From: Hutsoniella sourekii ATCC 700629
GTDB taxonomy: Bacteria > Bacillota > Bacilli > Lactobacillales > Aerococcaceae
Direction of reading: 5' to 3'
Length of the DNA stretch: 64,000 nt
NCBI RefSeq assembly: GCF_000518205.1
Contig: NZ_JADD01000012.1
Location: 1 to 64,000 of the forward strand
Part shown: one piece after another, positions 1 to 64,000 of the stretch
Position numbering within the stretch: the first letter of the stretch is position 1
Layout of the letters: the number at the start of each line of letters is the position of its first letter
Notes under the pieces: model-generated
The model's database searches: none
Told to the model about the DNA's origin: nothing
Seen by the model: the letters and a program-made list of their open reading frames with translations, nothing else
Program-made: the position numbers and the translations under genes

Positions 1-217
1 TATGTTTAGGACGACGTCCTTTAAGAGATTTATGTTCAGTGGCGTTATCTTGAGCCAGTTGGGCATCATAACTAGCTGATTGAACACGTTTAAGTTCACG
101 ATAAATTGTTGAGCGGTGTCGCCCAATGGCTTGAGCAATTTGACTAGCTGTATAGCCCTCATGATAAAGTACTTCTATTTTTGAACGGTCTTCTATGGTA
201 AGATGTTTGTAGCTCAT
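1..217 (-). CDS. IS30-family transposase, N-terminal part (cut by window edge)
   Basis: Reading the minus strand from the ATG at 217-215 gives 72 codons without a stop, up to the window edge. The protein starts MSYKHLTIEDRSKIEVLYHE and continues with a helix-turn-helix (GYTASQIAQAIGRHRSTIYR). This is the usual N-terminal DNA-binding domain of IS30-type DDE transposases; the catalytic domain lies outside the window. A GGAGG ribosome site sits at 226-230. The frame is too short to be found by a simple length filter. The IS end is probably within 285-310, where an A+T-rich stretch reading outward as TTGTAAAATTAATTGCGAC could be the terminal inverted repeat, but the other end is not visible. Whether the element is intact cannot be judged. 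Confidence 0.8.
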   Translation of the reverse strand, partial: MSYKHLTIEDRSKIEVLYHEGYTASQIAQAIGRHRSTIYRELKRVQSASYDAQLAQDNATEHKSLKGRRPKH

Positions 218-274
218 AACAGGTCCTCCGTGTGTGTTTTTGTGGTTACTAACATTTTACACGAACCTGTTATG
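215..274 (-). promoter_or_regulatory. Inverted repeat over the transposase start codon
   Basis: CATAACAGGT at 215-224 and ACCTGTTATG at 265-274 are perfect 10-bp reverse complements. The inner arm covers the start codon and reaches almost to the ribosome site of the transposase. A transcript entering from outside the element would fold the start into a hairpin, a known way for insertion sequences to avoid accidental expression. The pairing is seen; the role is inferred. Confidence 0.45.
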
Positions 275-340
275 GGTTTTCTTGTTTGTCGCAATTAATT
301 TTACAATCTATCATATAGAGAAATTGATATTAACAAAAGC

Positions 341-488
341 AATCAAATATCCCCTCAGCAGTAGATTTGGGACCATTGACTTTACTTTCCCTTACGCCTA
401 AGGCGTTTTAGGTAGAGTAAAGTCAGTTAAGCCGGTAGAGCGTGAGCGCTCTGGAGGCGGTCCACTACAGTTGAGGGGATTTTTGATT
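341..488. repeat. Branched palindromic intergenic repeat, copy 1
   Basis: First of three copies of a structured element of about 150 bp. The outer stem pairs AATCAAATATCCCCTCA (341-357) plus GTAG (361-364) with CTAC (465-468) plus TGAGGGGATTTTTGATT (472-488). Inside are two arms: TTGACTTTACT pairing with AGTAAAGTCA around a small CGCCTAAGGCG hairpin, and AGAGCGTGAGCGCTCT as a short hairpin. The right arm runs into TTTTT, so the element can act as a terminator. A tail reading TATTTTAACTTGTCT follows and is partly shared with the other copies. It fills the gap between the IS30 fragment and the nucleoside kinase; nothing else was seen in 311-561. Confidence 0.8.
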
Positions 489-561
489 ATTGAAACTTTT
501 TATCGATCTATTTTAACTTGTCTGATAAGCTCAGTATTGTCTTTGTCTATTTGACCTAAGC

Positions 562-1215
562 TTAAGCTCGAAGGTCTTCCAGGGCCTCTAAGACAATCTG
601 AGCCACCTCATCGGCATGGTCGGGATTATTGACGACGTCATAGCGATCAATATCGATCTTAACTACTTGAGAGGCATGGTAATGGTTGTTAACCCAATCA
701 TCATAACCTTCCCAAAGCTTTTGGTAGTAGGAAATTAATTCATCTCCCTGCTCAAAATCCCGCCCCCGCAAACCAATGCGGTGAAGAATGGTATCAAAGG
801 ATCCGGATAGATAAACCATCAAATCTGGGGCCTTCTTAGGTAATTCCTCTAATTCTTCCATCATATTGTTGAGTAATTCTTCATAGATCTTGAATTCTAA
901 TTCTGAGATCCGACCAAGTTCGTGGTTGACCTGACAGAAATACCAGTCTTCGTAGATGGACCGGTCTAACACATTATTTTGATCCACCAAGGCTTGTTTG
1001 ATGGAACGAAAGCGGGTACTTAAGAAGGTTAATTGTAACAAGAAGGGATAACGCTTAGCTTGTTCAGTCTCCTCGTCTGCTTCATAGAAGAGGGGTAACA
1101 AGTGATTATCCTCCACTTGTTCAAAGAAAACTTGGCTATTTAGCCGTTCACCCAATAGTTTTGCAACGGAGGTCTTACCAGCTCCGATCATTCCACCAAC
1201 TACAATCACGCTCAT
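562..1215 (-). CDS. Deoxynucleoside kinase (dAK/dGK type)
   Basis: Salvage enzyme that phosphorylates deoxyadenosine or deoxyguanosine in the cytoplasm. The 217-residue protein has the family layout: P-loop GGMIGAGKTS at residues 7-16, the substrate-site FEQVEDN near 31, the DRS motif at 84-86 in NNVLDRSIYED, and the arginine-rich lid GLRGRDFEQ near 148-156. The length is normal. The start ATG at 1215 is preceded on the minus strand by AAAGGAGTT. The gene stands alone. Lactobacilli often carry paired dAK and dGK subunits; only one is visible here, so the exact substrate cannot be named from sequence alone. Confidence 0.88.
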   Translation of the reverse strand: MSVIVVGGMIGAGKTSVAKLLGERLNSQVFFEQVEDNHLLPLFYEADEETEQAKRYPFLLQLTFLSTRFRSIKQALVDQNNVLDRSIYEDWYFCQVNHELGRISELEFKIYEELLNNMMEELEELPKKAPDLMVYLSGSFDTILHRIGLRGRDFEQGDELISYYQKLWEGYDDWVNNHYHASQVVKIDIDRYDVVNNPDHADEVAQIVLEALEDLRA

Positions 1216-1312
1216 TCTTCAACTCCTTTTTATCAATTCAAACTCTTATTACTCTATCATAACTGGCCCCACTTTTTGAATTTTTCGCCTTAAAAATAAA
1301 AAAGTCGCAGAC

Positions 1313-1326
1313 TAAAATCGTTTACA
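1313..1326 (+). promoter_or_regulatory. Candidate CcpA (cre) site upstream of ldh
   Basis: TAAAATCGTTTACA matches the cre consensus TGWAANCGNTNWCA at every fixed position except the second. It ends 13 bp before the -35 hexamer of the ldh promoter, so its centre is about 56 bp upstream of the expected transcript start. That is an activating position for CcpA at other glycolytic and overflow genes. The match is seen; CcpA control is inferred. Confidence 0.5.
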
Positions 1327-1339
1327 TGGCCAAAAGCCC

Positions 1340-1369
1340 TTTACTAAGCCCTATCTTTGCTAGTATAAT
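1340..1369 (+). promoter_or_regulatory. Probable ldh promoter
   Basis: TTTACT at 1340-1345 and TATAAT at 1364-1369 with an 18-bp spacer, 34 bp before the ldh start codon. The -10 box is a perfect consensus. A GAGAGG ribosome site lies about 7 nt before the ATG. Confidence 0.6.
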
Positions 1370-1403
1370 TTGGTTATAGTAAACAAGAAGAGAGGGAATC
1401 ATT

Positions 1404-2360
1404 ATGTCAACTAAACAAGGAAAGAAAGTCATTCTTATTGGAGATGGCTCTGTCGGTTCAAGCTTCGCTTTTTCAGCAATCACGCAAGGGGTTGCGCGTG
1501 AGTTTGGAATTATCGATATCAACAAGGAGCGCGTGCTAGGAGATGTGCTTGACCTACAAGACGTACTGGCTTACGGATCTCCTGTACACGTCTTTGCAGC
1601 AGACTATAAGGACTGCCACGATGCAGATGTTGTGGTGGTGACAGCTGGTCTGCCTCAAAGAGACGGTGAAACTCGTCTAGACTTGGTCGATAAGAACTTG
1701 GCTATCTTCAAGGATATGATCGGTCAAGTGGTTGAATCCGGCTTCGACGGTGTCTTCCTAGTGGCTTCTAACCCTGTGGACGTATTGACTTATGCGACTT
1801 GGAAGTTCTCTGGATTCCCAGCTAACCGCGTTATTGGTTCAGGTACAGCTCTTGATACAGCTCGTCTTCGCTATGAATTAAGTAGCTTATTGGATGTTGA
1901 TCCCCGAGCAGTCCATGCTTATATTATGGGAGAACACGGTGACAGCGAGTTTGCGGTTTGGTCTAAGGCAACAATCGGTGGCTTAAATATCTATGATTGG
2001 GTAGGCCAACATTCTTCTGTAGACCGTGAGCAATTGGAAGAGCATTTTGTCTTTGTTCGTGACAAGGCTTATGATATCATCAGCCGTAAGGGAGCTACTT
2101 TCTACGGTATTGCTGTTGCCTTGACTCGTATTCTTAAGGCGATTCTTAACAACGAGAATGCAGTACTACCTGTTTCTGCTTACTTAAATGGTGAGTATGA
2201 TCTTAAGGATGTCTATATTGGTGTTCCAGCTATCGTTGGTAGCCAAGGAATCCGCAACGTTGTAGAATTCGAACTCAACGAACGCGAACAAAAAGAACTC
2301 CATTCTTCAGCTACAACCTTGAAAGAAACTATCGACAATGCCTTTGCTAAGCTAGACTAA
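1404..2360 (+). CDS. ldh: L-lactate dehydrogenase
   Basis: Reduces pyruvate to L-lactate with NADH, the main fermentative end step in lactic acid bacteria. The 318-residue protein has the nucleotide-binding GDGSVG at 13-18, the active-site loop PQRDGETR (Q85 and R91, where glutamine rather than arginine favours lactate over malate), the LDTARLR signature near 150 and the catalytic histidine in GEHGDSE (H178). The length is normal. The gene is monocistronic, with its own promoter at 1340-1369, a likely cre site upstream and a strong terminator at 2439-2490. Malate dehydrogenase is unlikely because of Q85. Confidence 0.96.
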
Positions 2361-2438
2361 TCATCCACTTAGCAAAATAAGAGCCTCTCCTCAGTTTAGA
2401 TCAATTTAGAAATACTGGAAGAGAGCGAATAGACAATT

Positions 2439-2490
2439 AAAGCCTAGGTAAAAAATTATCAGTAGATAATTTTTTACCTAGGCTTTTTAC
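2439..2490. terminator. Bidirectional terminator between ldh and the aminotransferase
   Basis: A perfect 22-bp stem: the arm at 2439-2460 pairs with 2465-2486 across an AGTA loop. The stem begins with AAA and ends with TTT, so it gives a U-tract in both directions and serves two convergent genes. Confidence 0.92.
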
Positions 2491-2519
2491 AATGGCGTTC
2501 AAGATTGAAGCTAGCGAGT

Positions 2520-3701
2520 TTACTGCTGGCTTCTTACTTGTGTCAAGTAGTCTTCAATTCGGCGGACTGCTTCTTTGATTTCTTCTAGACTTGAGGCATA
2601 GGAGAAGCGCACATGTCCTTCACCACCTGCACCAAAACCAATGCCAGGAATAATTCCCACGCGGGCTTGATTAGCTAACTCACGGGCAAAGGCCATACTG
2701 TCTTGATTCATATCCTCTGGAATCCCTGCAAAGATATAGAAAGCCCCAGTGGGTTTAATGATTTTGAAGCCGAGGCGAGTCAGATGATCAAATAAGTAGT
2801 CCCGTCTTTCTTGGTAGGCTTGGACCATCTCAAGGTGGTCTTCCTTGCCATTCTTGAGAGCTTCTAAGGCAGCCATTTGAGAGACATTATTAGTCGTTGT
2901 CACCAACTGCTGGTGAACCTTAGCGATCTCTTGGATGAGAGCTTGACGGGCAAAAATTAGGCCAATCCGCCAACCGGTCATAGCGTGAGACTTGGAGACG
3001 CCGTTAATAACGAGAGTCTGCTTAGGTAAGTACTTAGCAATCGAATGATGGTCTCCTTCATAGACAATCTCACTATAGACTTCGTCGCTAATAACGAAGA
3101 TCGGCTTATCCTTCAAGACTGAAGCTAAGGCTTCTGCTTCAGCTTGGCTCCAGTTAATACCCGTTGGATTAGTAGGGTAGTTCAAAATAATGGCTTTGAC
3201 TTGGTCGCCATGTTCATCTAAGGCCTCTTCTACCATCTGAGGGCTCAAGACAAAGTTATTGGCGGAGGTATCGATTTGAACCGCTTGTCCCCCGATCAGG
3301 GTTACCATGGATTGATACAAGCCAAAGAAGGGCGCTGGAATAAGGACCTTGTCTCCTGGGTTGATAACGGTTTGTAAGCTTGCAAATAAGGCTTCAGTGG
3401 CGCCAACAGTGACAATAACCTCACTATCGCCTTGATAGTCCAGGCCATATTTTTCTTTTACGAATTCACTAGCCACTTGTCTGAGTTCGAGTTTCCCAGG
3501 GGTGGGGGCATAGTGAGAATCATCCGCTTGGATGGTCTGGATCCCGGCTTGTTTGATATGGTCTGGTGTATTAAAGTCCGGTTCTCCCAAGGTTAATTTA
3601 ATGAGACCGGGAATCGAAGAAATCTCTTGGTCAAACAGACGAATGGGAGATTCTGTGATCTTAGTAACATTATGGTTGATTTGAGCGAGTAATTGGTCCA
3701 T
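2520..3701 (-). CDS. PLP-dependent class I/II aminotransferase (PatA/AspC-like)
   Basis: Transfers an amino group between an amino acid and a keto acid using pyridoxal phosphate. The 393-residue protein has the fold type I landmarks: YPTNPTG near 175-181, SDEVYSEIVY near 205-214 contacting the cofactor, the Schiff-base lysine in VSKSHAMTGWRIG (K237) and the conserved arginine near the end of the large domain. The start ATG at 3701 follows AGGAGG on the minus strand. Its closest relatives are the PatA-type aspartate or aromatic aminotransferases of Lactobacillales; the substrate cannot be fixed from sequence. It is monocistronic and shares the ldh terminator. Confidence 0.88.
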   Translation of the reverse strand: MDQLLAQINHNVTKITESPIRLFDQEISSIPGLIKLTLGEPDFNTPDHIKQAGIQTIQADDSHYAPTPGKLELRQVASEFVKEKYGLDYQGDSEVIVTVGATEALFASLQTVINPGDKVLIPAPFFGLYQSMVTLIGGQAVQIDTSANNFVLSPQMVEEALDEHGDQVKAIILNYPTNPTGINWSQAEAEALASVLKDKPIFVISDEVYSEIVYEGDHHSIAKYLPKQTLVINGVSKSHAMTGWRIGLIFARQALIQEIAKVHQQLVTTTNNVSQMAALEALKNGKEDHLEMVQAYQERRDYLFDHLTRLGFKIIKPTGAFYIFAGIPEDMNQDSMAFARELANQARVGIIPGIGFGAGGEGHVRFSYASSLEEIKEAVRRIEDYLTQVRSQQ

Positions 3702-3814
3702 ACGGGGCCTCCTTTAATTTTTTACTATCATACCACAATCAACCTGTAAATCTAAGTTTTTTATTAAAATCGCCTAAATTGATTATTAGAAGTCTAACTC
3801 TTACAGAAGTATTT

Positions 3815-3841
3815 TTCACACTGGATTTTTTGTGCTATACT
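3815..3841 (+). promoter_or_regulatory. Probable efp promoter with extended -10
   Basis: TTCACA at 3815-3820 and TGCTATACT ending at 3841 form an extended -10 promoter. The spacer is short at 15 bp; a shifted -35 would make it 16. It lies 35 bp before the efp start. Confidence 0.5.
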
Positions 3842-3876
3842 AGTTGAGTATTTGAATATAAAAGGAGCAATTAATT

Positions 3877-4443
3877 ATGATTTCTGCAGTAGATTTAAGA
3901 TCAGGTATGACCTTTGTCCAAGATGGCCGTCTAATGAAGGTATTAGAAGCTAGCCACCACAAACCAGGTAAGGGAAATACCGTTATGCGGATGAAGATCC
4001 GTGATGTGCGTACGGGTTCAATCACTGATACGACCTTTAGACCAGACGAAAAGTTTGAACGAGCCTTTATTGAAACTAAGGATGTTCAATACCTATACCA
4101 AATGGGTGAAAGTGCGGTCTTCATGGACCTAGAAACCTTCGAGCAATACGAATTACCAGTTGACAGTGTGGAAGAAGAATTGAAGTTTATCAAAGAAAAT
4201 GAAAACGCAAAAATTCAATTCTACGGTCAAGAAGTGATCGGTGTAGAAGTGCCAGGGACCGTTACCCTTAAAGTTGTTGAAACTCAACCTTCAATTAAGG
4301 GTGCCACAGTAACAGGTTCAGGTAAGCCAGCTACCATGGAAACAGGCCTAGTCGTCAATGTTCCTGACTTTATTGAGACAGGTGAATTGTTAGAAATCTC
4401 AACAGCAGATGGTGGCAACTACCAACGCCGTGCACAAAAATAA
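3877..4443 (+). CDS. efp: Translation elongation factor P
   Basis: Binds between the P and E sites of the ribosome and relieves stalling at polyproline stretches. The 188-residue protein has the three-barrel EF-P layout: an N-terminal KOW-like domain with the tip loop HHKPGKG at 27-33, where K32 is the usual modified residue, then the OB domains ending in the conserved [10 protein letters not shown] signature near the C-terminus. The length is normal. AAAGGAGCAA precedes the ATG. The gene is monocistronic with a promoter and a terminator of its own. No modification enzyme is nearby. Confidence 0.97.
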
Positions 4444-4453
4444 GTTTAAAAAT

Positions 4454-4500
4454 TTCGCATTCAATCCGATTTTACCGGTGGTTGAATGCGAATTTTTTTA
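4454..4500. terminator. Terminator after efp
   Basis: TTCGCATTCAA at 4454-4464 pairs with TTGAATGCGAA at 4482-4492, followed by a run of seven T. The T-run overlaps the stop region of the convergent membrane glycosyltransferase gene. Confidence 0.88.
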
Positions 4501-6045
4501 TTTTTTCAGTTTAGTCGTTAGGGCTTGGATTTGCTTGTCTTGGTATTGATCAAAAAATTCGTAGTCTGGAAATTGCTCTTGTAGCCAGTTGAGCCAATCT
4601 TTGCGGGCCTTTGGTTCTCCTAATAAATAAATGAGACCATCTCCTTCTTGCAGTCCTTCTAGGAAGGCTTGCTTGTCTTTAGAGCTAAATGAATCTCTTA
4701 GGGCAGGATAGACCTTGTTGGCCCGGGTGACTTGGTCGACTATTCCCGTGATTTTCCATGACTGATCGCTTAGGATGAGCGCAGGCTGCCCCTGGTGGAC
4801 TTGGCTAACGGCCGTTAAGGCCTGACGTTCCGTATACAAATAATCTACGGGCTTATGAGTGAATCCCAAGATGAGGAGGCCAGTTACCAGAACCATGGTC
4901 AGCAGCTGGCTCAACTGTTCCTCGAATAAGATCATTAAGGCCCAGAACAGGGTCAAGCCTACTAATAGAATAATTAGAGGGTAGATCGGATAAATATAGC
5001 GGGCGGTTTGGTAATTAGAGAGAAGCTGAACGATAAAAAGATAAGCTACAATCAGGACAAAGAGGTCGAATAGCTGATTCAACTTCTGCTGCTTATACGG
5101 CGAGCGACACCCAATCACTAATAAGCTAGAGCCCATGACTAGAATCAACACCCACCAAGCGAGGCCTCCTAATAGATCTGCTTGAATAAAATCCAAGAAG
5201 GCGCCTAAGTGGTGCCCCCAAGTGGCTGTCTCCAAGAAGTGCCAAGCTTCCTGTCCCCGGTTGCTGGCTAGTAATTGACGCAGACTAGCAGGAAAGATCA
5301 AGATAGCCAGCCCTAGTCCCCCAAGACCTGTCCAAGCTATTTGCAGACAAGATCTTAAGGAACGCTTGAGCGCCTTCAAACAAAAGATTCCATACATAAT
5401 CCCAGCAAAAATCCAATAATAGTAATGGGTCAAACAGCCGGCCAGGACAATTAGTAATAGAGCCAACTGCCGTTTGACTTGTTGGGGTTGCTCATAGAGG
5501 CGGATCATGAGCCACCAAGAAGCAAGGACCCACAGACCGAACAGACTATACATGCGGATGAAATGAGCAGCACTCAATCCGCCAACCGACAAGCCCCAGG
5601 CCAGCATGAGGGCCAGACCTTGGATTGGAGTCAGACCGTAGTATTTGGCCAGCCGGTAGAGCAAGTAACTTGTTGCCAAGTGTGCCAGATAATTGACCGA
5701 CAAGCCCAACCATGGACTCCAAGAGCCGGGGAAAAATGACGAGATAGTATGAAGTATCCAATAGTAGAGTGGTGGATGCACGTCCTGGGTCTGATTCCAG
5801 TAGACTGCATTATAATTAAAACGATGGTCCAAGCTGGTGGTTAAATAGTCTAAATAATCCTGGCCCCTTAACCACACATTGGTCGCGTTTGGGAAGGGCT
5901 TAAAGTAGCTATTAGCTAAGCCGTAAGAGTAGATTTCATCCATGTGAAATCCAAACTTATGGCGCCCCACAAGAATCATCAGGCCCAAGATTATAAAAAG
6001 GCCCAGAGCTAGTAGTGGATGTTTGAATCTTTCTTTGGCTCTCAT
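4498..6045 (-). CDS. Multi-membrane glycosyltransferase of the GT-C / GT39-like class
   Basis: A 515-residue polytopic protein with about ten to twelve membrane segments. The GT-C pattern is visible: a first helix, then an extracellular loop with the acidic pair FHMDE (D36, E37), later VHPPLYYW around residue 90. Proteins of this class use a polyprenyl-phosphate sugar to glycosylate wall polymers, lipids or proteins on the outer face of the membrane. The C-terminal 100 residues form a soluble domain. It lies alone between efp and the VOC gene, so its acceptor is unknown. Start ATG 6045 is preceded on the minus strand by GAGGAATAAG. Confidence 0.75.
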   Translation of the reverse strand: MRAKERFKHPLLALGLFIILGLMILVGRHKFGFHMDEIYSYGLANSYFKPFPNATNVWLRGQDYLDYLTTSLDHRFNYNAVYWNQTQDVHPPLYYWILHTISSFFPGSWSPWLGLSVNYLAHLATSYLLYRLAKYYGLTPIQGLALMLAWGLSVGGLSAAHFIRMYSLFGLWVLASWWLMIRLYEQPQQVKRQLALLLIVLAGCLTHYYYWIFAGIMYGIFCLKALKRSLRSCLQIAWTGLGGLGLAILIFPASLRQLLASNRGQEAWHFLETATWGHHLGAFLDFIQADLLGGLAWWVLILVMGSSLLVIGCRSPYKQQKLNQLFDLFVLIVAYLFIVQLLSNYQTARYIYPIYPLIILLVGLTLFWALMILFEEQLSQLLTMVLVTGLLILGFTHKPVDYLYTERQALTAVSQVHQGQPALILSDQSWKITGIVDQVTRANKVYPALRDSFSSKDKQAFLEGLQEGDGLIYLLGEPKARKDWLNWLQEQFPDYEFFDQYQDKQIQALTTKLKK

Positions 6046-6144
6046 CTTATTCCTCCTCGCTGAATGCTCCTTATTATAAATAAAGCCAAGGGCAAAACCT
6101 AGGAAGAAAGTTTGAAATTTATCTAGGCTTTCAAACCTAAATTT

Positions 6145-6198
6145 AAAAAACGCTACGCCTTCTAAGCATTCAAGCTTTTAAGAAGGTGTAGCGTTTTT
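6145..6198. terminator. Terminator between the VOC gene and the membrane glycosyltransferase
   Basis: AAAAACGCTACGCCTTCT (6146-6163) pairs with AGAAGGTGTAGCGTTTTT (6181-6198) with one G-U wobble. A/T runs flank both ends. It lies downstream of the minus-strand VOC gene. Confidence 0.8.
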
Positions 6199-6273
6199 GT
6201 TAATTAAAGTCAGTATATTTATAAGATTGAACCTTCGAGAATCAATGCGGAGTTTGGGTTACTTTTCCTGAGA

Positions 6274-7137
6274 TTAGATGGTCCGAACGATTATTGGCAC
6301 GCCGGAGTTATCGCTAAATTCTAATTGGCCATTGACTTTTTGATAGTCGACTTGATGGGCTTGGAGTTGTTCTTCAATCCAGGCTAAATCGCTGGCGCTT
6401 CCTTGCCAGATACAAGCACGCAGACCTTGGGTATCTGCTTTGGCTTTAGGGATTCCCTTGCCCTTCCATAAGTTAACGCCTAATTGGTGGTGTGATAGGC
6501 CGGTGGCCATGAAGGCTGCCTGCCCGTTCATAATATACTTAAGGCCTAGTCCCATGATCTGGTGGTAGAATTGGAAGGTTTCTTCCAAGTTACCAACATG
6601 AAGGTGGACATGTCCCAGGATGGTCTCTGGGGATAGGCCCTTGAACTGGCCTGTTCCACTGGCTAAGACTCCTTCAGCATCCATAGGTTCAACGATACCG
6701 GCAATTAGTCCGTTATCAAGGATGTTCCACTCTGAACGATCTTTATCAGCATAGATTTCGATACCATTTCCTTCTGGGTCCTTTAGATACAGGGCTTCAG
6801 AGTAACCATGATCACTAGCACCATCTAGTGGGACAGAATGGTCCAATAAGTGCTTGAAGATATCACCTAATTCTGAGCGGTTGGGTAGTAACAGAGCTAA
6901 GTGATAGAGGCCTGCCCGTGGACTGGAATCCGTATGGTCGGTGGGATAGATCTCAATGAGGGCGGGCCCTCCTGGGGTACCTAAGGCATAGTAATCGCCA
7001 TCTTCAGTTATTAGGCTAAGCCCGATCGCTTCTTGATAGAATTGAGCCAGCTTGGCAGGATTGAGCGCATTGAGTTGAATGGTTGCGTTGGTAATATTGG
7101 TTTGACTTTGGGTAATAGCTTGGATTGTATCTGTCAT
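6274..7137 (-). CDS. Two-domain VOC (glyoxalase/dioxygenase-fold) protein, CatE-like
   Basis: A 287-residue protein with two vicinal-oxygen-chelate modules, roughly residues 15-130 and 170-285. Each starts with the typical pattern in which an early beta strand is followed by a helix ending in a glycine turn (LAQFYQEAIGLSL; TFQFYHQIMGLGL). HLALLLP, VHLHVGN and GIEIYADKDRSEW supply the likely metal ligands. The architecture is that of CatE-type catechol 2,3-dioxygenase homologues in Bacillus and Lactobacillales, where the true substrate is often unknown. ATG 7137 follows TAGGAGGTC on the minus strand. Single gene; no aromatic degradation genes are nearby. Confidence 0.8.
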   Translation of the reverse strand: MTDTIQAITQSQTNITNATIQLNALNPAKLAQFYQEAIGLSLITEDGDYYALGTPGGPALIEIYPTDHTDSSPRAGLYHLALLLPNRSELGDIFKHLLDHSVPLDGASDHGYSEALYLKDPEGNGIEIYADKDRSEWNILDNGLIAGIVEPMDAEGVLASGTGQFKGLSPETILGHVHLHVGNLEETFQFYHQIMGLGLKYIMNGQAAFMATGLSHHQLGVNLWKGKGIPKAKADTQGLRACIWQGSASDLAWIEEQLQAHQVDYQKVNGQLEFSDNSGVPIIVRTI

Positions 7138-7241
7138 AATGACCTCCTAAATAATGGGTATTACTTTTCATTCAAATGATGGTTTTAATGTATCATAATG
7201 ATCTCTTGCTTGTCTACAGATATTACTTAGCTAGCAAATAT

Positions 7242-7272
7242 TTCGACATCGCTACCCTCACTCAGGTATAAT
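7242..7272 (+). promoter_or_regulatory. Probable lemA promoter
   Basis: TCGACA at 7243-7248 and a perfect TATAAT at 7267-7272 with an 18-bp spacer, 32 bp before the lemA ATG. TAGGAGG precedes the start codon. Confidence 0.5.
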
Positions 7273-7304
7273 AAGAAGTAAGCCAATACTTAGGAGGTAG
7301 TCAT

Positions 7305-7862
7305 ATGATATTATGGGTAATAATTGGACTCGTTATTTTAATTGGACTAGCTTGGATTGCTAGTTACAACGACTTGATCAAGAAGCGTAATTGGGTAGAA
7401 GAAGCATTCAGCCAAATCGACGTTCAATTACAGCAGCGTAACGATCTGATCCCTAACCTAGTCAATACAGTGAAAGGTTACGTCGAGCATGAAAGTTCAA
7501 CCCTTGAAGCGGTCACTCAAGCTCGCCAACAGCTCATCCAAGTAGCGAGCCAAGGGGATGTTGAACGAATCAATGAATTGTCTAACCAATTAACAGGTGC
7601 GCTCTCACGCTTGTTGGCAGTCGCCGAACAATATCCTGATCTTAAGGCTAATACTAACTTTATCAAGTTACAAGACACCTTGGAATCCATCGAAAAGCAA
7701 ATCGCCGTAGCCCGTCAGCTCTATAATTCTAGTGCAACGGAATACAATATAGCGATCCAGTCGGTGCCTAAGAATATTGTGGCTAATATTCATCACTTTG
7801 ACCGCAAGGCATTATTAGAAGCACCTGAAGAAGCTCGCCAAGTTCCTGAAGTCCAATTTTAA
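7305..7862 (+). CDS. lemA: LemA family membrane protein
   Basis: A 185-residue protein with one N-terminal membrane helix (residues 1-20) and a long helical cytoplasmic or surface domain, the standard LemA layout. The family hallmarks RRNDLIPNLV-like (QQRNDLIPNLVNTVKGYVEHE) and YNSSATEYN are present. LemA is often next to the protease HtpX; here htpX is absent and the next gene is unknown. Its function is unclear in the family. A terminator at 7879-7916 separates it from the downstream genes. Confidence 0.9.
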   Translation: MILWVIIGLVILIGLAWIASYNDLIKKRNWVEEAFSQIDVQLQQRNDLIPNLVNTVKGYVEHESSTLEAVTQARQQLIQVASQGDVERINELSNQLTGALSRLLAVAEQYPDLKANTNFIKLQDTLESIEKQIAVARQLYNSSATEYNIAIQSVPKNIVANIHHFDRKALLEAPEEARQVPEVQF

Positions 7863-7878
7863 TGACTAGATAAGCTTT

Positions 7879-7916
7879 AGCCTTTCTCGATGGATCTTGA
7901 GAGAAAGGCTTTTCTT
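7879..7916 (+). terminator. Terminator after lemA
   Basis: AGCCTTTCTC at 7879-7888 pairs with GAGAAAGGCT at 7901-7910, followed by TTTCTT. A TAAAAT box at 7933-7938 downstream may be the -10 of the ddl operon. Confidence 0.8.
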
Positions 7917-7977
7917 ATTTAGCTAAAAGGGGTAAAATAGACGAGGTAACAGCTATTAACTAGAAAGGAGGATACCA

Positions 7978-8751
7978 GTGAGTCAACTCAACTTATATAT
8001 TCATTATGATTCTGTCACCAACCATATGATGACTCGGGGGATTGATTTGCGGGTGGAAGACTTCCCGCCATCCTATTTTCCGAAGAATTTAATCTTAGCG
8101 GAAGCCCCCAAGGACTTTGGACGCTTCGATCCTCAGACCAACTTCAAGATTTTACGAGGTTCTGAAGAAGTGCGTGACTACATGATGACAACTGATAAGC
8201 AGAAGGTGCGCATGTCCAATTGGATTGATTTTGAAAGTATCGAATCGATGCATCTTTTGACCCCGAATGAGATCTCGGAATTATTGTATTTATTCCATGC
8301 CAACCGTAGTATGAAGTCAGCCTTCTTCTACAAATTACAAAATAACTATGTCTATTTAACCCTGCCAAACGGATTAAATAAAATGTTCTACAGGCACGTT
8401 CAACATTTCTTGCCACGTTTCCAACGGGGATTAACCCAGACAATGGAGCAATTGATTCGCGAGAATAATCGCATCTGGTTTGCTAGACGCAAAATAGTTG
8501 TCCCACTCTTAGATGGGGAGATAGCAGAGAAGATGGTCGATTTCTTTGCCGACGGTCTAAAAGTAAACTTCAAGCAATACCACCAAGAAGGGAGTCGCTG
8601 GTTTATCCCTCTGGATATCATCGAAGATGAATTGACACTTTTGTCTAGAGATCAATTGCCACAAGATCATATCGGTTACTTGATCTATGATAGCGATAAT
8701 GGGACATGGCAGGCAGAATTAACCAGCTTAGGGAACGGAGGACACGAATGA
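7978..8751 (+). CDS. Unknown 257-residue protein leading the ddl operon
   Basis: I do not recognise this protein. It starts at GTG 7978, chosen because AAAGGAGG lies 7 nt upstream. It has no signal peptide or clear membrane helix. The sequence is mixed alpha/beta with many aromatic residues, and a central stretch (LTPNEISELLYLFHANRSMK) reads like a short helical DNA- or RNA-binding segment, but no motif is convincing. Its stop codon overlaps the ddl start (ATGA), so the two are translationally coupled and the product is probably linked to cell wall synthesis or its control. Codon use is like its neighbours. Confidence 0.7.
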   Translation: MSQLNLYIHYDSVTNHMMTRGIDLRVEDFPPSYFPKNLILAEAPKDFGRFDPQTNFKILRGSEEVRDYMMTTDKQKVRMSNWIDFESIESMHLLTPNEISELLYLFHANRSMKSAFFYKLQNNYVYLTLPNGLNKMFYRHVQHFLPRFQRGLTQTMEQLIRENNRIWFARRKIVVPLLDGEIAEKMVDFFADGLKVNFKQYHQEGSRWFIPLDIIEDELTLLSRDQLPQDHIGYLIYDSDNGTWQAELTSLGNGGHE

Positions 8752-9839
8752 AGATAGTATTATTATATGGCGGCCAGAGTGCAGAACATGAGATTTCAAT
8801 TATTTCAGCGTTTAATGTAGCAAGAGGGATCAGCTATGACTTGCACCAAGTTCAGCCTATTTACATCACCAAGGATGGCCAATGGCTACAAGGCCCTCTC
8901 TTAACTCAGCCTTTGACGGACAGCAATCAATTGGCCTTAAGCCAAGAGGAAGTGGAAGCAGATCCAACTGAAGCAGCCCCACTTAAGGGTCAATTAATAT
9001 CTCCAGCTAGTCTGGTGGCTGAAGGAACCGACAACTTGGTGGTCTTTCCCGTTCTCCATGGTCCTAATGGTGAAGATGGGACAATTCAAGGATTTCTTGA
9101 AGTTCTGGACCTTCCATATGTAGGAGCAGGGGTCACCGCTAGTGCAACCGGTATGGATAAGATTATTTCCAAGCAATTATTTGACCAGGCCGGCTTACCT
9201 CAAGTCCCTTATTTTGCTTTTACCAGTCGGGATTGGTCGGATGATCAAGAGAAGTTGATTCAACAAATTGAAGGTTCCCTACTCTATCCGCTGTTCGTGA
9301 AGCCAGCTAACATGGGGTCTAGCGTGGGCATTAGTCGTGTGGATTCCTCCGAGGAATTAGTCGCGGCTGTTGACTTGGCCTTAAGATATGATCGCCGCAT
9401 TGTGGTAGAACAAGGAATTTCTGCCCAAGAATGTGAAGTGGCTGTGCTGGGTAATGAGGATATTCACGTTTCTTATGTTGGTAAGCTTGTTAAGTCTTCG
9501 GACTTTTATGATTACGAAGAAAAATACGTCAACAATGACGTGCAAATGGAAATCCCAGCTGAGTTAGACCCAGCCGTAGCAGATAAGATTCAAGAATATG
9601 CGATTAAGGCTTACCGGGCCATCGATGGCTGTGGCTTGTCTCGGGCTGACTTCTTTGTCACAAATAACAATGACATTTATATCAATGAGATCAACACGAT
9701 GCCAGGCTTTACCCCTTATTCCATGTACCCCGTCTTGTGGGAGCGGACCGGGATCAGCCAGAAAGACTTAATTGAAGAGTTGATTCAATTAGCGCTCAGA
9801 CGTCATGAACGTAAGCAAGCATTGAAAGTAGAAGGGTAG
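8748..9839 (+). CDS. ddl: D-alanine--D-alanine ligase
   Basis: Joins two D-alanines with ATP to give the dipeptide that MurF adds to the peptidoglycan precursor. The start is ATG 8748 (MKIVLLYGGQSAEHEIS), overlapping the previous stop, with GGAGG 8 nt before it; a longer frame from 8706 is only a read-through of the upstream gene. The 363-residue ATP-grasp protein has HGPNGEDGTIQGFLE near 114, the ATP-binding KPANMGSSVGIS near 185, the EQGISAQECEVAVLG segment and the metal-binding INEINTMPGFT near the end. The residue before the Mg ligands gives no sign of D-Ala-D-Lac specificity that I can judge with certainty. Confidence 0.96.
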   Translation: MKIVLLYGGQSAEHEISIISAFNVARGISYDLHQVQPIYITKDGQWLQGPLLTQPLTDSNQLALSQEEVEADPTEAAPLKGQLISPASLVAEGTDNLVVFPVLHGPNGEDGTIQGFLEVLDLPYVGAGVTASATGMDKIISKQLFDQAGLPQVPYFAFTSRDWSDDQEKLIQQIEGSLLYPLFVKPANMGSSVGISRVDSSEELVAAVDLALRYDRRIVVEQGISAQECEVAVLGNEDIHVSYVGKLVKSSDFYDYEEKYVNNDVQMEIPAELDPAVADKIQEYAIKAYRAIDGCGLSRADFFVTNNNDIYINEINTMPGFTPYSMYPVLWERTGISQKDLIEELIQLALRRHERKQALKVEG

Positions 9840-9849
9840 GAGGATTCAG

Positions 9850-11253
9850 ATGCAAGCCATGAAATTACGGGATATTCTAGCGAATATTGATCATAGCGAG
9901 TGTCTAGCTTCCAATTTAGATCTGGAGATACAGGGTGTTGAGTTTGATTCCCGAAAAGTTAAAGCGGGCGACTTATTTGTTCCCTTAACCGGTGGAGCGA
10001 GTGATGGCCATAGCTATATCCAAGCGGCCATTGACCAAGGAGCGGTAGCTTGCTTCTGGTCGGCTTCTGCAGACCAAGCGCCCAGTGACCAATTGGCCGT
10101 GATTGTGGTCGAAGATACCTTGAAAGCCATGCAAGAATTGGCCCATTATTACCGTCAAGTCTTGGATCCCATTGTCATTGGCATCACCGGAAGCAATGGC
10201 AAGACTACGACTAAGGACATGACTGCCCAAGTACTGATTGCTAAATACCATGTCCATAAGACTCAGGGCAATTATAATAACGAGATTGGTCTGCCTTATA
10301 CCCTCTTACAGATGCCAGCTGATACTGAAGTGGTGGTGTGTGAGATGGGGATGAGTGGCTTTGGTGAGATTCAAGCCTTGAGCCAGCTGGCTGAACCAGA
10401 TATTGTAGCCATTACCCTGATTGGTGAAAGCCACCTAGAACACCTAGGTTCTCGGGCCGGTATTGCCCAGGCTAAGTTGGAGATCTTGCAGGGTCTTAAA
10501 TCTGGGGGGGTCTTTTTCTACCCGGGGGCAGAGCCTTTGATCCAATCCTGCTGGCCGTCACTAGATGAGCCAGTTAAGGCCTATAGCTTTGGAGCTTCCT
10601 CTGATTATGATATCTACTCTTATGATATCATTGAAGAACCGAAGCAGACCATCTTCCAGACCAATTTGGACCCGAATATTCGCTGTGTGATTCCAGTGAT
10701 TGGTGCCTATAACGTCAATAATGCTTTAATTGCTCTAGGAATAGCTAGAGAGTTAGAGGTCCCTATTGAACAGGCTATCTTCCAACTATCCCAATTCAAA
10801 TTAACAGCCAACCGCTTGGAATGGCTGACCACTCAAGCCGGTACCTTGTTATTGAATGATGCCTATAATGCCAGTCCCACTTCTATGCGGGCGGTTCTAG
10901 CTAGCTTGTCTAACATTGATTTAGATAACAAGGGTAAACGCTACGCTATTCTAGGAGACATTCGTGAACTTGGACCAGATAGTGCCCAGTTGCACCGGGA
11001 ATTAAGTGACGCTATTGATCCTCAAGCTATTGATGGTGTGTATCTTTTTGGGCCGGAGATGAAGCACTTATATGAAGCGCTCTTAGATAAGTATCCGGCG
11101 TCCGACTTATTCTATGAAGCTAGCGACCATCAAGTCTTAATCAACCGCCTGAAGGCAGATCTTCAGCCGGACGATATGGCTTTGGTGAAGTCTAGTTTTG
11201 GGGTGGACTTGTTGCAGGTAGTAACGGCTTTAACGGGTCACCCAACTAAATAA
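9850..11253 (+). CDS. murF: UDP-N-acetylmuramoyl-tripeptide--D-alanyl-D-alanine ligase
   Basis: Last cytoplasmic step of peptidoglycan precursor assembly; adds D-Ala-D-Ala to the UDP-MurNAc-tripeptide. The 467-residue protein has the Mur ligase order: N-terminal substrate domain (VEFDSRKVKAGDLFVPL near 30-46), the P-loop GITGSNGKTTTKDM at 111-124, the central motif with ESHLEHLGS near 200, and the C-terminal domain with NDAYNASPTSM near 338. It begins 10 bp after ddl, with GTAGGAGGATT as the ribosome site. The ddl-murF pairing supports the assignment. A hairpin follows at 11263-11308. Confidence 0.96.
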   Translation: MQAMKLRDILANIDHSECLASNLDLEIQGVEFDSRKVKAGDLFVPLTGGASDGHSYIQAAIDQGAVACFWSASADQAPSDQLAVIVVEDTLKAMQELAHYYRQVLDPIVIGITGSNGKTTTKDMTAQVLIAKYHVHKTQGNYNNEIGLPYTLLQMPADTEVVVCEMGMSGFGEIQALSQLAEPDIVAITLIGESHLEHLGSRAGIAQAKLEILQGLKSGGVFFYPGAEPLIQSCWPSLDEPVKAYSFGASSDYDIYSYDIIEEPKQTIFQTNLDPNIRCVIPVIGAYNVNNALIALGIARELEVPIEQAIFQLSQFKLTANRLEWLTTQAGTLLLNDAYNASPTSMRAVLASLSNIDLDNKGKRYAILGDIRELGPDSAQLHRELSDAIDPQAIDGVYLFGPEMKHLYEALLDKYPASDLFYEASDHQVLINRLKADLQPDDMALVKSSFGVDLLQVVTALTGHPTK

Positions 11254-11262
11254 CTTGTTTTT

Positions 11263-11313
11263 ACCGCATGATTGTTTGCCTGATTATGATGGACAAGCCT
11301 TGTGCGGTTTATT
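11263..11313 (+). terminator. Weak terminator between murF and cshA
   Basis: ACCGCA at 11263-11268 pairs with TGCGGT at 11303-11308, followed by TTATTTATTT. The stem is short and the loop long, so termination may be partial. A TATGCT box at 11323-11328 may start a separate cshA transcript. Confidence 0.4.
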
Positions 11314-11364
11314 TATTTGCCTTATGCTAGTAGAAGCATAGGCCATTTTGAAGGAGATTATAGA

Positions 11365-12918
11365 TTGAAATTTAACGAATTACATATAGATACAAATTTA
11401 CTAAAAGCCCTTGACGATATGGGCTTTGAAGAGCCAACGGCCATTCAAGAAGAAGCCATTCCAGTTGCCTTAGAAGGTAGAGACCTGATTGGTCAGGCTC
11501 AAACAGGAACCGGCAAGACAGCAGCTTTTGGCTTGCCGATGTTGGATAAGATTGATCCAACTAGCGACAAAATTCAAGGATTGGTGATTGCCCCCACCCG
11601 GGAGCTAGCGATTCAGGTTCAAGACGAACTTTATCGTCTCAGCAAGTACAAGCGGGCCAAGGCCTTTGTTGTCTATGGTGGGTCCCCGATCAATAAGCAA
11701 ATTCAACGCATTCAACGCGTTAAACCACAAATTATTGTCGGGACACCGGGTCGTATCTTGGACTTGATTCAACGCAATATCCTAGGCCTTGGACGTCTAG
11801 AGACCCTTGTCTTGGATGAAGCGGATGAGATGCTGAATATGGGCTTTATTGAAGATATCCGAGCTATTATTAGTCAAACACCGACCAGTCGCCAGACCTT
11901 ACTCTTCTCGGCAACGATGCCTAAAGAAATTGAACGCTTGGCCAATGAATTCTTAAAGAACCCGGCCCATGTCAAAATCAAGGCCCAGACCATGACGGCG
12001 GACTTGATTGAACAATTTGTGATTGAATGTCGCGATGATGAGAAATTCGATGTACTGACGCGTTTACTAGACGTACAAAATCCTAAGCAAGCCATTGTCT
12101 TCTGTCGAACCAAGAAGCGGGTAGATGAAGTGGGCCGTGGACTTAGCCTGCGTGGCTTTGATGCGGAATTAATCCATGGTGACATTGTTCAGCAAAAGCG
12201 TACCAAGGTTATTAACGACTTCCGTCAAGGGAGAGTCGAGTTACTTGTAGCAACCGACGTGGCGGCGCGTGGATTGGATATTTCTGGTGTCTCCCACGTC
12301 TATAACTACGATATCCCTCAAGATCCAGAGTCTTATGTACACCGGATTGGGCGGACCGGCCGGGCAGGTCAAGACGGACAGTCTATTACTTTTGTCGTTC
12401 CTAATGAACGTGCCTACTTGAAGACGATTGAGGATCTAACACGAATTGCAATGACGCCGATGGAGATCCCAACGGTTCAAGAAGCCCAACAGGGACAAGT
12501 GCAACAATTGATTGATGAGATGAATGACTTATTGTCCCAAGACAGTGTCGCTAACTATCGTCATACAGCAAAATTATTGCTCAACCATTATGAGCCTAAT
12601 GATCTAGTATCAGCCTTATTGGCTCATAGTCTGGATGATAGCCGTAACGCTGATGTGTCAATCTCACCTCAACGACCACTCCCTCAAGCCCGCCAAAGCA
12701 AGCGGGAGTCATCTAACAACCGACGCCATAACCGAGGTCGTGGTGGCCAAAGAAACCGGCGAGGTCAAGGCCAAGGCAGACGCCATCGTAGCCAGTCCAA
12801 TAAGAGCGGCCGTTCTTCTAATAATGACTCATCCAAGCAGAAGTCGCATCGCTCGAATCGCCGCAACAATCAGTCCAACAAACGGACCAATAATCAATTC
12901 ACTATCAAACGTAAATAG
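11365..12918 (+). CDS. cshA: DEAD-box RNA helicase, CshA-like
   Basis: Unwinds RNA in ribosome assembly and mRNA decay, usually as a degradosome partner. I place the start at TTG 11365 because AAGGAG at 11351-11356 lies 8 nt upstream and the product then begins at the conserved LKFNELHIDTNLL; an upstream in-frame extension from 11302 is unlikely. Motifs from this start: Q motif near 23-29 (EEPTAIQ), AQTGTGKT at 45-52, PTRELA, DEAD at 151-154, SAT at 182-184 and HRIGRTGRAG in the second RecA domain. From about residue 440 the tail is rich in R, G, N, S and Q, as in CshA. Length 517 fits the family. Confidence 0.93.
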   Translation: MKFNELHIDTNLLKALDDMGFEEPTAIQEEAIPVALEGRDLIGQAQTGTGKTAAFGLPMLDKIDPTSDKIQGLVIAPTRELAIQVQDELYRLSKYKRAKAFVVYGGSPINKQIQRIQRVKPQIIVGTPGRILDLIQRNILGLGRLETLVLDEADEMLNMGFIEDIRAIISQTPTSRQTLLFSATMPKEIERLANEFLKNPAHVKIKAQTMTADLIEQFVIECRDDEKFDVLTRLLDVQNPKQAIVFCRTKKRVDEVGRGLSLRGFDAELIHGDIVQQKRTKVINDFRQGRVELLVATDVAARGLDISGVSHVYNYDIPQDPESYVHRIGRTGRAGQDGQSITFVVPNERAYLKTIEDLTRIAMTPMEIPTVQEAQQGQVQQLIDEMNDLLSQDSVANYRHTAKLLLNHYEPNDLVSALLAHSLDDSRNADVSISPQRPLPQARQSKRESSNNRRHNRGRGGQRNRRGQGQGRRHRSQSNKSGRSSNNDSSKQKSHRSNRRNNQSNKRTNNQFTIKRK

Positions 12919-12956
12919 GATCTATCGCTAAAGATCAAGCCAGAAGGAGGTTACTT

Positions 12957-13361
12957 GTGCAAGTAGGAACGGATATTGTAGAAATCAAGCGCATTGAAGC
13001 GGCTTGGCAAGCGCAAGCCAAATTTGCCCGTCGCATTCTTGCCCCAGAGGAATTAGCCCTCTTTGAAAGTTATGCCTATCCAAGGCAAGTTACCTTCCTT
13101 GCTGGTCGCTTTAGTGCCAAGGAAGCTTACGGTAAGGCCCTTAAGACGGGGATTGGGACTCAGATTCGATTCAGTGACGTCTGCATCCTCCCTGACTCCT
13201 CAGGTGCTCCTTATATCCACCGAGCACCGATCAGTCAAGCGGCCGCCCTATCGATTAGTCACTCTAGAGATTACGCGACAGCTACCGTCTTCATTAACCT
13301 ATCAACTGAAGAGATTCAAGCTCACTTAACCCATTGGAAAGAGAGGAACAAACATGATTAG
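12957..13361 (+). CDS. acpS: Holo-[acyl-carrier-protein] synthase
   Basis: Transfers 4'-phosphopantetheine from CoA to acyl carrier protein. The start is GTG 12957, with AGAAGGAGG 7 nt before it. The 134-residue protein has the Mg-binding VGTDIVEIKRI at 3-13 and the second conserved motif GRFSAKEAYGKAL near 50-62. Length is slightly above the usual 118-125 because of a short charged C-terminal tail. Its last 8 bp overlap alr, a widely conserved acpS-alr arrangement. Confidence 0.95.
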   Translation: MQVGTDIVEIKRIEAAWQAQAKFARRILAPEELALFESYAYPRQVTFLAGRFSAKEAYGKALKTGIGTQIRFSDVCILPDSSGAPYIHRAPISQAAALSISHSRDYATATVFINLSTEEIQAHLTHWKERNKHD

Positions 13362-14535
13362 ACCGAGTGAACATCGGCCCACTCAAGCCATTATTAATTT
13401 AGAAGCCATGCGCCATAATATCGACTGGATGCGCCAAAAAATGAATGACCAACAAAAGTTATTTGCAACGGTGAAAGCTAACGCCTATGGTCATGGAGCA
13501 GTTCCCATTGCCAAAGCAGCCATATCAGCTGGCTGTGAAGGTCTAGCCGTTGCAACAGTGGATGAAGCCATTGAGCTTCGTCAAAGCGGCCTCTCCCAAA
13601 TTCCAATTTTGGTTCTAGGTTTGACGGATCCTCAGGGAATCGCAGAAATATTGCATTATAATATTACGATTACTGTTTCAGGCTTAGACTTTTTTGAAGC
13701 GGCCTACCAACAATTAGCCGATACCAAGCAAACCCGTCTGTTGGATCTGTATAAACTTAACTTCCACCTAGCCTTAGATACCGGGATGGGACGAATCGGC
13801 TTGAGAGAAGTAGCCGAAGTGGAAGCTTTCGCCGCAGGTATTCAAGCTTATCCTTGGGCCCATTGGCAAGGGGTCTTCACTCACTTTGCAACGGCTGGCG
13901 GGGGGCCGGCAGACTATATTGAAGCCCAGTGGCAACGTTGGCTAGACCTAATGGAAGCTGTACCAGCAACCGTTGATTATCGCCACTATGCTAACTCGGC
14001 CATGGGCCTCTGGCATCCGAAGTTACCCGCTAGTGATATTGTTCGCATGGGAATCTCAATGTATGGCCTAGATCCTAAGGATCAACTACCTAGCCCAGCT
14101 TGGGGACCGGATTATGCTGTCAATGAAGCCGATGATTTGCAGCCGATTCTAGAATTGATTACCGAGATCGTCCACGTCAAGAAAGTTCCTGCAGGAGCTT
14201 GTATTTCCTATGGTGCGACTTACCAAGCAAGAGAGGATGAGTGGATTGCCACCTTGCCAATTGGTTACGGCGACGGGTGGTTGCGCCACTATAAGAACTT
14301 ACCAATTCTTGTTGACGGACATGAGTGTCCGGTAGTTGGGGTGATCAACATGGATCAGTTAATGATTCGTCTACCTAAACACTATCCAGTAGGCACTATC
14401 GCCACCCTTATTGGACCAGATGGCAGCTTCAACAATCACGCTTCCTACTTAGCCCAGCAAGTTGATACCATCGCTTATGAGATAGTGACCAACTTAAGTC
14501 CACGTATTGCTAGAGTTTATCTCAATGAAGATTAG
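13354..14535 (+). CDS. alr: Alanine racemase
   Basis: PLP enzyme interconverting L- and D-alanine, the source of D-Ala for ddl upstream. The 393-residue protein shows the N-terminal barrel with the cofactor lysine in TVKANAYGHG (K41) and the C-terminal beta domain with the catalytic tyrosine in CISYGATYQA. The ATG at 13354 lies inside the acpS end with AAAGAGAGG upstream, so the two are translationally coupled. It completes a D-Ala supply and use module with ddl and murF. Confidence 0.96.
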   Translation: MIRPSEHRPTQAIINLEAMRHNIDWMRQKMNDQQKLFATVKANAYGHGAVPIAKAAISAGCEGLAVATVDEAIELRQSGLSQIPILVLGLTDPQGIAEILHYNITITVSGLDFFEAAYQQLADTKQTRLLDLYKLNFHLALDTGMGRIGLREVAEVEAFAAGIQAYPWAHWQGVFTHFATAGGGPADYIEAQWQRWLDLMEAVPATVDYRHYANSAMGLWHPKLPASDIVRMGISMYGLDPKDQLPSPAWGPDYAVNEADDLQPILELITEIVHVKKVPAGACISYGATYQAREDEWIATLPIGYGDGWLRHYKNLPILVDGHECPVVGVINMDQLMIRLPKHYPVGTIATLIGPDGSFNNHASYLAQQVDTIAYEIVTNLSPRIARVYLNED

Positions 14536-14549
14536 AAAGGAGTCTCAAT

Positions 14550-15185
14550 ATGATTACCATTCATAAGTACGAAACAGCTAGCATGGGAGAAAATACCTAT
14601 GCCTTAGTGAATGACCAAGGAGAAGCCTTGATTGTCGATCCAGGTGACCTGGGGGTTGTAGATTGGATCGGCAGTCTTGATATTCAACCTCAAGCCATTA
14701 TTTTGACTCATGCTCACAGTGACCATATTGAAGGCTTAGATGCGGTTCGAGATGCCTATGACATCCCGGCTTATATCCATCCCATTGAAGAGAAGTTTGT
14801 CGAAGATCCGCGCTTGAACTTATCGGCCTATATGCCTGGAACACCTGTAGCTAATCGGCCGATTGACCATACTTGGGAAGCGATGGGGCCAATCAGCCTG
14901 GCTGGCTTCAACTTCCGTATGGCCCATGTCCCGGGTCATAGTCCCGGATCAGTGGTCTATATCTTTGATGATGAGGACTTTGCTATCGTCGGTGATACGG
15001 TCTTTCAAGGGAGTATCGGGCGGACGGACTTTCCGGGTGGTAGCTATGATCAGTTGATGAATGGCATCCAGCAGGAAATTATGACCCTGCCTGACCACTA
15101 TACTCTCTATCCTGGTCACGGCCCAGCCACCACTGTCCAAGTTGAAAAAACACAAAACCCATTTATCCTAGGACTCATCCGATAA
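14550..15185 (+). CDS. Metallo-beta-lactamase-fold hydrolase, glyoxalase II-like
   Basis: A 211-residue cytoplasmic metallohydrolase. The metal ligands are visible: THAHSDHIEG (HxHxDH, near 54-59), a histidine in AHVPGHSPGS near 130, the aspartate in AIVGDTVFQGSIGRTD near 150 and a final histidine in YPGHGPATT. It is the small YcbL/YqgX-like type that lacks the C-terminal glutathione domain of true glyoxalase II, so the substrate is open. It follows alr by 14 bp with AAAGGAG and ends the ddl-alr transcription unit at the terminator 15208-15238. Confidence 0.85.
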   Translation: MITIHKYETASMGENTYALVNDQGEALIVDPGDLGVVDWIGSLDIQPQAIILTHAHSDHIEGLDAVRDAYDIPAYIHPIEEKFVEDPRLNLSAYMPGTPVANRPIDHTWEAMGPISLAGFNFRMAHVPGHSPGSVVYIFDDEDFAIVGDTVFQGSIGRTDFPGGSYDQLMNGIQQEIMTLPDHYTLYPGHGPATTVQVEKTQNPFILGLIR

Positions 15186-15207
15186 ATTAATTTAATGACC
15201 AGTAAAG

Positions 15208-15238
15208 AACCCGGCTCTGGGGAGCCGGGTTTGTTTTT
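15208..15238 (+). terminator. Terminator ending the ddl-alr operon
   Basis: AACCCGGCTC (15208-15217) pairs perfectly with GAGCCGGGTT (15222-15231) across a TGGG loop, followed by TGTTTTTG. The next 30 bases (GAAGTTTTATCGATCGTTTT) resemble the tail after the branched repeat copy 1. Confidence 0.92.
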
Positions 15239-15290
15239 GAAGTTTTATCGATCGTTTTAATTCATTTTACGTTCTCTAATTGGCAGAATC

Positions 15291-15926
15291 TTATCCAAAC
15301 GGATAGCTATGGACTACATACTTCTTGGCCTCCAAGCGGTTAACCAGGGCTTCAACATCATAGGAAGCCAAGTCACGTGGTAAGAAGAAGGCTAACATTC
15401 TTGGTGTCCCATAGTCCGTCTCCTCCAAGGTCATGAAGCCTTGAGGTTGGGCAAACTTGCTAATCAAGCGGTATAATCGGAAAAACTCAAACAACTTACC
15501 TTGAACATTGACGGTTACAACGGTCCCTAGATTAGGGATGTCCCAAGCCTTACCTAGATAGTCCTGCAAGGTTGAGTGATAAATAATCCCACTAAAAGCC
15601 CGGTCACGATTCAAGACCGCAATATAAGGAAGATCGCGAATCATGAACATTAGATCCAAGATAGAGTCTTCCTCATTAATCGTCTTAGAAGCATTCTTTA
15701 AGAGGTGGGTCACTGAGACCTGACTCAAATCAGCGTCCGGGTTGTGATAGCTATACTTATAAATATGATAACGATAGATATTGCCCCGATAGAGGACTCC
15801 CCGAGTGTCAAGGACGGGAGCGTTTCGGATCTTGTTGTCTTCCATGATCATCAAGGCCTCGAGGCAAGACAATGTCTCTGGTAGGCTAATGATTTTATCT
15901 TTGGGAGTAATTAAATTTCTAAGCAT
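15291..15926 (-). CDS. Tandem-CBS protein with C-terminal ACT-like region
   Basis: A 211-residue soluble protein. Residues 1-75 and 80-130 form two CBS motifs (NKIRNAPVLDTRGVLYRGNI; IRDLPYIAVLNRDRAFSGII). The last 80 residues (VVTVNVQGKLFEFFRLYRLI and onwards) look like an ACT-type ligand domain. CBS-ACT proteins of this size in Listeria and lactic acid bacteria include the c-di-AMP receptor CbpA, which is a plausible match but not proven. It is monocistronic and convergent with the ddl-alr operon. The start ATG 15926 has GAAGGAGCG on the minus strand. Confidence 0.7.
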   Translation of the reverse strand: MLRNLITPKDKIISLPETLSCLEALMIMEDNKIRNAPVLDTRGVLYRGNIYRYHIYKYSYHNPDADLSQVSVTHLLKNASKTINEEDSILDLMFMIRDLPYIAVLNRDRAFSGIIYHSTLQDYLGKAWDIPNLGTVVTVNVQGKLFEFFRLYRLISKFAQPQGFMTLEETDYGTPRMLAFFLPRDLASYDVEALVNRLEAKKYVVHSYPFG

Positions 15927-16047
15927 AGTTAGTCTCGCTCCTTCAATTCTCGTCTAAACCTTCATAATTCTAGCAAATAAGTTTAAGATTGGCAAGCGTT
16001 TTCTCATGATGCTTTAATTTATAGCGAGAATTTAGCTGATCTTTTAC

Positions 16048-16076
16048 TTTTCAATCTGGTTAGAATTTGTTACAAT
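16048..16076 (+). promoter_or_regulatory. Promoter of the riboswitch leader
   Basis: TTTTCA at 16048-16053 and the extended -10 TGTTACAAT (16068-16076) with 17 bp between hexamers. Transcription would start about 16083, just before the riboswitch. Confidence 0.55.
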
Positions 16077-16084
16077 GATTCTAC

Positions 16085-16223
16085 CATGCAATTGAATAGG
16101 GGAGTAACTAGAGGTTAACCTCGTCAGTATCAACTTGGTAGTAAGACTAGCCCTTATTACTGGTACTTGACTTAAATAGTGAGACTTGTGCTGCTAGACT
16201 TTCTAGGGCACGAGTCTTTTTTT
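16085..16223 (+). ncRNA. Probable yybP-ykoY manganese riboswitch with terminator
   Basis: The leader carries the two sequence hallmarks of the yybP-ykoY aptamer: GGGGAGTA at 16099-16106 in the first loop and CTCGTCAGTATC at 16120-16131, matching the conserved GUCGUCANUA stretch of the second. A strong intrinsic terminator follows: AGACTTGTGC (16182-16191) pairs with GCACGAGTCT (16208-16217) and runs into seven T. Known members sense Mn2+ and turn genes on when manganese is high. Position and layout (promoter, aptamer, terminator, then a membrane protein gene) support it. A covariance-model search would confirm it. It fills most of the gap 15927-16300. Confidence 0.75.
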
Positions 16224-16300
16224 AAAATTCAGGATTGCAAGGAGTTTCTTGTTGTGTTAATAATATTCATTTTGTTTTAATATAAAGGAGAGAAAAATTA

Positions 16301-17704
16301 ATGGATTCCTCGGGTTCCCTGTGGACACAAGTTATTATTATTTTAATATTGACAGCGATCAATGCTTTCTTTGCTTCAGCTGAAATTGCCTTTGTCTCGG
16401 TTAATCAATCAAAGATGAAGCAATGGGCTGAAGATGGAGATAAGCGTGCTCAGCGTGTATTAGATTTGCTGGAAGATTCGGATGATTTTCTAGCAACCAT
16501 TCAAGTTGCTATCACTTTAGCTGGATTTCTTTCCAGTGCGTCGGCAGCGACTAGTTTTGCGGGTGTGATTTCTGAATGGTTACCTAATTTTCCAGGTGCT
16601 GAGACAGCTGCTCTTGTGATAGTGACCTTAATTTTATCTTATATTACCTTAGTATTAGGGGAACTGTTTCCTAAGCAAGTTGCCTTACAGATGCCTGAGA
16701 AGGTTGCTATGGCAACCAGTGGCGTGATTCATGCGGTTCAAGTTGTTTTCAAGCCTTTTATCGTTCTCTTATCCGCTTCAACGGGACTCTTGCAGAAGAT
16801 TACCCCGATTGAATTCACGGCTGGTGAAGAGAAGTTTACGCGTGACGAGATGAAGGCGATCTTGACTCAAGGTCGGGCCCAAGGATCCATTGACCTAGAA
16901 GAGTTCTCGATGTTACAAGGTGTTTTATCCTTGGATCATAAGATGGCCCGCGAAGTGATGGTTCCACGTACAGATACGGAAATGATCGATATTGAAGATT
17001 CTTATGAAGAGAATATCGAAGAGATTTTATCGAGTCCTTTTTCTCGGATTCCAATCTATCAAGAGGATAAGGACAATGTTATTGCAGTCTTGCATGTCAA
17101 GAATCTCTTGCGTCAATCCAAGCACCAAGGCTATGATAACTTAGACCTCTTAGGCTTATCAAGCGAGCCCCTCTTTGTTCCATCAACGGTTTATATCGAT
17201 GACTTATTGGTCGAGTTTCGTCGCAAGCAGACCCATATGGCTATTTTGCGGGATGAATATGGTGGAGTTGAAGGGATTGTTACCTTGGAAGATGTCCTGG
17301 AAGAAATTGTCGGAGAGATTGAAGACGAATCAGATGTCAATCCATCCGCTGAAATCCAAAAGATTAGTGATGACTTCTATAGTGTGAATGGTTTAACCAC
17401 CATTGAGAAATTCAATAACTATTTTGATAAAGATCTGGAGTCACGTGAAGTTGAGACCATGGCGGGTCTGATTATCCACCACCTTGGCTATGTGCCAGAA
17501 GATAACGAGCGGGTCAGCTCTAGGTGTGAAGATCTTGTCTTAACCACTTCAGTGGTTGAGAATGGTCGTATTCGGGATATCGAAGTTGTGGTGGACCCGG
17601 ACGAGACGATTGAGACCCATTATGACCTCTGCTTGGATATGGAATCAGCCAACCTTACAGAAGAATTCGAAGCCCTCGAAGAGCTAGAAGAAGACGATGA
17701 CTAA
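16301..17704 (+). CDS. CNNM/CorC-type membrane protein with CBS pair (hemolysin C family)
   Basis: A 467-residue protein in three parts: an N-terminal DUF21/CNNM membrane domain with about four helices (residues 5-185, including NAFFASAEIAFVSVNQSKMK), a CBS pair (about 215-340, with VMVPRTD and LRDEYGGVEGIVTLEDVLEE) and a C-terminal CorC_HlyC domain. Family members are linked to Mg2+, Co2+ or other divalent cation export. The upstream yybP-ykoY riboswitch argues that this one moves manganese or protects against it. AAAGGAGAG precedes the ATG. It has its own terminator at 17729-17770. Confidence 0.88.
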   Translation: MDSSGSLWTQVIIILILTAINAFFASAEIAFVSVNQSKMKQWAEDGDKRAQRVLDLLEDSDDFLATIQVAITLAGFLSSASAATSFAGVISEWLPNFPGAETAALVIVTLILSYITLVLGELFPKQVALQMPEKVAMATSGVIHAVQVVFKPFIVLLSASTGLLQKITPIEFTAGEEKFTRDEMKAILTQGRAQGSIDLEEFSMLQGVLSLDHKMAREVMVPRTDTEMIDIEDSYEENIEEILSSPFSRIPIYQEDKDNVIAVLHVKNLLRQSKHQGYDNLDLLGLSSEPLFVPSTVYIDDLLVEFRRKQTHMAILRDEYGGVEGIVTLEDVLEEIVGEIEDESDVNPSAEIQKISDDFYSVNGLTTIEKFNNYFDKDLESREVETMAGLIIHHLGYVPEDNERVSSRCEDLVLTTSVVENGRIRDIEVVVDPDETIETHYDLCLDMESANLTEEFEALEELEEDDD

Positions 17705-17728
17705 GACTTTTAGTATGAGTTGATAGAG

Positions 17729-17770
17729 ACACCTTGGTAAATGTCCATGAACATTCACCAAGGTGTTTTC
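17729..17770 (+). terminator. Terminator after the CorC-type gene
   Basis: ACACCTTGGT (17729-17738) pairs with ACCAAGGTGT (17757-17766), and AATGT with ACATT inside it, followed by TTTTC. Confidence 0.88.
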
Positions 17771-17872
17771 GCGATTTGAGAACGTTTACTTATCAGGATT
17801 GGTGAATTCGACTAGCCAAGCCTAGCAATATTTGTTAATTTAGTAAAGAATACGATAGGAAAGGGTGACGGC

Positions 17873-18556
17873 ATGTTAAATGAAATGATGCATCGGCCAA
17901 TTGTCAATGACCAAGTCTTGAAATTTATCCGTGAAGGGCAGCAGGCTTTTGATGGAGGGGTTGGTGAGATTGAAGCCTACGCGAATGAGCGGGGAATTCC
18001 AGTCGTCCCTCACGAGACGGCCAAGTTTATCGACTTCTTTACAGCGGTTCATCAACCCAAGCAAATCTTGGAGATTGGCACAGCCATCGGCTTTTCTGCC
18101 AGTTTAATGGCCCAGCATTTGCCAGCAGATGGCCATTTAACCACCATTGACCGTTATCCGGAGATGTATGAACGCGCCAAGTCCAACTTCCAAAAATACG
18201 GCTATGCTGATAAGATTACCATGCTTGAAGGAGATGCTAAAGACATCTTACCCGGCTTAGAAGGGCCCTATGACTTAATTTTTATGGATAGTGCCAAGGC
18301 TAAGTATATTGAATTTCTACCGGAGTGTATGAGGCTCTTGTCAACTGGAGGCGTCTTAATGATTGATGATGTCTTCCAGGCTGGGACGGTCTTTGACCCT
18401 GAGAGTGAAATTCCCAAACGCGTCCGCAAGATTCACCGTAAGTTGAATGAACTCCTAGACCATGTCACCCAGGATCCGGTCAACCGGTCTTCCTTCCTAC
18501 CAATTGGTGACGGTCTGCTCTTAATCAGAAAGGAAGCAAGAGATGACTCAAATTAA
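17873..18556 (+). CDS. SAM-dependent O-methyltransferase, YrrM-like
   Basis: A 227-residue class I methyltransferase of the caffeoyl-CoA/catechol O-methyltransferase family. The SAM site is clear: ILEIGTAIGFSASLMA near 62-77, then TIDRYPEMYERAKSN, and YDLIFMDSAKAKYIEFLPEC near 136-155 with the metal-binding aspartate. In Bacillus YrrM is thought to methylate 5-hydroxyuridine in tRNA (TrmR), a possible role here. The start at 17873 follows GAAAGGGTGA. It overlaps the HAD gene by 14 bp. Confidence 0.85.
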   Translation: MLNEMMHRPIVNDQVLKFIREGQQAFDGGVGEIEAYANERGIPVVPHETAKFIDFFTAVHQPKQILEIGTAIGFSASLMAQHLPADGHLTTIDRYPEMYERAKSNFQKYGYADKITMLEGDAKDILPGLEGPYDLIFMDSAKAKYIEFLPECMRLLSTGGVLMIDDVFQAGTVFDPESEIPKRVRKIHRKLNELLDHVTQDPVNRSSFLPIGDGLLLIRKEARDDSN

Positions 18557-19361
18557 GCTTATAGCCATTGACTTAGACGGGACCTTACTAACAGACGATA
18601 AGCAAATCCCTCAAGAGAATCTTCAAGCCATCCAAGAAGTCGTGGATGCGGGTATCCAAGTTGTTGTCTGCACCGGGCGAACTCGCCAAGGAGCGGAACG
18701 CTTCTACACGCAATTGCCGACCTCTGAGGATGAATACCTCATTGTTCAAAATGGCTCCTTGACCTACCAGTTACCGGACCTTCAACTGATGAATGCTTAT
18801 AGCGTCGACCCAGCAGTTGCCCAGTCAGCCTATCAGGCCTTGGCCAAGTATCAAGGACAAGTTCAATTGGTAGCCTTTGACCAAGATCACTTCTACTTAA
18901 TCGGCTCACAAGAACCTAGCCAATTGACCCTGGCTGATTCACAGACGCTGCAGATGCCTATTCACTACCTAAGTGAAGAAGAATTTCTTGAATCTGACCG
19001 CTTGAATAAGTACATGTTTATCGGGGAGTCCCAGTGGATTGATGACCTGGAAGCAAATCTTCCGGTAGACTTGAAGACCTCGGCAGATCCTGTTAGAAGT
19101 CAGCCCTTCTTGTTAGAAATCCTACCTCAATCGGTTAACAAGGCAACCGCCCTCAAGGCCTTAGCTCAGCACTTAGGCTTAGGCCCTGACCAGGTGATGG
19201 CTATTGGTGACCAGTTGAATGATTTAGAGATGCTCAAGTGGGTCGATCATTCAGTTGCGATGGGATCTGGTGTTGCCACCGTTAAGGAGGCTTGCCGCCA
19301 TATTACTTTAAGCAATCAAGAAGCCGGTGTAGCTTATGCACTAAGAAATTTTGTTCAATAA
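18543..19361 (+). CDS. HAD-superfamily (Cof-type) phosphatase
   Basis: A 272-residue sugar- or cofactor-phosphatase of the Cof subfamily. Motif I DLDGTLL (D10, D12), motif II VVCTGRT near 41, a C2-type cap in the middle, motif III lysine in NKATALKAL near 200 and motif IV GDQLNDLEM near 222 are all present. Its start lies inside the methyltransferase gene with AAAGGAAGC upstream, so the two are co-transcribed. Substrate unknown. Confidence 0.88.
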   Translation: MTQIKLIAIDLDGTLLTDDKQIPQENLQAIQEVVDAGIQVVVCTGRTRQGAERFYTQLPTSEDEYLIVQNGSLTYQLPDLQLMNAYSVDPAVAQSAYQALAKYQGQVQLVAFDQDHFYLIGSQEPSQLTLADSQTLQMPIHYLSEEEFLESDRLNKYMFIGESQWIDDLEANLPVDLKTSADPVRSQPFLLEILPQSVNKATALKALAQHLGLGPDQVMAIGDQLNDLEMLKWVDHSVAMGSGVATVKEACRHITLSNQEAGVAYALRNFVQ

Positions 19362-19473
19362 TTTATTTCGATAAAATATAAATAGTTGAGCAAAATTTAT
19401 AGAAAATTCATAAGTTGATGCTAAAATATATATTTGAATGAGGGGTTATTCATATTTCAAAAGAGGTGAAGAA

Positions 19474-20853
19474 ATGAAAAAAACATTAACAGCTGCTGCC
19501 ATTACTGTTATTGTACTGGCCGTTGGCTATAGCGCTGGGATTGGCTATTATGCCGATAAATTCCAAGCCAATACGCGCTTTGCAAATGTCGACGTATCCA
19601 ATTTAAACTTAAAGGAAGCTGAAGCCAAGGTTGCTGATGAGATCAACAAGCAAACCATCCGGATTACGGAGAACGGACAGGAAGTGGGCGTATTAAATAT
19701 TGCCGACTTGAATCCACAGATTCATGCCGAAGAGACGCTTCAAGCCACTTATAACTCACAAAATCCGAACGCTTGGGCGGCTCACTACTTTACATCTGAG
19801 AACTTTGATGCTGATCTGATGGAGAATGTGACCGTTGACAATGAAGTCCTATCAAGTAAATTGCAAGAAATGGGATTAACCAATGAAGATCGGACACCTG
19901 CCCAAGATGCTGCGATCAATTACAGTGAATCCCAAGGCTACTTTGTTGAAGAAGCTTCTGAAGGAAATCAGCTAGACACTGAAAAGGTCAAGCAAGCAAT
20001 CATGGAAGGCATTCAATCAGGCAATGACACGGTTGAAATCAACGAGAATTACATTAAGCCTAGCCTAACCGCTGACTCTGAGCCTATTCAAGAGACCATG
20101 AAGCAAATTGACGAATTGAAGAACTTGAACATTACGCTTAAGATTGATGGTAAGGACGTTACTATTCCTCATGAAGAAATTGAAAAATGGATTCAATTCG
20201 ACGGTAACAATCAGATTGTTTATGACCGTGAAGCTATGGATGCTTATGTAGGCGACTTGAACAAGGAATACTCTTCCTTCTATAAGACCCGTCAATTCCC
20301 TTCTACCTTACAAGGGACTGTATCCGTTCAACCAGGTACGCTTGGTTGGTCCATTGACCGTGATTCAGAAGTTGACCAATTGGTCAAAGACTTGAACGGC
20401 CGTCAGGACGTTACCCGTGAACCGAATATTGTCGGTACAGGTTACAGCTCAAATGGCGATGATATTGGAGATACTTATGTAGAAATCGATATTGCCAACC
20501 AACAAATGTTCTACTATGAGAATGGGGAACAAATGCTAGCGACAGCAATTGTTAGTGGTTGGGCAAACTCAACCGATACCATTCCAGGAGCTTATGCTAT
20601 TTGGAACAAGGAGCTGAATGCAACCCTAGTAGGTGTCAACCAACAAATGGGTCACGCCTACCGTCAGCCTGTTTCTTACTGGCTACCATTTGATGATACC
20701 GGTCAAGGTATCCACGATGCCAACTGGCAAGCCAACTTTGGGGGCGATGTCTATACTTACGCGGGATCCCAAGGATGTATCAATACCCCACCAAGTGTTA
20801 TGGCTCAATTATTCGATATGGTTGAAGTTGGAACACCAGTTATTATTTTCTAG
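19474..20853 (+). CDS. L,D-transpeptidase (YkuD) with peptidoglycan-binding domains
   Basis: Cross-links or modifies peptidoglycan outside the membrane. I start it at ATG 19474 (MKKTLTAAAITVIVLAVGYS) because GAGGTGAAG lies 5-6 nt upstream; the upstream in-frame ATG-like start at 19438 has none. One N-terminal membrane anchor (residues 6-22) is followed by two YoaR/PG_binding_4-like domains and a C-terminal YkuD domain. Catalytic residues are seen in GIHDANW and SQGCINTPP, with cysteine as nucleophile. Length 459 fits the Enterococcus Ldt(fm) type of enzyme, which can bypass beta-lactam-sensitive D,D-transpeptidases; that effect is not shown here. Confidence 0.9.
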   Translation: MKKTLTAAAITVIVLAVGYSAGIGYYADKFQANTRFANVDVSNLNLKEAEAKVADEINKQTIRITENGQEVGVLNIADLNPQIHAEETLQATYNSQNPNAWAAHYFTSENFDADLMENVTVDNEVLSSKLQEMGLTNEDRTPAQDAAINYSESQGYFVEEASEGNQLDTEKVKQAIMEGIQSGNDTVEINENYIKPSLTADSEPIQETMKQIDELKNLNITLKIDGKDVTIPHEEIEKWIQFDGNNQIVYDREAMDAYVGDLNKEYSSFYKTRQFPSTLQGTVSVQPGTLGWSIDRDSEVDQLVKDLNGRQDVTREPNIVGTGYSSNGDDIGDTYVEIDIANQQMFYYENGEQMLATAIVSGWANSTDTIPGAYAIWNKELNATLVGVNQQMGHAYRQPVSYWLPFDDTGQGIHDANWQANFGGDVYTYAGSQGCINTPPSVMAQLFDMVEVGTPVIIF

Positions 20854-20861
20854 AAAAAATT

Positions 20862-20896
20862 AAGATCAGGAAGCTCCGCTTCTTGATCTTTTTTTG
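20862..20896 (+). terminator. Terminator after the L,D-transpeptidase gene
   Basis: AAGATCAGGAAG (20862-20873) pairs with CTTCTTGATCTT (20879-20890) with one G-U pair, followed by TTTTTG. Confidence 0.9.
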
Positions 20897-20932
20897 ATAA
20901 ATGGGGGAGGTCTCCCAATCTGATCCTAAGTT

Positions 20933-20941
20933 TGTTATAAT
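20933..20941 (+). promoter_or_regulatory. Extended -10 of the walR operon promoter
   Basis: TGTTATAAT at 20933-20941 is a perfect extended -10 element. No good -35 box is seen at the usual distance, which extended -10 promoters tolerate. The transcript would start near 20948 and lead walRK-yycHI. Confidence 0.5.
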
Positions 20942-21007
20942 TAAGGAGATAGAAAAATACAGAGACCATTTATTGGTAACTAACTTGATAAGAAGGAGTT
21001 GTGGAAT

Positions 21008-21712
21008 ATGAAGAAGATACTTGTAGTAGATGATGAAAAGCCAATCTCGGATATCATTGCCTTTAACTTAGACAAGGAAGGCTATGAAGTTGTTAAGGCT
21101 TATGATGGCGAAGAAGCGCTCGAACAATTTGAAAGCGAAAAACCAGACCTTGTGATTCTGGACTTAATGTTACCTAAAAAAGACGGCCTTGAAGTGTGTC
21201 GGGAAATCCGCAAGGATAGTGCGGTTCCTATTATCATGCTAACAGCTAAGGATTCAGAAATCGACAAGGTTCTAGGCTTGGAACTAGGGGCTGATGATTA
21301 TGTCACCAAACCCTTCTCTAACCGCGAATTGATTGCTCGCGTTAAGGCCAACTTGCGCCGTAATGCACTGCAAGTTGACGAGCAAGAAGAGGAAGGCAGT
21401 TCTGATATCGTGATCGGCGACTTGGTAGTTCACCAAGATGCCTATATCGCTTCTAAACGTGGGGAAGAGATTGAACTCACCCACCGCGAATTTGAACTAC
21501 TCCACTACCTCGCTCAGCATATCGGTCAAGTAATGAACCGGGAACACTTATTGGAAGTGGTCTGGGGTTATGATTACTTTGGCGATGTGCGGACGGTGGA
21601 TGTAACCATCCGTCGCTTGCGTGAGAAGATTGAAGACCAACCGAGTCACCCGAATTATATTATTACCAGACGTGGGGTCGGTTACTTCTTAAGAAACCCA
21701 GAACAGGAGTAA
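21008..21712 (+). CDS. walR: Response regulator WalR (YycF)
   Basis: Essential regulator of cell wall hydrolases in Firmicutes. I start it at ATG 21008 ([11 protein letters not shown]), 9 nt after AAGGAG; a TTG at 20999 in the same frame is too close to that site. The 234-residue protein has a receiver domain with D8, D9, the phosphorylated D52 in VILDLMLP and K in VTKPFS, and an OmpR-type winged helix with [16 protein letters not shown] near 195-210. walK follows after 4 bp, and the yycHIJ-htrA context is diagnostic. Confidence 0.97.
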
Positions 21713-21716
21713 GTCT

Positions 21717-23600
21717 ATGGTCAAACGTTCCTTTCGTTTTTTTCAGTCGATCTATTTTAAGATTCCTCTGCTTTTTATCTTTATTTTATTGATTGCCTTT
21801 CAATTTATTGGGGTCTTCTTTATCGACCGTTTGGAGACTCAGTCTGTTGAGTCCTATGAGGCCCAAATTCGAACACAGACCGACTTTCTCACCAATAACT
21901 TGGTGAGTCTAATGGAACAGTATGAACAAGCTAGTGACGACCAGGCAGTCAAGGAAGCAACGGAACAGATTAGCCAGACCCTGGAGACCTTTACGACACC
22001 TATGTCGACACGTCTTCAGGTTATTAATACGGATGAGACCTTAATTGCGACAGACTTTAATAGCGGACTCGTAGATGTCGGTACCCAAGTGTCCGACCCT
22101 GCGGTCCGTAATGTGCTCTTAACGGCGACCTCTTCTTCTAGTAAGGCTTATGATAATTCAACTAGTCGCTACTCTTACACCTTGATTCGTCCGATTCTAT
22201 CCACTTCTACCGAACAGAACAATCAGGTTCTGGGGGCCGTGGTGGTCGAAGCCGACATGACCAGTGTCTACCGGCAGACGGACCGGATCATTGATATCTT
22301 TATCCAATCGATCGGCTTAGCCGTTGGGGTGGCGCTACTTGTGTCAGTCTTCTTGTCACAAGGCTTAACAAGGCCTCTAGAGACGATTCGTCAGCAAGCC
22401 ATTCGTATCTCTGAAGGAATCTATAATTATCCAGCGGAAGTCTATGGTAATGATGAATTAGGTGAATTAGCGATTACGGTTAATGAACTGGCTGATAAGG
22501 TCCGTGACGCTCAGGAGTCAACTGAATCCGAACGTCAGCGCTTGGATGGAATCTTGCGACATATGACCGACGGTGTCATTGGAACCGACCAACACGGTAA
22601 TGTACTACTGGTTAACGACCGGGCCTTGTATTTACTGGACGTTCACCAAGAAAAAGCCATCGGCAAAAACATTCTCCGCCTACTAGGAATCGACCAAAAC
22701 TATTCTATGACCGACTTCTGGCATGGGGATAATGAAGTCTTAATTACCACTGTCGACGACGGAGCCGAGACGATTCTCAAGGGAGAATTCTCCGTTATCC
22801 GCCGGGAAACTGGCTTTGTGACCGGACTGGTCTGTGTCTTAACCGACGTCACCGAACAAGAAAAGTGCGACCAAGAACGTCGCGACTTTGTATCGAATGT
22901 TTCTCATGAATTACGGACACCATTAACCAGTCTAAAGTCATACAGTGATGCCTTAGCAGAAGGGGCTTGGCAAGATGAGAACTTGGCCCCGCAATTTATT
23001 GAAGTTATCCAATCCGAAAGTGACCGTATGATCCGTATGATTGCCAATCTCTTGGACTTATCCAAGATCGATGGGGGTCAAATTGTCTTGAACCGTGATT
23101 TTATTGAATTCAAACGACTGGTTAATTATATCTTGGACCGCTTGAACTTTACCCTTGAGAGCGGCGAACTCTTTGAAGGACGCCAATATCATATTATTCG
23201 TGACTTTACCAACCGGGACATCTATGTCGACATTGATCAAGATCGGATGACCCAGGTGATCGACAACTTGCTTAACAATGCCTTGAAGTATTCGCCGGAT
23301 GGGGGAACGATTCGGGTGCGTATTGTCGACAACCACAAGAGCGTGGTCTTTAGTGTGGAAGACGAGGGATTGGGAATCTCCCAATCTGACTTGGAACATT
23401 TATTTGAACGTTTCTACCGGGTAGACAAGGCAAGATCGCGTGAACAAGGGGGAAGCGGTCTAGGACTAGCCATTACTAAGGAAGTGATTGAGCTGCATGG
23501 GGGTCGCATATGGGTAGATAGTGTGGAAGGTGAAGGATCCACCTTCAGCTTTGAAATCCCTTATTCCAGCTATGATGAGTTAAGTGAGGAGTGGTACTAA
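21717..23600 (+). CDS. walK: Sensor histidine kinase WalK (YycG)
   Basis: Membrane sensor of wall status that phosphorylates WalR. The 627-residue protein has two membrane helices (about 14-34 and 195-215) around an extracellular Cache-like domain, then HAMP, a PAS domain (about 275-375, RLDGILRHMTDGVIGTD), a dimerisation domain with the phospho-histidine in FVSNVSHELRTPLTSLK, and an ATPase domain with N box NNLLNNALKYSPDGG and G box GGSGLGLAI. All parts of the Firmicute WalK are present and full length. It overlaps the upstream region of yycH by its stop only. Confidence 0.97.
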   Translation: MVKRSFRFFQSIYFKIPLLFIFILLIAFQFIGVFFIDRLETQSVESYEAQIRTQTDFLTNNLVSLMEQYEQASDDQAVKEATEQISQTLETFTTPMSTRLQVINTDETLIATDFNSGLVDVGTQVSDPAVRNVLLTATSSSSKAYDNSTSRYSYTLIRPILSTSTEQNNQVLGAVVVEADMTSVYRQTDRIIDIFIQSIGLAVGVALLVSVFLSQGLTRPLETIRQQAIRISEGIYNYPAEVYGNDELGELAITVNELADKVRDAQESTESERQRLDGILRHMTDGVIGTDQHGNVLLVNDRALYLLDVHQEKAIGKNILRLLGIDQNYSMTDFWHGDNEVLITTVDDGAETILKGEFSVIRRETGFVTGLVCVLTDVTEQEKCDQERRDFVSNVSHELRTPLTSLKSYSDALAEGAWQDENLAPQFIEVIQSESDRMIRMIANLLDLSKIDGGQIVLNRDFIEFKRLVNYILDRLNFTLESGELFEGRQYHIIRDFTNRDIYVDIDQDRMTQVIDNLLNNALKYSPDGGTIRVRIVDNHKSVVFSVEDEGLGISQSDLEHLFERFYRVDKARSREQGGSGLGLAITKEVIELHGGRIWVDSVEGEGSTFSFEIPYSSYDELSEEWY

Positions 23601-23601
23601 G

Positions 23602-25011
23602 ATGAAGATGAATCGATTCGTCACCGGACTATTAGTGTTGGTAGTGAGTCTGAGTGTCTTTTTAACTTATGTTCTACTCTATGGTATCGAGAACTTTCGA
23701 GCCATCTTGAATCAATCCGACCAACAGCAGACGGCGATGATTAATGATGTGAATTCGCCTTCAGAATTTTACCAATCTACTTCTCTAACTTTTGAGGATA
23801 CGGTTAAGCCGACGGATCTAATCGTCAGCAAGGACGGTTATATCGCCAAGACGACCCAGCAAGAGCTTCTGGACCAGACCTTAGCCCACTTGAGCCCGAC
23901 GGTACTGAAGATCGAAGATGAGAAACCGACGGAGGATTGGGACTTTATTGCCAGTCTTTATCAAGGGGACTTTGTGCAATTTATCTTTGCGGATGAATAT
24001 TATTTGGGGAACTTGACCCAGCTCTTTAATATGGATGAGTCGCTCCAGGCGAGTGAATACCGGGTGGATCGCTTGATCATCCCGACTGGGGGAACCCATC
24101 CTCAAGGAACCGCCTATCTGATTAACAGTGAGAAGGATTCTTACTTTACGCTAAGGGGTTATGATGATTCGGACTGGTTGGGTCAACTTCAAGCCATCCA
24201 ACCTCAAGACGAGCCCTTCATAGAAGCGGTTGGGGCATGGACGGCTAACCGGATGGTCTACTTACCGGCTCAGACGTTAGATGAGAAGACGGAGACCTAT
24301 ACCTTGGAGTCCTTGCCAGATAACCTATACTTAAGTAAGGTCTTCCCCCAATCGGACTACCGGTTGAGTGAATTCTCGGATGGGTCGACCATTTACCGGG
24401 CTTATGATCTGGCTTTGACCTTGGACAATCTAACCCAGCGGATGGAATTGAAATACTCCCTCGGTTCAGAGAAGTCTCAGACCCGCTTGCCTCATGAGAA
24501 GATTGCCTATACCTTTGATCCGGTTGCTATGCATGAGTATTGGCCTGGCCAGTTGCGGATCAGCTCTCAGAGTTCCACGATTGTTCATTATCGTCGCTAC
24601 TTGGATGGCCTGCCTATTTATGCAGCTAAGTCGATTCCTGATTATGGAACTGACCGGATCTATACACGTTCGGATGATGCGGGTGGGGATATTGCCCGCT
24701 TCCAGATTCCGACCTTAATTATCCGCACCCACATTCCAGACTTGAGCCAGCCAGTTAAGCTAGAGAGTGCTCAAGAAATTGATGACTTCCTAGCAGAGCA
24801 TGGCTTTGCCCTAGAGACCTTTGATGATGTCTTTCTAGCCTTTGAATGGCAAAAAGAAATGCATGACAATAAGAGTGCGACCTTTGTCCCTAAGTGGTTC
24901 TTTGAATATAAGGGACAAGTCTACAGCTGGGATCAGATTGAAAACCAAGAATTCCGTCAAAAATACGACGAAATCAACCAAGGCAGAGGCAATCAAGGAG
25001 GCGATGACTAA
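23602..25011 (+). CDS. yycH: WalK accessory protein YycH
   Basis: Membrane-anchored extracellular protein that, with YycI, tunes WalK. I start it at ATG 23602 (MKMNRFVTGLLVLVVSLS), 1 nt after the walK stop, with GAGGAG inside the walK end; the upstream GTG at 23584 is less likely. The 469-residue protein has one N-terminal helix (residues 6-28) and a long extracellular region; the recognisable family features are position, size and the pairing with yycI, since the sequence is poorly conserved. The stop overlaps the yycI start (TAATG). Confidence 0.88.
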   Translation: MKMNRFVTGLLVLVVSLSVFLTYVLLYGIENFRAILNQSDQQQTAMINDVNSPSEFYQSTSLTFEDTVKPTDLIVSKDGYIAKTTQQELLDQTLAHLSPTVLKIEDEKPTEDWDFIASLYQGDFVQFIFADEYYLGNLTQLFNMDESLQASEYRVDRLIIPTGGTHPQGTAYLINSEKDSYFTLRGYDDSDWLGQLQAIQPQDEPFIEAVGAWTANRMVYLPAQTLDEKTETYTLESLPDNLYLSKVFPQSDYRLSEFSDGSTIYRAYDLALTLDNLTQRMELKYSLGSEKSQTRLPHEKIAYTFDPVAMHEYWPGQLRISSQSSTIVHYRRYLDGLPIYAAKSIPDYGTDRIYTRSDDAGGDIARFQIPTLIIRTHIPDLSQPVKLESAQEIDDFLAEHGFALETFDDVFLAFEWQKEMHDNKSATFVPKWFFEYKGQVYSWDQIENQEFRQKYDEINQGRGNQGGDD

Positions 25012-25862
25012 TGGACTTCAAGCGAATTCAAGTATTGATGGTCATTTTCTTTTTGTTTTTTGATTTGTATTTGGCTTGGATGTTGATTACCAGAGTAGGG
25101 CTCACGGCTCCTACAACGACACCAGTGGAATATTCGGTGGAGGAGAACTTGGCCAGTCGGAGTATCAAATACCCCAAGTTGGACCAGAACCAGTATGAAG
25201 AAGCAATCGTGCAGACTCAGACCAATAATTACTTAAGAGACAATCTCGGCCAGTTGCAGAACCAGACCGCGGATGTCGATGAGAATGGTGTCTTGCAGGC
25301 TGAATTTGATGAAGCGATTAGCCTAGGCGAGCGACCTGATGAAGAGACGGGCGAATTCTCAGACGACTTTTACCAGTCTATTTATGAGCAATTGCTCTTA
25401 CGACCTGAACTCTTTATCGCGGGTGGGGAGTATCGCAATATGTCTTATTCGCCGGAAGAGAAGGTGATCTACTTGCGTCAAGAGGCCACTGAAGGACATC
25501 CGATTGTCGATGGAACAGCGGAGCTGCGCCTGAATCTGAATGAAGACTTTCAGATCATCAGTTACCGCCAGACCTATCAAGCGGATGTTAAGGTGCTCGA
25601 CCAGACCATTACGACTATTTCTCAAGCGGAGGCCGTCCGTATTCTCGACCACCGGGTGGATACCCTGATCCCTGACCGGTCTGAGATCACCCGGATCCGC
25701 TTGACTTACTACCGGTCTACTTCCTTACCTAGTGTTAATATTTACGCGCCTACTTGGGAAGTGACCTATATTCGCGAAGATGGCCGCCGGCGCAACATAT
25801 ACGTGGATGCCAGTCGAGGGACAGTGATCAATAATAACTCACTGACGCCTTCATCTAGCTAG
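25011..25862 (+). CDS. yycI: WalK accessory protein YycI
   Basis: Partner of YycH at the outer face of the membrane. The 283-residue protein starts MDFKRIQVLMVIFFLFFDLY, the typical start of the family, with one N-terminal helix (about 6-26) and a C-terminal extracellular domain containing the conserved end region TWEVTYIREDGRRRNIYVDA. It begins at the stop of yycH, GGAGGCG being 8 nt upstream. A terminator at 25899-25955 follows, so yycJ is not necessarily on the same transcript. Confidence 0.9.
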   Translation: MDFKRIQVLMVIFFLFFDLYLAWMLITRVGLTAPTTTPVEYSVEENLASRSIKYPKLDQNQYEEAIVQTQTNNYLRDNLGQLQNQTADVDENGVLQAEFDEAISLGERPDEETGEFSDDFYQSIYEQLLLRPELFIAGGEYRNMSYSPEEKVIYLRQEATEGHPIVDGTAELRLNLNEDFQIISYRQTYQADVKVLDQTITTISQAEAVRILDHRVDTLIPDRSEITRIRLTYYRSTSLPSVNIYAPTWEVTYIREDGRRRNIYVDASRGTVINNNSLTPSSS

Positions 25863-25898
25863 CCATCCGATTCGAACCAAGTAGACTTGAAGCTAAGG

Positions 25899-25955
25899 AA
25901 GCCCCCTGTAACTTGACTATCCTAGCGGGGGAGCTTGACTTGGCTTTTTATTTTG
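25899..25955 (+). terminator. Probable terminator after yycI
   Basis: AAGCC at 25899-25903 pairs with GGCTT at 25942-25946, with CCCCT/GGGG pairing inside, followed by TTTTATTTTG. The stem is interrupted, so strength is uncertain. Confidence 0.55.
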
Positions 25956-26111
25956 CTGGCAAAAATATTTTAAAATTATTTTAGGAGCTTGGAAGTTGCT
26001 GTCATCCGCTTTTACTTGCTGGATGAGAAAATGATCGCCCAATCAAATAGATGTTCGCTATATTTACAATTTGATAAGTGTTAGAATTGAGAAACTGAAG
26101 GAGTGAGTGAA

Positions 26112-28106
26112 TTGACAGGGAATAGAAGAAGACACATTCACCCCTTACTCAAGTCGATAATGGTCCTATGGGCTCTGATGGCGACATTGAGTATGGGATT
26201 ATTAACGGTAAGAGCAGAAGATTTCAATTCCATGGATCGGACACGGGAGATTAGTTACGACCTAGAGGAAGTGAATATTGAAGGCAAGATTTCCGCTGAA
26301 GGGAACGTGACCTTCCAAGAAATCTATCAGATTCAAGTGGATTACTTTAATGGGATTAAATTCGTGGTGGACCATCAAGGATCAACGCTAGGTGACTATC
26401 AAGTGAGTTACCTAGATCCAGAAACTGGAGAAGCTATCCAGATGAGTGAGGACTTTACCGGTCAGCCAGAGACCTTCTCGCTCAATGATGATGGCAGTGA
26501 AGCGGTCTTTACCGTCCACTATCCTGCTTCCAAGGAAGAAGTGAAGATCGTTCTCACCTATACGCTCAACCAATTGGTGACCAATTATGAAGACGTAGCT
26601 GAATTGAATCGCAATATTGTCGGACAGAATACGGCTGACGACTTTGATGTTCATGCCAAGATCTACCTACCCAAGGCTGTTGCTCAAAAAGAAGATTTTC
26701 GGGCATGGGGTCACGGAGCCCCGCAAGGGGAAGTCTATCCGCGCACCGAAGGCGGTCAATCCTGGGTGGAAGTGACTGTGCCTAACAATCCGGCCAATCA
26801 ATTTGTCCAAGTGCGAACGATCTTCCCGCGGAGCCTCGTTCCTAACAATAGTAATGTCATTGAACGCCCGGCCAAGGAAGAGATAATTAGTCAAGAAGAA
26901 GCCGTAGTCGAATCAGACCGGTCGAGCTTTCGTCAGTTTCTACTTGCTAGAATCGGTGGCAGCCTCTTGGCTCTGGTCTTAGCCTGGTGGCTCCTTTGGA
27001 GCGGCTGGCGTTATTACCGCCAACAAAAAGAAGCCCTCAATCCTAACCCGATTCATGTGCCTGAACATAAGTATGACTTACCAGAAGACTTAACCCCGGC
27101 GATTATGGCAACAGCAGTTCTCAGAACCACGCCCAATGCCGATGACTTCTCGGCCACCCTCTTGGATCTAGCTAGGAAGGGCTATCTGGCCTTGGAGGAG
27201 ATTGAACGGGTCAAGCGCGGGATCTTAAACCGCAAGGGAGAGACCACGGTCCAAATTCGGATCCTCCCGCAAAAGTCTAATCAAGAACGACCACCGCTTC
27301 AAAAGCACGAACGCTTTGTCTTGGATTATGTCACACCTGTCCAAGGAGACACCATCACCTTGGAGGAGATTGAGACCCAGATCAAGCAATCGGATGCCAT
27401 CAAGAAGCAAAAAAACCGACTCTGGGAACGCTTCTCCAACACGACTGAAGTCTTGGGTCAAGCCAAGAAGGGCGGGCCTACCTTGGAGCGGTCTCGCTCT
27501 CAACGTCAGGCCTGGTTGGCCTTGTTCGCCAACATAGGTGTCCTGATCCTAACGGCCTCTGTTCTAGCCAGTACGACCTTGCCCGCTAGCGTGGCTTCGT
27601 GGGCCCAGACAGCAGGAATTGTGACCTTGGTACTTCAAGGGATAGGGGTTCTCCTAGCGATTCTGCTCTTGGTTATGGTTTATTGGCGGCCGATTATTAC
27701 GGCTCGTGAAGACCAGATGGAGAAGGAATGGAAGGCCTTTGCCCGTATGTTAGATGATATTGGCCAATTTGATATGCGGTCCATTGCCTCACTGCCATTA
27801 TGGGATGAGTACTTGGTCTATGCAGTTTCCTTAGGGGTAGCTGACAAGGTGATTGAAGCCATGAATGCGACTTATGGCCAAGCAGAATTAGAAGCCATGA
27901 CCCTACCGCGCGGCTTCTACACCAACCCATACTTGATCCATCACTTGATGCGCCAGTCTATTCACTCTACCATCCAGAGTGCTACGCCAAGTCCCACCGT
28001 CTCCAGTGGTGCCTTTAGAGGCAATAATACAGGCGGCTTCGGGGGTGGCTTCTCCAGTGGTGGCGGAGGCGGCTCCGGTTCCGGCTCAGGTATGAGTGGC
28101 TTTTAA
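26112..28106 (+). CDS. DUF2207 membrane protein
   Basis: A 664-residue membrane protein. I favour TTG 26112 as start because GAAGGAG (26097-26103) is 8 nt upstream; GTG 26103 in frame overlaps that site. A signal-type helix (residues about 12-32) is followed by an extracellular beta-rich DUF2207 domain (about 35-270), a membrane helix, a cytoplasmic section, two further helices (about 470-525) and a low-complexity Gly/Ser tail (GGFGGGFSSGGGGGSGSGSG). This is the standard DUF2207 layout; function is unknown. It sits inside the usual walI-walJ gap, which suggests a surface role under similar control. Confidence 0.82.
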   Translation: MTGNRRRHIHPLLKSIMVLWALMATLSMGLLTVRAEDFNSMDRTREISYDLEEVNIEGKISAEGNVTFQEIYQIQVDYFNGIKFVVDHQGSTLGDYQVSYLDPETGEAIQMSEDFTGQPETFSLNDDGSEAVFTVHYPASKEEVKIVLTYTLNQLVTNYEDVAELNRNIVGQNTADDFDVHAKIYLPKAVAQKEDFRAWGHGAPQGEVYPRTEGGQSWVEVTVPNNPANQFVQVRTIFPRSLVPNNSNVIERPAKEEIISQEEAVVESDRSSFRQFLLARIGGSLLALVLAWWLLWSGWRYYRQQKEALNPNPIHVPEHKYDLPEDLTPAIMATAVLRTTPNADDFSATLLDLARKGYLALEEIERVKRGILNRKGETTVQIRILPQKSNQERPPLQKHERFVLDYVTPVQGDTITLEEIETQIKQSDAIKKQKNRLWERFSNTTEVLGQAKKGGPTLERSRSQRQAWLALFANIGVLILTASVLASTTLPASVASWAQTAGIVTLVLQGIGVLLAILLLVMVYWRPIITAREDQMEKEWKAFARMLDDIGQFDMRSIASLPLWDEYLVYAVSLGVADKVIEAMNATYGQAELEAMTLPRGFYTNPYLIHHLMRQSIHSTIQSATPSPTVSSGAFRGNNTGGFGGGFSSGGGGGSGSGSGMSGF

Positions 28107-28279
28107 GCATTAGAAGCGATTGTTCATTTAAGAAAGACCATTGATGACTCAAGTATTGGCTTGATTTGTCAATGGTTTTTGACTTTAAGGAGGAATGTCT
28201 GAGTGGTCGGCAGATCTATTTGATTTTAGTGGGTGGTCGTGCTACTCTTAAGAGTGATCATTTAGGAAGGAGTGGTTCG

Positions 28280-29131
28280 ATGCAAGAAGCGAGCCCTTCA
28301 TTAATTCAATACAAGAAACCAGTAGCTACAGCCACAGACACCATCTATTATTCGGTGCTGGCGAGTGGCTCTAGCGGGAATGCCACCTATATCGAGACTG
28401 ACCAGGTCCGCCTATTGGTGGATGCGGGACTCAGCGGCAAGAAGATTGAGGAACTATTAGCCCAGATCGGACGCTCTGGTAAGGACCTGGACGCCATCTT
28501 GGTGACCCATGAACATAAGGACCATATCCACGGAGTGGGCGTGCTCTCCCGGCGCTATAACTTGCCCGTCTATGCTAACACTAAGACATGGAGTCAACTG
28601 GATGGTATGTTAGGCAAGATCGCTGAAGACAACCGCCAGATTATCGAACCAGAGACGCTGATGACTCTAGGAGACTTGGACATCCAGACCTATCAGGTGA
28701 GCCACGATGCCATTGACCCTCAGTTCTACGCCTTCCAGAAAGGCAAAAAGCAGTTTGTCATGTTAACAGATACCGGTTATGTCTCCAATCGCTTACGAGG
28801 CCTTTTATCGAATGCAACGGCCTACCTGATCGAAAGCAACCATGAAGTAGAGATGTTGCGCTATGGCCCTTACCCTTGGTCACTCAAGCAACGCATCTTA
28901 AGCGACAAGGGTCACTTATCCAATGAAGATGGGGCTCTAGTGATGACCGACTTGATCGGTAACCAGACCCAAGAGATCTACTTGGGCCACCTAAGCCGGG
29001 ACAACAATACCAAGGAGATCGCCATGCGGTCCATGGAAATGATTCTTCAAGACCATGACTTTGCAGTCGGCACCGACTTCCGCTTGAACATGACCGACCC
29101 TGGCCAAGCCACCCCCTTGAGACCTTTGTAA
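28280..29131 (+). CDS. yycJ: MBL-fold hydrolase YycJ (WalJ)
   Basis: Metallo-beta-lactamase-fold protein of the Wal locus, with 5'-3' exonuclease activity in some Bacilli and a proposed role coordinating division with replication. I start it at ATG 28280, 8 nt after AGGAAGGAG; the longer frame from 28166 has a weak start. The 283-residue protein has the phosphoesterase-type metal site THEHKDHIHG near 84-93, SHDAIDP, LTDTGYVSNRL near 165 and GHLSRDNNTKE near 245. The N-terminal 25 residues before YYSVLASGSSGN are longer than in most homologues. Confidence 0.9.
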   Translation: MQEASPSLIQYKKPVATATDTIYYSVLASGSSGNATYIETDQVRLLVDAGLSGKKIEELLAQIGRSGKDLDAILVTHEHKDHIHGVGVLSRRYNLPVYANTKTWSQLDGMLGKIAEDNRQIIEPETLMTLGDLDIQTYQVSHDAIDPQFYAFQKGKKQFVMLTDTGYVSNRLRGLLSNATAYLIESNHEVEMLRYGPYPWSLKQRILSDKGHLSNEDGALVMTDLIGNQTQEIYLGHLSRDNNTKEIAMRSMEMILQDHDFAVGTDFRLNMTDPGQATPLRPL

Positions 29132-29136
29132 GAGTG

Positions 29137-29168
29137 ATCCTAGTCTAGAATTAGACTAGGATTTTTTG
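29137..29168 (+). terminator. Terminator after yycJ
   Basis: ATCCTAGTCTA (29137-29147) pairs perfectly with TAGACTAGGAT (29152-29162), followed by TTTTTTG. Confidence 0.92.
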
Positions 29169-29317
29169 CTAAATGAGGCAAAAAATCATAAAATGAAAGC
29201 CTAGACTCAATTTTAACTCTGAAGATATTCATAAGGTGTTCATATTTAGATGTTAGACTTAAGTCATAGGAAATAATTAAATGATTACCACGAATACAAA
29301 ATGACAAGGAGCAGATT

Positions 29318-30760
29318 ATGAACAAGAAAATAAAAGATGTAACCCCTCAAAACAACAATAATAACCCTAAATTCTGGAAAGGCGTCTTCGGCGGCGTGGT
29401 CGGGACCGTTGTGACCTTATCAGTAGCTGGTGGCTTGACTTATGATTATATGCAAGGCAACCACATTGGCTATGCCCAAGAAGAAAGCCAATCCGCTGAA
29501 GAAAGCACTAGCCAAGAAAGTCAAGCTAGCGCTCAAACCACTGAATCTACTCAAGGAGCTCAATCTGATACAGAGCAAAACTTGATCAATGTGGTTGAGA
29601 AGACACAAAGTGCCGTTGTATCGGTTGAGAACCACCAAAACCCTGCCCAAGCAGGGAACTACCCAGCTTTAGGAGCTGACGGTGGCTACGTTCTAGGTGA
29701 CGCAGAGAGCCAACCGGTTCTTTATGGTACGGGGTCCGGTGTGGTCTACAAGGTTGAAGGCGACAAGGCCTATATCGTGACCAACGCTCATGTTATTGAC
29801 GGGGCGGACTCGGTGGAAGTGACCATGGCTGACGGTCAGGACGTGAAGGCAGAGCTGGTTGGTCAAGATACCATCAGCGACTTAGCTGTTCTAACAATCC
29901 CAGCTGAATATGCCAAGGAAACCTTGAAGTTTGCTAATTCTGACGAGATCAAGGTCGGAAGCCACGCGATTGCCATTGGTTCGCCAATCGGTTCAGAATT
30001 TGCCTCATCCGTCACTCAAGGGATCGTCTCAGGTCTAGACCGGAACATCCCGATTGATACCAACCAAGACGGCACGGAAGACTGGTCTATGCAATTGATC
30101 CAGACTGATGCGGCAATCAACCCAGGTAACTCTGGAGGCGCCTTGGTCAACTCATCCGGCCAACTCATCGGTATCAACTCCAGCAAACTTAGCGCTTCCG
30201 ACGTTGAAGGAATGGGCTTTGCTATTCCATCCAATGAAGTAAACCGCATCGTCCAAAAATTAGAAGAAAACGGCGAAGTCACCAGACCAGCCCTAGGTGT
30301 GGCTATCATGGATCTCTCTCATATTGCCAAAGAATCTCGTCAAGATGTCCTCAAGCTAGACCCAGAATTAACCGACGGTGTCGTCGTAGCTGAAGTTAAC
30401 CCAGACTCTGACGCTGAACGAGCCGGCATCCAAAAATACGATGTCATAGTCGGAGCCGGCGACAAGCCAGTCACCAACATGGTTGAGTTAAGACAAGCCC
30501 TCTTTGCTCACGACATCGGTGATACAATCGAACTTAAAGTACTCCGTGACGGCAAAGAAGAAACAGTCAAGGTCGAACTCACCCAAGTCCAAGAAGTCGC
30601 AAACCAACCCGAAGTCAGTGAAAGCACTGAAGGAGGCGAAGGCTTCATCCCTTACCCAGGCTACTACGGTGAAGGCGACCCTTACAGCGAATTCGGCGGC
30701 GACTACTACGGCGAAGGCGACGGAGGCTACATCCCCTTCAACCCCTTCGGCAACCAGTAA
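29318..30760 (+). CDS. htrA: Membrane-anchored serine protease HtrA
   Basis: Surface quality-control protease. The 480-residue protein has a short cytoplasmic N-terminus, one membrane helix (about 20-42), a Ser/Gln/Glu-rich linker to about residue 95, an S1C trypsin-fold domain and one PDZ domain (about 320-425). The catalytic triad is seen: H in TNAHVIDGADS, D in DTISDLAVL, S in NPGNSGGALVN. Unusually, the last 45 residues form a Gly/Tyr/Pro/acid-rich tail (YPGYYGEGDPYSEFGGDYYG) not needed for the fold. It ends the Wal locus as in many Firmicutes. The gene usually found next, rlmH, is not in the window. Confidence 0.95.
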   Translation: MNKKIKDVTPQNNNNNPKFWKGVFGGVVGTVVTLSVAGGLTYDYMQGNHIGYAQEESQSAEESTSQESQASAQTTESTQGAQSDTEQNLINVVEKTQSAVVSVENHQNPAQAGNYPALGADGGYVLGDAESQPVLYGTGSGVVYKVEGDKAYIVTNAHVIDGADSVEVTMADGQDVKAELVGQDTISDLAVLTIPAEYAKETLKFANSDEIKVGSHAIAIGSPIGSEFASSVTQGIVSGLDRNIPIDTNQDGTEDWSMQLIQTDAAINPGNSGGALVNSSGQLIGINSSKLSASDVEGMGFAIPSNEVNRIVQKLEENGEVTRPALGVAIMDLSHIAKESRQDVLKLDPELTDGVVVAEVNPDSDAERAGIQKYDVIVGAGDKPVTNMVELRQALFAHDIGDTIELKVLRDGKEETVKVELTQVQEVANQPEVSESTEGGEGFIPYPGYYGEGDPYSEFGGDYYGEGDGGYIPFNPFGNQ

Positions 30761-30783
30761 TCAACAATTATTAAATTAAAACA

Positions 30784-30815
30784 AGCCCCAGCACTCACTT
30801 GTGCTGGGGTCTTTG
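30784..30815 (+). terminator. Terminator after htrA
   Basis: CCCCAGCAC (30786-30794) pairs perfectly with GTGCTGGGG (30801-30809), followed by TCTTTG. Confidence 0.85.
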
Positions 30816-30910
30816 CGTGTAGACGAGTGGGAGACTTGACCCGGTGGTGAAGAGGTAGCCTATTGGGTGTGAAGCAGATTTGCTACCTAATAGGTACGCG
30901 CATTTATATG

Positions 30911-31425
30911 CGAAATAAATTTGGCGTATAAAAGTCTGTTTCTATTGGGTACGAAACAAATTTGGTGTATAAAAGGGTCGTTCAATTAGGTACGAAAAAA
31001 TTTTGGTATATAAAAGTCTTGTTCTATTGGGTACGAAAAAATTTTGGTGTATAAAAGTCTGTTGCTATTGGGTATGAAATAGATTTGGCGTATAAAAGAT
31101 GGCTTCTATTGGGTACGAAATAAATTTGGCGTATAAAAGATGGCTTCAATTGGGTACGAAAAAAATTTGGTGTATAAAAGGTGGGTTCAATTGGGTGTGA
31201 AAATATTTTGGCATATAAAAGGATCGTTCATTTGGGTACGAAAAAATTTTGGTGTATAAAAGCCGTTTTCCATTGGGTGCGAAACAAATTTGGCGTATAA
31301 AAGTCTGTTTCTATTGGGTATGAAATAGATTTGGCGTATAAAAGGCAGGTTCAATTGGGTATGAAAATAATTTGGTGTATAAAAGCCGGCTCCCTTTGGC
31401 TACAAAACAAATTTGGTATCTAGTA
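30911..31425. repeat. 41-bp tandem repeat array, about 12 units
   Basis: About twelve head-to-tail units of 41 bp (one or two off by a base) fill most of the 800-bp gap between htrA and the Rpn gene. Each unit has a conserved core close to TTGGGTACGAAA then AAATTTGGTGTATAAAAG, and a variable stretch of about six bases before TTCTA or TTCAA. Cores begin near 30911, 30951, 30992, 31033, 31073, 31115, 31156, 31198, 31239, 31280, 31321 and 31361; a degenerate unit lies at 31402. No reading frame crosses it. GGTAGC (30853-30858) and GCTACC pair just before the array. The spacing is close to four helical turns. Function unknown. Confidence 0.9.
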
Positions 31426-31526
31426 CCCTCATCTATCTAGGTATAAAATAAATTTATTTAATGGAATTTGGAAAATAATGTGTATTTATATAGTAGGAGG
31501 GCTGGCTTCATCTCCTCCTGTAAACA

Positions 31527-31535
31527 TGCTATAAT
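31527..31535 (+). promoter_or_regulatory. Extended -10 promoter of the Rpn module
   Basis: TGCTATAAT at 31527-31535 is a perfect extended -10; TTCATC at 31507-31512 gives a 17-bp spacer. An inverted repeat, AGGAGG (31495-31500) and CCTCCT (31514-31519), brackets the -35 region and could be an operator. It lies 24 bp before the start codon. Confidence 0.6.
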
Positions 31536-31558
31536 ACTAATGAAATGAGGATCAACGC

Positions 31559-32155
31559 ATGGAACAATTCCCAGAACCACGCTATCTAGCCACAAGTGAT
31601 CTCCTATTCAAGAAAGTACTCGCATCGCCTGGTAATGAAGAAATTCTACTCGAGATGATCAATCGCCTAACCAATCAGCAATTCGAATCTGCCAAGCCCC
31701 TATCTCCTTACAATATTGAACTCTACAAAGAAGCTCAGGCCCAGGCAGGTAATAAGTTGAGGCATACCGAAGTGGATGTTCGAGCTAGGACGGGTACAGG
31801 TGAGCAGGTAACCATTGAAATGCAACTCGTGGCCCCTCGAAACTTTCTCAAGCGCGTACACTTCTACGCAGCCAATACCTATACGGATTATTATGCCAAC
31901 TATGACGACTCAAACAAAATGCTCCTTGATTCTGTTCAGACAACGGATCCCTATCAGCCATTACGAACTGTCTACAGTATCAATATTGTCGCTAATTCAG
32001 TCTCGCATTCAAACCAAGCAGCTTGGCGAATCTATCGAACTTTAGATGAACAAACAGGCGAGCCCATCACTGCTATACCGGGAGTTTACCCCTCTACCCC
32101 CTGTGGCGCTATTATAATGGCCTATCCCCCTTACAGGATGCTCCAGAATTTCTGA
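31559..32155 (+). pseudogene. Rpn-family PD-(D/E)XK nuclease, core domain, C-terminus lost by frameshift
   Basis: A 198-residue ORF. Residues 1-165 match the Rpn/PDDEXK_2 type (recombination-promoting nuclease, transposase_31 relatives): SDLLFKKVLASPGNEEILLE at 13-32, the acidic residue in TEVDVRAR (D73) and the second motif TIEMQ (E87-x-Q89), so the nuclease site looks intact. After about residue 175 the frame leaves the family; the reading frame one base back continues as LPLYPLWRYYNG, DAPEFLKKAYRIIERHNL and then directly into the ORF at 32209. A one-base loss in the C runs at 32089-32101 would explain this. So the ancestral gene ran from 31559 to 32526. Whether the short form is still made is unknown. 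Confidence 0.75.
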
Positions 32156-32208
32156 AAAAAGCTTACAGGATAATTGAAAGACATAACTTAAATGAGGAGG
32201 AACTTCAA

Positions 32209-32526
32209 ATGATCACTCAAGAAGAATACCGTCAAGCTAACCTAAGATCCTTCCTGGTGGACATGGAACTTCGGGTCAAGGAAAGCCATGAACAAGGACT
32301 GGAACAGGGCCTTGAGCAAGGTCTAGAACAAGGCGTCCAAAAAGGTATGGAAGCAGGCCTTACCCAAGGCCTATCAAAAGGCCTAGCCCTGGGCCAAGCG
32401 CGCAGCTACCAGCACTTACTGCAAAAAGGTCTCACCCCCATTCAAATCGCCGACCTCTACGACGTGACAGAATCAGAAGTATCATCCAGCCTGTCGCTCC
32501 TCAATCACTCCACCCTTAAAAACTAG
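32209..32526 (+). CDS. Rpn C-terminal domain, copy 1 (stand-alone small ORF)
   Basis: A 105-residue ORF starting at ATG 32209, 9 nt after GAGGAGG. The region upstream in the same frame is the missing C-terminal part of the Rpn gene, so this is both the tail of that gene and a possible product of its own. Layout: MITQEEYRQANLRSFLVDME helix, a run of xQGL-type tetrapeptides (residues about 28-62, the longest of the three copies), then ARSYQHLLQKGL and a helix-turn-helix-like end (QIADLYDVTESEVSSSLSLL). Such Gly-Leu repeats and end are usual in Rpn proteins. The two following ORFs are copies of it. Confidence 0.75.
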   Translation: MITQEEYRQANLRSFLVDMELRVKESHEQGLEQGLEQGLEQGVQKGMEAGLTQGLSKGLALGQARSYQHLLQKGLTPIQIADLYDVTESEVSSSLSLLNHSTLKN

Positions 32527-32549
32527 CTAGCCCATAGGAGGAACTTCAG

Positions 32550-32831
32550 ATGATTACTCAAGAAGAATACCGCCAAGCCAACCTAAAATCCTTCCTGGTG
32601 GACATGGAACTTCGGATCAAGGAAAGCCATGAACAAGGCCTGGAACAGGGTCTTGCACAGGGCCTTACCCAAGGCCTATCAGAAGGCCTGGCCCTGGGTC
32701 AAGCACGTAGCTACCAACACTTACTGCAAAAAGGCCTCACCCCCAGTCAAATTGCTGACCTGTACGACGTGACAGAATCAGAAGTATCATCCAGCTTGTC
32801 GCTCCTCAGTCAATCCACCCTCAAAAACTAG
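32550..32831 (+). CDS. Rpn C-terminal domain, copy 2
   Basis: A 93-residue ORF, a tandem copy of the ORF at 32209. Its ribosome site ATAGGAGGAAC is 6-8 nt before the ATG and better spaced than in copy 1. It has fewer xQGL tetrapeptides (36 bp shorter than copy 1) and the same end region. There is no nuclease core in front of it; it is preceded by the stop of copy 1 and a 23-bp spacer. Against copy 3 I count about ten silent and three amino-acid-changing differences before their C-termini diverge. Confidence 0.8.
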   Translation: MITQEEYRQANLKSFLVDMELRIKESHEQGLEQGLAQGLTQGLSEGLALGQARSYQHLLQKGLTPSQIADLYDVTESEVSSSLSLLSQSTLKN

Positions 32832-32854
32832 CTAGCCCATAGGAGGAACTTCAG

Positions 32855-33130
32855 ATGATTACTCAAGAAGAATACCGTCAAGCTAACTTAAGATCCTTCC
32901 TAGTGGACGTGGAACTTCGGATCAAGGAAAGCCATGAACAAGGCCTGGAACAGGGTCTTGCACAGGGCCTTACCCAAGGCCTATCAGAAGGCCTGGCCCT
33001 GGGCCAAGCGCGCAGCTACCAACACTTACTGCAAAAAGGCCTCACCCACAGTCAAATCGCCGACCTCTACGACGTGACAGAATCGGCCATCGCCAACAGC
33101 CTCTCCTTACTAGCCGATTCATCCTCTTAA
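32855..33130 (+). CDS. Rpn C-terminal domain, copy 3
   Basis: A 91-residue ORF, the third tandem copy, exactly 305 bp after copy 2 and with the same 23-bp spacer and ribosome site. The N-terminal 75 residues are almost those of copy 2 (K to R, M to V, P to H), but the last 15 differ (SAIANSLSLLADSSS), so it may carry the original gene end. A terminator follows at 33147-33183, making 31559-33130 one transcription unit. Confidence 0.8.
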   Translation: MITQEEYRQANLRSFLVDVELRIKESHEQGLEQGLAQGLTQGLSEGLALGQARSYQHLLQKGLTHSQIADLYDVTESAIANSLSLLADSSS

Positions 33131-33146
33131 CCCTCAGCCAGCCACT

Positions 33147-33183
33147 AGACGGGTACCTACCAGCCAGGTGCCCGTCTATTTTA
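33147..33183 (+). terminator. Terminator after the Rpn module
   Basis: AGACGGGTACCT (33147-33158) pairs with AGGTGCCCGTCT (33166-33177) with one mismatch, followed by ATTTTAT. Confidence 0.85.
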
Positions 33184-33248
33184 TATGGGAGGGAGATGAG
33201 GGGCTTGCCAGAATCTCCCCAAAAACTAATGCAAACATTTAAGGACTC

Positions 33249-33257
33249 TGCTACAAT
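33249..33257 (+). promoter_or_regulatory. Extended -10 of the capsule operon promoter
   Basis: TGCTACAAT at 33249-33257, 42 bp before the first capsule gene. No convincing -35 box. Confidence 0.5.
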
Positions 33258-33298
33258 AATAATTGATAAAATTATATTAAAATTCTAAAGGAGAAATT

Positions 33299-34060
33299 AT
33301 GCAAGAAGAAGTAAGCTTATTAGAAATCTTCCAAATGTTACGTAAGCATTTGGGAGCCATTATCGGCACCACCCTCATTGCTGGAGCGATTGGTGTCCTG
33401 GTTGCCATGTTCCTTGTATCCAACAAATACAGTTCCCAGGCTCAGCTGTTAGTTAACCAACAGTCAGCTGCCCCTGCGACCCGCAACAACATGCCCGACC
33501 AGCAAATTCAATACAACGATATCCAGACTAACGTGGCCTTGATCAACACTTATAGCGATATGATTAAGTCTGACTCCGTCCTCAATGAAGTCAGCCAACA
33601 AGTCGAGGGTAATATCAGTCTAGCTGACCTTAAGGGAGCAATCAGTGTCGAACAAGAGCCGAACTCTCAGGCCTTCAACGTTGAAGCAGTCACTACTTCA
33701 CCAACACTCTCTCAACAAGTGGTGGAATCTGTGATCCAAGTCTTCGAAGAGACCTTAACCGAAGTATACGGCGAAGATATCTCTAGTATCTATGTCCTCT
33801 CGCCAGCGACCTTCAACGAGAACCCCGTATCACCCAACCGGATCCTCTATGGCTTGATTGGGGCGGTTCTCGGTGCTGGATTGAGCCTGATGATTGCACT
33901 CTTCCGTGAGATGTCTGATACCACGGTTCGCGACAGCGACTTCATCCAGACACTCGGACTCGTCAACCTGGGCGAGATCTGTGCCTTAACTAAGAGCGAA
34001 GTGCGTGATAACCGCATGGCTAACAACATGTCGCGTGCTGACAATAAACGTAGAATTTAG
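33299..34060 (+). CDS. Wzz/CpsC-type chain-length and kinase-activator protein
   Basis: First gene of the capsule/exopolysaccharide locus. The 253-residue protein has a membrane helix at about 20-42, an extracellular Wzz domain and a second helix at about 183-203 with the proline-rich start (NENPVSPNRILYGLIGAVLG) typical of the family. It activates the cytoplasmic BY-kinase encoded next and helps set polymer length. AAAGGAG precedes the ATG. GC content is like the core genome. Equivalent to CpsC, EpsA or CapA in other species. Confidence 0.92.
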   Translation: MQEEVSLLEIFQMLRKHLGAIIGTTLIAGAIGVLVAMFLVSNKYSSQAQLLVNQQSAAPATRNNMPDQQIQYNDIQTNVALINTYSDMIKSDSVLNEVSQQVEGNISLADLKGAISVEQEPNSQAFNVEAVTTSPTLSQQVVESVIQVFEETLTEVYGEDISSIYVLSPATFNENPVSPNRILYGLIGAVLGAGLSLMIALFREMSDTTVRDSDFIQTLGLVNLGEICALTKSEVRDNRMANNMSRADNKRRI

Positions 34061-34068
34061 GTGATAAG

Positions 34069-34794
34069 ATGGGATTATTTAGCAAAAACAGAAACAGCTT
34101 AGAAAAAGAACAACTCCAAGGGGCACCTCTCATTACCTATTATGAGCCCAAATCCGTAATCAGTGAACAATTCCGGACCGTTCGAACCAACATTCAGTTC
34201 GCCCGCTTGGACACCAAGTTGAAGTCGATCTTGGTTACATCCAGTATTCCAGGTGAAGGAAAGTCCATGGTAGCAGCCAACCTGGCCAACGTTATGGCCC
34301 AGAACGGTCAGAATGTCCTACTCGTAGACTCTGACTTACGTAAGCCAACCGTTCACCGGACCTTCGCCCTAGACAATAGCCAAGGCCTCTCGACCTTACT
34401 CTCTGACCGGGAAGCGGATATTAACCAGATCATCCACCGCCTACCAGAATTAGGCTTGAGTATCTTGTCTTCCGGACCGGTCCCACCTAACCCGGCCGAG
34501 CTCTTGAACTCTGCTCGAATGACCAGCTTGATGAGTGCCTTGGAACAATACTTTGATGTTATTATCTATGACGTCTCTCCACTAACTGCCGTAACAGATG
34601 CCCAGATTATGGCCGCCAAGGTAGATGGTGTGGTCTTCGTGATGCGGCAAGATTATGTCTTGGAAGGCGAAGTGAGACATGCCGTTGAGACCTTGAACAA
34701 TGTCAACGCCAACATCTTAGGTTGCATCACCAACGGAGTCGATGCAAGTTCCGCTAGCGAATATTATGCCTATGCTTATGGAGAAGATCTCTAA
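34069..34794 (+). CDS. Bacterial tyrosine kinase (CpsD/Wze type)
   Basis: Cytoplasmic BY-kinase controlling polysaccharide assembly. The 241-residue protein has Walker A SSIPGEGKSMVAANLA near 59-74, Walker A' VDSDLRKPTVH near 91 and Walker B VIIYDVSPL near 165. The C-terminal SASEYYAYAYGEDL is the autophosphorylated tyrosine cluster. It is 8 bp from wzz and overlaps the phosphatase gene by one base (TAATG). Split kinase plus activator is the Firmicute arrangement. Confidence 0.93.
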   Translation: MGLFSKNRNSLEKEQLQGAPLITYYEPKSVISEQFRTVRTNIQFARLDTKLKSILVTSSIPGEGKSMVAANLANVMAQNGQNVLLVDSDLRKPTVHRTFALDNSQGLSTLLSDREADINQIIHRLPELGLSILSSGPVPPNPAELLNSARMTSLMSALEQYFDVIIYDVSPLTAVTDAQIMAAKVDGVVFVMRQDYVLEGEVRHAVETLNNVNANILGCITNGVDASSASEYYAYAYGEDL

Positions 34795-35594
34795 TGATTA
34801 TTGACTTACATAGTCACCTCTTACCAGGAGTGGATGATGGGGCCAAGGACCTGGAAGCGTCCTTGACTCTAGCCCGCTTGGCGGTTGAAGAAGGGATTGA
34901 ACACCTAGTCTTAACCCCCCACCACAATAACCGTCAATTCGTTAATCCAGGCCCCGGTGTGGTTCAAGCCACTCAGGCCTTGCAAGCGGCTTATGACCAA
35001 GCGGGGATTCCGCTGAAGGTCTATCCTGCCCAAGAGATTCGCTTAACAGAGGCTTTCTTGGATGAACTCTATGCGGGTCAACTCTTGTCCTTGGATGGTG
35101 GCGGACGTTATTACTTGATTGAATTCCCGACCCGGGAGATTCCGGCATGTACTGAGGACGTCCTGCAAGCCTTGATTGATCAAGGCTCCACCCCAGTGAT
35201 TGCTCACCCCGAGCGCCAACACAACTTCCAGAAAGACTTGGACTACTATGCCAGTCTGATTGAAAGAGGTTGTCTGGGACAATTAACCAATGGATCACTG
35301 GCTGGCCGGATGGGACCCGAAGTCGAAGCTGTCTCCAGAGAAATGATCAACCGGGGATTGGTTCACTTCTTATCATCCGATGTCCACCATCCCGACTGGC
35401 GTCCCTTCGATACCCGGGCCGCCTATCAAGTCTTAGAAGATACATACGGATCAGACAAAGTAGCCAGCTTCAAGCAAGTTGCCCGTGCGGTAATCAATGG
35501 TGACCCTGTTGAAGTCGCACCGGTCCAAAGAACCCAGCCCGTTCATAGGAAAAAGAAAAACCAGAAGAAAGCCTTCTGGCAGTTTTTGAAGTAG
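34794..35594 (+). CDS. PHP-type protein-tyrosine phosphatase (CpsB/Wzb type)
   Basis: Manganese-dependent phosphatase that reverses the BY-kinase. The 266-residue protein has the PHP metal motifs: DLHSHLLPGVDDGAKD at 3-18, TPHHNNRQF near 41, IAHPERQHNF near 136 and SSDVHHPDWRP near 195. The C-terminus ends in a lysine-rich stretch. Translationally coupled to the kinase gene. This completes the regulatory trio; the composition changes shortly afterwards. Confidence 0.93.
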   Translation: MIIDLHSHLLPGVDDGAKDLEASLTLARLAVEEGIEHLVLTPHHNNRQFVNPGPGVVQATQALQAAYDQAGIPLKVYPAQEIRLTEAFLDELYAGQLLSLDGGGRYYLIEFPTREIPACTEDVLQALIDQGSTPVIAHPERQHNFQKDLDYYASLIERGCLGQLTNGSLAGRMGPEVEAVSREMINRGLVHFLSSDVHHPDWRPFDTRAAYQVLEDTYGSDKVASFKQVARAVINGDPVEVAPVQRTQPVHRKKKNQKKAFWQFLK

Positions 35595-35627
35595 AGAGAC
35601 GTAGTTAAAGACAGAAAGAACTAGCTC

Positions 35628-36737
35628 ATGTCACGAATATTTCTATCATCACCTCATATGAGTGATCAAGGTTTCGAAAAAGAATATATTAAGGAAGCTT
35701 TCGATACAAATTGGATTGCTCCTTTAGGAAAGAATGTAGATGAATTTGAACATGAATTAACGGAGATGGTAGGCATTGAAAGTGGCCTTGCCTTATCTTC
35801 AGGTACGGCAGCGATTCACTTGGCCCTCAAAGCTTGTGGTGTTAAGCAAGGAGATACAGTCTTAGTTCAGGATCTAACCTTTGCCGCTACAGTAAATCCA
35901 GTACTCTATGAGAAAGCTACTCCTGTCTTTATTGACTCTGAACCCGGATCTTGGAATATGGATCCGGAATTATTGCGTCAAGCATTAGAGAAATACCAAG
36001 CTAAGGCTGTGCTTGCTGTTCATCTTTACGGCGTATCAGCTAAGATTGACGAGATTAAAAGCTTATGCCAAGAATATAATGTTCCACTGATTGAAGATGC
36101 AGCTGAAAGCTTAGGGACTATCTATCATGACCAATGGACAGGAACATTCGGCGATTATGGAATTTATTCCTTTAATGGAAATAAGATTATCACAACCTCT
36201 GGTGGAGGCATGCTAGTTTCCAATCACAAGGATGGAATCGCCAAAGCCCGTTATTGGGCCACTCAAGCTCGTGAGCCGGTTCTGCATTATGAACATAAGG
36301 ATATCGGCTATAATTATCGTCTAAGTAATATTTGTGCGGGTATTGGACGTGGCCAATTGAAGGTACTGGAAGAACGCGTCCAACAAAAACGCCATATCTT
36401 CTACCGTTACCAAGAGGCCTTTAGCGATATTAGTGAGATCACAATGATTACGGAAAAGGAAAATGAGCGAGCCAATTATTGGTTGAGCGCGATTATCATC
36501 GATTCGGATACAATCCGACCTAATGATATAATTGAAGCGCTAGCAGCTGAAAATATTGAATCTCGTCCAATCTGGAAACCCATGCATATGCAACCAGTCT
36601 TCAAAGACTATGACTTCATTGGTAAGGGATATTCACAATACCTATTTGATAAGGGCTTGTGTTTACCTTCTGATAGTAAAATGACAGATGAGGAAATTGA
36701 TCGTGTGATTCAAGTAGTTCGAAAGTTTTGGAGTTAA
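35628..36737 (+). CDS. DegT/DnrJ/EryC1 sugar aminotransferase (PglE/EpsN-like)
   Basis: PLP enzyme adding an amino group to a nucleotide-linked keto-sugar. The 369-residue protein has the family marks: SSGTAAIHLALKACG near 58-72, DAAESLGTIY near 155 and the cofactor lysine in YSFNGNKIITTSGGG. With the transferase and acetyltransferase next to it, it fits the PglC-PglD-PglE set making a diacetamido-trideoxyhexose such as bacillosamine, starting the polymer. The 4,6-dehydratase (PglF type) that would supply its substrate is not in the window. Ribosome site is weak (AGAAAGAACTAG). Confidence 0.88.
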   Translation: MSRIFLSSPHMSDQGFEKEYIKEAFDTNWIAPLGKNVDEFEHELTEMVGIESGLALSSGTAAIHLALKACGVKQGDTVLVQDLTFAATVNPVLYEKATPVFIDSEPGSWNMDPELLRQALEKYQAKAVLAVHLYGVSAKIDEIKSLCQEYNVPLIEDAAESLGTIYHDQWTGTFGDYGIYSFNGNKIITTSGGGMLVSNHKDGIAKARYWATQAREPVLHYEHKDIGYNYRLSNICAGIGRGQLKVLEERVQQKRHIFYRYQEAFSDISEITMITEKENERANYWLSAIIIDSDTIRPNDIIEALAAENIESRPIWKPMHMQPVFKDYDFIGKGYSQYLFDKGLCLPSDSKMTDEEIDRVIQVVRKFWS

Positions 36738-36739
36738 AA

Positions 36740-37360
36740 ATGAACCTCTATGAGAAATATTTTAAACGAATGATAGATATAGTAATTTCGGGGGTAGCAT
36801 TAGTAATATTGCTACCTCTCTTGTTAGTTATTGCGATCTTGGTGCGTACTAATTTAGGTTCACCTATCATCTTCTCTCAGAGGCGCCCAGGTAAGGATGA
36901 ACAAATATTTAGAATGTATAAGTTTCGCTCGATGACAGATGCTCGAGATGAATATGACAATCTTTTACCAGATTCTGAGCGTCTCACGTCATTTGGTAGA
37001 GCGTTAAGAAGTACCTCTTTGGATGAATTGCCTGAACTATGGAATATCTTGAAGGGCGATATGAGTTTTGTCGGGCCTAGACCACTATTAGAATCCTATC
37101 TCCCCCTCTATAATCAAGAACAAAGAAAGCGTCATAAAGTGAGACCTGGATTAACAGGGCTTGCCCAAGTTAATGGTCGTAACGCAACTACCTGGGCGGA
37201 TCGATTTCGCTATGATGTGCAATATGTTGATAATTTGAATTGGCAAATGGATATACGCATTCTATTAGATACGATAAAAGTCGTTGTATCTAAAGAGGGT
37301 GTATCCAATGATCAAGTCGCAACAATGATGCCATTTGAAGGAAATGATAATGATGAGTAG
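36740..37360 (+). CDS. Initiating sugar-1-phosphate transferase (PglC/EpsL-like)
   Basis: Moves a phospho-sugar from a nucleotide to undecaprenyl phosphate on the inner membrane face. Start ATG 36740 (MNLYEKYFKRMIDIV) has TTGGAG 6 nt upstream. The 206-residue protein has one N-terminal re-entrant helix (about 12-35) and the bacterial sugar transferase signature FRSMTDARDEYDNLLPD, TSLDELPELWNILKGDMSFVGPRP and RPGLTGLAQVNGRN. The short one-helix form is the PglC type. The A+T-rich part of the locus starts here. Confidence 0.92.
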   Translation: MNLYEKYFKRMIDIVISGVALVILLPLLLVIAILVRTNLGSPIIFSQRRPGKDEQIFRMYKFRSMTDARDEYDNLLPDSERLTSFGRALRSTSLDELPELWNILKGDMSFVGPRPLLESYLPLYNQEQRKRHKVRPGLTGLAQVNGRNATTWADRFRYDVQYVDNLNWQMDIRILLDTIKVVVSKEGVSNDQVATMMPFEGNDNDE

Positions 37361-37991
37361 TCTATATATTATTGGTGCTGGAGGTCATGGGAAAGTTGTC
37401 GCTGAGGCCGCCCAGTTAATGAACAAATGGTCTCAAATTTATTTCTTAGATGATCGAGAGGAACTATGGGGAACTATCATCAATGATTGTAAAGTTATAG
37501 GATCACTTGAAGATGTACTAAAAAAAGAAATTGTAGATAGTGAATGGATTGTAGCGATTGGGGACAATAGAACACGTGAGAAAATTCAAAGTAAATTAGA
37601 AAAAGCAGGTTGTCAAATAGCCACAATAATTCACCCGTCCGCTATAATATCCAAGTATTCTTTAATAGGTGAAGGAACAGTTGTAATAGCTGGAGCTGTT
37701 GTCAATGCATCAACAATAATTGGTAGGGGATGTATCGTCAATTCAAATGTTTCGATTGATCACGATAATAAGATAGGAGATTTTGTGCATTTATCTCCAG
37801 GTGTTACACTTGGTGGCACTGTTGAAATAGGAGATAGGAGTTGGCTAGGTTTAGTAAGTGTAGTCAAAAATAATGTTAATATTGCAGAAGATTGCATAAT
37901 AGGAGCCCAAGGACTTGTTTTGAAAAATCTTACCTTATCTAGTACTTATATAGGACAGCCAGTTAGAGCATTGAAAGGATCAGAAGTCTAA
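37353..37991 (+). CDS. Sugar acetyltransferase (PglD/EpsM-like, left-handed beta helix)
   Basis: Acetylates the amino sugar made by the neighbouring aminotransferase. I choose ATG 37353 (MSSLYIIGAGGHGK), 9 nt after GAAGGA; other ATGs at 37344 and 37350 are in frame. It overlaps the transferase gene by 8 bp. The 212-residue protein has an N-terminal nucleotide-sugar domain (YIIGAGGHGKVVAEAA), then hexapeptide repeats (about 95-195, VNSNVSIDHDNKIGDFVHLS). The histidine in IDHD is the probable catalytic base of PglD-type enzymes. Confidence 0.9.
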   Translation: MSSLYIIGAGGHGKVVAEAAQLMNKWSQIYFLDDREELWGTIINDCKVIGSLEDVLKKEIVDSEWIVAIGDNRTREKIQSKLEKAGCQIATIIHPSAIISKYSLIGEGTVVIAGAVVNASTIIGRGCIVNSNVSIDHDNKIGDFVHLSPGVTLGGTVEIGDRSWLGLVSVVKNNVNIAEDCIIGAQGLVLKNLTLSSTYIGQPVRALKGSEV

Positions 37992-39130
37992 TGAAGAAAG
38001 CTTTAATTTATGCATCTGTTGCATCAATGATTGATCTATTTAATATGGATAATATAAATATTTTACAGAATCTTGGTTATGAAGTTGATGTTGCTTGCAA
38101 TTTTGAAGAAGGTAGCATTACTTCAGACGAAAGAGTTATGGAGTTCAAAAAGGAATTAGAGATCTTAGATGTAAAATATTATCATATACCCATTCCAAGA
38201 TCTATCAGTCGTTTTAGAGATATTATAGATTCTTATGAACAGACAAAAAGTTTAACTAGAAAAAATTATGACATTGTTCATTGCCACTCACCGATAGGCT
38301 CTGTGATCTGTAGATTAGCATTTAAGGACACAAACACAAAGGTTATATATACAGCACATGGATTTCACTTTTTTAAAGGAGCACCGTTAAAAAATTGGAT
38401 ACTTTATTATCCAATAGAGAGATTATTTGCGAAGTACACAGATTTACTGATAACCATAAATGACGAGGATTATCAATTTGCTAAAAAAAAGCTTAGCAAT
38501 GTAACTGATGTAGAGAAAATAAATGGCATTGGCATAGATATAATGAAATTTTCAAAAAAATCTTTAATGACAAGAATGTTTCTTCGAAATTATAGGATTT
38601 ATGAGACGGACTGTGTCATCATTAGTGTTGGGCAACTTTCTTCTCGTAAAAATCATTCTTCAATAATTAATGCTATACACCGTCTAAATAATCCTCATTT
38701 AAAATATTTAATTATAGGAGAAGGAGAGCTTCGTTCCAAGTTAGAAACTTTAATTAAAGAACTTAACTTAGAAGAACAAGTATTTTTATTAGGATACAGA
38801 GAAAATATTGCAGAATATTTATCTGTGTCAGATATATTTGCTTTTCCTTCATTACAAGAAGGACTTCCAGTAGCTTTAATGGAAGCGATGGCAGTTGGAC
38901 TTCCTTGTATAGTTTCAAATATTAGAGGAAATAGTGATTTAATTGATCAAAGTAAAGGTGGGTTTATATCAAAAGATAATACAGGAGATCAATATATGAT
39001 GTATTTAAATCAACTATCATCAGATAAACAGTTAAGAGAACAAATGGGTATTTATAATCAAGATAAAGTTAGAAAATTTGACAAGTCTGTTGTGAATAAA
39101 CAAATGAAGAATATCTACTCAGAAATTTGA
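37991..39130 (+). CDS. Glycosyltransferase family 4 (EpsD-like)
   Basis: A 379-residue GT-B enzyme. The N-terminal half contains IVHCHSPIGSVICRLAF and TAHGFHFFKGAPLKNW, typical of EpsD and related enzymes acting early in polymer assembly; the C-terminal half has the donor-site SVGQLSSRKNHSS, the GEGELRSKLE stretch and the E-x7-E motif in FPSLQEGLPVALMEAMA near 287-303. The start overlaps the previous stop by one base. Strong A+T bias in third positions. The sugar cannot be told from sequence. Confidence 0.88.
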   Translation: MKKALIYASVASMIDLFNMDNINILQNLGYEVDVACNFEEGSITSDERVMEFKKELEILDVKYYHIPIPRSISRFRDIIDSYEQTKSLTRKNYDIVHCHSPIGSVICRLAFKDTNTKVIYTAHGFHFFKGAPLKNWILYYPIERLFAKYTDLLITINDEDYQFAKKKLSNVTDVEKINGIGIDIMKFSKKSLMTRMFLRNYRIYETDCVIISVGQLSSRKNHSSIINAIHRLNNPHLKYLIIGEGELRSKLETLIKELNLEEQVFLLGYRENIAEYLSVSDIFAFPSLQEGLPVALMEAMAVGLPCIVSNIRGNSDLIDQSKGGFISKDNTGDQYMMYLNQLSSDKQLREQMGIYNQDKVRKFDKSVVNKQMKNIYSEI

Positions 39131-39166
39131 ATTATATTCAATAAAAGTATTAGAGTTGGGGATAAC

Positions 39167-40270
39167 ATGAATGTATTAAATATAATTAATAATTTGGGTG
39201 CTGGTGGAGTCGAGCGCGTACTAATGGATACTATCCAAAAGACTCATGAGAAAGTAAACCACAAAATAATGATAAAAACAGATCAAAATTTTTTTGAATC
39301 CGAGTTAGATAGCCTGGGTATCGAAGTCATTCAGGCACCTAAGTATAATTTACGGAATTATTTATCCCATTATAGGTATTTAAAAAATTACCTGGAAGAT
39401 AATCAAAATAAAATCGATTTGATACATTTTTATTGTGGCTCACTAAATTATTATCAACCTATTCAATTAGCTAATAAATTAAATATACCAATACTAATTC
39501 ATAGTCATAATTCGAGTTCCCGTTCGTTACTATTAAATTGTGCTCATCGATGCATTAGATATTATCACCGACGATATGGTCAATCATTTAATATTGCTTG
39601 TTCAGAAGCAGCTGGACACTGGATGTTCGGTAGAAGTAACTTCTCACTACTATTGAACGGAATTAATATTGAAAAGTATAAAGAAAATTATAATTTAGGT
39701 CGTAAAAAGATAAACCTATTCATAAATAATCCAGAGGCAATAGTCATTGGCAATGTTGGCGGATTTACGAAAGTAAAGAACCAGGAATATCTAATTGATT
39801 TATTACTATCGTTAAATAAAGAAACAAGTTTACAATTTGAAATTGTATTGATAGGTGATGGACCACTTAAAGACAAAGTAGAATCTAAAGTTTATCGAAA
39901 CAACCTTAATGAACAAGTACATTTTTTGGGTTATAGGGATGATGTAGAGGAGCTGTTAGGGCTGTTTGACATATTTATTATGCCGAGTCTTTATGAAGGC
40001 TTACCATTGGTTTTGTTAGAGAATCAGGCAGTAGGAACGCCTATCTTAGCGAGCGATACAATTGATAATCAATCTAAAGTTAATAAGAACTATCTAGAGT
40101 TTAACTTAAATGATGATTTTAACGACGTTATTGAAAAAATTAAATATTTGCTTAGTATAGGGAATGTAGGTTCACAAATGCAAGGTACATCTTATGACTT
40201 AGATGTTTTTTCAGAGAAAATTTTAAATGTTTATGAGACTATTAATACTAAAATTGAAAAGGAGATATAG
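39167..40270 (+). CDS. Glycosyltransferase family 4 (EpsF-like)
   Basis: A 367-residue GT-B enzyme. It starts with NIINNLGAGGVERVLMD, typical of the acceptor domain, and has the donor-site motif FIMPSLYEGLPLVLLENQA near 266-284. TTGGGGATAA lies upstream of the ATG. A+T-rich like its neighbours. It ends at the base before the next gene, implying coupled translation. Donor and linkage unknown. Confidence 0.87.
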   Translation: MNVLNIINNLGAGGVERVLMDTIQKTHEKVNHKIMIKTDQNFFESELDSLGIEVIQAPKYNLRNYLSHYRYLKNYLEDNQNKIDLIHFYCGSLNYYQPIQLANKLNIPILIHSHNSSSRSLLLNCAHRCIRYYHRRYGQSFNIACSEAAGHWMFGRSNFSLLLNGINIEKYKENYNLGRKKINLFINNPEAIVIGNVGGFTKVKNQEYLIDLLLSLNKETSLQFEIVLIGDGPLKDKVESKVYRNNLNEQVHFLGYRDDVEELLGLFDIFIMPSLYEGLPLVLLENQAVGTPILASDTIDNQSKVNKNYLEFNLNDDFNDVIEKIKYLLSIGNVGSQMQGTSYDLDVFSEKILNVYETINTKIEKEI

Positions 40271-41254
40271 ATGGGAGAGCCTAAAATATCTGTATTAATG
40301 TCAGTCTATAATGAAGAGACTTACTTGATTCGACAGGCAGTAGATTCAATCTTAAATCAAACATTTACTGATTTTGAATTTATTTTAATTAATGATAATC
40401 CAAATAGTTCAAGAATTAGTGATCTGTTAAAAGAATATGATAAGAATGACAGCAGGATAATCCTCATTACAAATCCTGAAAATTTAGGATTACATGAAAC
40501 TTTACGAAGAGGTATAAAACTATGTAATACAAATTATATTTTAAGAATGGATGCGGATGACATATCTTTTGAAAATCGTTTTCAAGTACAATTTGATCTC
40601 ATAACCAAATATGATTATGATCTTATAGGATTAAACTATCAAAGAATAGATTTAGAAGGTAATATAATTAGGAAAGGATCAAGCGATGATCTTCAGGGTG
40701 CGGTTAACACAAATTTGCTCATCAAAAACTCAATACCTCACAGTTCATTTTTAGTAAAAAAGTCAGCTTTAAATAAAATCGGAAGCTATAGGGATTTATT
40801 TTATGCAGAGGATTATGATCTTTTGTTAAGAATTATCAGTGCAGGAGGAATAATTTATAGAACAAAAGAAGTATTAATGCAAGTTAGAGAAAATCCTGAT
40901 GGTATAACTATGGGTAACCAAATTAAACAAATTATTAGTGCCATGTATGCTAGAGACTTATATCTTGAAAGAGTTAGCAATTCTGATTTTAAGGATTCAT
41001 TTTCAATAGAGAATCAAAGTAGATATCTAAGTCGTTATCTTCAAGGTTACACCGAAGAAAAAGAGAAAAGATCGATGTCTTTCTTAAACAAAGCATCTTT
41101 AGCTAAAGTTAATAAAAACTACACAAAGGCAATATTTAATTATTTTATGTTGATTGTATCAGATCGAATATTTAGGTCTTTATTTTTACAAAGATTGAAA
41201 ATATATTTTTATTCACTTAAAAAGAGAGAAACAATAGGAGGGAAAAATGGCTAA
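40271..41254 (+). CDS. Glycosyltransferase family 2
   Basis: A 327-residue GT-A enzyme with ISVLMSVYNEETYLIRQAVD at 6-25, the DxD-type MDADD near 98 and HSSFLVKKSAL for the acceptor. This is the CpsI/WbbD-like group found in capsule loci. AAAGGAGATAT precedes the ATG at 40271. The 3' end overlaps the polymerase gene by 8 bp. Confidence 0.88.
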   Translation: MGEPKISVLMSVYNEETYLIRQAVDSILNQTFTDFEFILINDNPNSSRISDLLKEYDKNDSRIILITNPENLGLHETLRRGIKLCNTNYILRMDADDISFENRFQVQFDLITKYDYDLIGLNYQRIDLEGNIIRKGSSDDLQGAVNTNLLIKNSIPHSSFLVKKSALNKIGSYRDLFYAEDYDLLLRIISAGGIIYRTKEVLMQVRENPDGITMGNQIKQIISAMYARDLYLERVSNSDFKDSFSIENQSRYLSRYLQGYTEEKEKRSMSFLNKASLAKVNKNYTKAIFNYFMLIVSDRIFRSLFLQRLKIYFYSLKKRETIGGKNG

Positions 41255-42458
41255 ATATACTAACAAACTAAATGTTTTTTTCCTAACTATATTTTATTTG
41301 GGATTTACAATTACTACTGTTGATAAGGCATATTTTCCTACAAAATATAAAATTTTGTGTCAATTTGCTTTAACTTTAATATCATTATTGTACTTTTCTT
41401 TTCGCTATTATCAGGTGAACCGTGGAAAGATACCCATTCTTAAATCTTCAATTCAAAAGCTTATAACAATTATTTGGTTTTCATTTTCTTTTGTTGTGCT
41501 TCTTTCGTCAACTGTTAACGGTGAAGTTTCATTAAACGGCTTTATTTACTTGATTTTCATCCCTGTTGCTCTTTTCCTAATTATTCCAAATAGTCTATTT
41601 GATCCATTGAAGGAAATTAATAAAGCTACCTTATACTCAAATTTTTACTTTATAATATTTATCATTTTAATTAGTAATCAATCTATATCAGATTCTATTG
41701 CTTATAAAGGAATCACTGCTAACCCAAATACTTTCGGTATAATTGCTTTGCAGGCAACGTTTAGTAGTGTTTATCTTATTTATGATAAAATTAAAAATAA
41801 AGAAAAAAATATTATTTATTTTGTTTTAATTCTGTTTTTAAGTATATGGTGTATGCTTGCTTCAGGTAGTAGAACAGTTTTGTTATCATTTATCTTCTTT
41901 TTAATTCCGATATCGACAGTCTTAATTTTTGAAAATCTTCACAAGATTTATAAGTGGATTTTCCCATTAATTATTTTTTCAGGGATTTTATATTACTTTT
42001 TCCAGGATATCTTCTACAATTCAATATTCCTTAAATTTAAATCGACGATTTCGAATGATCTGTTATTATCAAAACGTGATGTTATTTGGAATTTAGTACT
42101 TGATGACTCTAGATTATTCGGGCATGGAGAAAATTATTTCCTAAATGATGTTGGAATTGAGGGGCATAATATTTTTATCCAAACACTTGGCTATTATGGT
42201 TGGGTGGCAGTAATACTCCAAATTGTATTCTTTGCTTTAGTTTTATATCTGTCGTTCAAATTTGCTATTAAACTTAAAAAAAATACTTATTCTCTTTATC
42301 CTTTATCCTTTACAATATGCTTTCTTGTATTAGGTATGGCTGAAAGTATTTTTGGTGCGTTTCAAAAAAATCCAGTTATGATTTTATATAATATTGTCGG
42401 AACGTTGATGTTCTCGCAGAAGATTTATCGTAATGAAGGGAAGATGACTAATGGTTAA
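41247..42458 (+). CDS. Polysaccharide polymerase (Wzy) / O-antigen ligase-like
   Basis: A 403-residue membrane protein with about ten helices and a large extracellular loop near residues 265-310 (DDSRLFGHGENYFLNDVGIE), followed by GHNIFIQTLGYYGW. The H-N-x4-L-x3-G pattern in that segment is typical of the Wzy/WaaL/RfaL family. It joins repeat units outside the membrane. Family members have low sequence identity, so the call rests on topology, the motif and the place between glycosyltransferases. Overlaps the next gene by 8 bp. Confidence 0.8.
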   Translation: MAKYTNKLNVFFLTIFYLGFTITTVDKAYFPTKYKILCQFALTLISLLYFSFRYYQVNRGKIPILKSSIQKLITIIWFSFSFVVLLSSTVNGEVSLNGFIYLIFIPVALFLIIPNSLFDPLKEINKATLYSNFYFIIFIILISNQSISDSIAYKGITANPNTFGIIALQATFSSVYLIYDKIKNKEKNIIYFVLILFLSIWCMLASGSRTVLLSFIFFLIPISTVLIFENLHKIYKWIFPLIIFSGILYYFFQDIFYNSIFLKFKSTISNDLLLSKRDVIWNLVLDDSRLFGHGENYFLNDVGIEGHNIFIQTLGYYGWVAVILQIVFFALVLYLSFKFAIKLKKNTYSLYPLSFTICFLVLGMAESIFGAFQKNPVMILYNIVGTLMFSQKIYRNEGKMTNG

Positions 42459-43431
42459 AGAGGTTTTTCTATCGATTATAATACCTATGTATAATTCAGA
42501 AAGCTTCATTCAATCACTACTTAAATCTATTATTTATCAGAACGTAGACTTTCAAGTAGAAGTCATAGTTGTCGATGATGGATCTACTGATAATTCTGTT
42601 AAAATAGTTAAAAGTTATCGAAGATATGATGATAGAATTATACTATTGCAACAAGAAAACTCTGGAGCACCAAAAGCGAGAAATTACGGTTTAAGGAATT
42701 CAAGAGGGAAATATGTTTATTTCGTAGATGCTGACGATAATTTAGCAAAAGATAGTTTAAAGCATATAGGTAACAAGTTAAAAGATCAAAGTCCAGATCT
42801 ATTGATAGGATCTGTAAAAGTAGTTGATCAGGATTTCAATATAAAAACCTCGATGATTTATGATAATGAAACTTATACTAATTCGTATCATAGTATCTCT
42901 GATTTAATAATGATGAAACCACTACCGGGTAATAAAATCATTTTAAAGGAAATTCTAATCGATAATGACATTTATTTTTCTGATTTAAAAATAGGTCAAG
43001 ATTTAAATTTCTATTTAAAGTACCTACCTTTTTGCAAAAAAATTATTACGATGGAAGAATTTGTTTATAAATATTATTTAAGAGAAAATAGTATTAGCCA
43101 TTCTTATTCTAGTAAAATAGCGGATATAGTCAATTCAATAGAAAATGCTGAAGACTTTCTTAAAGATAATGGAATTGAGGAAGTAATGAATTGGGAGACT
43201 CTAAAGTTACAACATTACTATTTACAATATTCCAAAGTTCCACTCATTGAGGATGATCAAGAGAGAAAATTGACTGGGGATATACTTTACACTTCCATGA
43301 AAAAGGTAGATTTATCGAAGGTAGTTAATTTACAACATATTCTGACTAAAACTAAACTAAAGCTTTTTCTTCATCCAATTTATATGAGTAATTCTATCTC
43401 TAAAATTATTCGGAAACTTCATTTTGCGTAA
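42451..43431 (+). CDS. Glycosyltransferase family 2, second copy type
   Basis: A 326-residue GT-A enzyme: SIIIPMYNSESFIQSLLKSI at 8-27, VIVVDDGSTDNS near 39, NSGAPKARNYGL near 71 and the metal site FVDADDN near 91. It is closer to the EpsJ/CpsJ group than the GT2 upstream. AAGGGAAG lies before the start. Third GT of the locus beyond the initiating enzyme and the two GT4, suggesting a repeat unit of about five sugars. Confidence 0.87.
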   Translation: MVKEVFLSIIIPMYNSESFIQSLLKSIIYQNVDFQVEVIVVDDGSTDNSVKIVKSYRRYDDRIILLQQENSGAPKARNYGLRNSRGKYVYFVDADDNLAKDSLKHIGNKLKDQSPDLLIGSVKVVDQDFNIKTSMIYDNETYTNSYHSISDLIMMKPLPGNKIILKEILIDNDIYFSDLKIGQDLNFYLKYLPFCKKIITMEEFVYKYYLRENSISHSYSSKIADIVNSIENAEDFLKDNGIEEVMNWETLKLQHYYLQYSKVPLIEDDQERKLTGDILYTSMKKVDLSKVVNLQHILTKTKLKLFLHPIYMSNSISKIIRKLHFA

Positions 43432-43496
43432 AATTATTTGTCTTTATTACGAGAACAACAATAAGCTCAATATAAAATAAGCAGAGGTTAAATGGT

Positions 43497-44990
43497 ATGG
43501 GAAGTACATCAAATTTAAATAATTTAAAATTTAATTCCGTAGCTGCACTTGTTTATCAGGCGGTAGTCATCATATCTGGGCTAATAATTCCTAGATTTAT
43601 ACTTAAGTTTTATGGTTCAGAAACAAACGGACTCCAAGCCTCTGTATCGCAATTTTTATCTGTTATAAATTTTTTAGAACTAGGAGTCGGATCGGTCGTA
43701 CAGTCTGCACTTTATAAACCATTATATGAATCGAATATGAATTTAATAAGTGAAATTCTAAGCGCTGCTCAGTCTTATTTTAAAAAAATAGCAGCGATTT
43801 TAATTATTTACGTGATCATTTTATTAGTTCTATTTCCAAACATTATAAACAGCCCTCTGAATGATATTAGTACTGGCTTACTTATAATTGCAATGTCAAT
43901 TAGTCAATTTTCCCAATTTTACTTTGGATTAACGAATCAACTATTGTTGAACGCAGACCAGAGAAATTATGTTCAAATATCAGCTAGTATAGTAACGGTA
44001 ATATTAAATACAGCACTAACAGTCTTTTTTATTTACTTAAAGTTTAGTATTGTTACGGTAAAATTTATTTCAGCTTTTGTATTTTTATTAAGACCATTAT
44101 TTTTAAAATATTATGTGAGTAAACATTACCAAATTTCACTGAAAGAAAAATTTACTTCTAATTCTATCCCCCAAAAATGGAATGGAATGGCCCAACATAT
44201 AGCTTATGTGGTATTAGATAGTACGGATATAATTGTACTGACTGTTTTTTCAACGTTAGAAAGTGTATCCATATATACTATATATAATTTAGTGGTTAAC
44301 GGCCTAAAACAATTAGTGATGTCCCTAGGATCTGGATTGCAATCTTTCTTTGGTCATTATTTAGCTAGAGATAATGTGAAAGAGGCTCTTGAATTTTTAA
44401 ATAAGATTGAGTGGATATCACATACGATAATTGTTTTACTATTTTCAATGACACTAAATCTAATTATTCCATTTATTCACCTATATACTAAAGGAGTAAA
44501 TGATGTTAATTATGAGCAGCCCTTATTTGCATTATTTATTGTGCTAGCTCAAATGGTATTTTGCCTAAGATTACCCTATAGCTCAATAGTACTTGCAGGA
44601 GGACATTTTAAACAGACTCAAAATAGTGCTATAATCGAAGCTACTCTAAATGTAGTAATTTCTATAGTACTAGTTAACCAATTTGGTCTAATAGGCGTAG
44701 CTATCGGAACTTTAATAGCTGTAAGTTACCGAACCTTATACCTTGTGAATTATTTACGGAACAATCTAATCTATAGGCCATTGTCTATATTTTTGAAGCA
44801 GGCTTTTATTGATGTAATATCTTTATTCATCCTATATTTTTCAGCCAATTTTATAAATATTAAATCAGATAATTTTTTTCAATGGATTATAACCGCTATT
44901 ATTCTTGGCTTACATCATATCGTGATAATATTAATTATTAATTTAATGTTTTTTAAAGATAATATATTACAACTATTAAAAGATTATTAA
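43497..44990 (+). CDS. Polysaccharide flippase (Wzx, MOP superfamily)
   Basis: Moves the lipid-linked repeat unit across the membrane. The 497-residue protein has about twelve to fourteen helices and begins FNSVAALVYQAVVIISGLII, then PRFILKFYGSETNGLQASVS, the characteristic first two segments of Wzx proteins in Gram-positive loci. GAGGTTAAATGGT precedes the ATG at 43497. With Wzy and the initiating transferase it shows a Wzx/Wzy-dependent pathway. Confidence 0.9.
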   Translation: MGSTSNLNNLKFNSVAALVYQAVVIISGLIIPRFILKFYGSETNGLQASVSQFLSVINFLELGVGSVVQSALYKPLYESNMNLISEILSAAQSYFKKIAAILIIYVIILLVLFPNIINSPLNDISTGLLIIAMSISQFSQFYFGLTNQLLLNADQRNYVQISASIVTVILNTALTVFFIYLKFSIVTVKFISAFVFLLRPLFLKYYVSKHYQISLKEKFTSNSIPQKWNGMAQHIAYVVLDSTDIIVLTVFSTLESVSIYTIYNLVVNGLKQLVMSLGSGLQSFFGHYLARDNVKEALEFLNKIEWISHTIIVLLFSMTLNLIIPFIHLYTKGVNDVNYEQPLFALFIVLAQMVFCLRLPYSSIVLAGGHFKQTQNSAIIEATLNVVISIVLVNQFGLIGVAIGTLIAVSYRTLYLVNYLRNNLIYRPLSIFLKQAFIDVISLFILYFSANFINIKSDNFFQWIITAIILGLHHIVIILIINLMFFKDNILQLLKDY

Positions 44991-45012
44991 TGAGGCATAT
45001 TGAAATTATATT

Positions 45013-45054
45013 GGTTCAAATTAATATTTTACTGTACATCAATTAATTTGAACC
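45013..45054. repeat. Perfect 13-bp inverted repeat after wzx
   Basis: GGTTCAAATTAAT (45013-45025) and ATTAATTTGAACC (45042-45054) are exact reverse complements. TTTTTT follows 7 nt later, so it may be a weak terminator or an operator before the ATP-grasp gene. Confidence 0.6.
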
Positions 45055-45105
45055 ATTAAAGTTTTTTACAAGTTTTTATAACTATAAAATAAGAGGATGA
45101 GAACT

Positions 45106-46026
45106 GTGAAGCGATTTTTGAAAAATAACATTCAAATGATAGTATATTTATATTTTCTTCTAAGAGGAAAGGGACGATATTCTGATTTTGATAAGATGAA
45201 CCGTCTGTCTATAGAAGAGAAAAAAGCTTACCTAGATCAGATGTACTTGGAGAAACTTAATAGGCATATTAATTGGGAATCACCTCAGCGATACACTGAG
45301 AAGATCCAGATGAGCAAAATTTATGATGATTCGGAATTAAAAGCTTTATTAAGCGACAAATATATGGTGAAAAAATGGGTCTCTGAGAAAATTGGGAGTG
45401 AACATGTCATACAGACTCTCGGCGTTTATAGTGATTTTGATGAAATTGACTTTAAAAAACTTCCTAATCAATTTGTTATGAAAACAAACAATGCTTCTGG
45501 GACTAATTTTTTGGTAACTGATAAAGAAAAAATAAATATGAATAATACTAAATATTTATTCAAAAGATGGCTAGAATCTGACAATGGATTAGCGCAATCT
45601 TTAGAATTACATTACAGAAAGATACCCCCTAAAATATTAATTGAGGAATATATTTCTGATGGTACAGGTGAGTTAAAGGATTTTAAGTTCCTGTGTTTTG
45701 ATGGAGAACCTAAATTTTGTTGGGTCGATATTGATCGATATGGAAATCATAAAAGAAATATTTACGATCTTGATTGGAATCTTCAGCCATGGAGTCAAAA
45801 AAATTATGGGAATTCAGAATTTAAAATTAAAAAACCACACAATTTTAATGAAATGATTCGTCTTGCCAGAATATTATCAAAAGGTTTTCCTCATGTCAGG
45901 GTTGATTTTTATAATGTTGAAGGAAAAATCTATTTTGGTGAAATGACCTTTACTAATGGCAGTGGATTTGAGCCCATTGTACCGGATGAGTATGATTATA
46001 AATTAGGAGAATTATGGAGTATCTAA
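45106..46026 (+). CDS. ATP-grasp TupA-like protein of polysaccharide loci
   Basis: A protein of about 306 residues of the TupA/CapE-like ATP-grasp group. I favour GTG 45106, 9 nt after AAGAGG; ATG 45097 in the same frame has no room for a ribosome site. Landmarks: INWESPQRYTEKIQMSK, LPNQFVMKTNNASGTNFLVT near 120-139, ILIEEYISDG and FPHVRVDFYNVEGKIYFGEM near the C-terminus, where the acidic metal ligands lie. In other species such genes decorate sugars with glutamyl or other groups. Target unknown. Last gene of the A+T-rich block. Confidence 0.78.
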   Translation: MKRFLKNNIQMIVYLYFLLRGKGRYSDFDKMNRLSIEEKKAYLDQMYLEKLNRHINWESPQRYTEKIQMSKIYDDSELKALLSDKYMVKKWVSEKIGSEHVIQTLGVYSDFDEIDFKKLPNQFVMKTNNASGTNFLVTDKEKINMNNTKYLFKRWLESDNGLAQSLELHYRKIPPKILIEEYISDGTGELKDFKFLCFDGEPKFCWVDIDRYGNHKRNIYDLDWNLQPWSQKNYGNSEFKIKKPHNFNEMIRLARILSKGFPHVRVDFYNVEGKIYFGEMTFTNGSGFEPIVPDEYDYKLGELWSI

Positions 46027-46117
46027 AATAATATATTAGTTTCCATATAAAATGTTCGATGTAATATGTAATATAATAAGTTTTATTACAATGCTAGTCA
46101 CCATCAAGGAGGTCCCC

Positions 46118-47284
46118 ATGAAAATCACTGTTACCGGTATTGGCTATGTTGGGTTAGCCAATGCAATTCTCTTAGCCCAACACCACCAAGTCACGGCCAT
46201 TGATGTTCTTCAGGACAAGGTTGACTTATTGAATAGTGGCATTGCCCCGATTGAAGACCGGGAAGTGAGTGAGTTCTTAGCTCGTGGGGGCTTGAACTTG
46301 CAGGCGACAACCGATAACCACGAGGTCTATAAGGACACAGATTTCTCGATTATTGCAGCTCCTACTAACTATGACGATGTCACCAACCACTTCGATACGT
46401 CAGCTGTGGAGGCAGTGATTGAGGATATATTAGAGTCAGGATCCCAGACGACCATTATCTTGAAGTCCACCTTGCCGGTTGGCTTTACTGAACGAATCAA
46501 GGCTAAGTATGATACTGACCGGATTATCTTCTCGCCGGAATTCTTGCGTGAAGGTAAGGCTCTCTATGATAACTTGTACCCAAGTCGGATTGTGGTAGGT
46601 GATAAGGGTGAAGCTGCCCGTCAATTCGCTGACTTGATGGTCGAAGGGGCTAAGAAGTCGGATATTGATGTTCTCTTCACGGAGCCCACGGAAGCTGAAG
46701 CGATTAAGCTCTTCTCTAATACTTATCTGGCCTTGCGGATTGCCTTCTTTAATGAGTTGGATACTTATGCGACCGTTAAGGGCTTGGATTCGCGGGCGAT
46801 TATAGAAGGGATTGGTCTTGATCCTCGGATTGGGTCCCATTACAACAACCCATCCTTTGGATATGGCGGTTACTGTCTGCCTAAGGATACCAAGCAAATG
46901 TTGGCCAACTACCAGGATGTACCGCAGAACTTGATTGAAGCCATTGTCTCCTCCAACCGGACGCGCAAGGACTTCATCGCCAGTGAGGTCTTGAAGCAAG
47001 AACCCAAGCGGGTGGGAATCTACCGCCTAACTATGAAGGCCGATTCCGACAACTTCCGCCAATCCGCGATTCAAGGAATCATCGAACGCTTACGAGGCAA
47101 GGGTGTGGACTTGGTGATCTATGAGCCGACCTTAAAGGCGGCAGAATTCGACGGCGTACCTGTTGAAGCGGATCTTAAATGCTTTAAAGACCAAGCCGAT
47201 GTTATCCTAGCCAACCGCTGGGAAGAAGACCTAGCTGATGTCAAGGATAAGGTTTATACGAGGGATATCTTTGGGGAGAATTAA
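46118..47284 (+). CDS. ugd: UDP-glucose (or UDP-sugar) 6-dehydrogenase
   Basis: Oxidises UDP-glucose to UDP-glucuronate, giving the polymer an acidic sugar. I start it at ATG 46118 ([20 protein letters not shown]), 6 nt after AGGAGGT; an upstream in-frame ATG at 46052 has none. The 388-residue protein has the NAD motif GIGYVG at 7-12, [20 protein letters not shown] near 137, and the catalytic cysteine in [13 protein letters not shown] near 252. Composition returns to that of the core genome. This short class (388 residues) is that of CapL/Ugd in streptococci. A terminator follows. Confidence 0.93.
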
Positions 47285-47301
47285 GAAACAAGAATAGAGG
47301 T

Positions 47302-47338
47302 ACCCAGCAGACGTAATGGTACGACTGCTGGGTGTTTT
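47302..47338 (+). terminator. Terminator ending the capsule locus
   Basis: ACCCAGCAG (47302-47310) pairs perfectly with CTGCTGGGT (47325-47333), followed by GTTTTAC. Confidence 0.85.
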
Positions 47339-47429
47339 ACTAATTTATAGCGGTATTTTTTCCAATCGTTCGCCTTTTGAATCCCGCTAGCCATGTGGTT
47401 TTCACAAGGCTTTTTCTTTTTGTACGTGA

Positions 47430-47443
47430 TGTAAGCATTTACA
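47430..47443 (+). promoter_or_regulatory. Candidate CcpA (cre) site upstream of the M20 operon
   Basis: TGTAAGCATTTACA matches the cre consensus except for one base (A in place of the central G) and is nearly palindromic. It ends 14 bp before the -35 box, so its centre is about 56 bp upstream of the expected start, as at ldh. Confidence 0.45.
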
Positions 47444-47457
47444 TTGTTAAGAGAGCA

Positions 47458-47486
47458 TTTAATCCGGGCTTTAGCTGTGCTAAAAT
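47458..47486 (+). promoter_or_regulatory. Promoter of the M20-DUF3100 operon
   Basis: TTTAAT at 47458-47463 and the extended -10 TGCTAAAAT (47478-47486), with a 17-bp spacer between hexamers. Confidence 0.5.
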
Positions 47487-47515
47487 AGGCGAGGACAATT
47501 AAAGAGGGGGATATC

Positions 47516-48769
47516 ATGTTTTTTGAAGAACAGTTTGACCGAGTTCGTGAATTGACGATGGCGATTTTTGACCATCCGGAATTAGGTTATCAAGAGTTTG
47601 GAACCAGAGACCGGATCAAGGACTACTTGTTGAGTCTCGATCCTGGTCTTGAGATTCAAGACTTCTCGACCACTGGGATGCGGGTGGACTTGAATTCAGG
47701 TGCTGACCAGACCTTAGCTTTCGTCGCGGAGTTGGATGCCTTGATTCAACCATCCCACTTCCAAGCCGATAGCCAGACTGGGGCGGCCCATGCTTGTGGT
47801 CACTTCACCCAGATGGGGATTGCGGTGGCACTGTTTAGCTACTTGCTGGCTGATGACCATTACCGGGATTATGATTTTAACTTTGCTTTTGTCTTCGTGC
47901 CGGCGGAAGAGTACATCGACTTGGACTACCGTCAAGGCTTGATTGACCAAGGTAAGGTTAATTATTTTGGCGGGAAGCCCGAGGCTATGCGTCTAGGCGT
48001 CTTCGATGATGTCGACTTGGTGATCTGTACCCATTCAATTGGTGAGGAGCCGAATAAGACGGTTGAGATTAATTGCGACTTGGCGGGCTTCTTGTATAAG
48101 TACTATACCTTTAAGGGTAAGGCTTCGCATGCGGGGTGGGATCCTTTTAGCGGGGTGAATGCCTACTCCATGTCGACCTTGTTCAATACGGGCTTGGGCT
48201 TGATGCGTCAGCAGATTCGCGAGGACTTGTATGTGCGGATGAACCCGATTCTGATGGGTGGGTCTATGTCAACCAATGTGATTCCGGAGGAAGTGCGGAT
48301 TGGAACGGACTTGCGGACAGTCTCAGTGGACTATATGAAGGAAGTGGCTGACCGGATGGACCATGTAGCTCAAGGAGCGGCCTTAGCCCTGGGCGGTCAG
48401 GTAGAAGTGACCACTCAGATGGGTTACTTGCCTTTTGTGCAAGATCGCTACCTGTCGACCTTTGTCCAAGAAGCCTTTGACAATCAGTCTACGGTCAAGG
48501 AGATCATCAATGATCGCGGCGCGGTAGCAGCGGCTGGTGATGTGGGGGACTTGTCCTTCATGCGTCCGACCATTCAGATTTCTTATGGTGGCTTTGACGG
48601 AACCATTCATGGGGCTGATTTCCGCATGGTGGATGATTTCTTTGTCTTGGTGGAGTTCCCAGCCTTCTTGGTTCAAGTCTTGGACTTGATGAAGGGGAAC
48701 TTGGACCCAGATAAGCTTTATAAACGGTCTTATGAAGACTATGCTGCTTACTTGGCAACATTAAATTAA
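47516..48769 (+). CDS. M20-family metallo-amidohydrolase
   Basis: A 417-residue cytoplasmic hydrolase of the M20D type that cleaves N-acyl or N-aminoacyl bonds. Metal-site residues: C and H in HACGHFTQM near 91-99, VPAEEYIDLDY near 134, THSIGEEPN near 174 and IHGADFRMVDD near 365. The dimerisation domain has FKGKASHAGWDPFSGVNA with the conserved histidine. The ATG at 47516 follows AAAGAGGGGGA. Together with the two membrane proteins downstream it suggests uptake and cleavage of an acylated amino acid or aminobenzoyl compound; the substrate is unknown. Confidence 0.87.
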   Translation: MFFEEQFDRVRELTMAIFDHPELGYQEFGTRDRIKDYLLSLDPGLEIQDFSTTGMRVDLNSGADQTLAFVAELDALIQPSHFQADSQTGAAHACGHFTQMGIAVALFSYLLADDHYRDYDFNFAFVFVPAEEYIDLDYRQGLIDQGKVNYFGGKPEAMRLGVFDDVDLVICTHSIGEEPNKTVEINCDLAGFLYKYYTFKGKASHAGWDPFSGVNAYSMSTLFNTGLGLMRQQIREDLYVRMNPILMGGSMSTNVIPEEVRIGTDLRTVSVDYMKEVADRMDHVAQGAALALGGQVEVTTQMGYLPFVQDRYLSTFVQEAFDNQSTVKEIINDRGAVAAAGDVGDLSFMRPTIQISYGGFDGTIHGADFRMVDDFFVLVEFPAFLVQVLDLMKGNLDPDKLYKRSYEDYAAYLATLN

Positions 48770-48783
48770 GAATTAGAGGAGAA

Positions 48784-49587
48784 ATGATGAAGAATAAGCA
48801 TTTTATTTATTTAATTGGCTTTGTCTTGTTGGTTATTTTCCTAGCGGAAATGATTGGCTTCCAAGCGATTGAGATTGGTAGCTTCAAGATTGCGATCCTG
48901 CCTTTGGTCTTTGCGGTCGCCTTGGCCATTCTAGGAGCCGTGCCATTGTGGCGTAAGGGGATCTTCCAGAAGATCTATAGTGACGCTAATGTGGAGTTCG
49001 CTGCGCGCAACTTGATGTTGATCATGTTGCCTTTGATGGCTTATTATGGTGCCAATGTGGCCCCACAAATTCGTGAAATCTTGTCTGTTGGTTGGGTCTT
49101 TTTGCTGCAAGAGATTGGGAACTTGGGTACGATTCTTTTCGGTCTGCCGGTGGCCTTGGCCTTGGGCTTGAAGCGAGAAGCGATTGGAGCAACGCTTGGT
49201 ATTAGCCGGGAAGGTGAGCTGGCTTATATTACTGAGAAGTATACCTTGGAGTCCCCAGAAGGGCGTGGGGTCCTATCGATGTACTTGATTGGGACCTTGT
49301 TTGGTTCGATTTTCTTTAGTTTATTTGCGCCGATGTTGTTGAACTTCGGCTTTGATGTGCGGGCCTTGGGAATGGCAGCCGGTATGGGGTCTTCTTCCAT
49401 GATGACGGCGGCCGCTTCTTCTGTGGCAGCGATTGTTCCTGAACAAGCTGAGACCATTATGGCCTACGCTTCTGCCAGTCAGTTGTTGACGAGTTTCTTG
49501 GGAACTTATACCATGGTCTTCCTAGCGGTGCCATTGCAACGTTTCTTCTATAATCTACTAACCCGAGGTGATAATTATGACCGATAA
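48784..49587 (+). CDS. DUF3100-type membrane transporter protein
   Basis: A 267-residue membrane protein with about seven to eight helices. Features include REAIGATLGISREGELAYIT near 140 and AAGMGSSSMMTAAASSVAAI near 200, small-residue-rich helices like those of DUF3100 and LrgB/MadM-like carriers. TTAGAGGAG precedes the ATG. It overlaps the next gene by 20 bp (the next start at 49568), so the two proteins are made in step and probably form one carrier. Confidence 0.7.
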   Translation: MMKNKHFIYLIGFVLLVIFLAEMIGFQAIEIGSFKIAILPLVFAVALAILGAVPLWRKGIFQKIYSDANVEFAARNLMLIMLPLMAYYGANVAPQIREILSVGWVFLLQEIGNLGTILFGLPVALALGLKREAIGATLGISREGELAYITEKYTLESPEGRGVLSMYLIGTLFGSIFFSLFAPMLLNFGFDVRALGMAAGMGSSSMMTAAASSVAAIVPEQAETIMAYASASQLLTSFLGTYTMVFLAVPLQRFFYNLLTRGDNYDR

Positions 49588-50065
49588 ATTCATGCACAAC
49601 CGTTATGTGAAGATGGGCGCTGTCGTCAGCTTGAGTCTGGCTTGTATTCTCTTCACCCAATTCGTGAAGCTCTTGAAAAATCCTGAGTCAACGCCAATTA
49701 CCGGCATGACCTTGGTGGGCTTGGTTTGCTTGTTAGCCTTTAGCTTGCTGGGAGTCTGGGTGTCCGATCTGTCTAAGAAGATTGACAACAAATATGTCCA
49801 AGACTTCCCAATCTTAGGCTGGGTGTCAATTGTATCCATTATCTTCTGCCTCTTGAGCCCTTTTGTCGTAGAAGCCATCCAATCGGTTGACTTCCTGGCC
49901 ATCACCACCACCATCCTGGCCTTTGCGGGAATCTCAGTAGCCAATCAATTGGTGGAACTCTCCAAGACTTCTTGGAAGATTCTGATCGTAGCCATCTTCG
50001 TCTTTGCCGGCGCCTACACGGTCACCACCATGGTCGCCAACCTAGGCTTACTGATCGCTGGTTAA
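49568..50065 (+). CDS. Small four-helix membrane partner of the DUF3100 protein
   Basis: A 165-residue protein with about four to five membrane helices (around 14-32, 42-62, 78-98, 105-125 and 138-160). I do not recognise the family with confidence. The start used here is ATT- or ATG-type: ATG 49577 (MTDKFMHNRYVKMG) has GAGGTGATAATT upstream and is the more likely start. The overlap with the preceding gene and the lack of a terminator between them support a two-subunit carrier with it. Confidence 0.65.
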   Translation: MIIMTDKFMHNRYVKMGAVVSLSLACILFTQFVKLLKNPESTPITGMTLVGLVCLLAFSLLGVWVSDLSKKIDNKYVQDFPILGWVSIVSIIFCLLSPFVVEAIQSVDFLAITTTILAFAGISVANQLVELSKTSWKILIVAIFVFAGAYTVTTMVANLGLLIAG

Positions 50066-50074
50066 TGCCAATCG

Positions 50075-50155
50075 ATATCAGCTCATGTCATTCAGGCATA
50101 AAAAACGACCGTTCAGGCAAGAATGCCCCCTGAAATTATCAGAGCTGATATAATA
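50075..50155. other. Folded intergenic element A
   Basis: ATATCAGCTC at 50075-50084 and GAGCTGATAT (about 50144-50153) pair perfectly, enclosing TTCAGGCAT, a second TTCAGGCA and AATGCCCCCTGAA, which can pair with each other. About 80 nt in all. It may be a small structured RNA, a 3' element of the operon or a mobile-element relic. No T-run follows. Confidence 0.45.
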
Positions 50156-50173
50156 TAGTTAGGGATCAAGGAA

Positions 50174-50255
50174 AGCCAACCAATCAGACTAGTAATTCCT
50201 TTTGAAATATGTGTAAATGATACATTTCTAATAGTCGATTAGGGCAGGGTTGGCC
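50174..50255. other. Folded intergenic element B (long imperfect hairpin)
   Basis: GCCAACC (50175-50181) pairs with GGTTGGC (50248-50254); AATCAGACTA pairs imperfectly with TAATAGTCGATT and GAAATATGT with ACATTTC at the tip. Together with element A it fills the gap 50066-50280 between the DUF3100 operon and the terminator. Confidence 0.4.
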
Positions 50256-50285
50256 CCATCCCCTTCCAAGAGCCAAGCGCTCTTG

Positions 50286-50336
50286 ACACACAAGCAGACA
50301 TTCGGGCAAATGTCTGCTTTTTTGTGTGTTTTTTTA
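50286..50336 (+). terminator. Terminator after the DUF3100 operon
   Basis: ACACACAAGCAGACA (50286-50300) pairs with TGTCTGCTT and then TGTGTGT (50311-50329), followed by seven T. A small bulge separates the two helices. Confidence 0.85.
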
Positions 50337-50357
50337 CTTTTGCGGGACTTGGGGTTG

Positions 50358-50590
50358 GGTTATCATACACTTCCCGAAGGCAAAGTGTATAGCAATTGTT
50401 CGTTATCATACGCTTTGCCAGGTTGAAGTGTATAACAATTGTTCGTTATTATACGCATTACCCAATTGAAGTGTATAGCAATTGATCGTTATTATACGCT
50501 TTGCCAGGTTGAAGTGTATGACAATTGATCGTTATTATACGCTTTGCCAGGTTGAAGTGTATGAAAAGTGTTCGTTATTATACGCTTAAG
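50358..50590. repeat. 43-bp tandem hairpin repeat, five to six units
   Basis: Units of exactly 43 bp start at about 50358, 50401, 50444, 50487, 50530 and (partial) 50573. Each contains ATACGCTT or ATACACTT and, 10 bp later, AAGTGTAT, which pair as an 8-bp stem, followed by CAATTGATCGTTATT or a close variant. The first unit pairs perfectly (ATACACTT / AAGTGTAT). The last unit touches the stop codon of the NERD gene. One unit contains ACCCAATTGAAG, also found on the minus strand of the 41-bp array. Confidence 0.9.
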
Positions 50591-50592
50591 TT

Positions 50593-51615
50593 TTACGAAC
50601 CGTATAAAAAGCGGAAATTTCGCTTGGGTGGTCTGTAACTTCTTTTGGTTATATTTGCCTGACTTAACCTTAAGGATATGTCTTTAGAATTAAATTCACG
50701 GTCAGGCTTTGAATATTCATAGTATCTGTCACGGTTGCTTCCATGTTGGATTAGATGCTTGCTGAGTGTCGTTTGCACAGTTACTCGACGCACACGTTGC
50801 CCTAGGTACTGATGGACTCGGCTCGTGGTTATTATCTGATCTTCTTGTGGGAAAAGCACCGTCAATTCCCTGACGCTGCGAAGAATCAGGTCCTGTTTTT
50901 GTTCTTGATGCCCACAGAATAGGCAGGACGTGCTATGGTGTTGTACCTCTATATGAGTGCTGGCACAAGAGGCACAATCTATACCTGTGCTTAGTTTGCA
51001 CCAATCATCTATCGTTTGCCCGGGGTGATGATAGGGGTTAGTGGTCCTATGCTTGGTAATAAGATTGTTAAAATAAACAAATTCTTGATCGGTCGTTGCC
51101 TGTAGATGCTGTTTATTAAGGGAATTTAAGTAGTTTTGCACTCGCGGTCGGGGGATTAATGTGAAGTCTGGTAAATTTGGCAAATCAAAACTTGATTCTT
51201 CATGAGTAAAAATCATCACCCCTTCTACTCGCATCTGGTGGCCGACCAATCGTCGCATCGCTTGCATGCGGTCTGTCATGGCTTGCATGATATTACCGCC
51301 TAATGGTTGATTTCCTAAGTAATATTGGTGGTCCTTGTAAGTTAAATGTCCGGGATAGTGTTTACACTCCACCACCACACAGCACCCCTTAGCAACTAGT
51401 ATAAAATCATACTGCCTCAAGCTATCCAAGTTCAGGTTCAGATTATAGTAGACTTGCCACTGTTTGCCTAGCTGTTCTTCTAACCATTCTCCGAGTAACA
51501 ATTCGCCATAGAAGCCTCTTAGTTGGCGTTGGATTGTCTGCTTTTCTTCGATGGTTAAACGACTTCTCATCCGTCTTAAGACCAAGTCCAGGCGGTCCAT
51601 TTCATGATTTAGCAC
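50593..51615 (-). CDS. NERD-domain nuclease-related protein with zinc ribbon
   Basis: A 340-residue protein. Residues about 30-140 form a NERD domain with the PD-(D/E)XK-like core: RGFYGELLLGEWLEEQL, SLRQYDFILVAKG with the acidic residue, then VVVECKHYPG carrying the E-x-K pair. Residues about 217-242 hold two CxxC pairs (CASC and CLFC), a probable zinc ribbon. The C-terminus is basic. NERD proteins are usually tied to DNA processing or phage defence, but none of this is proven here. The gene is alone, ends in the 43-bp repeat array, and starts ATG 51615 after GAGGGATCA on the minus strand. Confidence 0.82.
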   Translation of the reverse strand: MLNHEMDRLDLVLRRMRSRLTIEEKQTIQRQLRGFYGELLLGEWLEEQLGKQWQVYYNLNLNLDSLRQYDFILVAKGCCVVVECKHYPGHLTYKDHQYYLGNQPLGGNIMQAMTDRMQAMRRLVGHQMRVEGVMIFTHEESSFDLPNLPDFTLIPRPRVQNYLNSLNKQHLQATTDQEFVYFNNLITKHRTTNPYHHPGQTIDDWCKLSTGIDCASCASTHIEVQHHSTSCLFCGHQEQKQDLILRSVRELTVLFPQEDQIITTSRVHQYLGQRVRRVTVQTTLSKHLIQHGSNRDRYYEYSKPDREFNSKDISLRLSQANITKRSYRPPKRNFRFLYGS

Positions 51616-51726
51616 GGTGATCCCTCCTCATTATATAAATACACATTTTTTGAAGATATCCATTTTTCTTTGCAAGAAAAAGGCCGGCTTAGTATACTGG
51701 AGGCAGTAGACTTAAGGAGGAACGGC

Positions 51727-52407
51727 ATGAGAGAAGAAATGAGAGGCTTAGGGCCGGCGTCTTGGCTATTGATTTTGCGCTTTGTAGCGGGTTATATTAA
51801 TGTGATGACGGTCTTGAATTATTCCAAGATGCTGGCGGGTCACACCGGGGCCATCTCCCATGCGTCCATCCAGCTGGCCGAAGGGGACTTTACCACCTTC
51901 TACCAAATAACGGGTATGACCCTGGCCTTCTTGATCGGTGCTGTCGTATCGGGCTATCTCTACCGGGACAAGGAGTTTCGGCCCCGTCAGCAGCTTTCTT
52001 GGGTTTTCTTCATCTTTGGGGCCATCCTCTTGGCCTTCAACCGCCTGCATGAATCGCCGACGGTCTTTTTGAGTTTTGTTGGCTTTGCCTTGGGAATGCA
52101 GAATGCTATGCCAACGTATTTCCGGGGGATGTCCGTTAAGACAACAATTCTAACAGGAACCCTAACGGACCTGGGAACGTCCATCGGGCGAATCCTACGC
52201 CGACAGCAAGGAGCCAATTGGAAGTTTATCTTCCACCTGGAGAATCTCCTGGCCTTTACGGCCGGTGGGGTGGCGGCGACTTATTTCAAGAATAGCTTGG
52301 GTTGGAATACGCTGGCCGTTGGGGGTGCGATCTATGTGGCCCTAGCTGCCTACTTCTACTTCATGCCAACCAGCTGTGTCCAACAAATTCAAGCCAGCCT
52401 CAAGTAA
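51727..52407 (+). CDS. DUF1275 (YoaK-like) membrane protein
   Basis: A 226-residue protein with about six membrane helices. Start ATG 51727 (MREEMRGLGPASWLLILRF) follows TAAGGAGGAACGGC; the longer frame from 51670 has no ribosome site. The family features LRFVAGYINVMTVLNYSKML and AFALGMQNAMPTYFRG are present, matching YoaK/DUF1275, which has unknown function and is often called a YoaK family permease. Single gene, followed by the branched repeat copy 2 instead of a normal terminator. Confidence 0.85.
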   Translation: MREEMRGLGPASWLLILRFVAGYINVMTVLNYSKMLAGHTGAISHASIQLAEGDFTTFYQITGMTLAFLIGAVVSGYLYRDKEFRPRQQLSWVFFIFGAILLAFNRLHESPTVFLSFVGFALGMQNAMPTYFRGMSVKTTILTGTLTDLGTSIGRILRRQQGANWKFIFHLENLLAFTAGGVAATYFKNSLGWNTLAVGGAIYVALAAYFYFMPTSCVQQIQASLK

Positions 52408-52530
52408 CATTCATCTGATGAAAAGAGTTTGTAAAGTAAGCTAACAACACTCCCGTCAATACAAATAATAAATTGCAAAGATTTGTAACTTTTTTACGTA
52501 TAAAAAATAAAAGTTGATAATAGCGAAGGA

Positions 52531-52680
52531 AACCAAACATTCCCTCAGCAGTAGTTTGAGGACAATTGACGCATAGCTCTCCCTTGCGCCTATGGCGTTT
52601 AGGGAGAGCATAGTCAATTAAGCCGGAAGAGCGCTTGCGCTCTGAAGGCGGTCCACTACAGCTGAGGGAATGTTTGGTTT
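52531..52680. repeat. Branched palindromic intergenic repeat, copy 2
   Basis: Outer stem: AACCAAACATTCCCTCAGCA (52531-52550) plus GTAG pairs with CTAC then GCTGAGGGAATGTTTGGTTT (52661-52680). Inner arm A: AATTGAC and GCTCTCCC pair with GGGAGAGC and GTCAATT, tipped by CGCCTATGGCG. Inner arm B: AGAGCG-CTTG-CGCTCT. TTTTTG follows. The tail TTCTATTTTAACTTATCT matches that of copy 1. It lies between the convergent DUF1275 and oppF genes and is all I see in 52408-52731. Confidence 0.85.
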
Positions 52681-52731
52681 TTGAAGCATTTTATAGTTCT
52701 ATTTTAACTTATCTTACATTGATGTTTTTTA

Positions 52732-53649
52732 TTATTCTGGACTTCGCAACCAGTGGTTGGGACGGACTTCACGCCAGACACCCGGTCCAGAAGCCAGCTG
52801 ACTCTCATCAAGGATAATGCGCTGGTGATTCTGCTCGTAGTCTGGATCCGGCAGTGGAATGGCGGACAAGAGACTTTGAGTATAGGGATGGCTGGGGTGC
52901 TCGTAGAGTTCATCTGAACTAGCGAGTTCAACCAAGCGTCCTTGGTGCATGATGCCAATCCGGTCGCTGAAGTAGCGGACCATGGACAGGTCATGGGCGA
53001 TAAAGAGGTAGGTTAAGTTGAATTCATCTTGTAAGTCATCCAGCAAGTTAATAATTTGAGCTTGGATGGAGACGTCCAGGGCTGAGATGGGTTCGTCAGC
53101 CACGATAAACTTCGGCTTAACCGCCAGCGCCCGGGCAATACCTATCCGTTGCCGTTGGCCACCTGAGAATTCGTGAGGGTAGCGGTTGGCATGGTCCTTA
53201 TTCAAGCCGACCGTCTCTAGCAGTCGGTCCACTTCTTGATCAATGGCCTGCTTGCCGGAGGCAATACCATGGACCTTAATTCCTTCAGCGATAATATCCC
53301 GCACCTTCATGCGAGGATTCAAGGAAGCATAAGGGTCCTGGAAGATCATCTGGACATCCTTATTGAAACGCCGTCGGTCCTTCAAAGTTTGAATCTGGTC
53401 GATGGCCTGCCCTTCAAAATAAATCCGGCCCCCGGTTGGCTCTAGTAGCTTGACGATACTGCGACCGATGGTAGACTTACCCGAACCGGATTCACCAACA
53501 AGACCAAAGGTCTCTCCCGGATAGATGGCAAAGGAGACATTCTCGACCGCTTGCACTTCCTTGGCCGTCCCCTTGTTGTAGTAAATTTGGACTTGGTCTA
53601 ATTCCACCAAGGCTTCTCCAGGGGTCTGGCCATTCAATGGTTTAGTCAT
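52732..53649 (-). CDS. oppF: Oligopeptide ABC transporter ATPase OppF
   Basis: One of two ATPases of the peptide importer. The 305-residue protein has Walker [16 protein letters not shown] near 55, the signature [15 protein letters not shown] near 163 and Walker [13 protein letters not shown], plus the C-terminal oligopeptide_HPY-type region ([19 protein letters not shown]). The start overlaps the oppD stop by 8 bp on the minus strand. Last gene of the oppBCDF operon. Confidence 0.94.
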
Positions 53650-54703
53650 GGTTTCTCGCCTCCTTTTCCTTGAGATGTGGGTGGTTAAATTGCTGGTAAC
53701 GCTCTAAGATTGGCTGAGGCGGTGTGACTTCCGGCGCTTGGGGATGCAAGAGCCAGGTGGCTGCATAATGGTCGGGTCCCACTTGGAATAGAGGGGGTTG
53801 TTGCTGGAAGTCGATGGCTAAGGCATAAGGATTGCGGACAGCAAAGGCATCACCAACAGGCGGTTGGGTCAGATCGGGCGGACTACCCGGAATGGAAATC
53901 AGCTTATCCTTGGTATCAGGCGTAGGCATAGATGCCAAAAGCCCCCAAGTGTAAGGGTGTTGCGGGTGGTAATAAATATCCCGGACACCGCCGATTTCAA
54001 CAATTTGGCCGGCATACATGACGGCTACCCGGTCAGCTACCTTAGCGACCACACCTAAGTCATGGGTGATGAAGATAATGGCCATTTGCTTTTCGGCCTG
54101 GATCTTCTCTAAGAGTTCAATGATTTGGGCTTGGATGGTCACATCGAGGGCGGTTGTCGGTTCGTCTGCGATCAGGATTTCCGGGTCCCCCGCCAAGGCA
54201 ATAGCAATAACAATCCGCTGTCTCTGCCCTCCAGAGAACTGGTGGGGATATTGGCCCAATCGGTCAGCTGGGTTCTTGAAGCCACATAAGCTAAGGAGCT
54301 CAATGGTCTCTTCCAAGGCCTGGTCCTTACTCATGCCACGTTGCTTGGTCAAGACTTCCATAATCTGGTCACCAATGGTGAGGGTAGGGTTCAAGGAAGT
54401 CATCGGATCTTGGAAGATCATGGCAATTTGCGAGCCACGGATCTTTTGCATCTGCTTGGCTGATTTATCTAAGAGATTATCACCCTTGAAGAAAATCTCG
54501 CCACTTTTGACAAGAGCGTTGGGAGCTAGTAAGCCCATGATTGACCGCACGGTGACCGTCTTGCCACTGCCGGATTCTCCGACGATGGCCAAGGTTTCCC
54601 CAGCTCGTAGGTCGAAGGAGATATCGCGAATGGCGTGGACGGTGCCGGTATAAGCTTGGAAATCAATCTGTAAATTTCTTACTTCTAGTAATGTTTCACT
54701 CAT
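53642..54703 (-). CDS. oppD: Oligopeptide ABC transporter ATPase OppD
   Basis: Second ATPase. The 353-residue protein has Walker A GESGSGKTVTVRSIM near 41, [16 protein letters not shown] near 157, ILIADEPTTALD, and the C-terminal HPQHPYTWGLLASMPTPD with an extension of about 60 residues typical of OppD/DppD that can hold an iron-sulphur cluster in some members, although only the general region is recognisable here. Separated from oppC by 8 bp. Confidence 0.93.
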   Translation of the reverse strand: MSETLLEVRNLQIDFQAYTGTVHAIRDISFDLRAGETLAIVGESGSGKTVTVRSIMGLLAPNALVKSGEIFFKGDNLLDKSAKQMQKIRGSQIAMIFQDPMTSLNPTLTIGDQIMEVLTKQRGMSKDQALEETIELLSLCGFKNPADRLGQYPHQFSGGQRQRIVIAIALAGDPEILIADEPTTALDVTIQAQIIELLEKIQAEKQMAIIFITHDLGVVAKVADRVAVMYAGQIVEIGGVRDIYYHPQHPYTWGLLASMPTPDTKDKLISIPGSPPDLTQPPVGDAFAVRNPYALAIDFQQQPPLFQVGPDHYAATWLLHPQAPEVTPPQPILERYQQFNHPHLKEKEARNHD

Positions 54704-54711
54704 CTAATCAC

Positions 54712-55782
54712 CTACTCTTCTGTACGCGGATCAAAGGCATCGCGCAAGCCATCTGCCAACAAGTTAAAAGACAACATGAGAATAGAGATCACCGCTGCCG
54801 GGTACCACATCAAGTGTGGCAGGAAGCGGAAGGTCTGGTAGCCGTCGTTGATCAAGGTTCCTAGTGAAGCTGCAGGGGCAGGAATGCCAATCCCGATGAA
54901 GCTTAAGAAGGCCTCGAAGAAGATAGCCGAAGGCAGGGCGAACATCATTTGCACGATGATGATCCCAACCATATTGGGGAGAATGTGCTGAGTCATAATC
55001 TTAACCGGATGCTGGCCCAAGACACGGGCAGCCAGTACATATTCTTGATTCTTGAGTCTGAGCGTCTGGGCCCTGACCACCCGGGACATAGTAATCCAGG
55101 AAGTGAGGGCGATGGTAATGATGATCGAGGTGATACCTGGCTTAAGAACCAAGAGCATCAAGACCACGATTACCAGATTAGGTACCCCAGACATAATCTC
55201 AAGTACCCGCTGCATAAAGGTATCAACCTTACCTCCCATCCAGCCAGAAATCGATCCATATAAGATACCAAAGACCAGGTTGATCAATACTGCTATAAAG
55301 GCCACCAAGAGTGAGATCCGTGTCCCATAGAGTATCCGTGACAAGAGATCACGGCCTAGACTATCTGTTCCTAGATAATAATAGGTATCACTGGGAACAT
55401 TGGCTTGTTGATAAGCGTCGTAGACTCGTCCGCCACGGTTCTCCGCTAGACCATTAAAGAGCGGGATACTCTCCAGACCCGGGATCTTGGGTGGCAAGTT
55501 GGCGTGGGCGGGATTTTGCGCGTAAGGGTCAGCCGGGGCCAATTGCGGAGCAAAGAGAGCCGCTAAGACAATCAGGATGACCACAAAGAGGGAGATCATG
55601 GCTCCCTTATTCTGACGGAGTCGCCGCCAAGAGTCTTGTAGGAAGTTCAAGGATTCGCCGTGAATCGCTTCTTGTTCTTCATGATGGTCTTGTTTTTCTA
55701 GTTGAAATGCCTGAGGATCGATAGGACCCATGGACTGGAGGAGGTCGCGGTTGTATTCAGATTCATAATAGGTCTGTTTCAT
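54712..55782 (-). CDS. oppC: Oligopeptide ABC transporter permease OppC
   Basis: A 356-residue membrane permease. The N-terminal cytoplasmic region (about 55 residues) is followed by a first helix, an extracellular stretch with DPYAQNPAHANLPPKIPGLE and LGTDSLGRDLLSRILYG, and the BPD-type core of five helices with the EAA loop (EYVLAARVLGQHPVKIMTQHILPN). The order B-C-D-F on the minus strand is the standard opp/dpp order. It starts one base after the oppB stop. Confidence 0.93.
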   Translation of the reverse strand: MKQTYYESEYNRDLLQSMGPIDPQAFQLEKQDHHEEQEAIHGESLNFLQDSWRRLRQNKGAMISLFVVILIVLAALFAPQLAPADPYAQNPAHANLPPKIPGLESIPLFNGLAENRGGRVYDAYQQANVPSDTYYYLGTDSLGRDLLSRILYGTRISLLVAFIAVLINLVFGILYGSISGWMGGKVDTFMQRVLEIMSGVPNLVIVVLMLLVLKPGITSIIITIALTSWITMSRVVRAQTLRLKNQEYVLAARVLGQHPVKIMTQHILPNMVGIIIVQMMFALPSAIFFEAFLSFIGIGIPAPAASLGTLINDGYQTFRFLPHLMWYPAAVISILMLSFNLLADGLRDAFDPRTEE

Positions 55783-55783
55783 C

Positions 55784-56719
55784 TTATTCCTCCTTCATTC
55801 TAAGTCTTGGGTCAACAATGCCGTAGAGAATATCAACAATCAAGATAATAACCACCAAGAAGGTTGAATACATAATAGTAATACCCATAATGGTCGGATA
55901 ATCGTTGACCAGAATCGACTTGGTGAATTGCTCACCGATCCCTGGGATCGAGAAGATCTGCTCGACTACAAGAGAGCCGGTCATCAAGCTAGCTGTGAGA
56001 GGTCCCAAGATGGTCAACAAGGGGATTAGGGCATTTCTCAAGGCATGCTTGAAGATAATATAGATCTTACTGAAGCCCTTTGCCTTGGCTAATTCGATGT
56101 AATGACTGTTCAACACTTCGATCATCTCCGTTCGGATAAAGCGCGCCGATTCGGCCATCGGTTGAATCGATAAGGCCAAGGTCGGAAGAATGGTTGATAA
56201 GAATCCCTCCCGCCAGAAGGCGATCGGCAAGACTTCCAACCAGACCGCGAAGACAAACTGCAAGATCACAGCAAAGACAAAGTTAGGTACCGACCGGCCA
56301 CTAATGGCAAAGATAGAGGTAAAGGTATCAATCCAAGTGTTGCGGTAGACAGCAGATAAGATACCTAGCAAGGTTCCCACCACCGTTCCTAAAGCCATCG
56401 CCTGTAGTCCTAGCTGGATCGAAGGCCCAGCCCGGTCTGCGATAATCTGGGTCACCGGTAGGTTATTGAATTGGAAGGAGACGCCCAAGTCCCCCCTGAG
56501 AACATTGGCTAAGTAGTTGATATATTGCTGGAAGATGGGCTGGTTGAGGCCGTACTTCTCATTTAAGAGTTCTAATTGTCGATCCGTTAGCAAGTCCTGG
56601 TTGGCAAATGGCGTTCCTGGAAGCAATTGCAACAAGAGAAAGGTAACGGAAATGATAATAAATAGCGTCAAAACCATGTATAAGATTCGTTTAGCTAAAT
56701 ATTTTGCATAAGATTGCAT
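55784..56719 (-). CDS. oppB: Oligopeptide ABC transporter permease OppB
   Basis: A 311-residue permease with six helices; the first begins YLAKRILYMVLTLFIIISVT. The extracellular NQPIFQQYINYLANVLRGDLGVSFQFNN and the EAA motif ELAKAKGFSKIYIIFKHALRN match OppB/DppB. AGGTGATC precedes ATG 56719 on the minus strand. It is separated from oppA by about 200 bp with two hairpins, so it may be expressed less than the binding protein. Confidence 0.93.
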   Translation of the reverse strand: MQSYAKYLAKRILYMVLTLFIIISVTFLLLQLLPGTPFANQDLLTDRQLELLNEKYGLNQPIFQQYINYLANVLRGDLGVSFQFNNLPVTQIIADRAGPSIQLGLQAMALGTVVGTLLGILSAVYRNTWIDTFTSIFAISGRSVPNFVFAVILQFVFAVWLEVLPIAFWREGFLSTILPTLALSIQPMAESARFIRTEMIEVLNSHYIELAKAKGFSKIYIIFKHALRNALIPLLTILGPLTASLMTGSLVVEQIFSIPGIGEQFTKSILVNDYPTIMGITIMYSTFLVVIILIVDILYGIVDPRLRMKEE

Positions 56720-56768
56720 GGGATCACCTCATTTTTCTAGTATCATTACCATTATACGCAAATTTCAA

Positions 56769-56791
56769 AGAGCCTCCAAACTTGAGGCTCA
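56769..56791 (-). terminator. Hairpin upstream of oppB
   Basis: GAGCCTC (56770-56776) pairs with GAGGCTC (56784-56790). On the minus strand it is followed by TTTGAAATTTG, a weak terminator or attenuator shape between oppA and oppB. Confidence 0.5.
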
Positions 56792-56875
56792 ATAGGGCCG
56801 GATAGCTGGGGAACCTAGGCCCACGCCCCCCGAGCAGGAGCCAGAAGCAAGCCCCACACCCGTCTCAACTAATGC

Positions 56876-56902
56876 AAAAACCGCCAGATAACTGGCGGTT
56901 TA
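56876..56902 (-). terminator. Terminator after oppA
   Basis: AAACCGCCAG (56878-56887) pairs perfectly with CTGGCGGTTT (56892-56901). On the minus strand the stem is followed by TTTTTGC, so most oppA transcripts should stop before oppB. Confidence 0.9.
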
Positions 56903-56915
56903 AGGCTAAAACAGC

Positions 56916-58550
56916 TTATTCAGCCGTGCGGTAAGTGTTACGTAAGTTCATGGTCCGACCGAATGGCAACACTTCAAATCCTTCTACATTTGGATTTAAC
57001 AAGTAACTAGTCGCTCCTTGGTAGAGTGAAGTCGCATAGCCATCTTCTCCGACAGCCTTCGCTTCAGCATCAATAAGAGCTTGACGACGCGCTTGTGGGT
57101 CGTTAGCCAATTCCGTGCGGGCCTTTTGGATGAGTTGGTCGACTTCTTCATTTGAGTAGTCACCAAAGTTAATGCCGCCATCGGTTTCGAATTGTTCCAC
57201 AAAGTTCATGGCATCTTGGTAATCAGGTGACCAAGTACCATAATAGAAGTCAAAGTCTAAGTTACGTTGGAATTCCAAACGGTTCTGTAATGGAACGGAG
57301 CGGATAGTAATCGTTAAGCCCGGTAAGTTCTCTTGCAATTGAGCTTGAAGGTATTCAGCAGTACGACCAGATAGGTCAACGTCTGATACAAGTAATTCAA
57401 GGCTAATCTCATCTTGTCCTAGCTCTTTCTTGGCTTGTTCCCAATCTTTTTGGGCTTGTTCAACGTTGTAAGCAAGAACAGGTCCAGCTTGTTCACGGAA
57501 GTCTCCTTCTTCATTGACATCGAAGCCTTGTGGGACAAAGCCGTCTAATGGAGTGGAGCCATCCTGAATAACAGAAGCAGCGTAGAGCTCCTTGTCAAAC
57601 GCTTGGCCAATGGCCCGGCGAAGAGCAGCATTGCTAGTCGTCTCACGGGTATCATTGAACATGATATAACCGATCATGGCTTTTGGTAGGGAATGGAAGT
57701 CTTCAGCTCCTTGATACTGGGTGACGAATTGGTCTGTTAGAATCGTATAGTCTAACTCACCAGCGTCATAGAGGTCTGCGCCTGTTCCCGTTTCCTTAAC
57801 TACAGAGACGCGAGCATTGTCTAAGTAGACATGGTCAGCATCCCAGTAGTCTGCATTCTTCTCAAGCGTCCATTCTAATTCAGTCCCGGTCCAACCATTT
57901 AACTTGAAGGGACCATTGGTTACAATCGTGTCAGCCGAGGTTCCGTATGTGTCCCCTTGTTCTTCCGCAGTGGCCTTATGAACAGGCATGAAGCGGGAGC
58001 CAGTTAGTAACTTAGGCAGGTAAGGGGCCGGGTATTCTAATTCGATCTCTAAGGTCTTGTCATCGATGGCCTTGACACCGAGTTGGTCTAATTCCATCTC
58101 GCCGTTACGAATTGCCTTAGCATTCTTGAAGACTTCAACAGAAGAAGAAGAGTTCTGCCCTGTTGGGTCCACTAGGCGTTGATAGCTATAGACAAAATCC
58201 TCCGCTGTAACTGGGTCGCCATTAGACCACTTGATGTTGTCGCGCAACTTGAAGGTATAGCGCAAGCCATCTTCACTGACATCGGCAGATTCCGCTTGGC
58301 CAAGTTCCACTTCGGTTCCACTTGAGACGCGGTAGAGTCCTTCAAAGATCTGACCAATCATATCTGAACTTGGAGTGTCATTGTATAAGGCAGAGTCAAG
58401 GGTAGCTAACTCACCAATCGTCATCATGCGGAAGGTCTGTTCCACATTAGGATCAATCTCTACTTCTTGGGCTGATCCTACCACTGGAGCCACCGCTACT
58501 TGCAAGGCGGCGGCTAGGGCAAGAGTCCCTTTAGCAAATTTCTTTAACAT
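56916..58550 (-). CDS. oppA: Oligopeptide-binding protein OppA-like, without a lipobox cysteine
   Basis: Substrate-binding protein of the family 5 extracellular solute-binding proteins. Start ATG 58550 (MLKKFAKGTLALAAALQVAV) has AAAGGTGAT upstream; the longer frame to 58613 is unlikely. The N-terminal 29 residues form a signal peptide that ends VAPVVGSAQE, with no cysteine for lipid anchoring, unlike most Gram-positive binding proteins. The mature 515 residues show SBP_5 marks, including LRYTFKLRDNIKWSNGDPVTAEDFVYSYQR-like features near 110-135 (shortened here), TNGPFKLNGW near 200 and NADYWDA. The position upstream of oppBCDF supports the role. Confidence 0.9.
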   Translation of the reverse strand: MLKKFAKGTLALAAALQVAVAPVVGSAQEVEIDPNVEQTFRMMTIGELATLDSALYNDTPSSDMIGQIFEGLYRVSSGTEVELGQAESADVSEDGLRYTFKLRDNIKWSNGDPVTAEDFVYSYQRLVDPTGQNSSSSVEVFKNAKAIRNGEMELDQLGVKAIDDKTLEIELEYPAPYLPKLLTGSRFMPVHKATAEEQGDTYGTSADTIVTNGPFKLNGWTGTELEWTLEKNADYWDADHVYLDNARVSVVKETGTGADLYDAGELDYTILTDQFVTQYQGAEDFHSLPKAMIGYIMFNDTRETTSNAALRRAIGQAFDKELYAASVIQDGSTPLDGFVPQGFDVNEEGDFREQAGPVLAYNVEQAQKDWEQAKKELGQDEISLELLVSDVDLSGRTAEYLQAQLQENLPGLTITIRSVPLQNRLEFQRNLDFDFYYGTWSPDYQDAMNFVEQFETDGGINFGDYSNEEVDQLIQKARTELANDPQARRQALIDAEAKAVGEDGYATSLYQGATSYLLNPNVEGFEVLPFGRTMNLRNTYRTAE

Positions 58551-58688
58551 ATACTTATCACCTTTTTCTTTGGTATTAGACTTATCATAAGCGATAGCGA
58601 TGGGCAAAAGCAACTCAGACGACTTGATGAGTATTTGAATGTGAACAATGTTTGTGTCTAGCCGGATCCACCGGCAAGAGATTCTAGC

Positions 58689-58717
58689 TTGCCCACCGGA
58701 CAGGTGTAAGTTACAAT
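58689..58717 (+). promoter_or_regulatory. Probable rlmN promoter
   Basis: TTGCCC at 58689-58694 and TACAAT at 58712-58717 with a 17-bp spacer, 37 bp before the rlmN ATG, in the divergent gap between oppA and rlmN. A matching oppA promoter on the other strand was not identified with confidence. Confidence 0.55.
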
Positions 58718-58754
58718 GAGAGTAATTGATAGATAGGCAGAAAGAAGGATCAGG

Positions 58755-59909
58755 ATGAAAGCAATATACGGGATGACACGAGCTAAGTTAACGGATTGGG
58801 TGCTTGAACAAGGCCATAAGAGTTACCGAGCTGAGCAGATTTGGCAGTGGTTATATATCAAGCGGGTGGACAGCTTCCAGGCGATGACCAACCTGCCTCA
58901 AGACTTATTGGGACAGTTGGAGGAGACTTTTACCTTTAATCCCTTGAAGACCATAGTGGTTCAGCAAGCTGAGGATAAGACTACCAAATTCTTGTTTGAG
59001 CTTGAGGATAAGATGTTAATTGAGACGGTCTTGATGTACCATAACTATGGTCTATCTGTCTGTGTGACCACGCAAATTGGTTGCGATATTGGATGCAAGT
59101 TCTGTGCTTCTGGTTTGATTCCCAAGCAACGAGACCTAGAAGCTGGCGAGATTATGGCCCAGCTTATGTTTATCCAGCGTCACCTGGACCAGGAAGGCTT
59201 GGACGAGCGGGTGTCTCATATTGTAGTAATGGGAATCGGTGAGCCTTTTGATAACTACGATAATGTTATGGACTTTATTCGGATAGCTAATGACCAGAAG
59301 GGCTTGAATATTGGGGCTCGTCGGATTACAGTCTCTACAAGTGGTCTGGCTCCGATGATCAAGAAGTATGCCCAGGAAGCGATCCCTACCAACCTGGCCG
59401 TCTCCTTACATGCTCCCAATGATCAAGTGCGTTCTTATATTATGCGGATTAATAATAAGTACCCCATGTCAGAATTATTTGAAGCCATCTACGAGTATAT
59501 TGATGTCACCAACCGCCGAGTCACCTTTGAATATATTATGATTGATGGTGTCAACGATCAGCCGGAACATGCTCAAGAGCTAGCCGACTTGATTCAGCCG
59601 ATGAAGAAGTTGGCCTATGTTAACCTGATTCCTTACAACCCGGTTGCTGAGAATCCCTTCCGTCGGAGTGAACTGGAAGCTATTGAAGAATTCTTTGATA
59701 TCTTGATGCAAAATGATATTAACTGTGTGGTCCGTCGGGAACATGGAACTGAGATCGATGCAGCTTGTGGCCAATTGCGTAGTCAACACATGAAGGAAAA
59801 ACGGGCCAAACTCTCACCCCAAGAGCGAGAAGCTAGACGAAAAGCGCGTCAAGAAGAGCGCCAAGCCAGACGTCAAGCGCGACTTGCCAGAGAAGACCTA
59901 GCCCAGTAA
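58755..59909 (+). CDS. rlmN: 23S rRNA (adenine-2503-C2) methyltransferase
   Basis: Radical-SAM enzyme that methylates A2503 of 23S rRNA and also tRNA A37. The 384-residue protein has the iron-sulphur motif [11 protein letters not shown] (CxxxCxxC) near 111-121, [11 protein letters not shown] near 167, and the second cysteine in the C-terminal [20 protein letters not shown] near 325-344. The last 40 residues (from [13 protein letters not shown]) are a basic, arginine-rich tail beyond the conserved core. The ATG 58755 follows AAGGATCAGG. Confidence 0.94.
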
Positions 59910-59926
59910 ATCATAAGGAGCCAGCC

Positions 59927-60727
59927 ATGAAATTCTTACACTTATCAGATGCCCACATTAAGTGGGACTATCAAGCTGATTATAAGCCTTTGGGCTTGGA
60001 TGTGAACCCTCATGAAGTCTTTCGGGACTTTCTTGCCAATTATAATTATGATGCGATTGATTTTGTCTTGATGAGTGGGGATATGATTGGCGGTGGGCGC
60101 CCGGAGGACTATCAAGCCTTCAAGGAGATTATGGACAGCCAGCTGCCAAGTGACCTGCCCGTCTATTACTGTCTAGGCAACCACGACAAAAAAGCTGCCT
60201 TCCGCCAAGTTATCCTTGAAACGGAAGCCAGTGCTGCGCCTTACTATTATCAAGCGGACTTTGCCGGTTACCGGCTCTTGGTCTTGGATACCGGTGGCGA
60301 AGACCGCCATCACGGGGAACTAGACCCCGACCAAGAAGCCTGGTTGATAGAAAGGCTACAAGAAGAGTCTGCTGGGGGTCAGGGAACCCTGATCTTCCAG
60401 CACCACCCGATTGGACTAGCCTGGGGAGAGCTTGACCCGGAGATGGTCGTATCCGACCGAGTGCTTGAGGCCCTGGAGGCCAGTGACGTCCTAGCTATCT
60501 TCACGGGTCACCTGCACGAAAACCGCCACAGCCGAGTTGCTGGTGTGCCCCAGCATACGGCGGCTTCCTTGGCCTTCGGTATTAGCGAGCGGGACGGGGA
60601 ATCCTGGTTCTGTAACAAGTTAGGTTATTCCCTGGTAACCGTTTGTGGCCAGCAAGTGGACGTCTTCACTGAAACACTCTGGCCCCAACCCACCTACTCT
60701 TCAATTAAGATGTCCGACCCTTATTAA
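59927..60727 (+). CDS. Calcineurin-type metallophosphoesterase
   Basis: A 266-residue phosphodiesterase of the Icc/CpdA-like group. The metal motifs are all present: LSDAHIKWD near 6-14, MSGDMIGGG near 48, YCLGNHDKK near 77, IFQHHPIGLAW near 150 and FTGHLHENRHS near 190. The ATG at 59927 follows AAGGAGCC. It follows rlmN by 17 bp and is probably co-transcribed. The substrate (cyclic nucleotide or other diester) is unknown. Confidence 0.87.
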   Translation: MKFLHLSDAHIKWDYQADYKPLGLDVNPHEVFRDFLANYNYDAIDFVLMSGDMIGGGRPEDYQAFKEIMDSQLPSDLPVYYCLGNHDKKAAFRQVILETEASAAPYYYQADFAGYRLLVLDTGGEDRHHGELDPDQEAWLIERLQEESAGGQGTLIFQHHPIGLAWGELDPEMVVSDRVLEALEASDVLAIFTGHLHENRHSRVAGVPQHTAASLAFGISERDGESWFCNKLGYSLVTVCGQQVDVFTETLWPQPTYSSIKMSDPY

Positions 60728-60750
60728 TCAGAAAAGTTAATCATTACGAA

Positions 60751-60895
60751 GAAAACATTCCCTCAGCAGTAGTTTTAGGACAATTGAGCCGGAAGAGCGT
60801 TGCTGGAGTTCTTGTCACTTTAGTGACTTAGAAATCCAGTACGCATCGCGCGCTCTGAAGGCGGTCCACTACCGCTGAGGGAATGTTTGTTTTTG
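60751..60895. repeat. Branched palindromic intergenic repeat, copy 3 (rearranged arms)
   Basis: Outer stem: ACATTCCCTCAGC (from 60755) plus AGTAG pairs with CTAC and GCTGAGGGAATGT. Here inner arm A is missing (the sequence jumps from GGACAATTGA to GCCGGAAGAGCG), and arm B is extended by CTGGA pairing with TCCAG around GTCAC-TTTA-GTGAC. TTTTTG follows. It lies between the convergent phosphoesterase and ktrA genes. This copy shows that the arms are modular. Confidence 0.82.
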
Positions 60896-60939
60896 TGGCC
60901 TATCTTAATTTATCTGATCGGCTCGATTCTTGATACTCG

Positions 60940-61611
60940 TTACAAGCGTTCCAAGTAGTCTACCTTGTCGAAGGTGGCAATATTAGAGACAGCGACGATC
61001 AAGTCCCCAGCTTGGAAGGTGTAGTTGAAGCCGAAGTTAGTGTTTAAGGCTTCGCCACGCTTTTTGCGGAGGCCGATAATGTTAAGGTCATACTTATTGC
61101 GCAAGTCCAATTCATCAATCTCACGACCTAGCCATTGGTCTGGAACCTGGAATTCAACGATCGCAGTCTCATCGTCCAGGTTAATCATATCCTCGATGGT
61201 TTGCCGACTGAGAATATCACCGAGGTGGTGGCCCATCTCTTGTTCGGGTAGGATGACATGGTCGACACCTAGAGCTCGAAGAGCCTTAGCTGATCGTTGG
61301 TCTTTGGTCTTGCAGATAATCTTAGGTACTTGTAATTCTTGGGCGTTGAGGACTCCGAGGATGGCCGCTTCAAGATTGGCTCCCGTTCCGATGACAATCA
61401 CATCACAGTTACTGAAACCTGTCTCCCGCATAAAGTCCAAGTCCGTAAAGTTACCGATAGCTCCAATGGTCAGGCAATCATCCAATTCGTTGACATGGTC
61501 CGCCATAATATCACAACCAATAACTTCCAAGCCGTAACTAGACAAGCGGCGGGCTAGGGCAGCCCCAAATAGCCCCAGCCCCAAAATACCAATAATTCTT
61601 TTTTTGTTCAT
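60940..61611 (-). CDS. ktrA: Potassium channel regulatory subunit KtrA
   Basis: Cytoplasmic gating ring of the KtrAB potassium uptake system. The 223-residue protein has an RCK_N domain with IGILGLGLFGAALARRL at 7-23 (NAD/ATP-binding GxGxFG), and an RCK_C domain from about residue 140 (FQVPDQWLGREIDELDLRNK) that in homologues binds c-di-AMP. AGGAAGAAG lies upstream of ATG 61611 on the minus strand, 11 bp after ktrB. Together with the CBS protein it makes c-di-AMP control of potassium likely, but no cyclase is in the window. Confidence 0.94.
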   Translation of the reverse strand: MNKKRIIGILGLGLFGAALARRLSSYGLEVIGCDIMADHVNELDDCLTIGAIGNFTDLDFMRETGFSNCDVIVIGTGANLEAAILGVLNAQELQVPKIICKTKDQRSAKALRALGVDHVILPEQEMGHHLGDILSRQTIEDMINLDDETAIVEFQVPDQWLGREIDELDLRNKYDLNIIGLRKKRGEALNTNFGFNYTFQAGDLIVAVSNIATFDKVDYLERL

Positions 61612-61622
61612 TAATCTTCTTC

Positions 61623-63002
61623 CTATCCTATTATTATTTCTGTGCTGGTATATTCAACATCATAAGTAGCGCGGCGTCGACCTCTCAAGCTTAATAGGAG
61701 GGTCATTGGCCCAATTCGTCCGGTAAACATTAAGGCCATCAAGACAAAGTGGCTGGCTTGGGATAATTCCGGCGTTAAGCCTGCCGAAACACCAACAGTA
61801 GCTAGTGCTGAGATCGCTTCAAACAATAGATACAGATAATTCTGATGCGAGTCGAAGCTAAGCAGGAGTCCGGATCCCAGTAAGAGCAAGCTGACATAGG
61901 CCAGGCTAATCACAAAGGCACTGCGAACAGTCTCGCCTGGGATGGTATGATGGTCAAAGGAGACATAACGAGACTGACGAATCTCTCTAACTGCTAACAT
62001 AATAGTCAAGGCAAAGGTGGTCACCTTCAAGCCACCAGCGGTCCCACCGGCTCCTCCACCAATAAACATGGTCACCACGAAGATCAACAAGCTCACGGGA
62101 TGAGCCTTTGTGTAATCTACCGAGGCAAAGCCGGCGGTCCGCATGGTAATTGTTTGAAAGAAGGAGGCCATAATCTTATCTGGCCAGGACAAGTAACCCA
62201 GGGTACCAGGATTATTCCACTCCACTAACAAGAAGAGACTCGCGCCGATGAGAATAATCAAGCTGGTGACGAGGGCCACTAACTTGGTGTGAGGTCTTAA
62301 GTGGCGCAGGTAGTACCGCCAATCAGCCCCCTTTCTTCTGTGTTGGTAGCTGGAGATCTGGTCGGCGATATCGAACCACACGCTAAAGCCAATCCCACCC
62401 AGAACAATCAGGGCCATGATGGTCCAATTCAAGACCGGCTGGGTCTGATGGTCAATCAGACTATTATTACCCATCAAGTCAAAGCCAGCATTACAAAAGG
62501 CAGAAATAGCGGTAAAGACACTCTGGAACAGCCCCTTAGCCCAACCATAGCGAGGCACAAAAAAACTGGTTAACAAGAGTGCCCCGACGCCTTCAATCAC
62601 TGCTGTATAGCGAATGATCCGCCCTAGAAAGTCACCGAGATTCATCCGTGAACTACGGTTGAGGGCGTCACCAGTAGCTAGTTGATCCTTGAGATCCAGC
62701 TTCTGGCCAATCGAATGGTAGAATGAACCAATAATAGTCATCAGGCCCAAGCCGCCGGTTTGAATCAAGGCTAGCATAACCAACTGGCCGTAGATATTAT
62801 AAGTATCATGGATAGATTCCGTCCAAAGGCCCGTCACACATACGGCAGATACCGAGATAAATAAATGATCCAAATAGCTGGCGTCGCTAGTTGCCGTATG
62901 GCACCAAGGAAGCGATAAGAGTAGCGACCCGGTTAGGATTACTGCCAGAAAGCTGGTGGCAATTTTTTGAGGGGTCGTTAGGTATTGTAAGCCAATCTTC
63001 AA
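61623..63002 (-). CDS. ktrB: Potassium-uptake membrane subunit KtrB
   Basis: Ion-translocating subunit of Ktr. The 459-residue protein has eight main membrane helices arranged as four M1-P-M2 repeats; the filter-like loops include VCVTGLWTES near 53, FCNAGFDLMG near 168, TMRTAGFASVDY near 285 and ATVGVSAGLT near 400, with a conserved glycine in each. The length fits KtrB. It is the promoter-proximal gene of ktrB-ktrA. Confidence 0.94.
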   Translation of the reverse strand: MKIGLQYLTTPQKIATSFLAVILTGSLLLSLPWCHTATSDASYLDHLFISVSAVCVTGLWTESIHDTYNIYGQLVMLALIQTGGLGLMTIIGSFYHSIGQKLDLKDQLATGDALNRSSRMNLGDFLGRIIRYTAVIEGVGALLLTSFFVPRYGWAKGLFQSVFTAISAFCNAGFDLMGNNSLIDHQTQPVLNWTIMALIVLGGIGFSVWFDIADQISSYQHRRKGADWRYYLRHLRPHTKLVALVTSLIILIGASLFLLVEWNNPGTLGYLSWPDKIMASFFQTITMRTAGFASVDYTKAHPVSLLIFVVTMFIGGGAGGTAGGLKVTTFALTIMLAVREIRQSRYVSFDHHTIPGETVRSAFVISLAYVSLLLLGSGLLLSFDSHQNYLYLLFEAISALATVGVSAGLTPELSQASHFVLMALMFTGRIGPMTLLLSLRGRRRATYDVEYTSTEIIIG

Positions 63003-63101
63003 GTGATCAGACTCCTTTAATTATTTTGATAATGGACAGATTATAGTCCTATTTTAGCTAGAAAGCTAGTCTATTTTAGACGAATAATTGACAAAAAAGC
63101 A

Positions 63102-63124
63102 AAAACCTCTCCGAAGAGAGGTTG
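63102..63124 (-). terminator. Terminator after the LPXTG gene
   Basis: AACCTCT (63104-63110) pairs with AGAGGTT (63117-63123); on the minus strand the stem is followed by TTTGCTTTTTTG. Confidence 0.85.
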
Positions 63125-63128
63125 GGAA

Positions 63129-64000
63129 TTATTTGCGGCCCCGACGGCTCATAATCAATAGGCCAGCACCTAAGAGAATGACTGCAGCGGCAGCAAAGAT
63201 TAAGTAATTAGAAGCTTCACCGGTCTCTGGTAAGTAGCCCTTGGCTTGAGCACTGACGGCTGGATTACTAGCTTGGCTAGTTGTTTGAGATCCAGCTACT
63301 TGAAGTTGTACTCGTTGGCCAGCGGCGGTAATGGTCACAATTTGTCCAGCCTTTAATGGTTCTACTTGGACGTGGAATTGACCATTGGCATCCGCTTGGG
63401 TGACGTAAGAAGTTGCTGCTAGCACCTGGTTATTAGCTAGGCTAGCTTGAGGATCGGTCACTTCAACAGTTACAGTTGAACCGGCTGGGGCTAGGCCACT
63501 GATGTGGGTGGCACCAGGCGTGATCAAGGATGTGACCTTGATGTCTGATGAAGCAATGATCTGAATGCCTTGGTTAGCAGGTACACTGGCCGGGGTTGGG
63601 CTTGTGCTTGCCGGATTGCTTGAATGAGGAGTCTCTGTATGACCTGGCTGACTAGAAGTTACTTCTGGCAGACTACTTGTCTGAGAGTGACTCTCATCTG
63701 ATTGCTCTTTATCGCTGGTTGACTGGCTAGCTGCCACTTCAGGGCGACTAGTGCTGGTAGCCGGTTTGCTTGATTCTTGGCTAGTAGGGCTTGACTCCTG
63801 GCTGGAGCTGGATTCTGGACTGGCAGATTCAACCACCTCAGGGCTTAATTGAGATTCATCAGCCGGCTGAGCTTGGTCTTCCTTGCTAGCGGGTTGACTT
63901 TCTAGAATTTCTTCAGAAGCAGAGGCCATAACTTCTGGCTGACTCTCGTCTTGATGAGATTCATCAGCAGAACTAGCAGGAGCGCTAGAGGCAGTAACTT
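63129..64000 (-). CDS. LPXTG cell-wall-anchored protein, C-terminal part (cut by window edge)
   Basis: The open frame runs from the stop at 63129 to the window edge with no stop; an internal ATG at 63929 is not the true start. The visible 290 residues are a long Ser/Glu/Pro/Thr/Gln-rich stalk (SQESSPTSQESSKPATSTSR style), then an Ig-like or Big-type domain of about 90 residues (ISGLAPAGSTVTVEVTDPQA), a short linker and the sorting signal LPETG followed by a hydrophobic helix and a SRRGRK tail. Sortase A would link it to peptidoglycan. The N-terminal functional domain is outside the window. Confidence 0.88.
   Translation of the reverse strand, partial: VTASSAPASSADESHQDESQPEVMASASEEILESQPASKEDQAQPADESQLSPEVVESASPESSSSQESSPTSQESSKPATSTSRPEVAASQSTSDKEQSDESHSQTSSLPEVTSSQPGHTETPHSSNPASTSPTPASVPANQGIQIIASSDIKVTSLITPGATHISGLAPAGSTVTVEVTDPQASLANNQVLAATSYVTQADANGQFHVQVEPLKAGQIVTITAAGQRVQLQVAGSQTTSQASNPAVSAQAKGYLPETGEASNYLIFAAAAVILLGAGLLIMSRRGRK

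Follow-up and report, generated by a model that had tools for sequence, protein, structure and literature searches.

Tandem dyad repeat arrays linked to NERD-zinc-ribbon nuclease genes in Hutsoniella sourekii and other Bacilli

Short extragenic palindromes that occur in high copy number, at regular spacing and in alternating orientation are known as REP elements or, in their composite form, BIMEs (PMC2817692, PMC3733652). They flank the gene that encodes their cognate nucleic-acid enzyme, the REP-associated tyrosine transposase (RAYT), and are also dispersed without it (PMC2817692, PMC3733652); by definition, a GTAG or CGTC tag stands at one end of the REP palindrome (PMC3733652). CRISPR, TIGR and other hypervariable arrays next to nuclease genes likewise consist of regular repeats that include short variable segments (PMC10910872, PMC12045711), and one figure legend, the only place in that paper where the name occurs, lists NERD as a putative CRISPR auxiliary gene (PMC10910872). 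Here we describe a 41-bp tandem array, termed array W, in a stretch of 64,000 nucleotides of the genome of H. sourekii ATCC 700629 (contig NZ_JADD01000012.1, positions 1 to 64,000; the window) and its relatives beside genes for nucleases that combine a NERD (nuclease-related) domain with a zinc ribbon. Two further kinds of system bear on the comparison, namely iteron-type partition/replication sites, which are tandem protein sites in helical phase, and homing endonucleases, in which a selfish nuclease gene is tied to its own recognition sequence.

By analogy, the NERD genes and their arrays appear to come closest in their mode of action to REP elements and the associated RAYT. The arrays flank an enzyme gene and have enzyme-free dispersed copies, and with 34-bp cores in 187 units of 17 arrays they correspond in size and number to the 20-40 bp extragenic imperfect palindromes, present in many copies, that are called REP. 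However, the gene flanked here encodes a PD-(D/E)XK-type NERD nuclease and not a Y1 transposase, the arrays are long and tandem with a helically quantised period, their unit sequences are unrelated between families, and the GTAG/CGTC tag is absent from the consensus units of family A, the main array family of the genome. Enzyme class, missing tag and fixed helical spacing set these arrays apart from REP/RAYT. With CRISPR and TIGR loci they share regular repeats, short variable segments and a neighbouring nuclease gene, but their segments measure 4-7 bp and show no sign of an RNA function, and no conserved partner gene was found at the NERD loci; unlike the unique spacers of CRISPR length, the 4- and 7-bp segments often recur within an array. 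Iterons resemble them as tandem, helically phased protein sites (putative in the present case), whereas the NERD arrays are chromosomal, intergenic and many per genome, and are linked to a nuclease gene instead of ParA/ParB or Rep. From homing endonucleases they differ in that a multi-copy array stands beside an intact gene in place of an interrupted single target.

Array W and its neighbours

Both Tandem Repeats Finder and a weight matrix confirmed the tandem repeat of 41-bp period that a preliminary description of the window had reported. Tandem Repeats Finder places 11.6 copies at 30911-31385, while unit chaining together with the weight matrix sets the wider limits given in Table 1 and raises the number of units from the earlier estimate of about twelve to 14. 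The step between units is exactly 41 bp throughout. The outermost two units are degenerate yet still score about 22 bits, compared with a maximum of 5.8 in a shuffled 20-kb sequence. Each unit is composed of a 15-bp half-site, a 4-bp variable axis, an inverted 15-bp half-site and a 7-bp variable axis, and the core forms an imperfect inverted repeat of 34 bp. The design of a fixed core followed by a variable insert had been recognized before, but with sizes of about 31 and about 6 bp that have to be corrected to 34 bp conserved and 7 bp variable; identity between units amounts to 85% in the core and 48% in the 7-bp segment. Because a dyad at position x in a sequence of period p entails a second dyad at x + p/2, the supposed insert proves to be the second of two axes in a repeated dyad. 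With two dyads per period, the orientation of the half-sites switches about every 20.5 bp, and with half-sites alternating around two axes, free variation is limited to the bases at both axes.

Array W is situated between an htrA gene and a frame-broken gene of the Rpn type (Table 1). The hairpin in the interval between htrA and the array has the same stem, but a weaker T tail, when it is read on the plus strand after htrA. The Rpn gene and the TATAAA-like box, both mentioned in the preliminary description, look incidental. A link of the array to an Rpn promoter is not supported, as a scan of 30700-31700 gave no sigma-70-like site, where 3.7 would be expected from shuffled sequences, and sister arrays lie beside clpP, nadC, atpC, trpA and proC. 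A promoter role of array W was rejected because such sites are absent, and Rpn was rejected as the main link because, although the array precedes a broken Rpn gene, its sister arrays adjoin unrelated genes. The TATAAA-like box is indeed present in every unit of array W; it is not a family-wide feature, since subtype II arrays (see below) have GTGTGATRG in its place.

The 3' end of the Rpn-type gene is tandemly repeated about every 305 bp (window 31559-33130), and the three ORFs arising from these repeats (91-105 aa, all starting MITQEEYRQANL) resemble free-standing copies of the C-terminal segment of Rpn. At L010 10345-11632, another Rpn gene has its end repeated in a similar 343-bp tandem, and a further Rpn C-terminal remnant occurs beside a short family array (L045 1766-2038 and 2383-2521).

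Table 1. Features of the window around array W and at its own NERD gene, and the NERD-zinc-ribbon genes of the genome with their arrays.
Feature	Coordinates	Strand	Remarks
HtrA-type protease gene	29318..30760	+	Trypsin-like plus PDZ; ordinary upstream neighbour of array W
Terminator-like hairpin	30786..30809	.	Interval between htrA and array W; scan calls minus strand
Array W	30860..31426	.	14 units of 41 bp; Tandem Repeats Finder, unit chaining, weight matrix
Example of 34-bp dyad core	30942..30975	+	CTATTGGGTACGAAA-caaa-TTTGGTGTATAAAAG; array W
7-bp segment after example core	30976-30982		GGTCGTT; array W
Possible decayed 15th unit of array W	31434..31467	+	Weight-matrix score does not exceed background; uncertain
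PDDEXK_2 (Rpn-type) gene	31559..32155	+	Frame-broken; downstream neighbour of array W
43-bp array, family B	50383..50587	.	Dyad AAGTGTATAACAA-7-TTATTATACGCTT; ends 6 bp from NERD stop codon
NERD-zinc-ribbon nuclease gene	50593..51615	-	340 aa; E-D-ExK motif and CxxC...CxxC
NERD gene on C9 (the gene of the window)			Adjoining array 43 bp
NERD gene on C12			Flanked by two subtype II arrays of 41 bp
NERD gene on C13			Adjoining array 42 bp
NERD gene on C1			Adjoining array 41 bp, subtype I reversed

Related arrays and NERD-zinc-ribbon genes

The possibility that the repeat is found only at this place, raised in the preliminary description, is contradicted by a search of the whole assembly with pattern, covariance model and BLAST, which gave 17 related arrays with about 190 units (187 chained) on contigs C1, C8, C9, C12, C13 and C39. 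All 17 are intergenic, with fbp and nusB among their neighbours in addition to the five genes named above (names from translations), and 154 of the 170 steps in the family are exactly 41 bp; a 42-bp array is present on C13. Between arrays, identity is 67% in the core and 36% in the 7-bp segment, the random expectation being 28%. There are two main subtypes, which have a GAAA-N4-TTT centre in common and differ in their arms in such a manner that symmetry is kept: 53 cells are changed on both sides, compared to 31 in shuffles, and arm pairing reaches 78%, compared to 27-51% for slid partners. The closest relative of array W is the one that adjoins the C1 NERD gene, in reverse orientation (76% identity, versus 68% to the C12 array), while the subtype II arrays are closest to those on C12 (up to 94%). 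A search of 40 relatives for family A revealed no true member.

Several further observations were made on these arrays. In genome G032, 13 identical matches to the family-A model are scattered (L020, L023, L025 and others) and probably represent one repeated insertion-sequence-like element. Units at array ends are nearer to perfect palindromes than inner ones (L043 15623-15656, L044 4737-4811, L012 13566-13599), as if the ends had escaped homogenization. Very large repetitive surface proteins adjoin family arrays (L009 5697-14870, 3057 aa; L045 2652-8462, partly masked). At L016 6482-6923, two 43-bp arrays stand back to back with different inner arms (ATAATAA versus ATTGAA), and the dyad is kept in both.

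The genome contains exactly four NERD-zinc-ribbon genes, one of which lies with its array at 50383-51615 of the window. Each of the four adjoins an array of a different subtype; between array and open frame, on its 3' side, there are 9-99 bp, and in all four cases the array is within 100 bp of the stop codon. Family-A arrays go with three similar NERD proteins, and family B with the diverged one. The proteins match the NERD profile (PF08378) with 41-77 bits at a curated cut-off of 22.1. The catalytic E, D and K are invariant in all 69 aligned proteins, and the position preceding xK is always E or D; conservation of the four zinc cysteines among them is 99-100%. Given that the catalytic residues are nearly invariant, the nuclease is probably active; the zinc ribbon, together with the C-terminal part of the protein, could serve as a DNA reader. 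A comparison of the NERD profile with solved structures gave no match, and a single-sequence structure prediction was unusable (pLDDT 35). The earlier suggestion that the array is a target site for the nuclease came close, with the NERD-zinc-ribbon protein and not the neighbouring Rpn as the linked enzyme.

This association extends beyond H. sourekii. A profile built from the four NERD proteins matches 76 of 395 genomes of the order, and Tandem Repeats Finder detected an array at a distance of <=200 bp from the gene at 41 of 68 foreign NERD loci (in 36 cases at its 3' end), against a background of four arrays per 400 kb drawn at random from the genomes of relatives; the 29 clpP loci had none. 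By autocorrelation over periods of 30 to 110 bp, significant periodicity was found at 63 of 72 NERD-zinc-ribbon loci, a set that includes those of H. sourekii and whose members are partly related and hence not fully independent, but in none of 58 clpP flanks; nine of the 72 loci have no array. Among held-out loci, 17 of 20 possess arrays, all 17 with lags as predicted, and for full-length homologues from other orders 13 of 15 loci are periodic and 12 of 15 have the predicted periods. NERD-domain proteins that lack the zinc ribbon have no array (0/12). Unit sequences differ between loci. NERD-zinc-ribbon gene and array are linked, and the partnership of this gene with a tandem mirror-symmetric repeat in many Bacilli is apparently undescribed: no account of NERD genes with repeat arrays was found in the open-access papers searched. 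In genome G011, the NERD-linked unit TATGAAGTTATA-AATTAGC-TATAACTTCGTA (L125 1077-1460) resembles the arms of loxP, probably by chance.

Spacing, dynamics and proposed mechanism

Each of the 75 significant lags equals 40-43, 51-52 or a sum of such values, and the 61 single-unit lags are divided into 33 at 40-43 and 28 at 51-52, with none between. These classes are about one helical turn apart (41/4 = 10.25; 51.5/5 = 10.3), which suggests that a bound protein would have to keep to a single face of the helix. Two suggestions of the preliminary description, that the array binds protein and that the helical face matters, gain indirect support: the half-sites stay conserved next to variable spacers, and the periods correspond across species only to about four or about five turns. 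One part of the NERD tree has mostly 41-bp and another mostly 52-bp arrays, and the period class changes 12 times on the tree, compared to 28.6 times in shuffles (0 of 200). We infer from these patterns that the NERD protein determines the spacing of its array. A Mantel test gave no overall correlation of array sequence with protein distance (r = 0.01), the correlation being confined to close pairs.

The arrays are variable in length. Near-identical NERD genes have the same array sequence with 27.5 versus 8.5 units, and a second such pair has 10.7 versus 5.7 units. Copies without a NERD gene occur in H. sourekii and in a second genus, where a NERD-linked array family is found at three further NERD-free places, two of them within about 70 kb. 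In H. sourekii, the contigs with a NERD gene represent 17% of the assembly and contain 13 of the 17 family-A arrays. These observations suggest that arrays expand and spread mainly locally. Array W touches no NERD gene and is tied to the NERD proteins by its similarity to the C1 and C12 arrays; that it is a dispersed copy of the cognate site of a chromosomal NERD-zinc-ribbon nuclease family appears somewhat probable to us.

From the sequences we also infer that NERD proteins bind and cleave the arrays and cause their spreading. Via zinc ribbon and C-terminal domain, the protein would bind the half-sites as dimers at the dyad axes, and such dimer binding would conserve only the half-sites and let the bases at the axes drift, while the integral-turn spacing would align many protein copies along one face of the DNA. 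Less certainly, the nuclease domain might act on the array, leading to its expansion, homogenization and spread to other intergenic places, and array and nuclease might behave as a REP/RAYT pair without a transposase.

Alternative explanations and significance

Alternatively, the array might be useful to the host as a platform for nucleoid, partition or silencing functions to which NERD or another protein binds, with an adaptive spread and a nuclease domain that serves DNA repair or array maintenance. A cooperative protein lattice would be well suited by integral-turn spacing and alternating half-sites. The distribution of the arrays points in the same direction: the arrays of family A are clustered, 13 of the 17 being on the four contigs with NERD genes, and none was found in 400 kb sampled elsewhere. 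Moreover, polarity is constant on contigs C8, C12 and C13 and equals gene direction in all seven arrays between co-directional genes. However, the patchy occurrence among the genomes of the order (76/395), the fast sequence turnover and the varying number of units are unlike an essential site, and we regard a host function of this kind as unlikely.

A role in defence, in which the NERD nuclease would be stored on or measured against the array as a decoy or self-marker and would attack invading DNA, is improbable. NERD domains are indeed part of known defence proteins (MAD6 and MkoA were matched weakly), and the presence in one genome of several diverged paralogues that each have a separate array would agree with such a function. 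On the other hand, the loci lack defence-island partner genes, no PADLOC family was matched over its full length, and no NERD member was found in collections, not exhaustive, of plasmids, phages and viral contigs.

It is even harder to reconcile the data with a guide or structural RNA transcribed from the array downstream of the NERD gene in the manner of CRISPR, TIGR or other hypervariable repeats, although units are regular, their variable segments short, and the arrays located next to a nuclease gene and mainly at its 3' end. The variable segments have just 4-7 bp, and a promoter-like site was not found at array W. Dyad symmetry exceeds that of shuffles (mean z 2.5 over 36 arrays), but on the sense strand of these arrays G-T mismatches are not in excess over A-C mismatches (10 versus 17), which indicates symmetry at the DNA and not the RNA level. 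The sense strand also folds no better than the antisense strand in the 36 arrays, RNAalifold detected no stable consensus hairpin in family A, an Rfam search of the array gave no match, and no conserved stable fold of one strand emerged. Family A taken alone does have a G-T excess on one strand (320 versus 93 A-C), for which the cross-family data do not account. The G-T-rich strand is mostly the coding and probably the leading strand in the contigs examined, and a mutational strand bias is a possible cause. A neutral minisatellite, expanded by slippage here and elsewhere by chance and akin to the drifting minisatellite of the preliminary description, is scarcely credible: higher-order repeats (82, 123 and 206 bp) and copy-number differences reveal slippage or unequal crossing-over, but the position next to NERD genes at dozens of loci, the restriction to two periods and half-sites conserved around variable axes, with dyad symmetry kept, in unlinked arrays are left unexplained, and neither uniform drift nor the lack of a link to a gene family was observed.

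The reading of the arrays as cognate sites of NERD-zinc-ribbon nucleases leads to a broader and more tentative proposal, which we consider possible but would not yet call probable: a new class of chromosomal element in Bacilli, in which a stand-alone NERD-zinc-ribbon nuclease makes, maintains and disperses its own satellite DNA. If true, bacteria would possess a satellite system with a dedicated enzyme and with tandem dyad sites locked to four or five helical turns, comparable to REP/RAYT but built on a nuclease and a protein-lattice architecture. NERD domains were named about two decades ago, and to our knowledge hardly any defined DNA substrate has been assigned to them. If the arrays are the cognate sites, the origin of a class of helically phased bacterial satellites would be explained, the substrate adjoins each NERD gene, and binding and cleavage would become testable in dozens of independent pairs, which would constitute a natural family of nucleases and repeats with differing specificities and two spacing classes.

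Follow-up and report, generated by a model that had tools for sequence, protein, structure and literature searches.

The window, i.e., the whole stretch of 64,000 nucleotides of Hutsoniella sourekii ATCC 700629 DNA that was analysed, carries an Rpn nuclease gene that is, by comparison with its relatives, broken by a loss of about 50–60 nt and followed by two stand-alone copies of its C-terminal domain. Here and in other genomes, such copies almost always differ from the own domain of the adjoining nuclease, having either another count of 4-residue repeats or another tail. The explanation that accounts best for these features, and to which we give roughly an even chance, is that the copies may encode RpnS variants, each made as a protein of its own, and may in addition donate sequence to the C-terminus of the nuclease by recombination.

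The window locus and its small reading frames

The locus consists of the following features.

31527..31535, + strand: extended -10 promoter-like sequence TGCTATAAT, without a -35
31559..32155, + strand: Rpn nuclease ORF of 198 aa with PDDEXK_2 core, cut short by a change of frame
32080..32104, + strand: lesion, about 50–60 nt short of relatives and out of frame (from comparison with relatives)
32104..32208, + strand: nuclease C-terminal remnant (WRYYNG...EEELQ) in another frame, which runs on into copy 1
32195..32200, + strand: AGGAGG ribosome site for the internal start of copy 1, encoded by EEE
32209..32526, + strand: copy 1, native RpnS-like C-terminal domain, 105 aa
32536..32541, + strand: AGGAGG ribosome site of copy 2
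32550..32831, + strand: copy 2, stand-alone RpnS-like ORF, 93 aa
32841..32846, + strand: AGGAGG ribosome site of copy 3
32855..33130, + strand: copy 3, stand-alone RpnS-like ORF, 91 aa, with a different tail end
33146..33178, + strand: terminator-like hairpin of 13 pairs, then a T run TTTTATAT

Nuclease ORF: The PD-(D/E)XK core named in the preliminary description is confirmed by a profile search, in which PF12784 (PDDEXK_2) covers amino acids 13–170 at 59.9 bits (cut-off 27.4), and by an alignment, in which the relatives' invariant residues T.VD..A....G.....EMQ are present. TIGR01784 reaches 30.8 bits and stays under its cut-off of 52.1 because the ORF is truncated. A match to Botulinum_HA-17 (16.7 bits, cut-off 21) is taken as chance, and a search of the genome contigs with the window nuclease as the lone query returns no relatives. 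An uninterrupted full-length RpnL frame is absent from the window, with the frame change and the loss of about 50–60 nt lying before 32104. Between GEPITAI (GEP..I) and the conserved W (WxxFF), the relatives have about 26–29 residues, whereas only about 8 would fit in the window; the lesion is therefore not a single-base slip. A programmed frameshift that rescues the nuclease is rejected because of the same difference and because no slippery heptamer is seen by eye. On this comparison, the window nuclease is probably inactive. The frame that enters copy 1 reads WRYYNGLSPLQDAPEFLKKAYRIIERHNLNEEELQ-MITQEEYRQAN and can be aligned to intact Rpn proteins over their C-terminal third; copy 1 is thus the nuclease's own C-terminal domain. 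As the nuclease is broken, the locus would at present make small proteins only, and for the same reason its function is not readable from the window alone.

Copies 1 to 3: The small ORFs of 105, 93 and 91 aa had been described as tandem copies of the C-terminal region that stand apart from the nuclease. They are direct repeats as stated, but the first belongs to the nuclease itself and is only split from it by the frame. Similarly, the AGGAGG sites attributed to copies 2 and 3 are present but not confined to them, as copy 1 has one too, and in all three copies the distance to the ATG is 8 nt. The DNA common to the copies begins at AGGAGG (32195, 32536, and 32841, with spacings of 341 and 305), and copies 2 and 3 are built from a 305-bp unit that starts at the ribosome site. 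The identity among the repeats, 85% over 156 nt, far exceeds chance and rules out a chance origin. Stop and next start are 23 nt apart in the row, and copy 1 has three more 4-aa repeats (12 residues) than copies 2 and 3. The copies have diverged for long (dS 0.34–0.44, dN 0.034–0.095) at dN/dS ratios of 0.10 (copies 1 and 2), 0.22 (1 and 3) and 0.22 (2 and 3), and stand-alone copies without constraint are expected to lie nearer 0.5–1; all three have therefore been kept as proteins. None of them contains a stop or a frameshift. Native/copy pairs from other genera and E. coli give dN/dS of 0.05–0.26 in nearly all cases and 0.36 in one, with the exception of a tail-swapped copy (copy 4 of L104, 0.5–0.7).

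Predicted structure: The model of copy 2 (pLDDT 82) has helices at residues 4–60 (long), 65–72 and 76–92, i.e., the expected RpnS architecture of one long and two short helices, with an end predicted to be helix-turn-helix (HTH)-like. A fold search with this model gives a resemblance to Spo0J/LuxR-type HTH with weak E-values only, and the RpnA-S fold (PDB 7TH0) is not among the matches listed. Copy 3 matches HTH_ParB at 25.0 bits (Pfam cut-off 22.6). The window ORFs give no match to DUF4351 (PF14261; stand-alone RpnS in some species), with E-values up to 1. Pfam and NCBIfam matches of the small ORFs to FliH, Yae1 and the like are discounted as low-complexity artefacts because the GxxxGxxxG repeat produces them.

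Transcription signals: The extended -10 element, described earlier as strong, is present and plausible as a promoter by its sequence but not exceptional, with 5 such 9-mers in the window versus 3.2 expected. Where a terminator was said to end the set, a terminator-like hairpin with a T run is present, and copies 2 and 3 are probably on one transcript. Directly upstream of the promoter lies a 41-bp minisatellite of about 12 units (GTATAAAAG...TTGGGTACGAAA, window 30911–31416). Similar arrays are present in the same genome on contigs C1, C13 and C12, the first about 1.6 kb from an intact Rpn locus and the second about 5.5 kb from a broken one. A second tandem array (window 50383–50587) has 4.8 copies of a 43-bp unit. 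The rpn array is flanked by an htrA-like serine protease gene and capsule-type genes (window 29318–30760 and 33299–35594), the latter being chain-length, tyrosine kinase and phosphatase-like by eye from their translations.

Copies in other Rpn loci

A search of related genomes for nucleases with tandem copies, as proposed in the preliminary description, finds them, e.g., at L100, L103, L104, L105 and L065. The window's own genome has five Rpn loci. The loci on which the comparison draws are the following.

L100, own genome, contig C1: intact nuclease and one stand-alone copy
L101, own genome, contig C28: intact nuclease without copies
L102, own genome, contig C13: broken nuclease
L099, own genome, contig C6, 2488–3152: two tandem orphan RpnS-like ORFs without an adjoining nuclease
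L103, genome G058 (another Aerococcaceae genus): intact nuclease and two copies
L104, G058: intact nuclease and up to about five copies
L105, G058: intact nuclease and two copies
L065, Enterococcus hulanensis: intact nuclease and two copies

The orphan ORFs of L099 are 72 and 80 aa long, and each is preceded by a separate leader of about 200 bp and an AGGAGG site; another orphan copy without an adjoining nuclease is found in G015 (L111). Rpn profiles match 16 times in the G058 genome (contig C1, L103–L108), and arrays as well as broken nucleases are among these matches.

Frequency: A first sample comprises 103 nuclease ORFs that are followed by 600 nt or more of sequence. It is enriched for relatives, and part of its regions were included because a copy was already known there. 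Of these loci, 31 have at least one downstream copy and 8 have at least two, two of these 8 being weak (L079 and L086). In a second sample of 41 loci, picked by nuclease score from the whole phylum, at least one copy is found in 6 and at least two in 2. Rows of two to about five copies are thus present in up to 10 of the 144 nuclease loci surveyed. The copies always lie on the same strand downstream of the nuclease, seeming upstream matches being neighbouring Rpn loci. The ATG is aligned with the native internal start in nearly every start-resolved copy, and most copies have a clear Shine-Dalgarno (SD) sequence. The tandem layout recurs independently in several lineages. A scan of viral contigs finds no relatives. 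The earlier suggestion that an internal antitoxin has become multi-copy and separately translatable agrees with the own ribosome sites of the copies and with the same layout in relatives whose nuclease is intact.

Repeat-number and tail mismatch: The length differences between native domain and copy are multiples of 4 aa in all 36 pairs and nonzero in 28; they correspond to whole repeats in the dimer helix. Among the eight pairs with zero difference, L055 is an alignment artefact in which the copy is 12 residues longer in the full alignment, and in L084, copy 4 of L104, copies 1 and 2 of L105, and L199 the tail or its start differs. The copy truly equals the native domain in L182, and L198 is equal in net length. 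In E. coli, rpnE and ypaA match in repeat number in none of 14 strains, and ypaA is open with an SD sequence in all 14. These strains represent about nine distinct combinations (haplotypes), among which about 0.6 matches are expected under independence, so the E. coli data show absence of matching and not avoidance. Active avoidance of equal repeat number is dropped on this ground. The mismatch is equally expected from independent drift of repeat number, and active diversification is unsupported by the E. coli counts.

Tail exchange: The nucleases of L104 and L105 in G058 are 97.7% identical over 1004 nt, and their tails 58%. The native tail of L105 shares 96% identity with stand-alone copy 4 of L104, and copy 1 of L105 bears the L104 tail. 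On the simplest account of these sequences, recombination in the common head would have moved a stand-alone copy into the nuclease gene. This transfer is the only clear case reconstructed, and simple deletion between direct repeats may have taken place instead. Where a genome has several loci, about half of the copies most resemble the nuclease tail of a different locus. A shortened rpnE span without a separate copy is found in many E. coli strains and has been described in PMC10327210 as loss or fusion.

Interpretation of the mismatched copies

We infer from sequence that each copy is translated, has antitoxin activity, pairs with other repeat classes, and can serve as a donor. As in known Rpn genes, the nuclease C-terminal domain would start internally, at an AGGAGG...ATG encoded by an EEExxM motif, and duplication of this internal-start stretch together with its ribosome site would have given copies 2 and 3. 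Both would be translated on their own, probably from one transcript. Because repeat number sets RpnS–RpnL pairing, the copies are regarded as small variant partners whose changes do not follow those of the adjoining nuclease. They may act, by neutralising or tuning, on nucleases with a different repeat number or tail, such as those of paralogues or incoming alleles. Moreover, via their common head, the copies could recombine into the nuclease gene and alter its C-terminus; for this donor step, the sequences of one relative genome (G058) offer direct support. A more far-reaching proposal, which we put forward only tentatively, is that arrays of mismatched cassettes form an antitoxin repertoire of different specificities and a store for changes of the nuclease C-terminus.

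A simple dosage effect, in which the copies supply the adjoining nuclease with more of the same antitoxin and mismatch matters little, is compatible with separate ribosome sites, with purifying selection and with genes that lie downstream, probably on one transcript. In its favour, too, E. coli makes the ypaA product (PMC10327210), and L182 matches fully. However, repeat number or tail nearly always differs between copy and nuclease, one added repeat abolishes inhibition in RpnC (PMC10327210; a rule that rests on that single E. coli protein), and copies 2 and 3 are intact though the window nuclease is broken, so we consider dosage rather unlikely. The broken nuclease would be irrelevant if the copies gave orphan immunity, i.e., protection from Rpn nucleases that other alleles or invading elements encode (anti-addiction). 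Selection on the copies beside a broken nuclease is consistent with this, as are the nuclease-free orphans of L099, L111 and E. coli CX04 (L216), the last of which keeps a stand-alone copy without the rpnE nuclease body. In contrast, the scan of viral contigs provides no support for such a role and no matching foreign nuclease is identified, which makes orphan immunity a little less probable again than dosage. The remaining copy of L216 adjoins a TnsA-domain gene, and the toxin was perhaps lost by a Tn7-like insertion.

Two further explanations are considered improbable. A functionless tandem duplication at the repeat-rich 3' end of a decaying gene suits the repeat-prone region and the broken nuclease, and E. 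coli often shows collapse between direct repeats (also in PMC10327210). Such a passive by-product is nevertheless improbable given dN/dS of 0.10–0.22 at dS of about 0.4, three of three copies without stops or frameshifts, aligned ATGs mostly with SD sequences, and a layout that recurs independently in several lineages. About as improbable is a function as DNA-binding autoregulators, as the tail of the small proteins resembles a ParB-type HTH, with the HTH_ParB match of copy 3 and the weakly Spo0J/LuxR-like model of copy 2 in its favour. Against it, the native domain of RpnA is an oligomerisation and antitoxin domain (PMC10327210), for which the HTH resemblance is noted too.

The co-evolution of RpnL and RpnS has been called obligatory in published work because the genes overlap. 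Stand-alone copies uncouple RpnS from RpnL and, across bacteria, are out of register with the adjoining nuclease. This mismatch offers a cheap and direct way to probe the meaning of repeat number and to see if the copies are immunity proteins, regulators or switching parts. It also bears on the fast repeat variation of Rpn proteins and on how a toxin with a built-in antitoxin changes specificity.

Comparison with known systems

CDI/Rhs loci: These loci have orphan C-terminal tips and immunity genes, i.e., downstream spare modules that can recombine into the main gene. Unlike in CDI/Rhs, the Rpn module comes from an intracellular nuclease, whose antitoxin and dimerisation domain it is, and no homology is implied.

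RpnL/RpnS (E. coli RpnA–E and RpnP2): RpnS is the intragenic antitoxin of RpnL (Zhong et al. 2023, PMC10327210), and RpnA-S is a dimeric three-helix bundle (PMC10327210). As in the window, these systems have a PD-(D/E)XK nuclease whose C-terminal domain is also started internally; this domain has a long first helix that contains 4-residue repeats, and then short helices. The internal SD sequence and start of this type are predicted in the window at AGGAGG 32195–32200 and ATG 32209. On the other hand, the window adds two stand-alone copies, its nuclease is broken, and this nuclease belongs to the PF12784 branch, while RpnL/RpnS belongs to PF04754.

ypaA (rpnES) and rpnCS: In E. coli, RpnS also occurs as a separate downstream gene, with independent origins (PMC10327210), and a separate antitoxin is thus not the new form that it had been taken for. 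The resemblance to the window is close, as a stand-alone copy of the C-terminal domain lies directly downstream with its own ribosome site, and in rpnE/ypaA the repeat number of the copy also differs from that of the native domain. ypaA and rpnCS have one copy each, whereas the window has two and L104 up to about five. The main text of PMC10327210 reports neither arrays of at least two copies nor separate copies that are out of register. While a single separate RpnS is already published, arrays with two to about five copies and the register mismatch between copy and nuclease are new.
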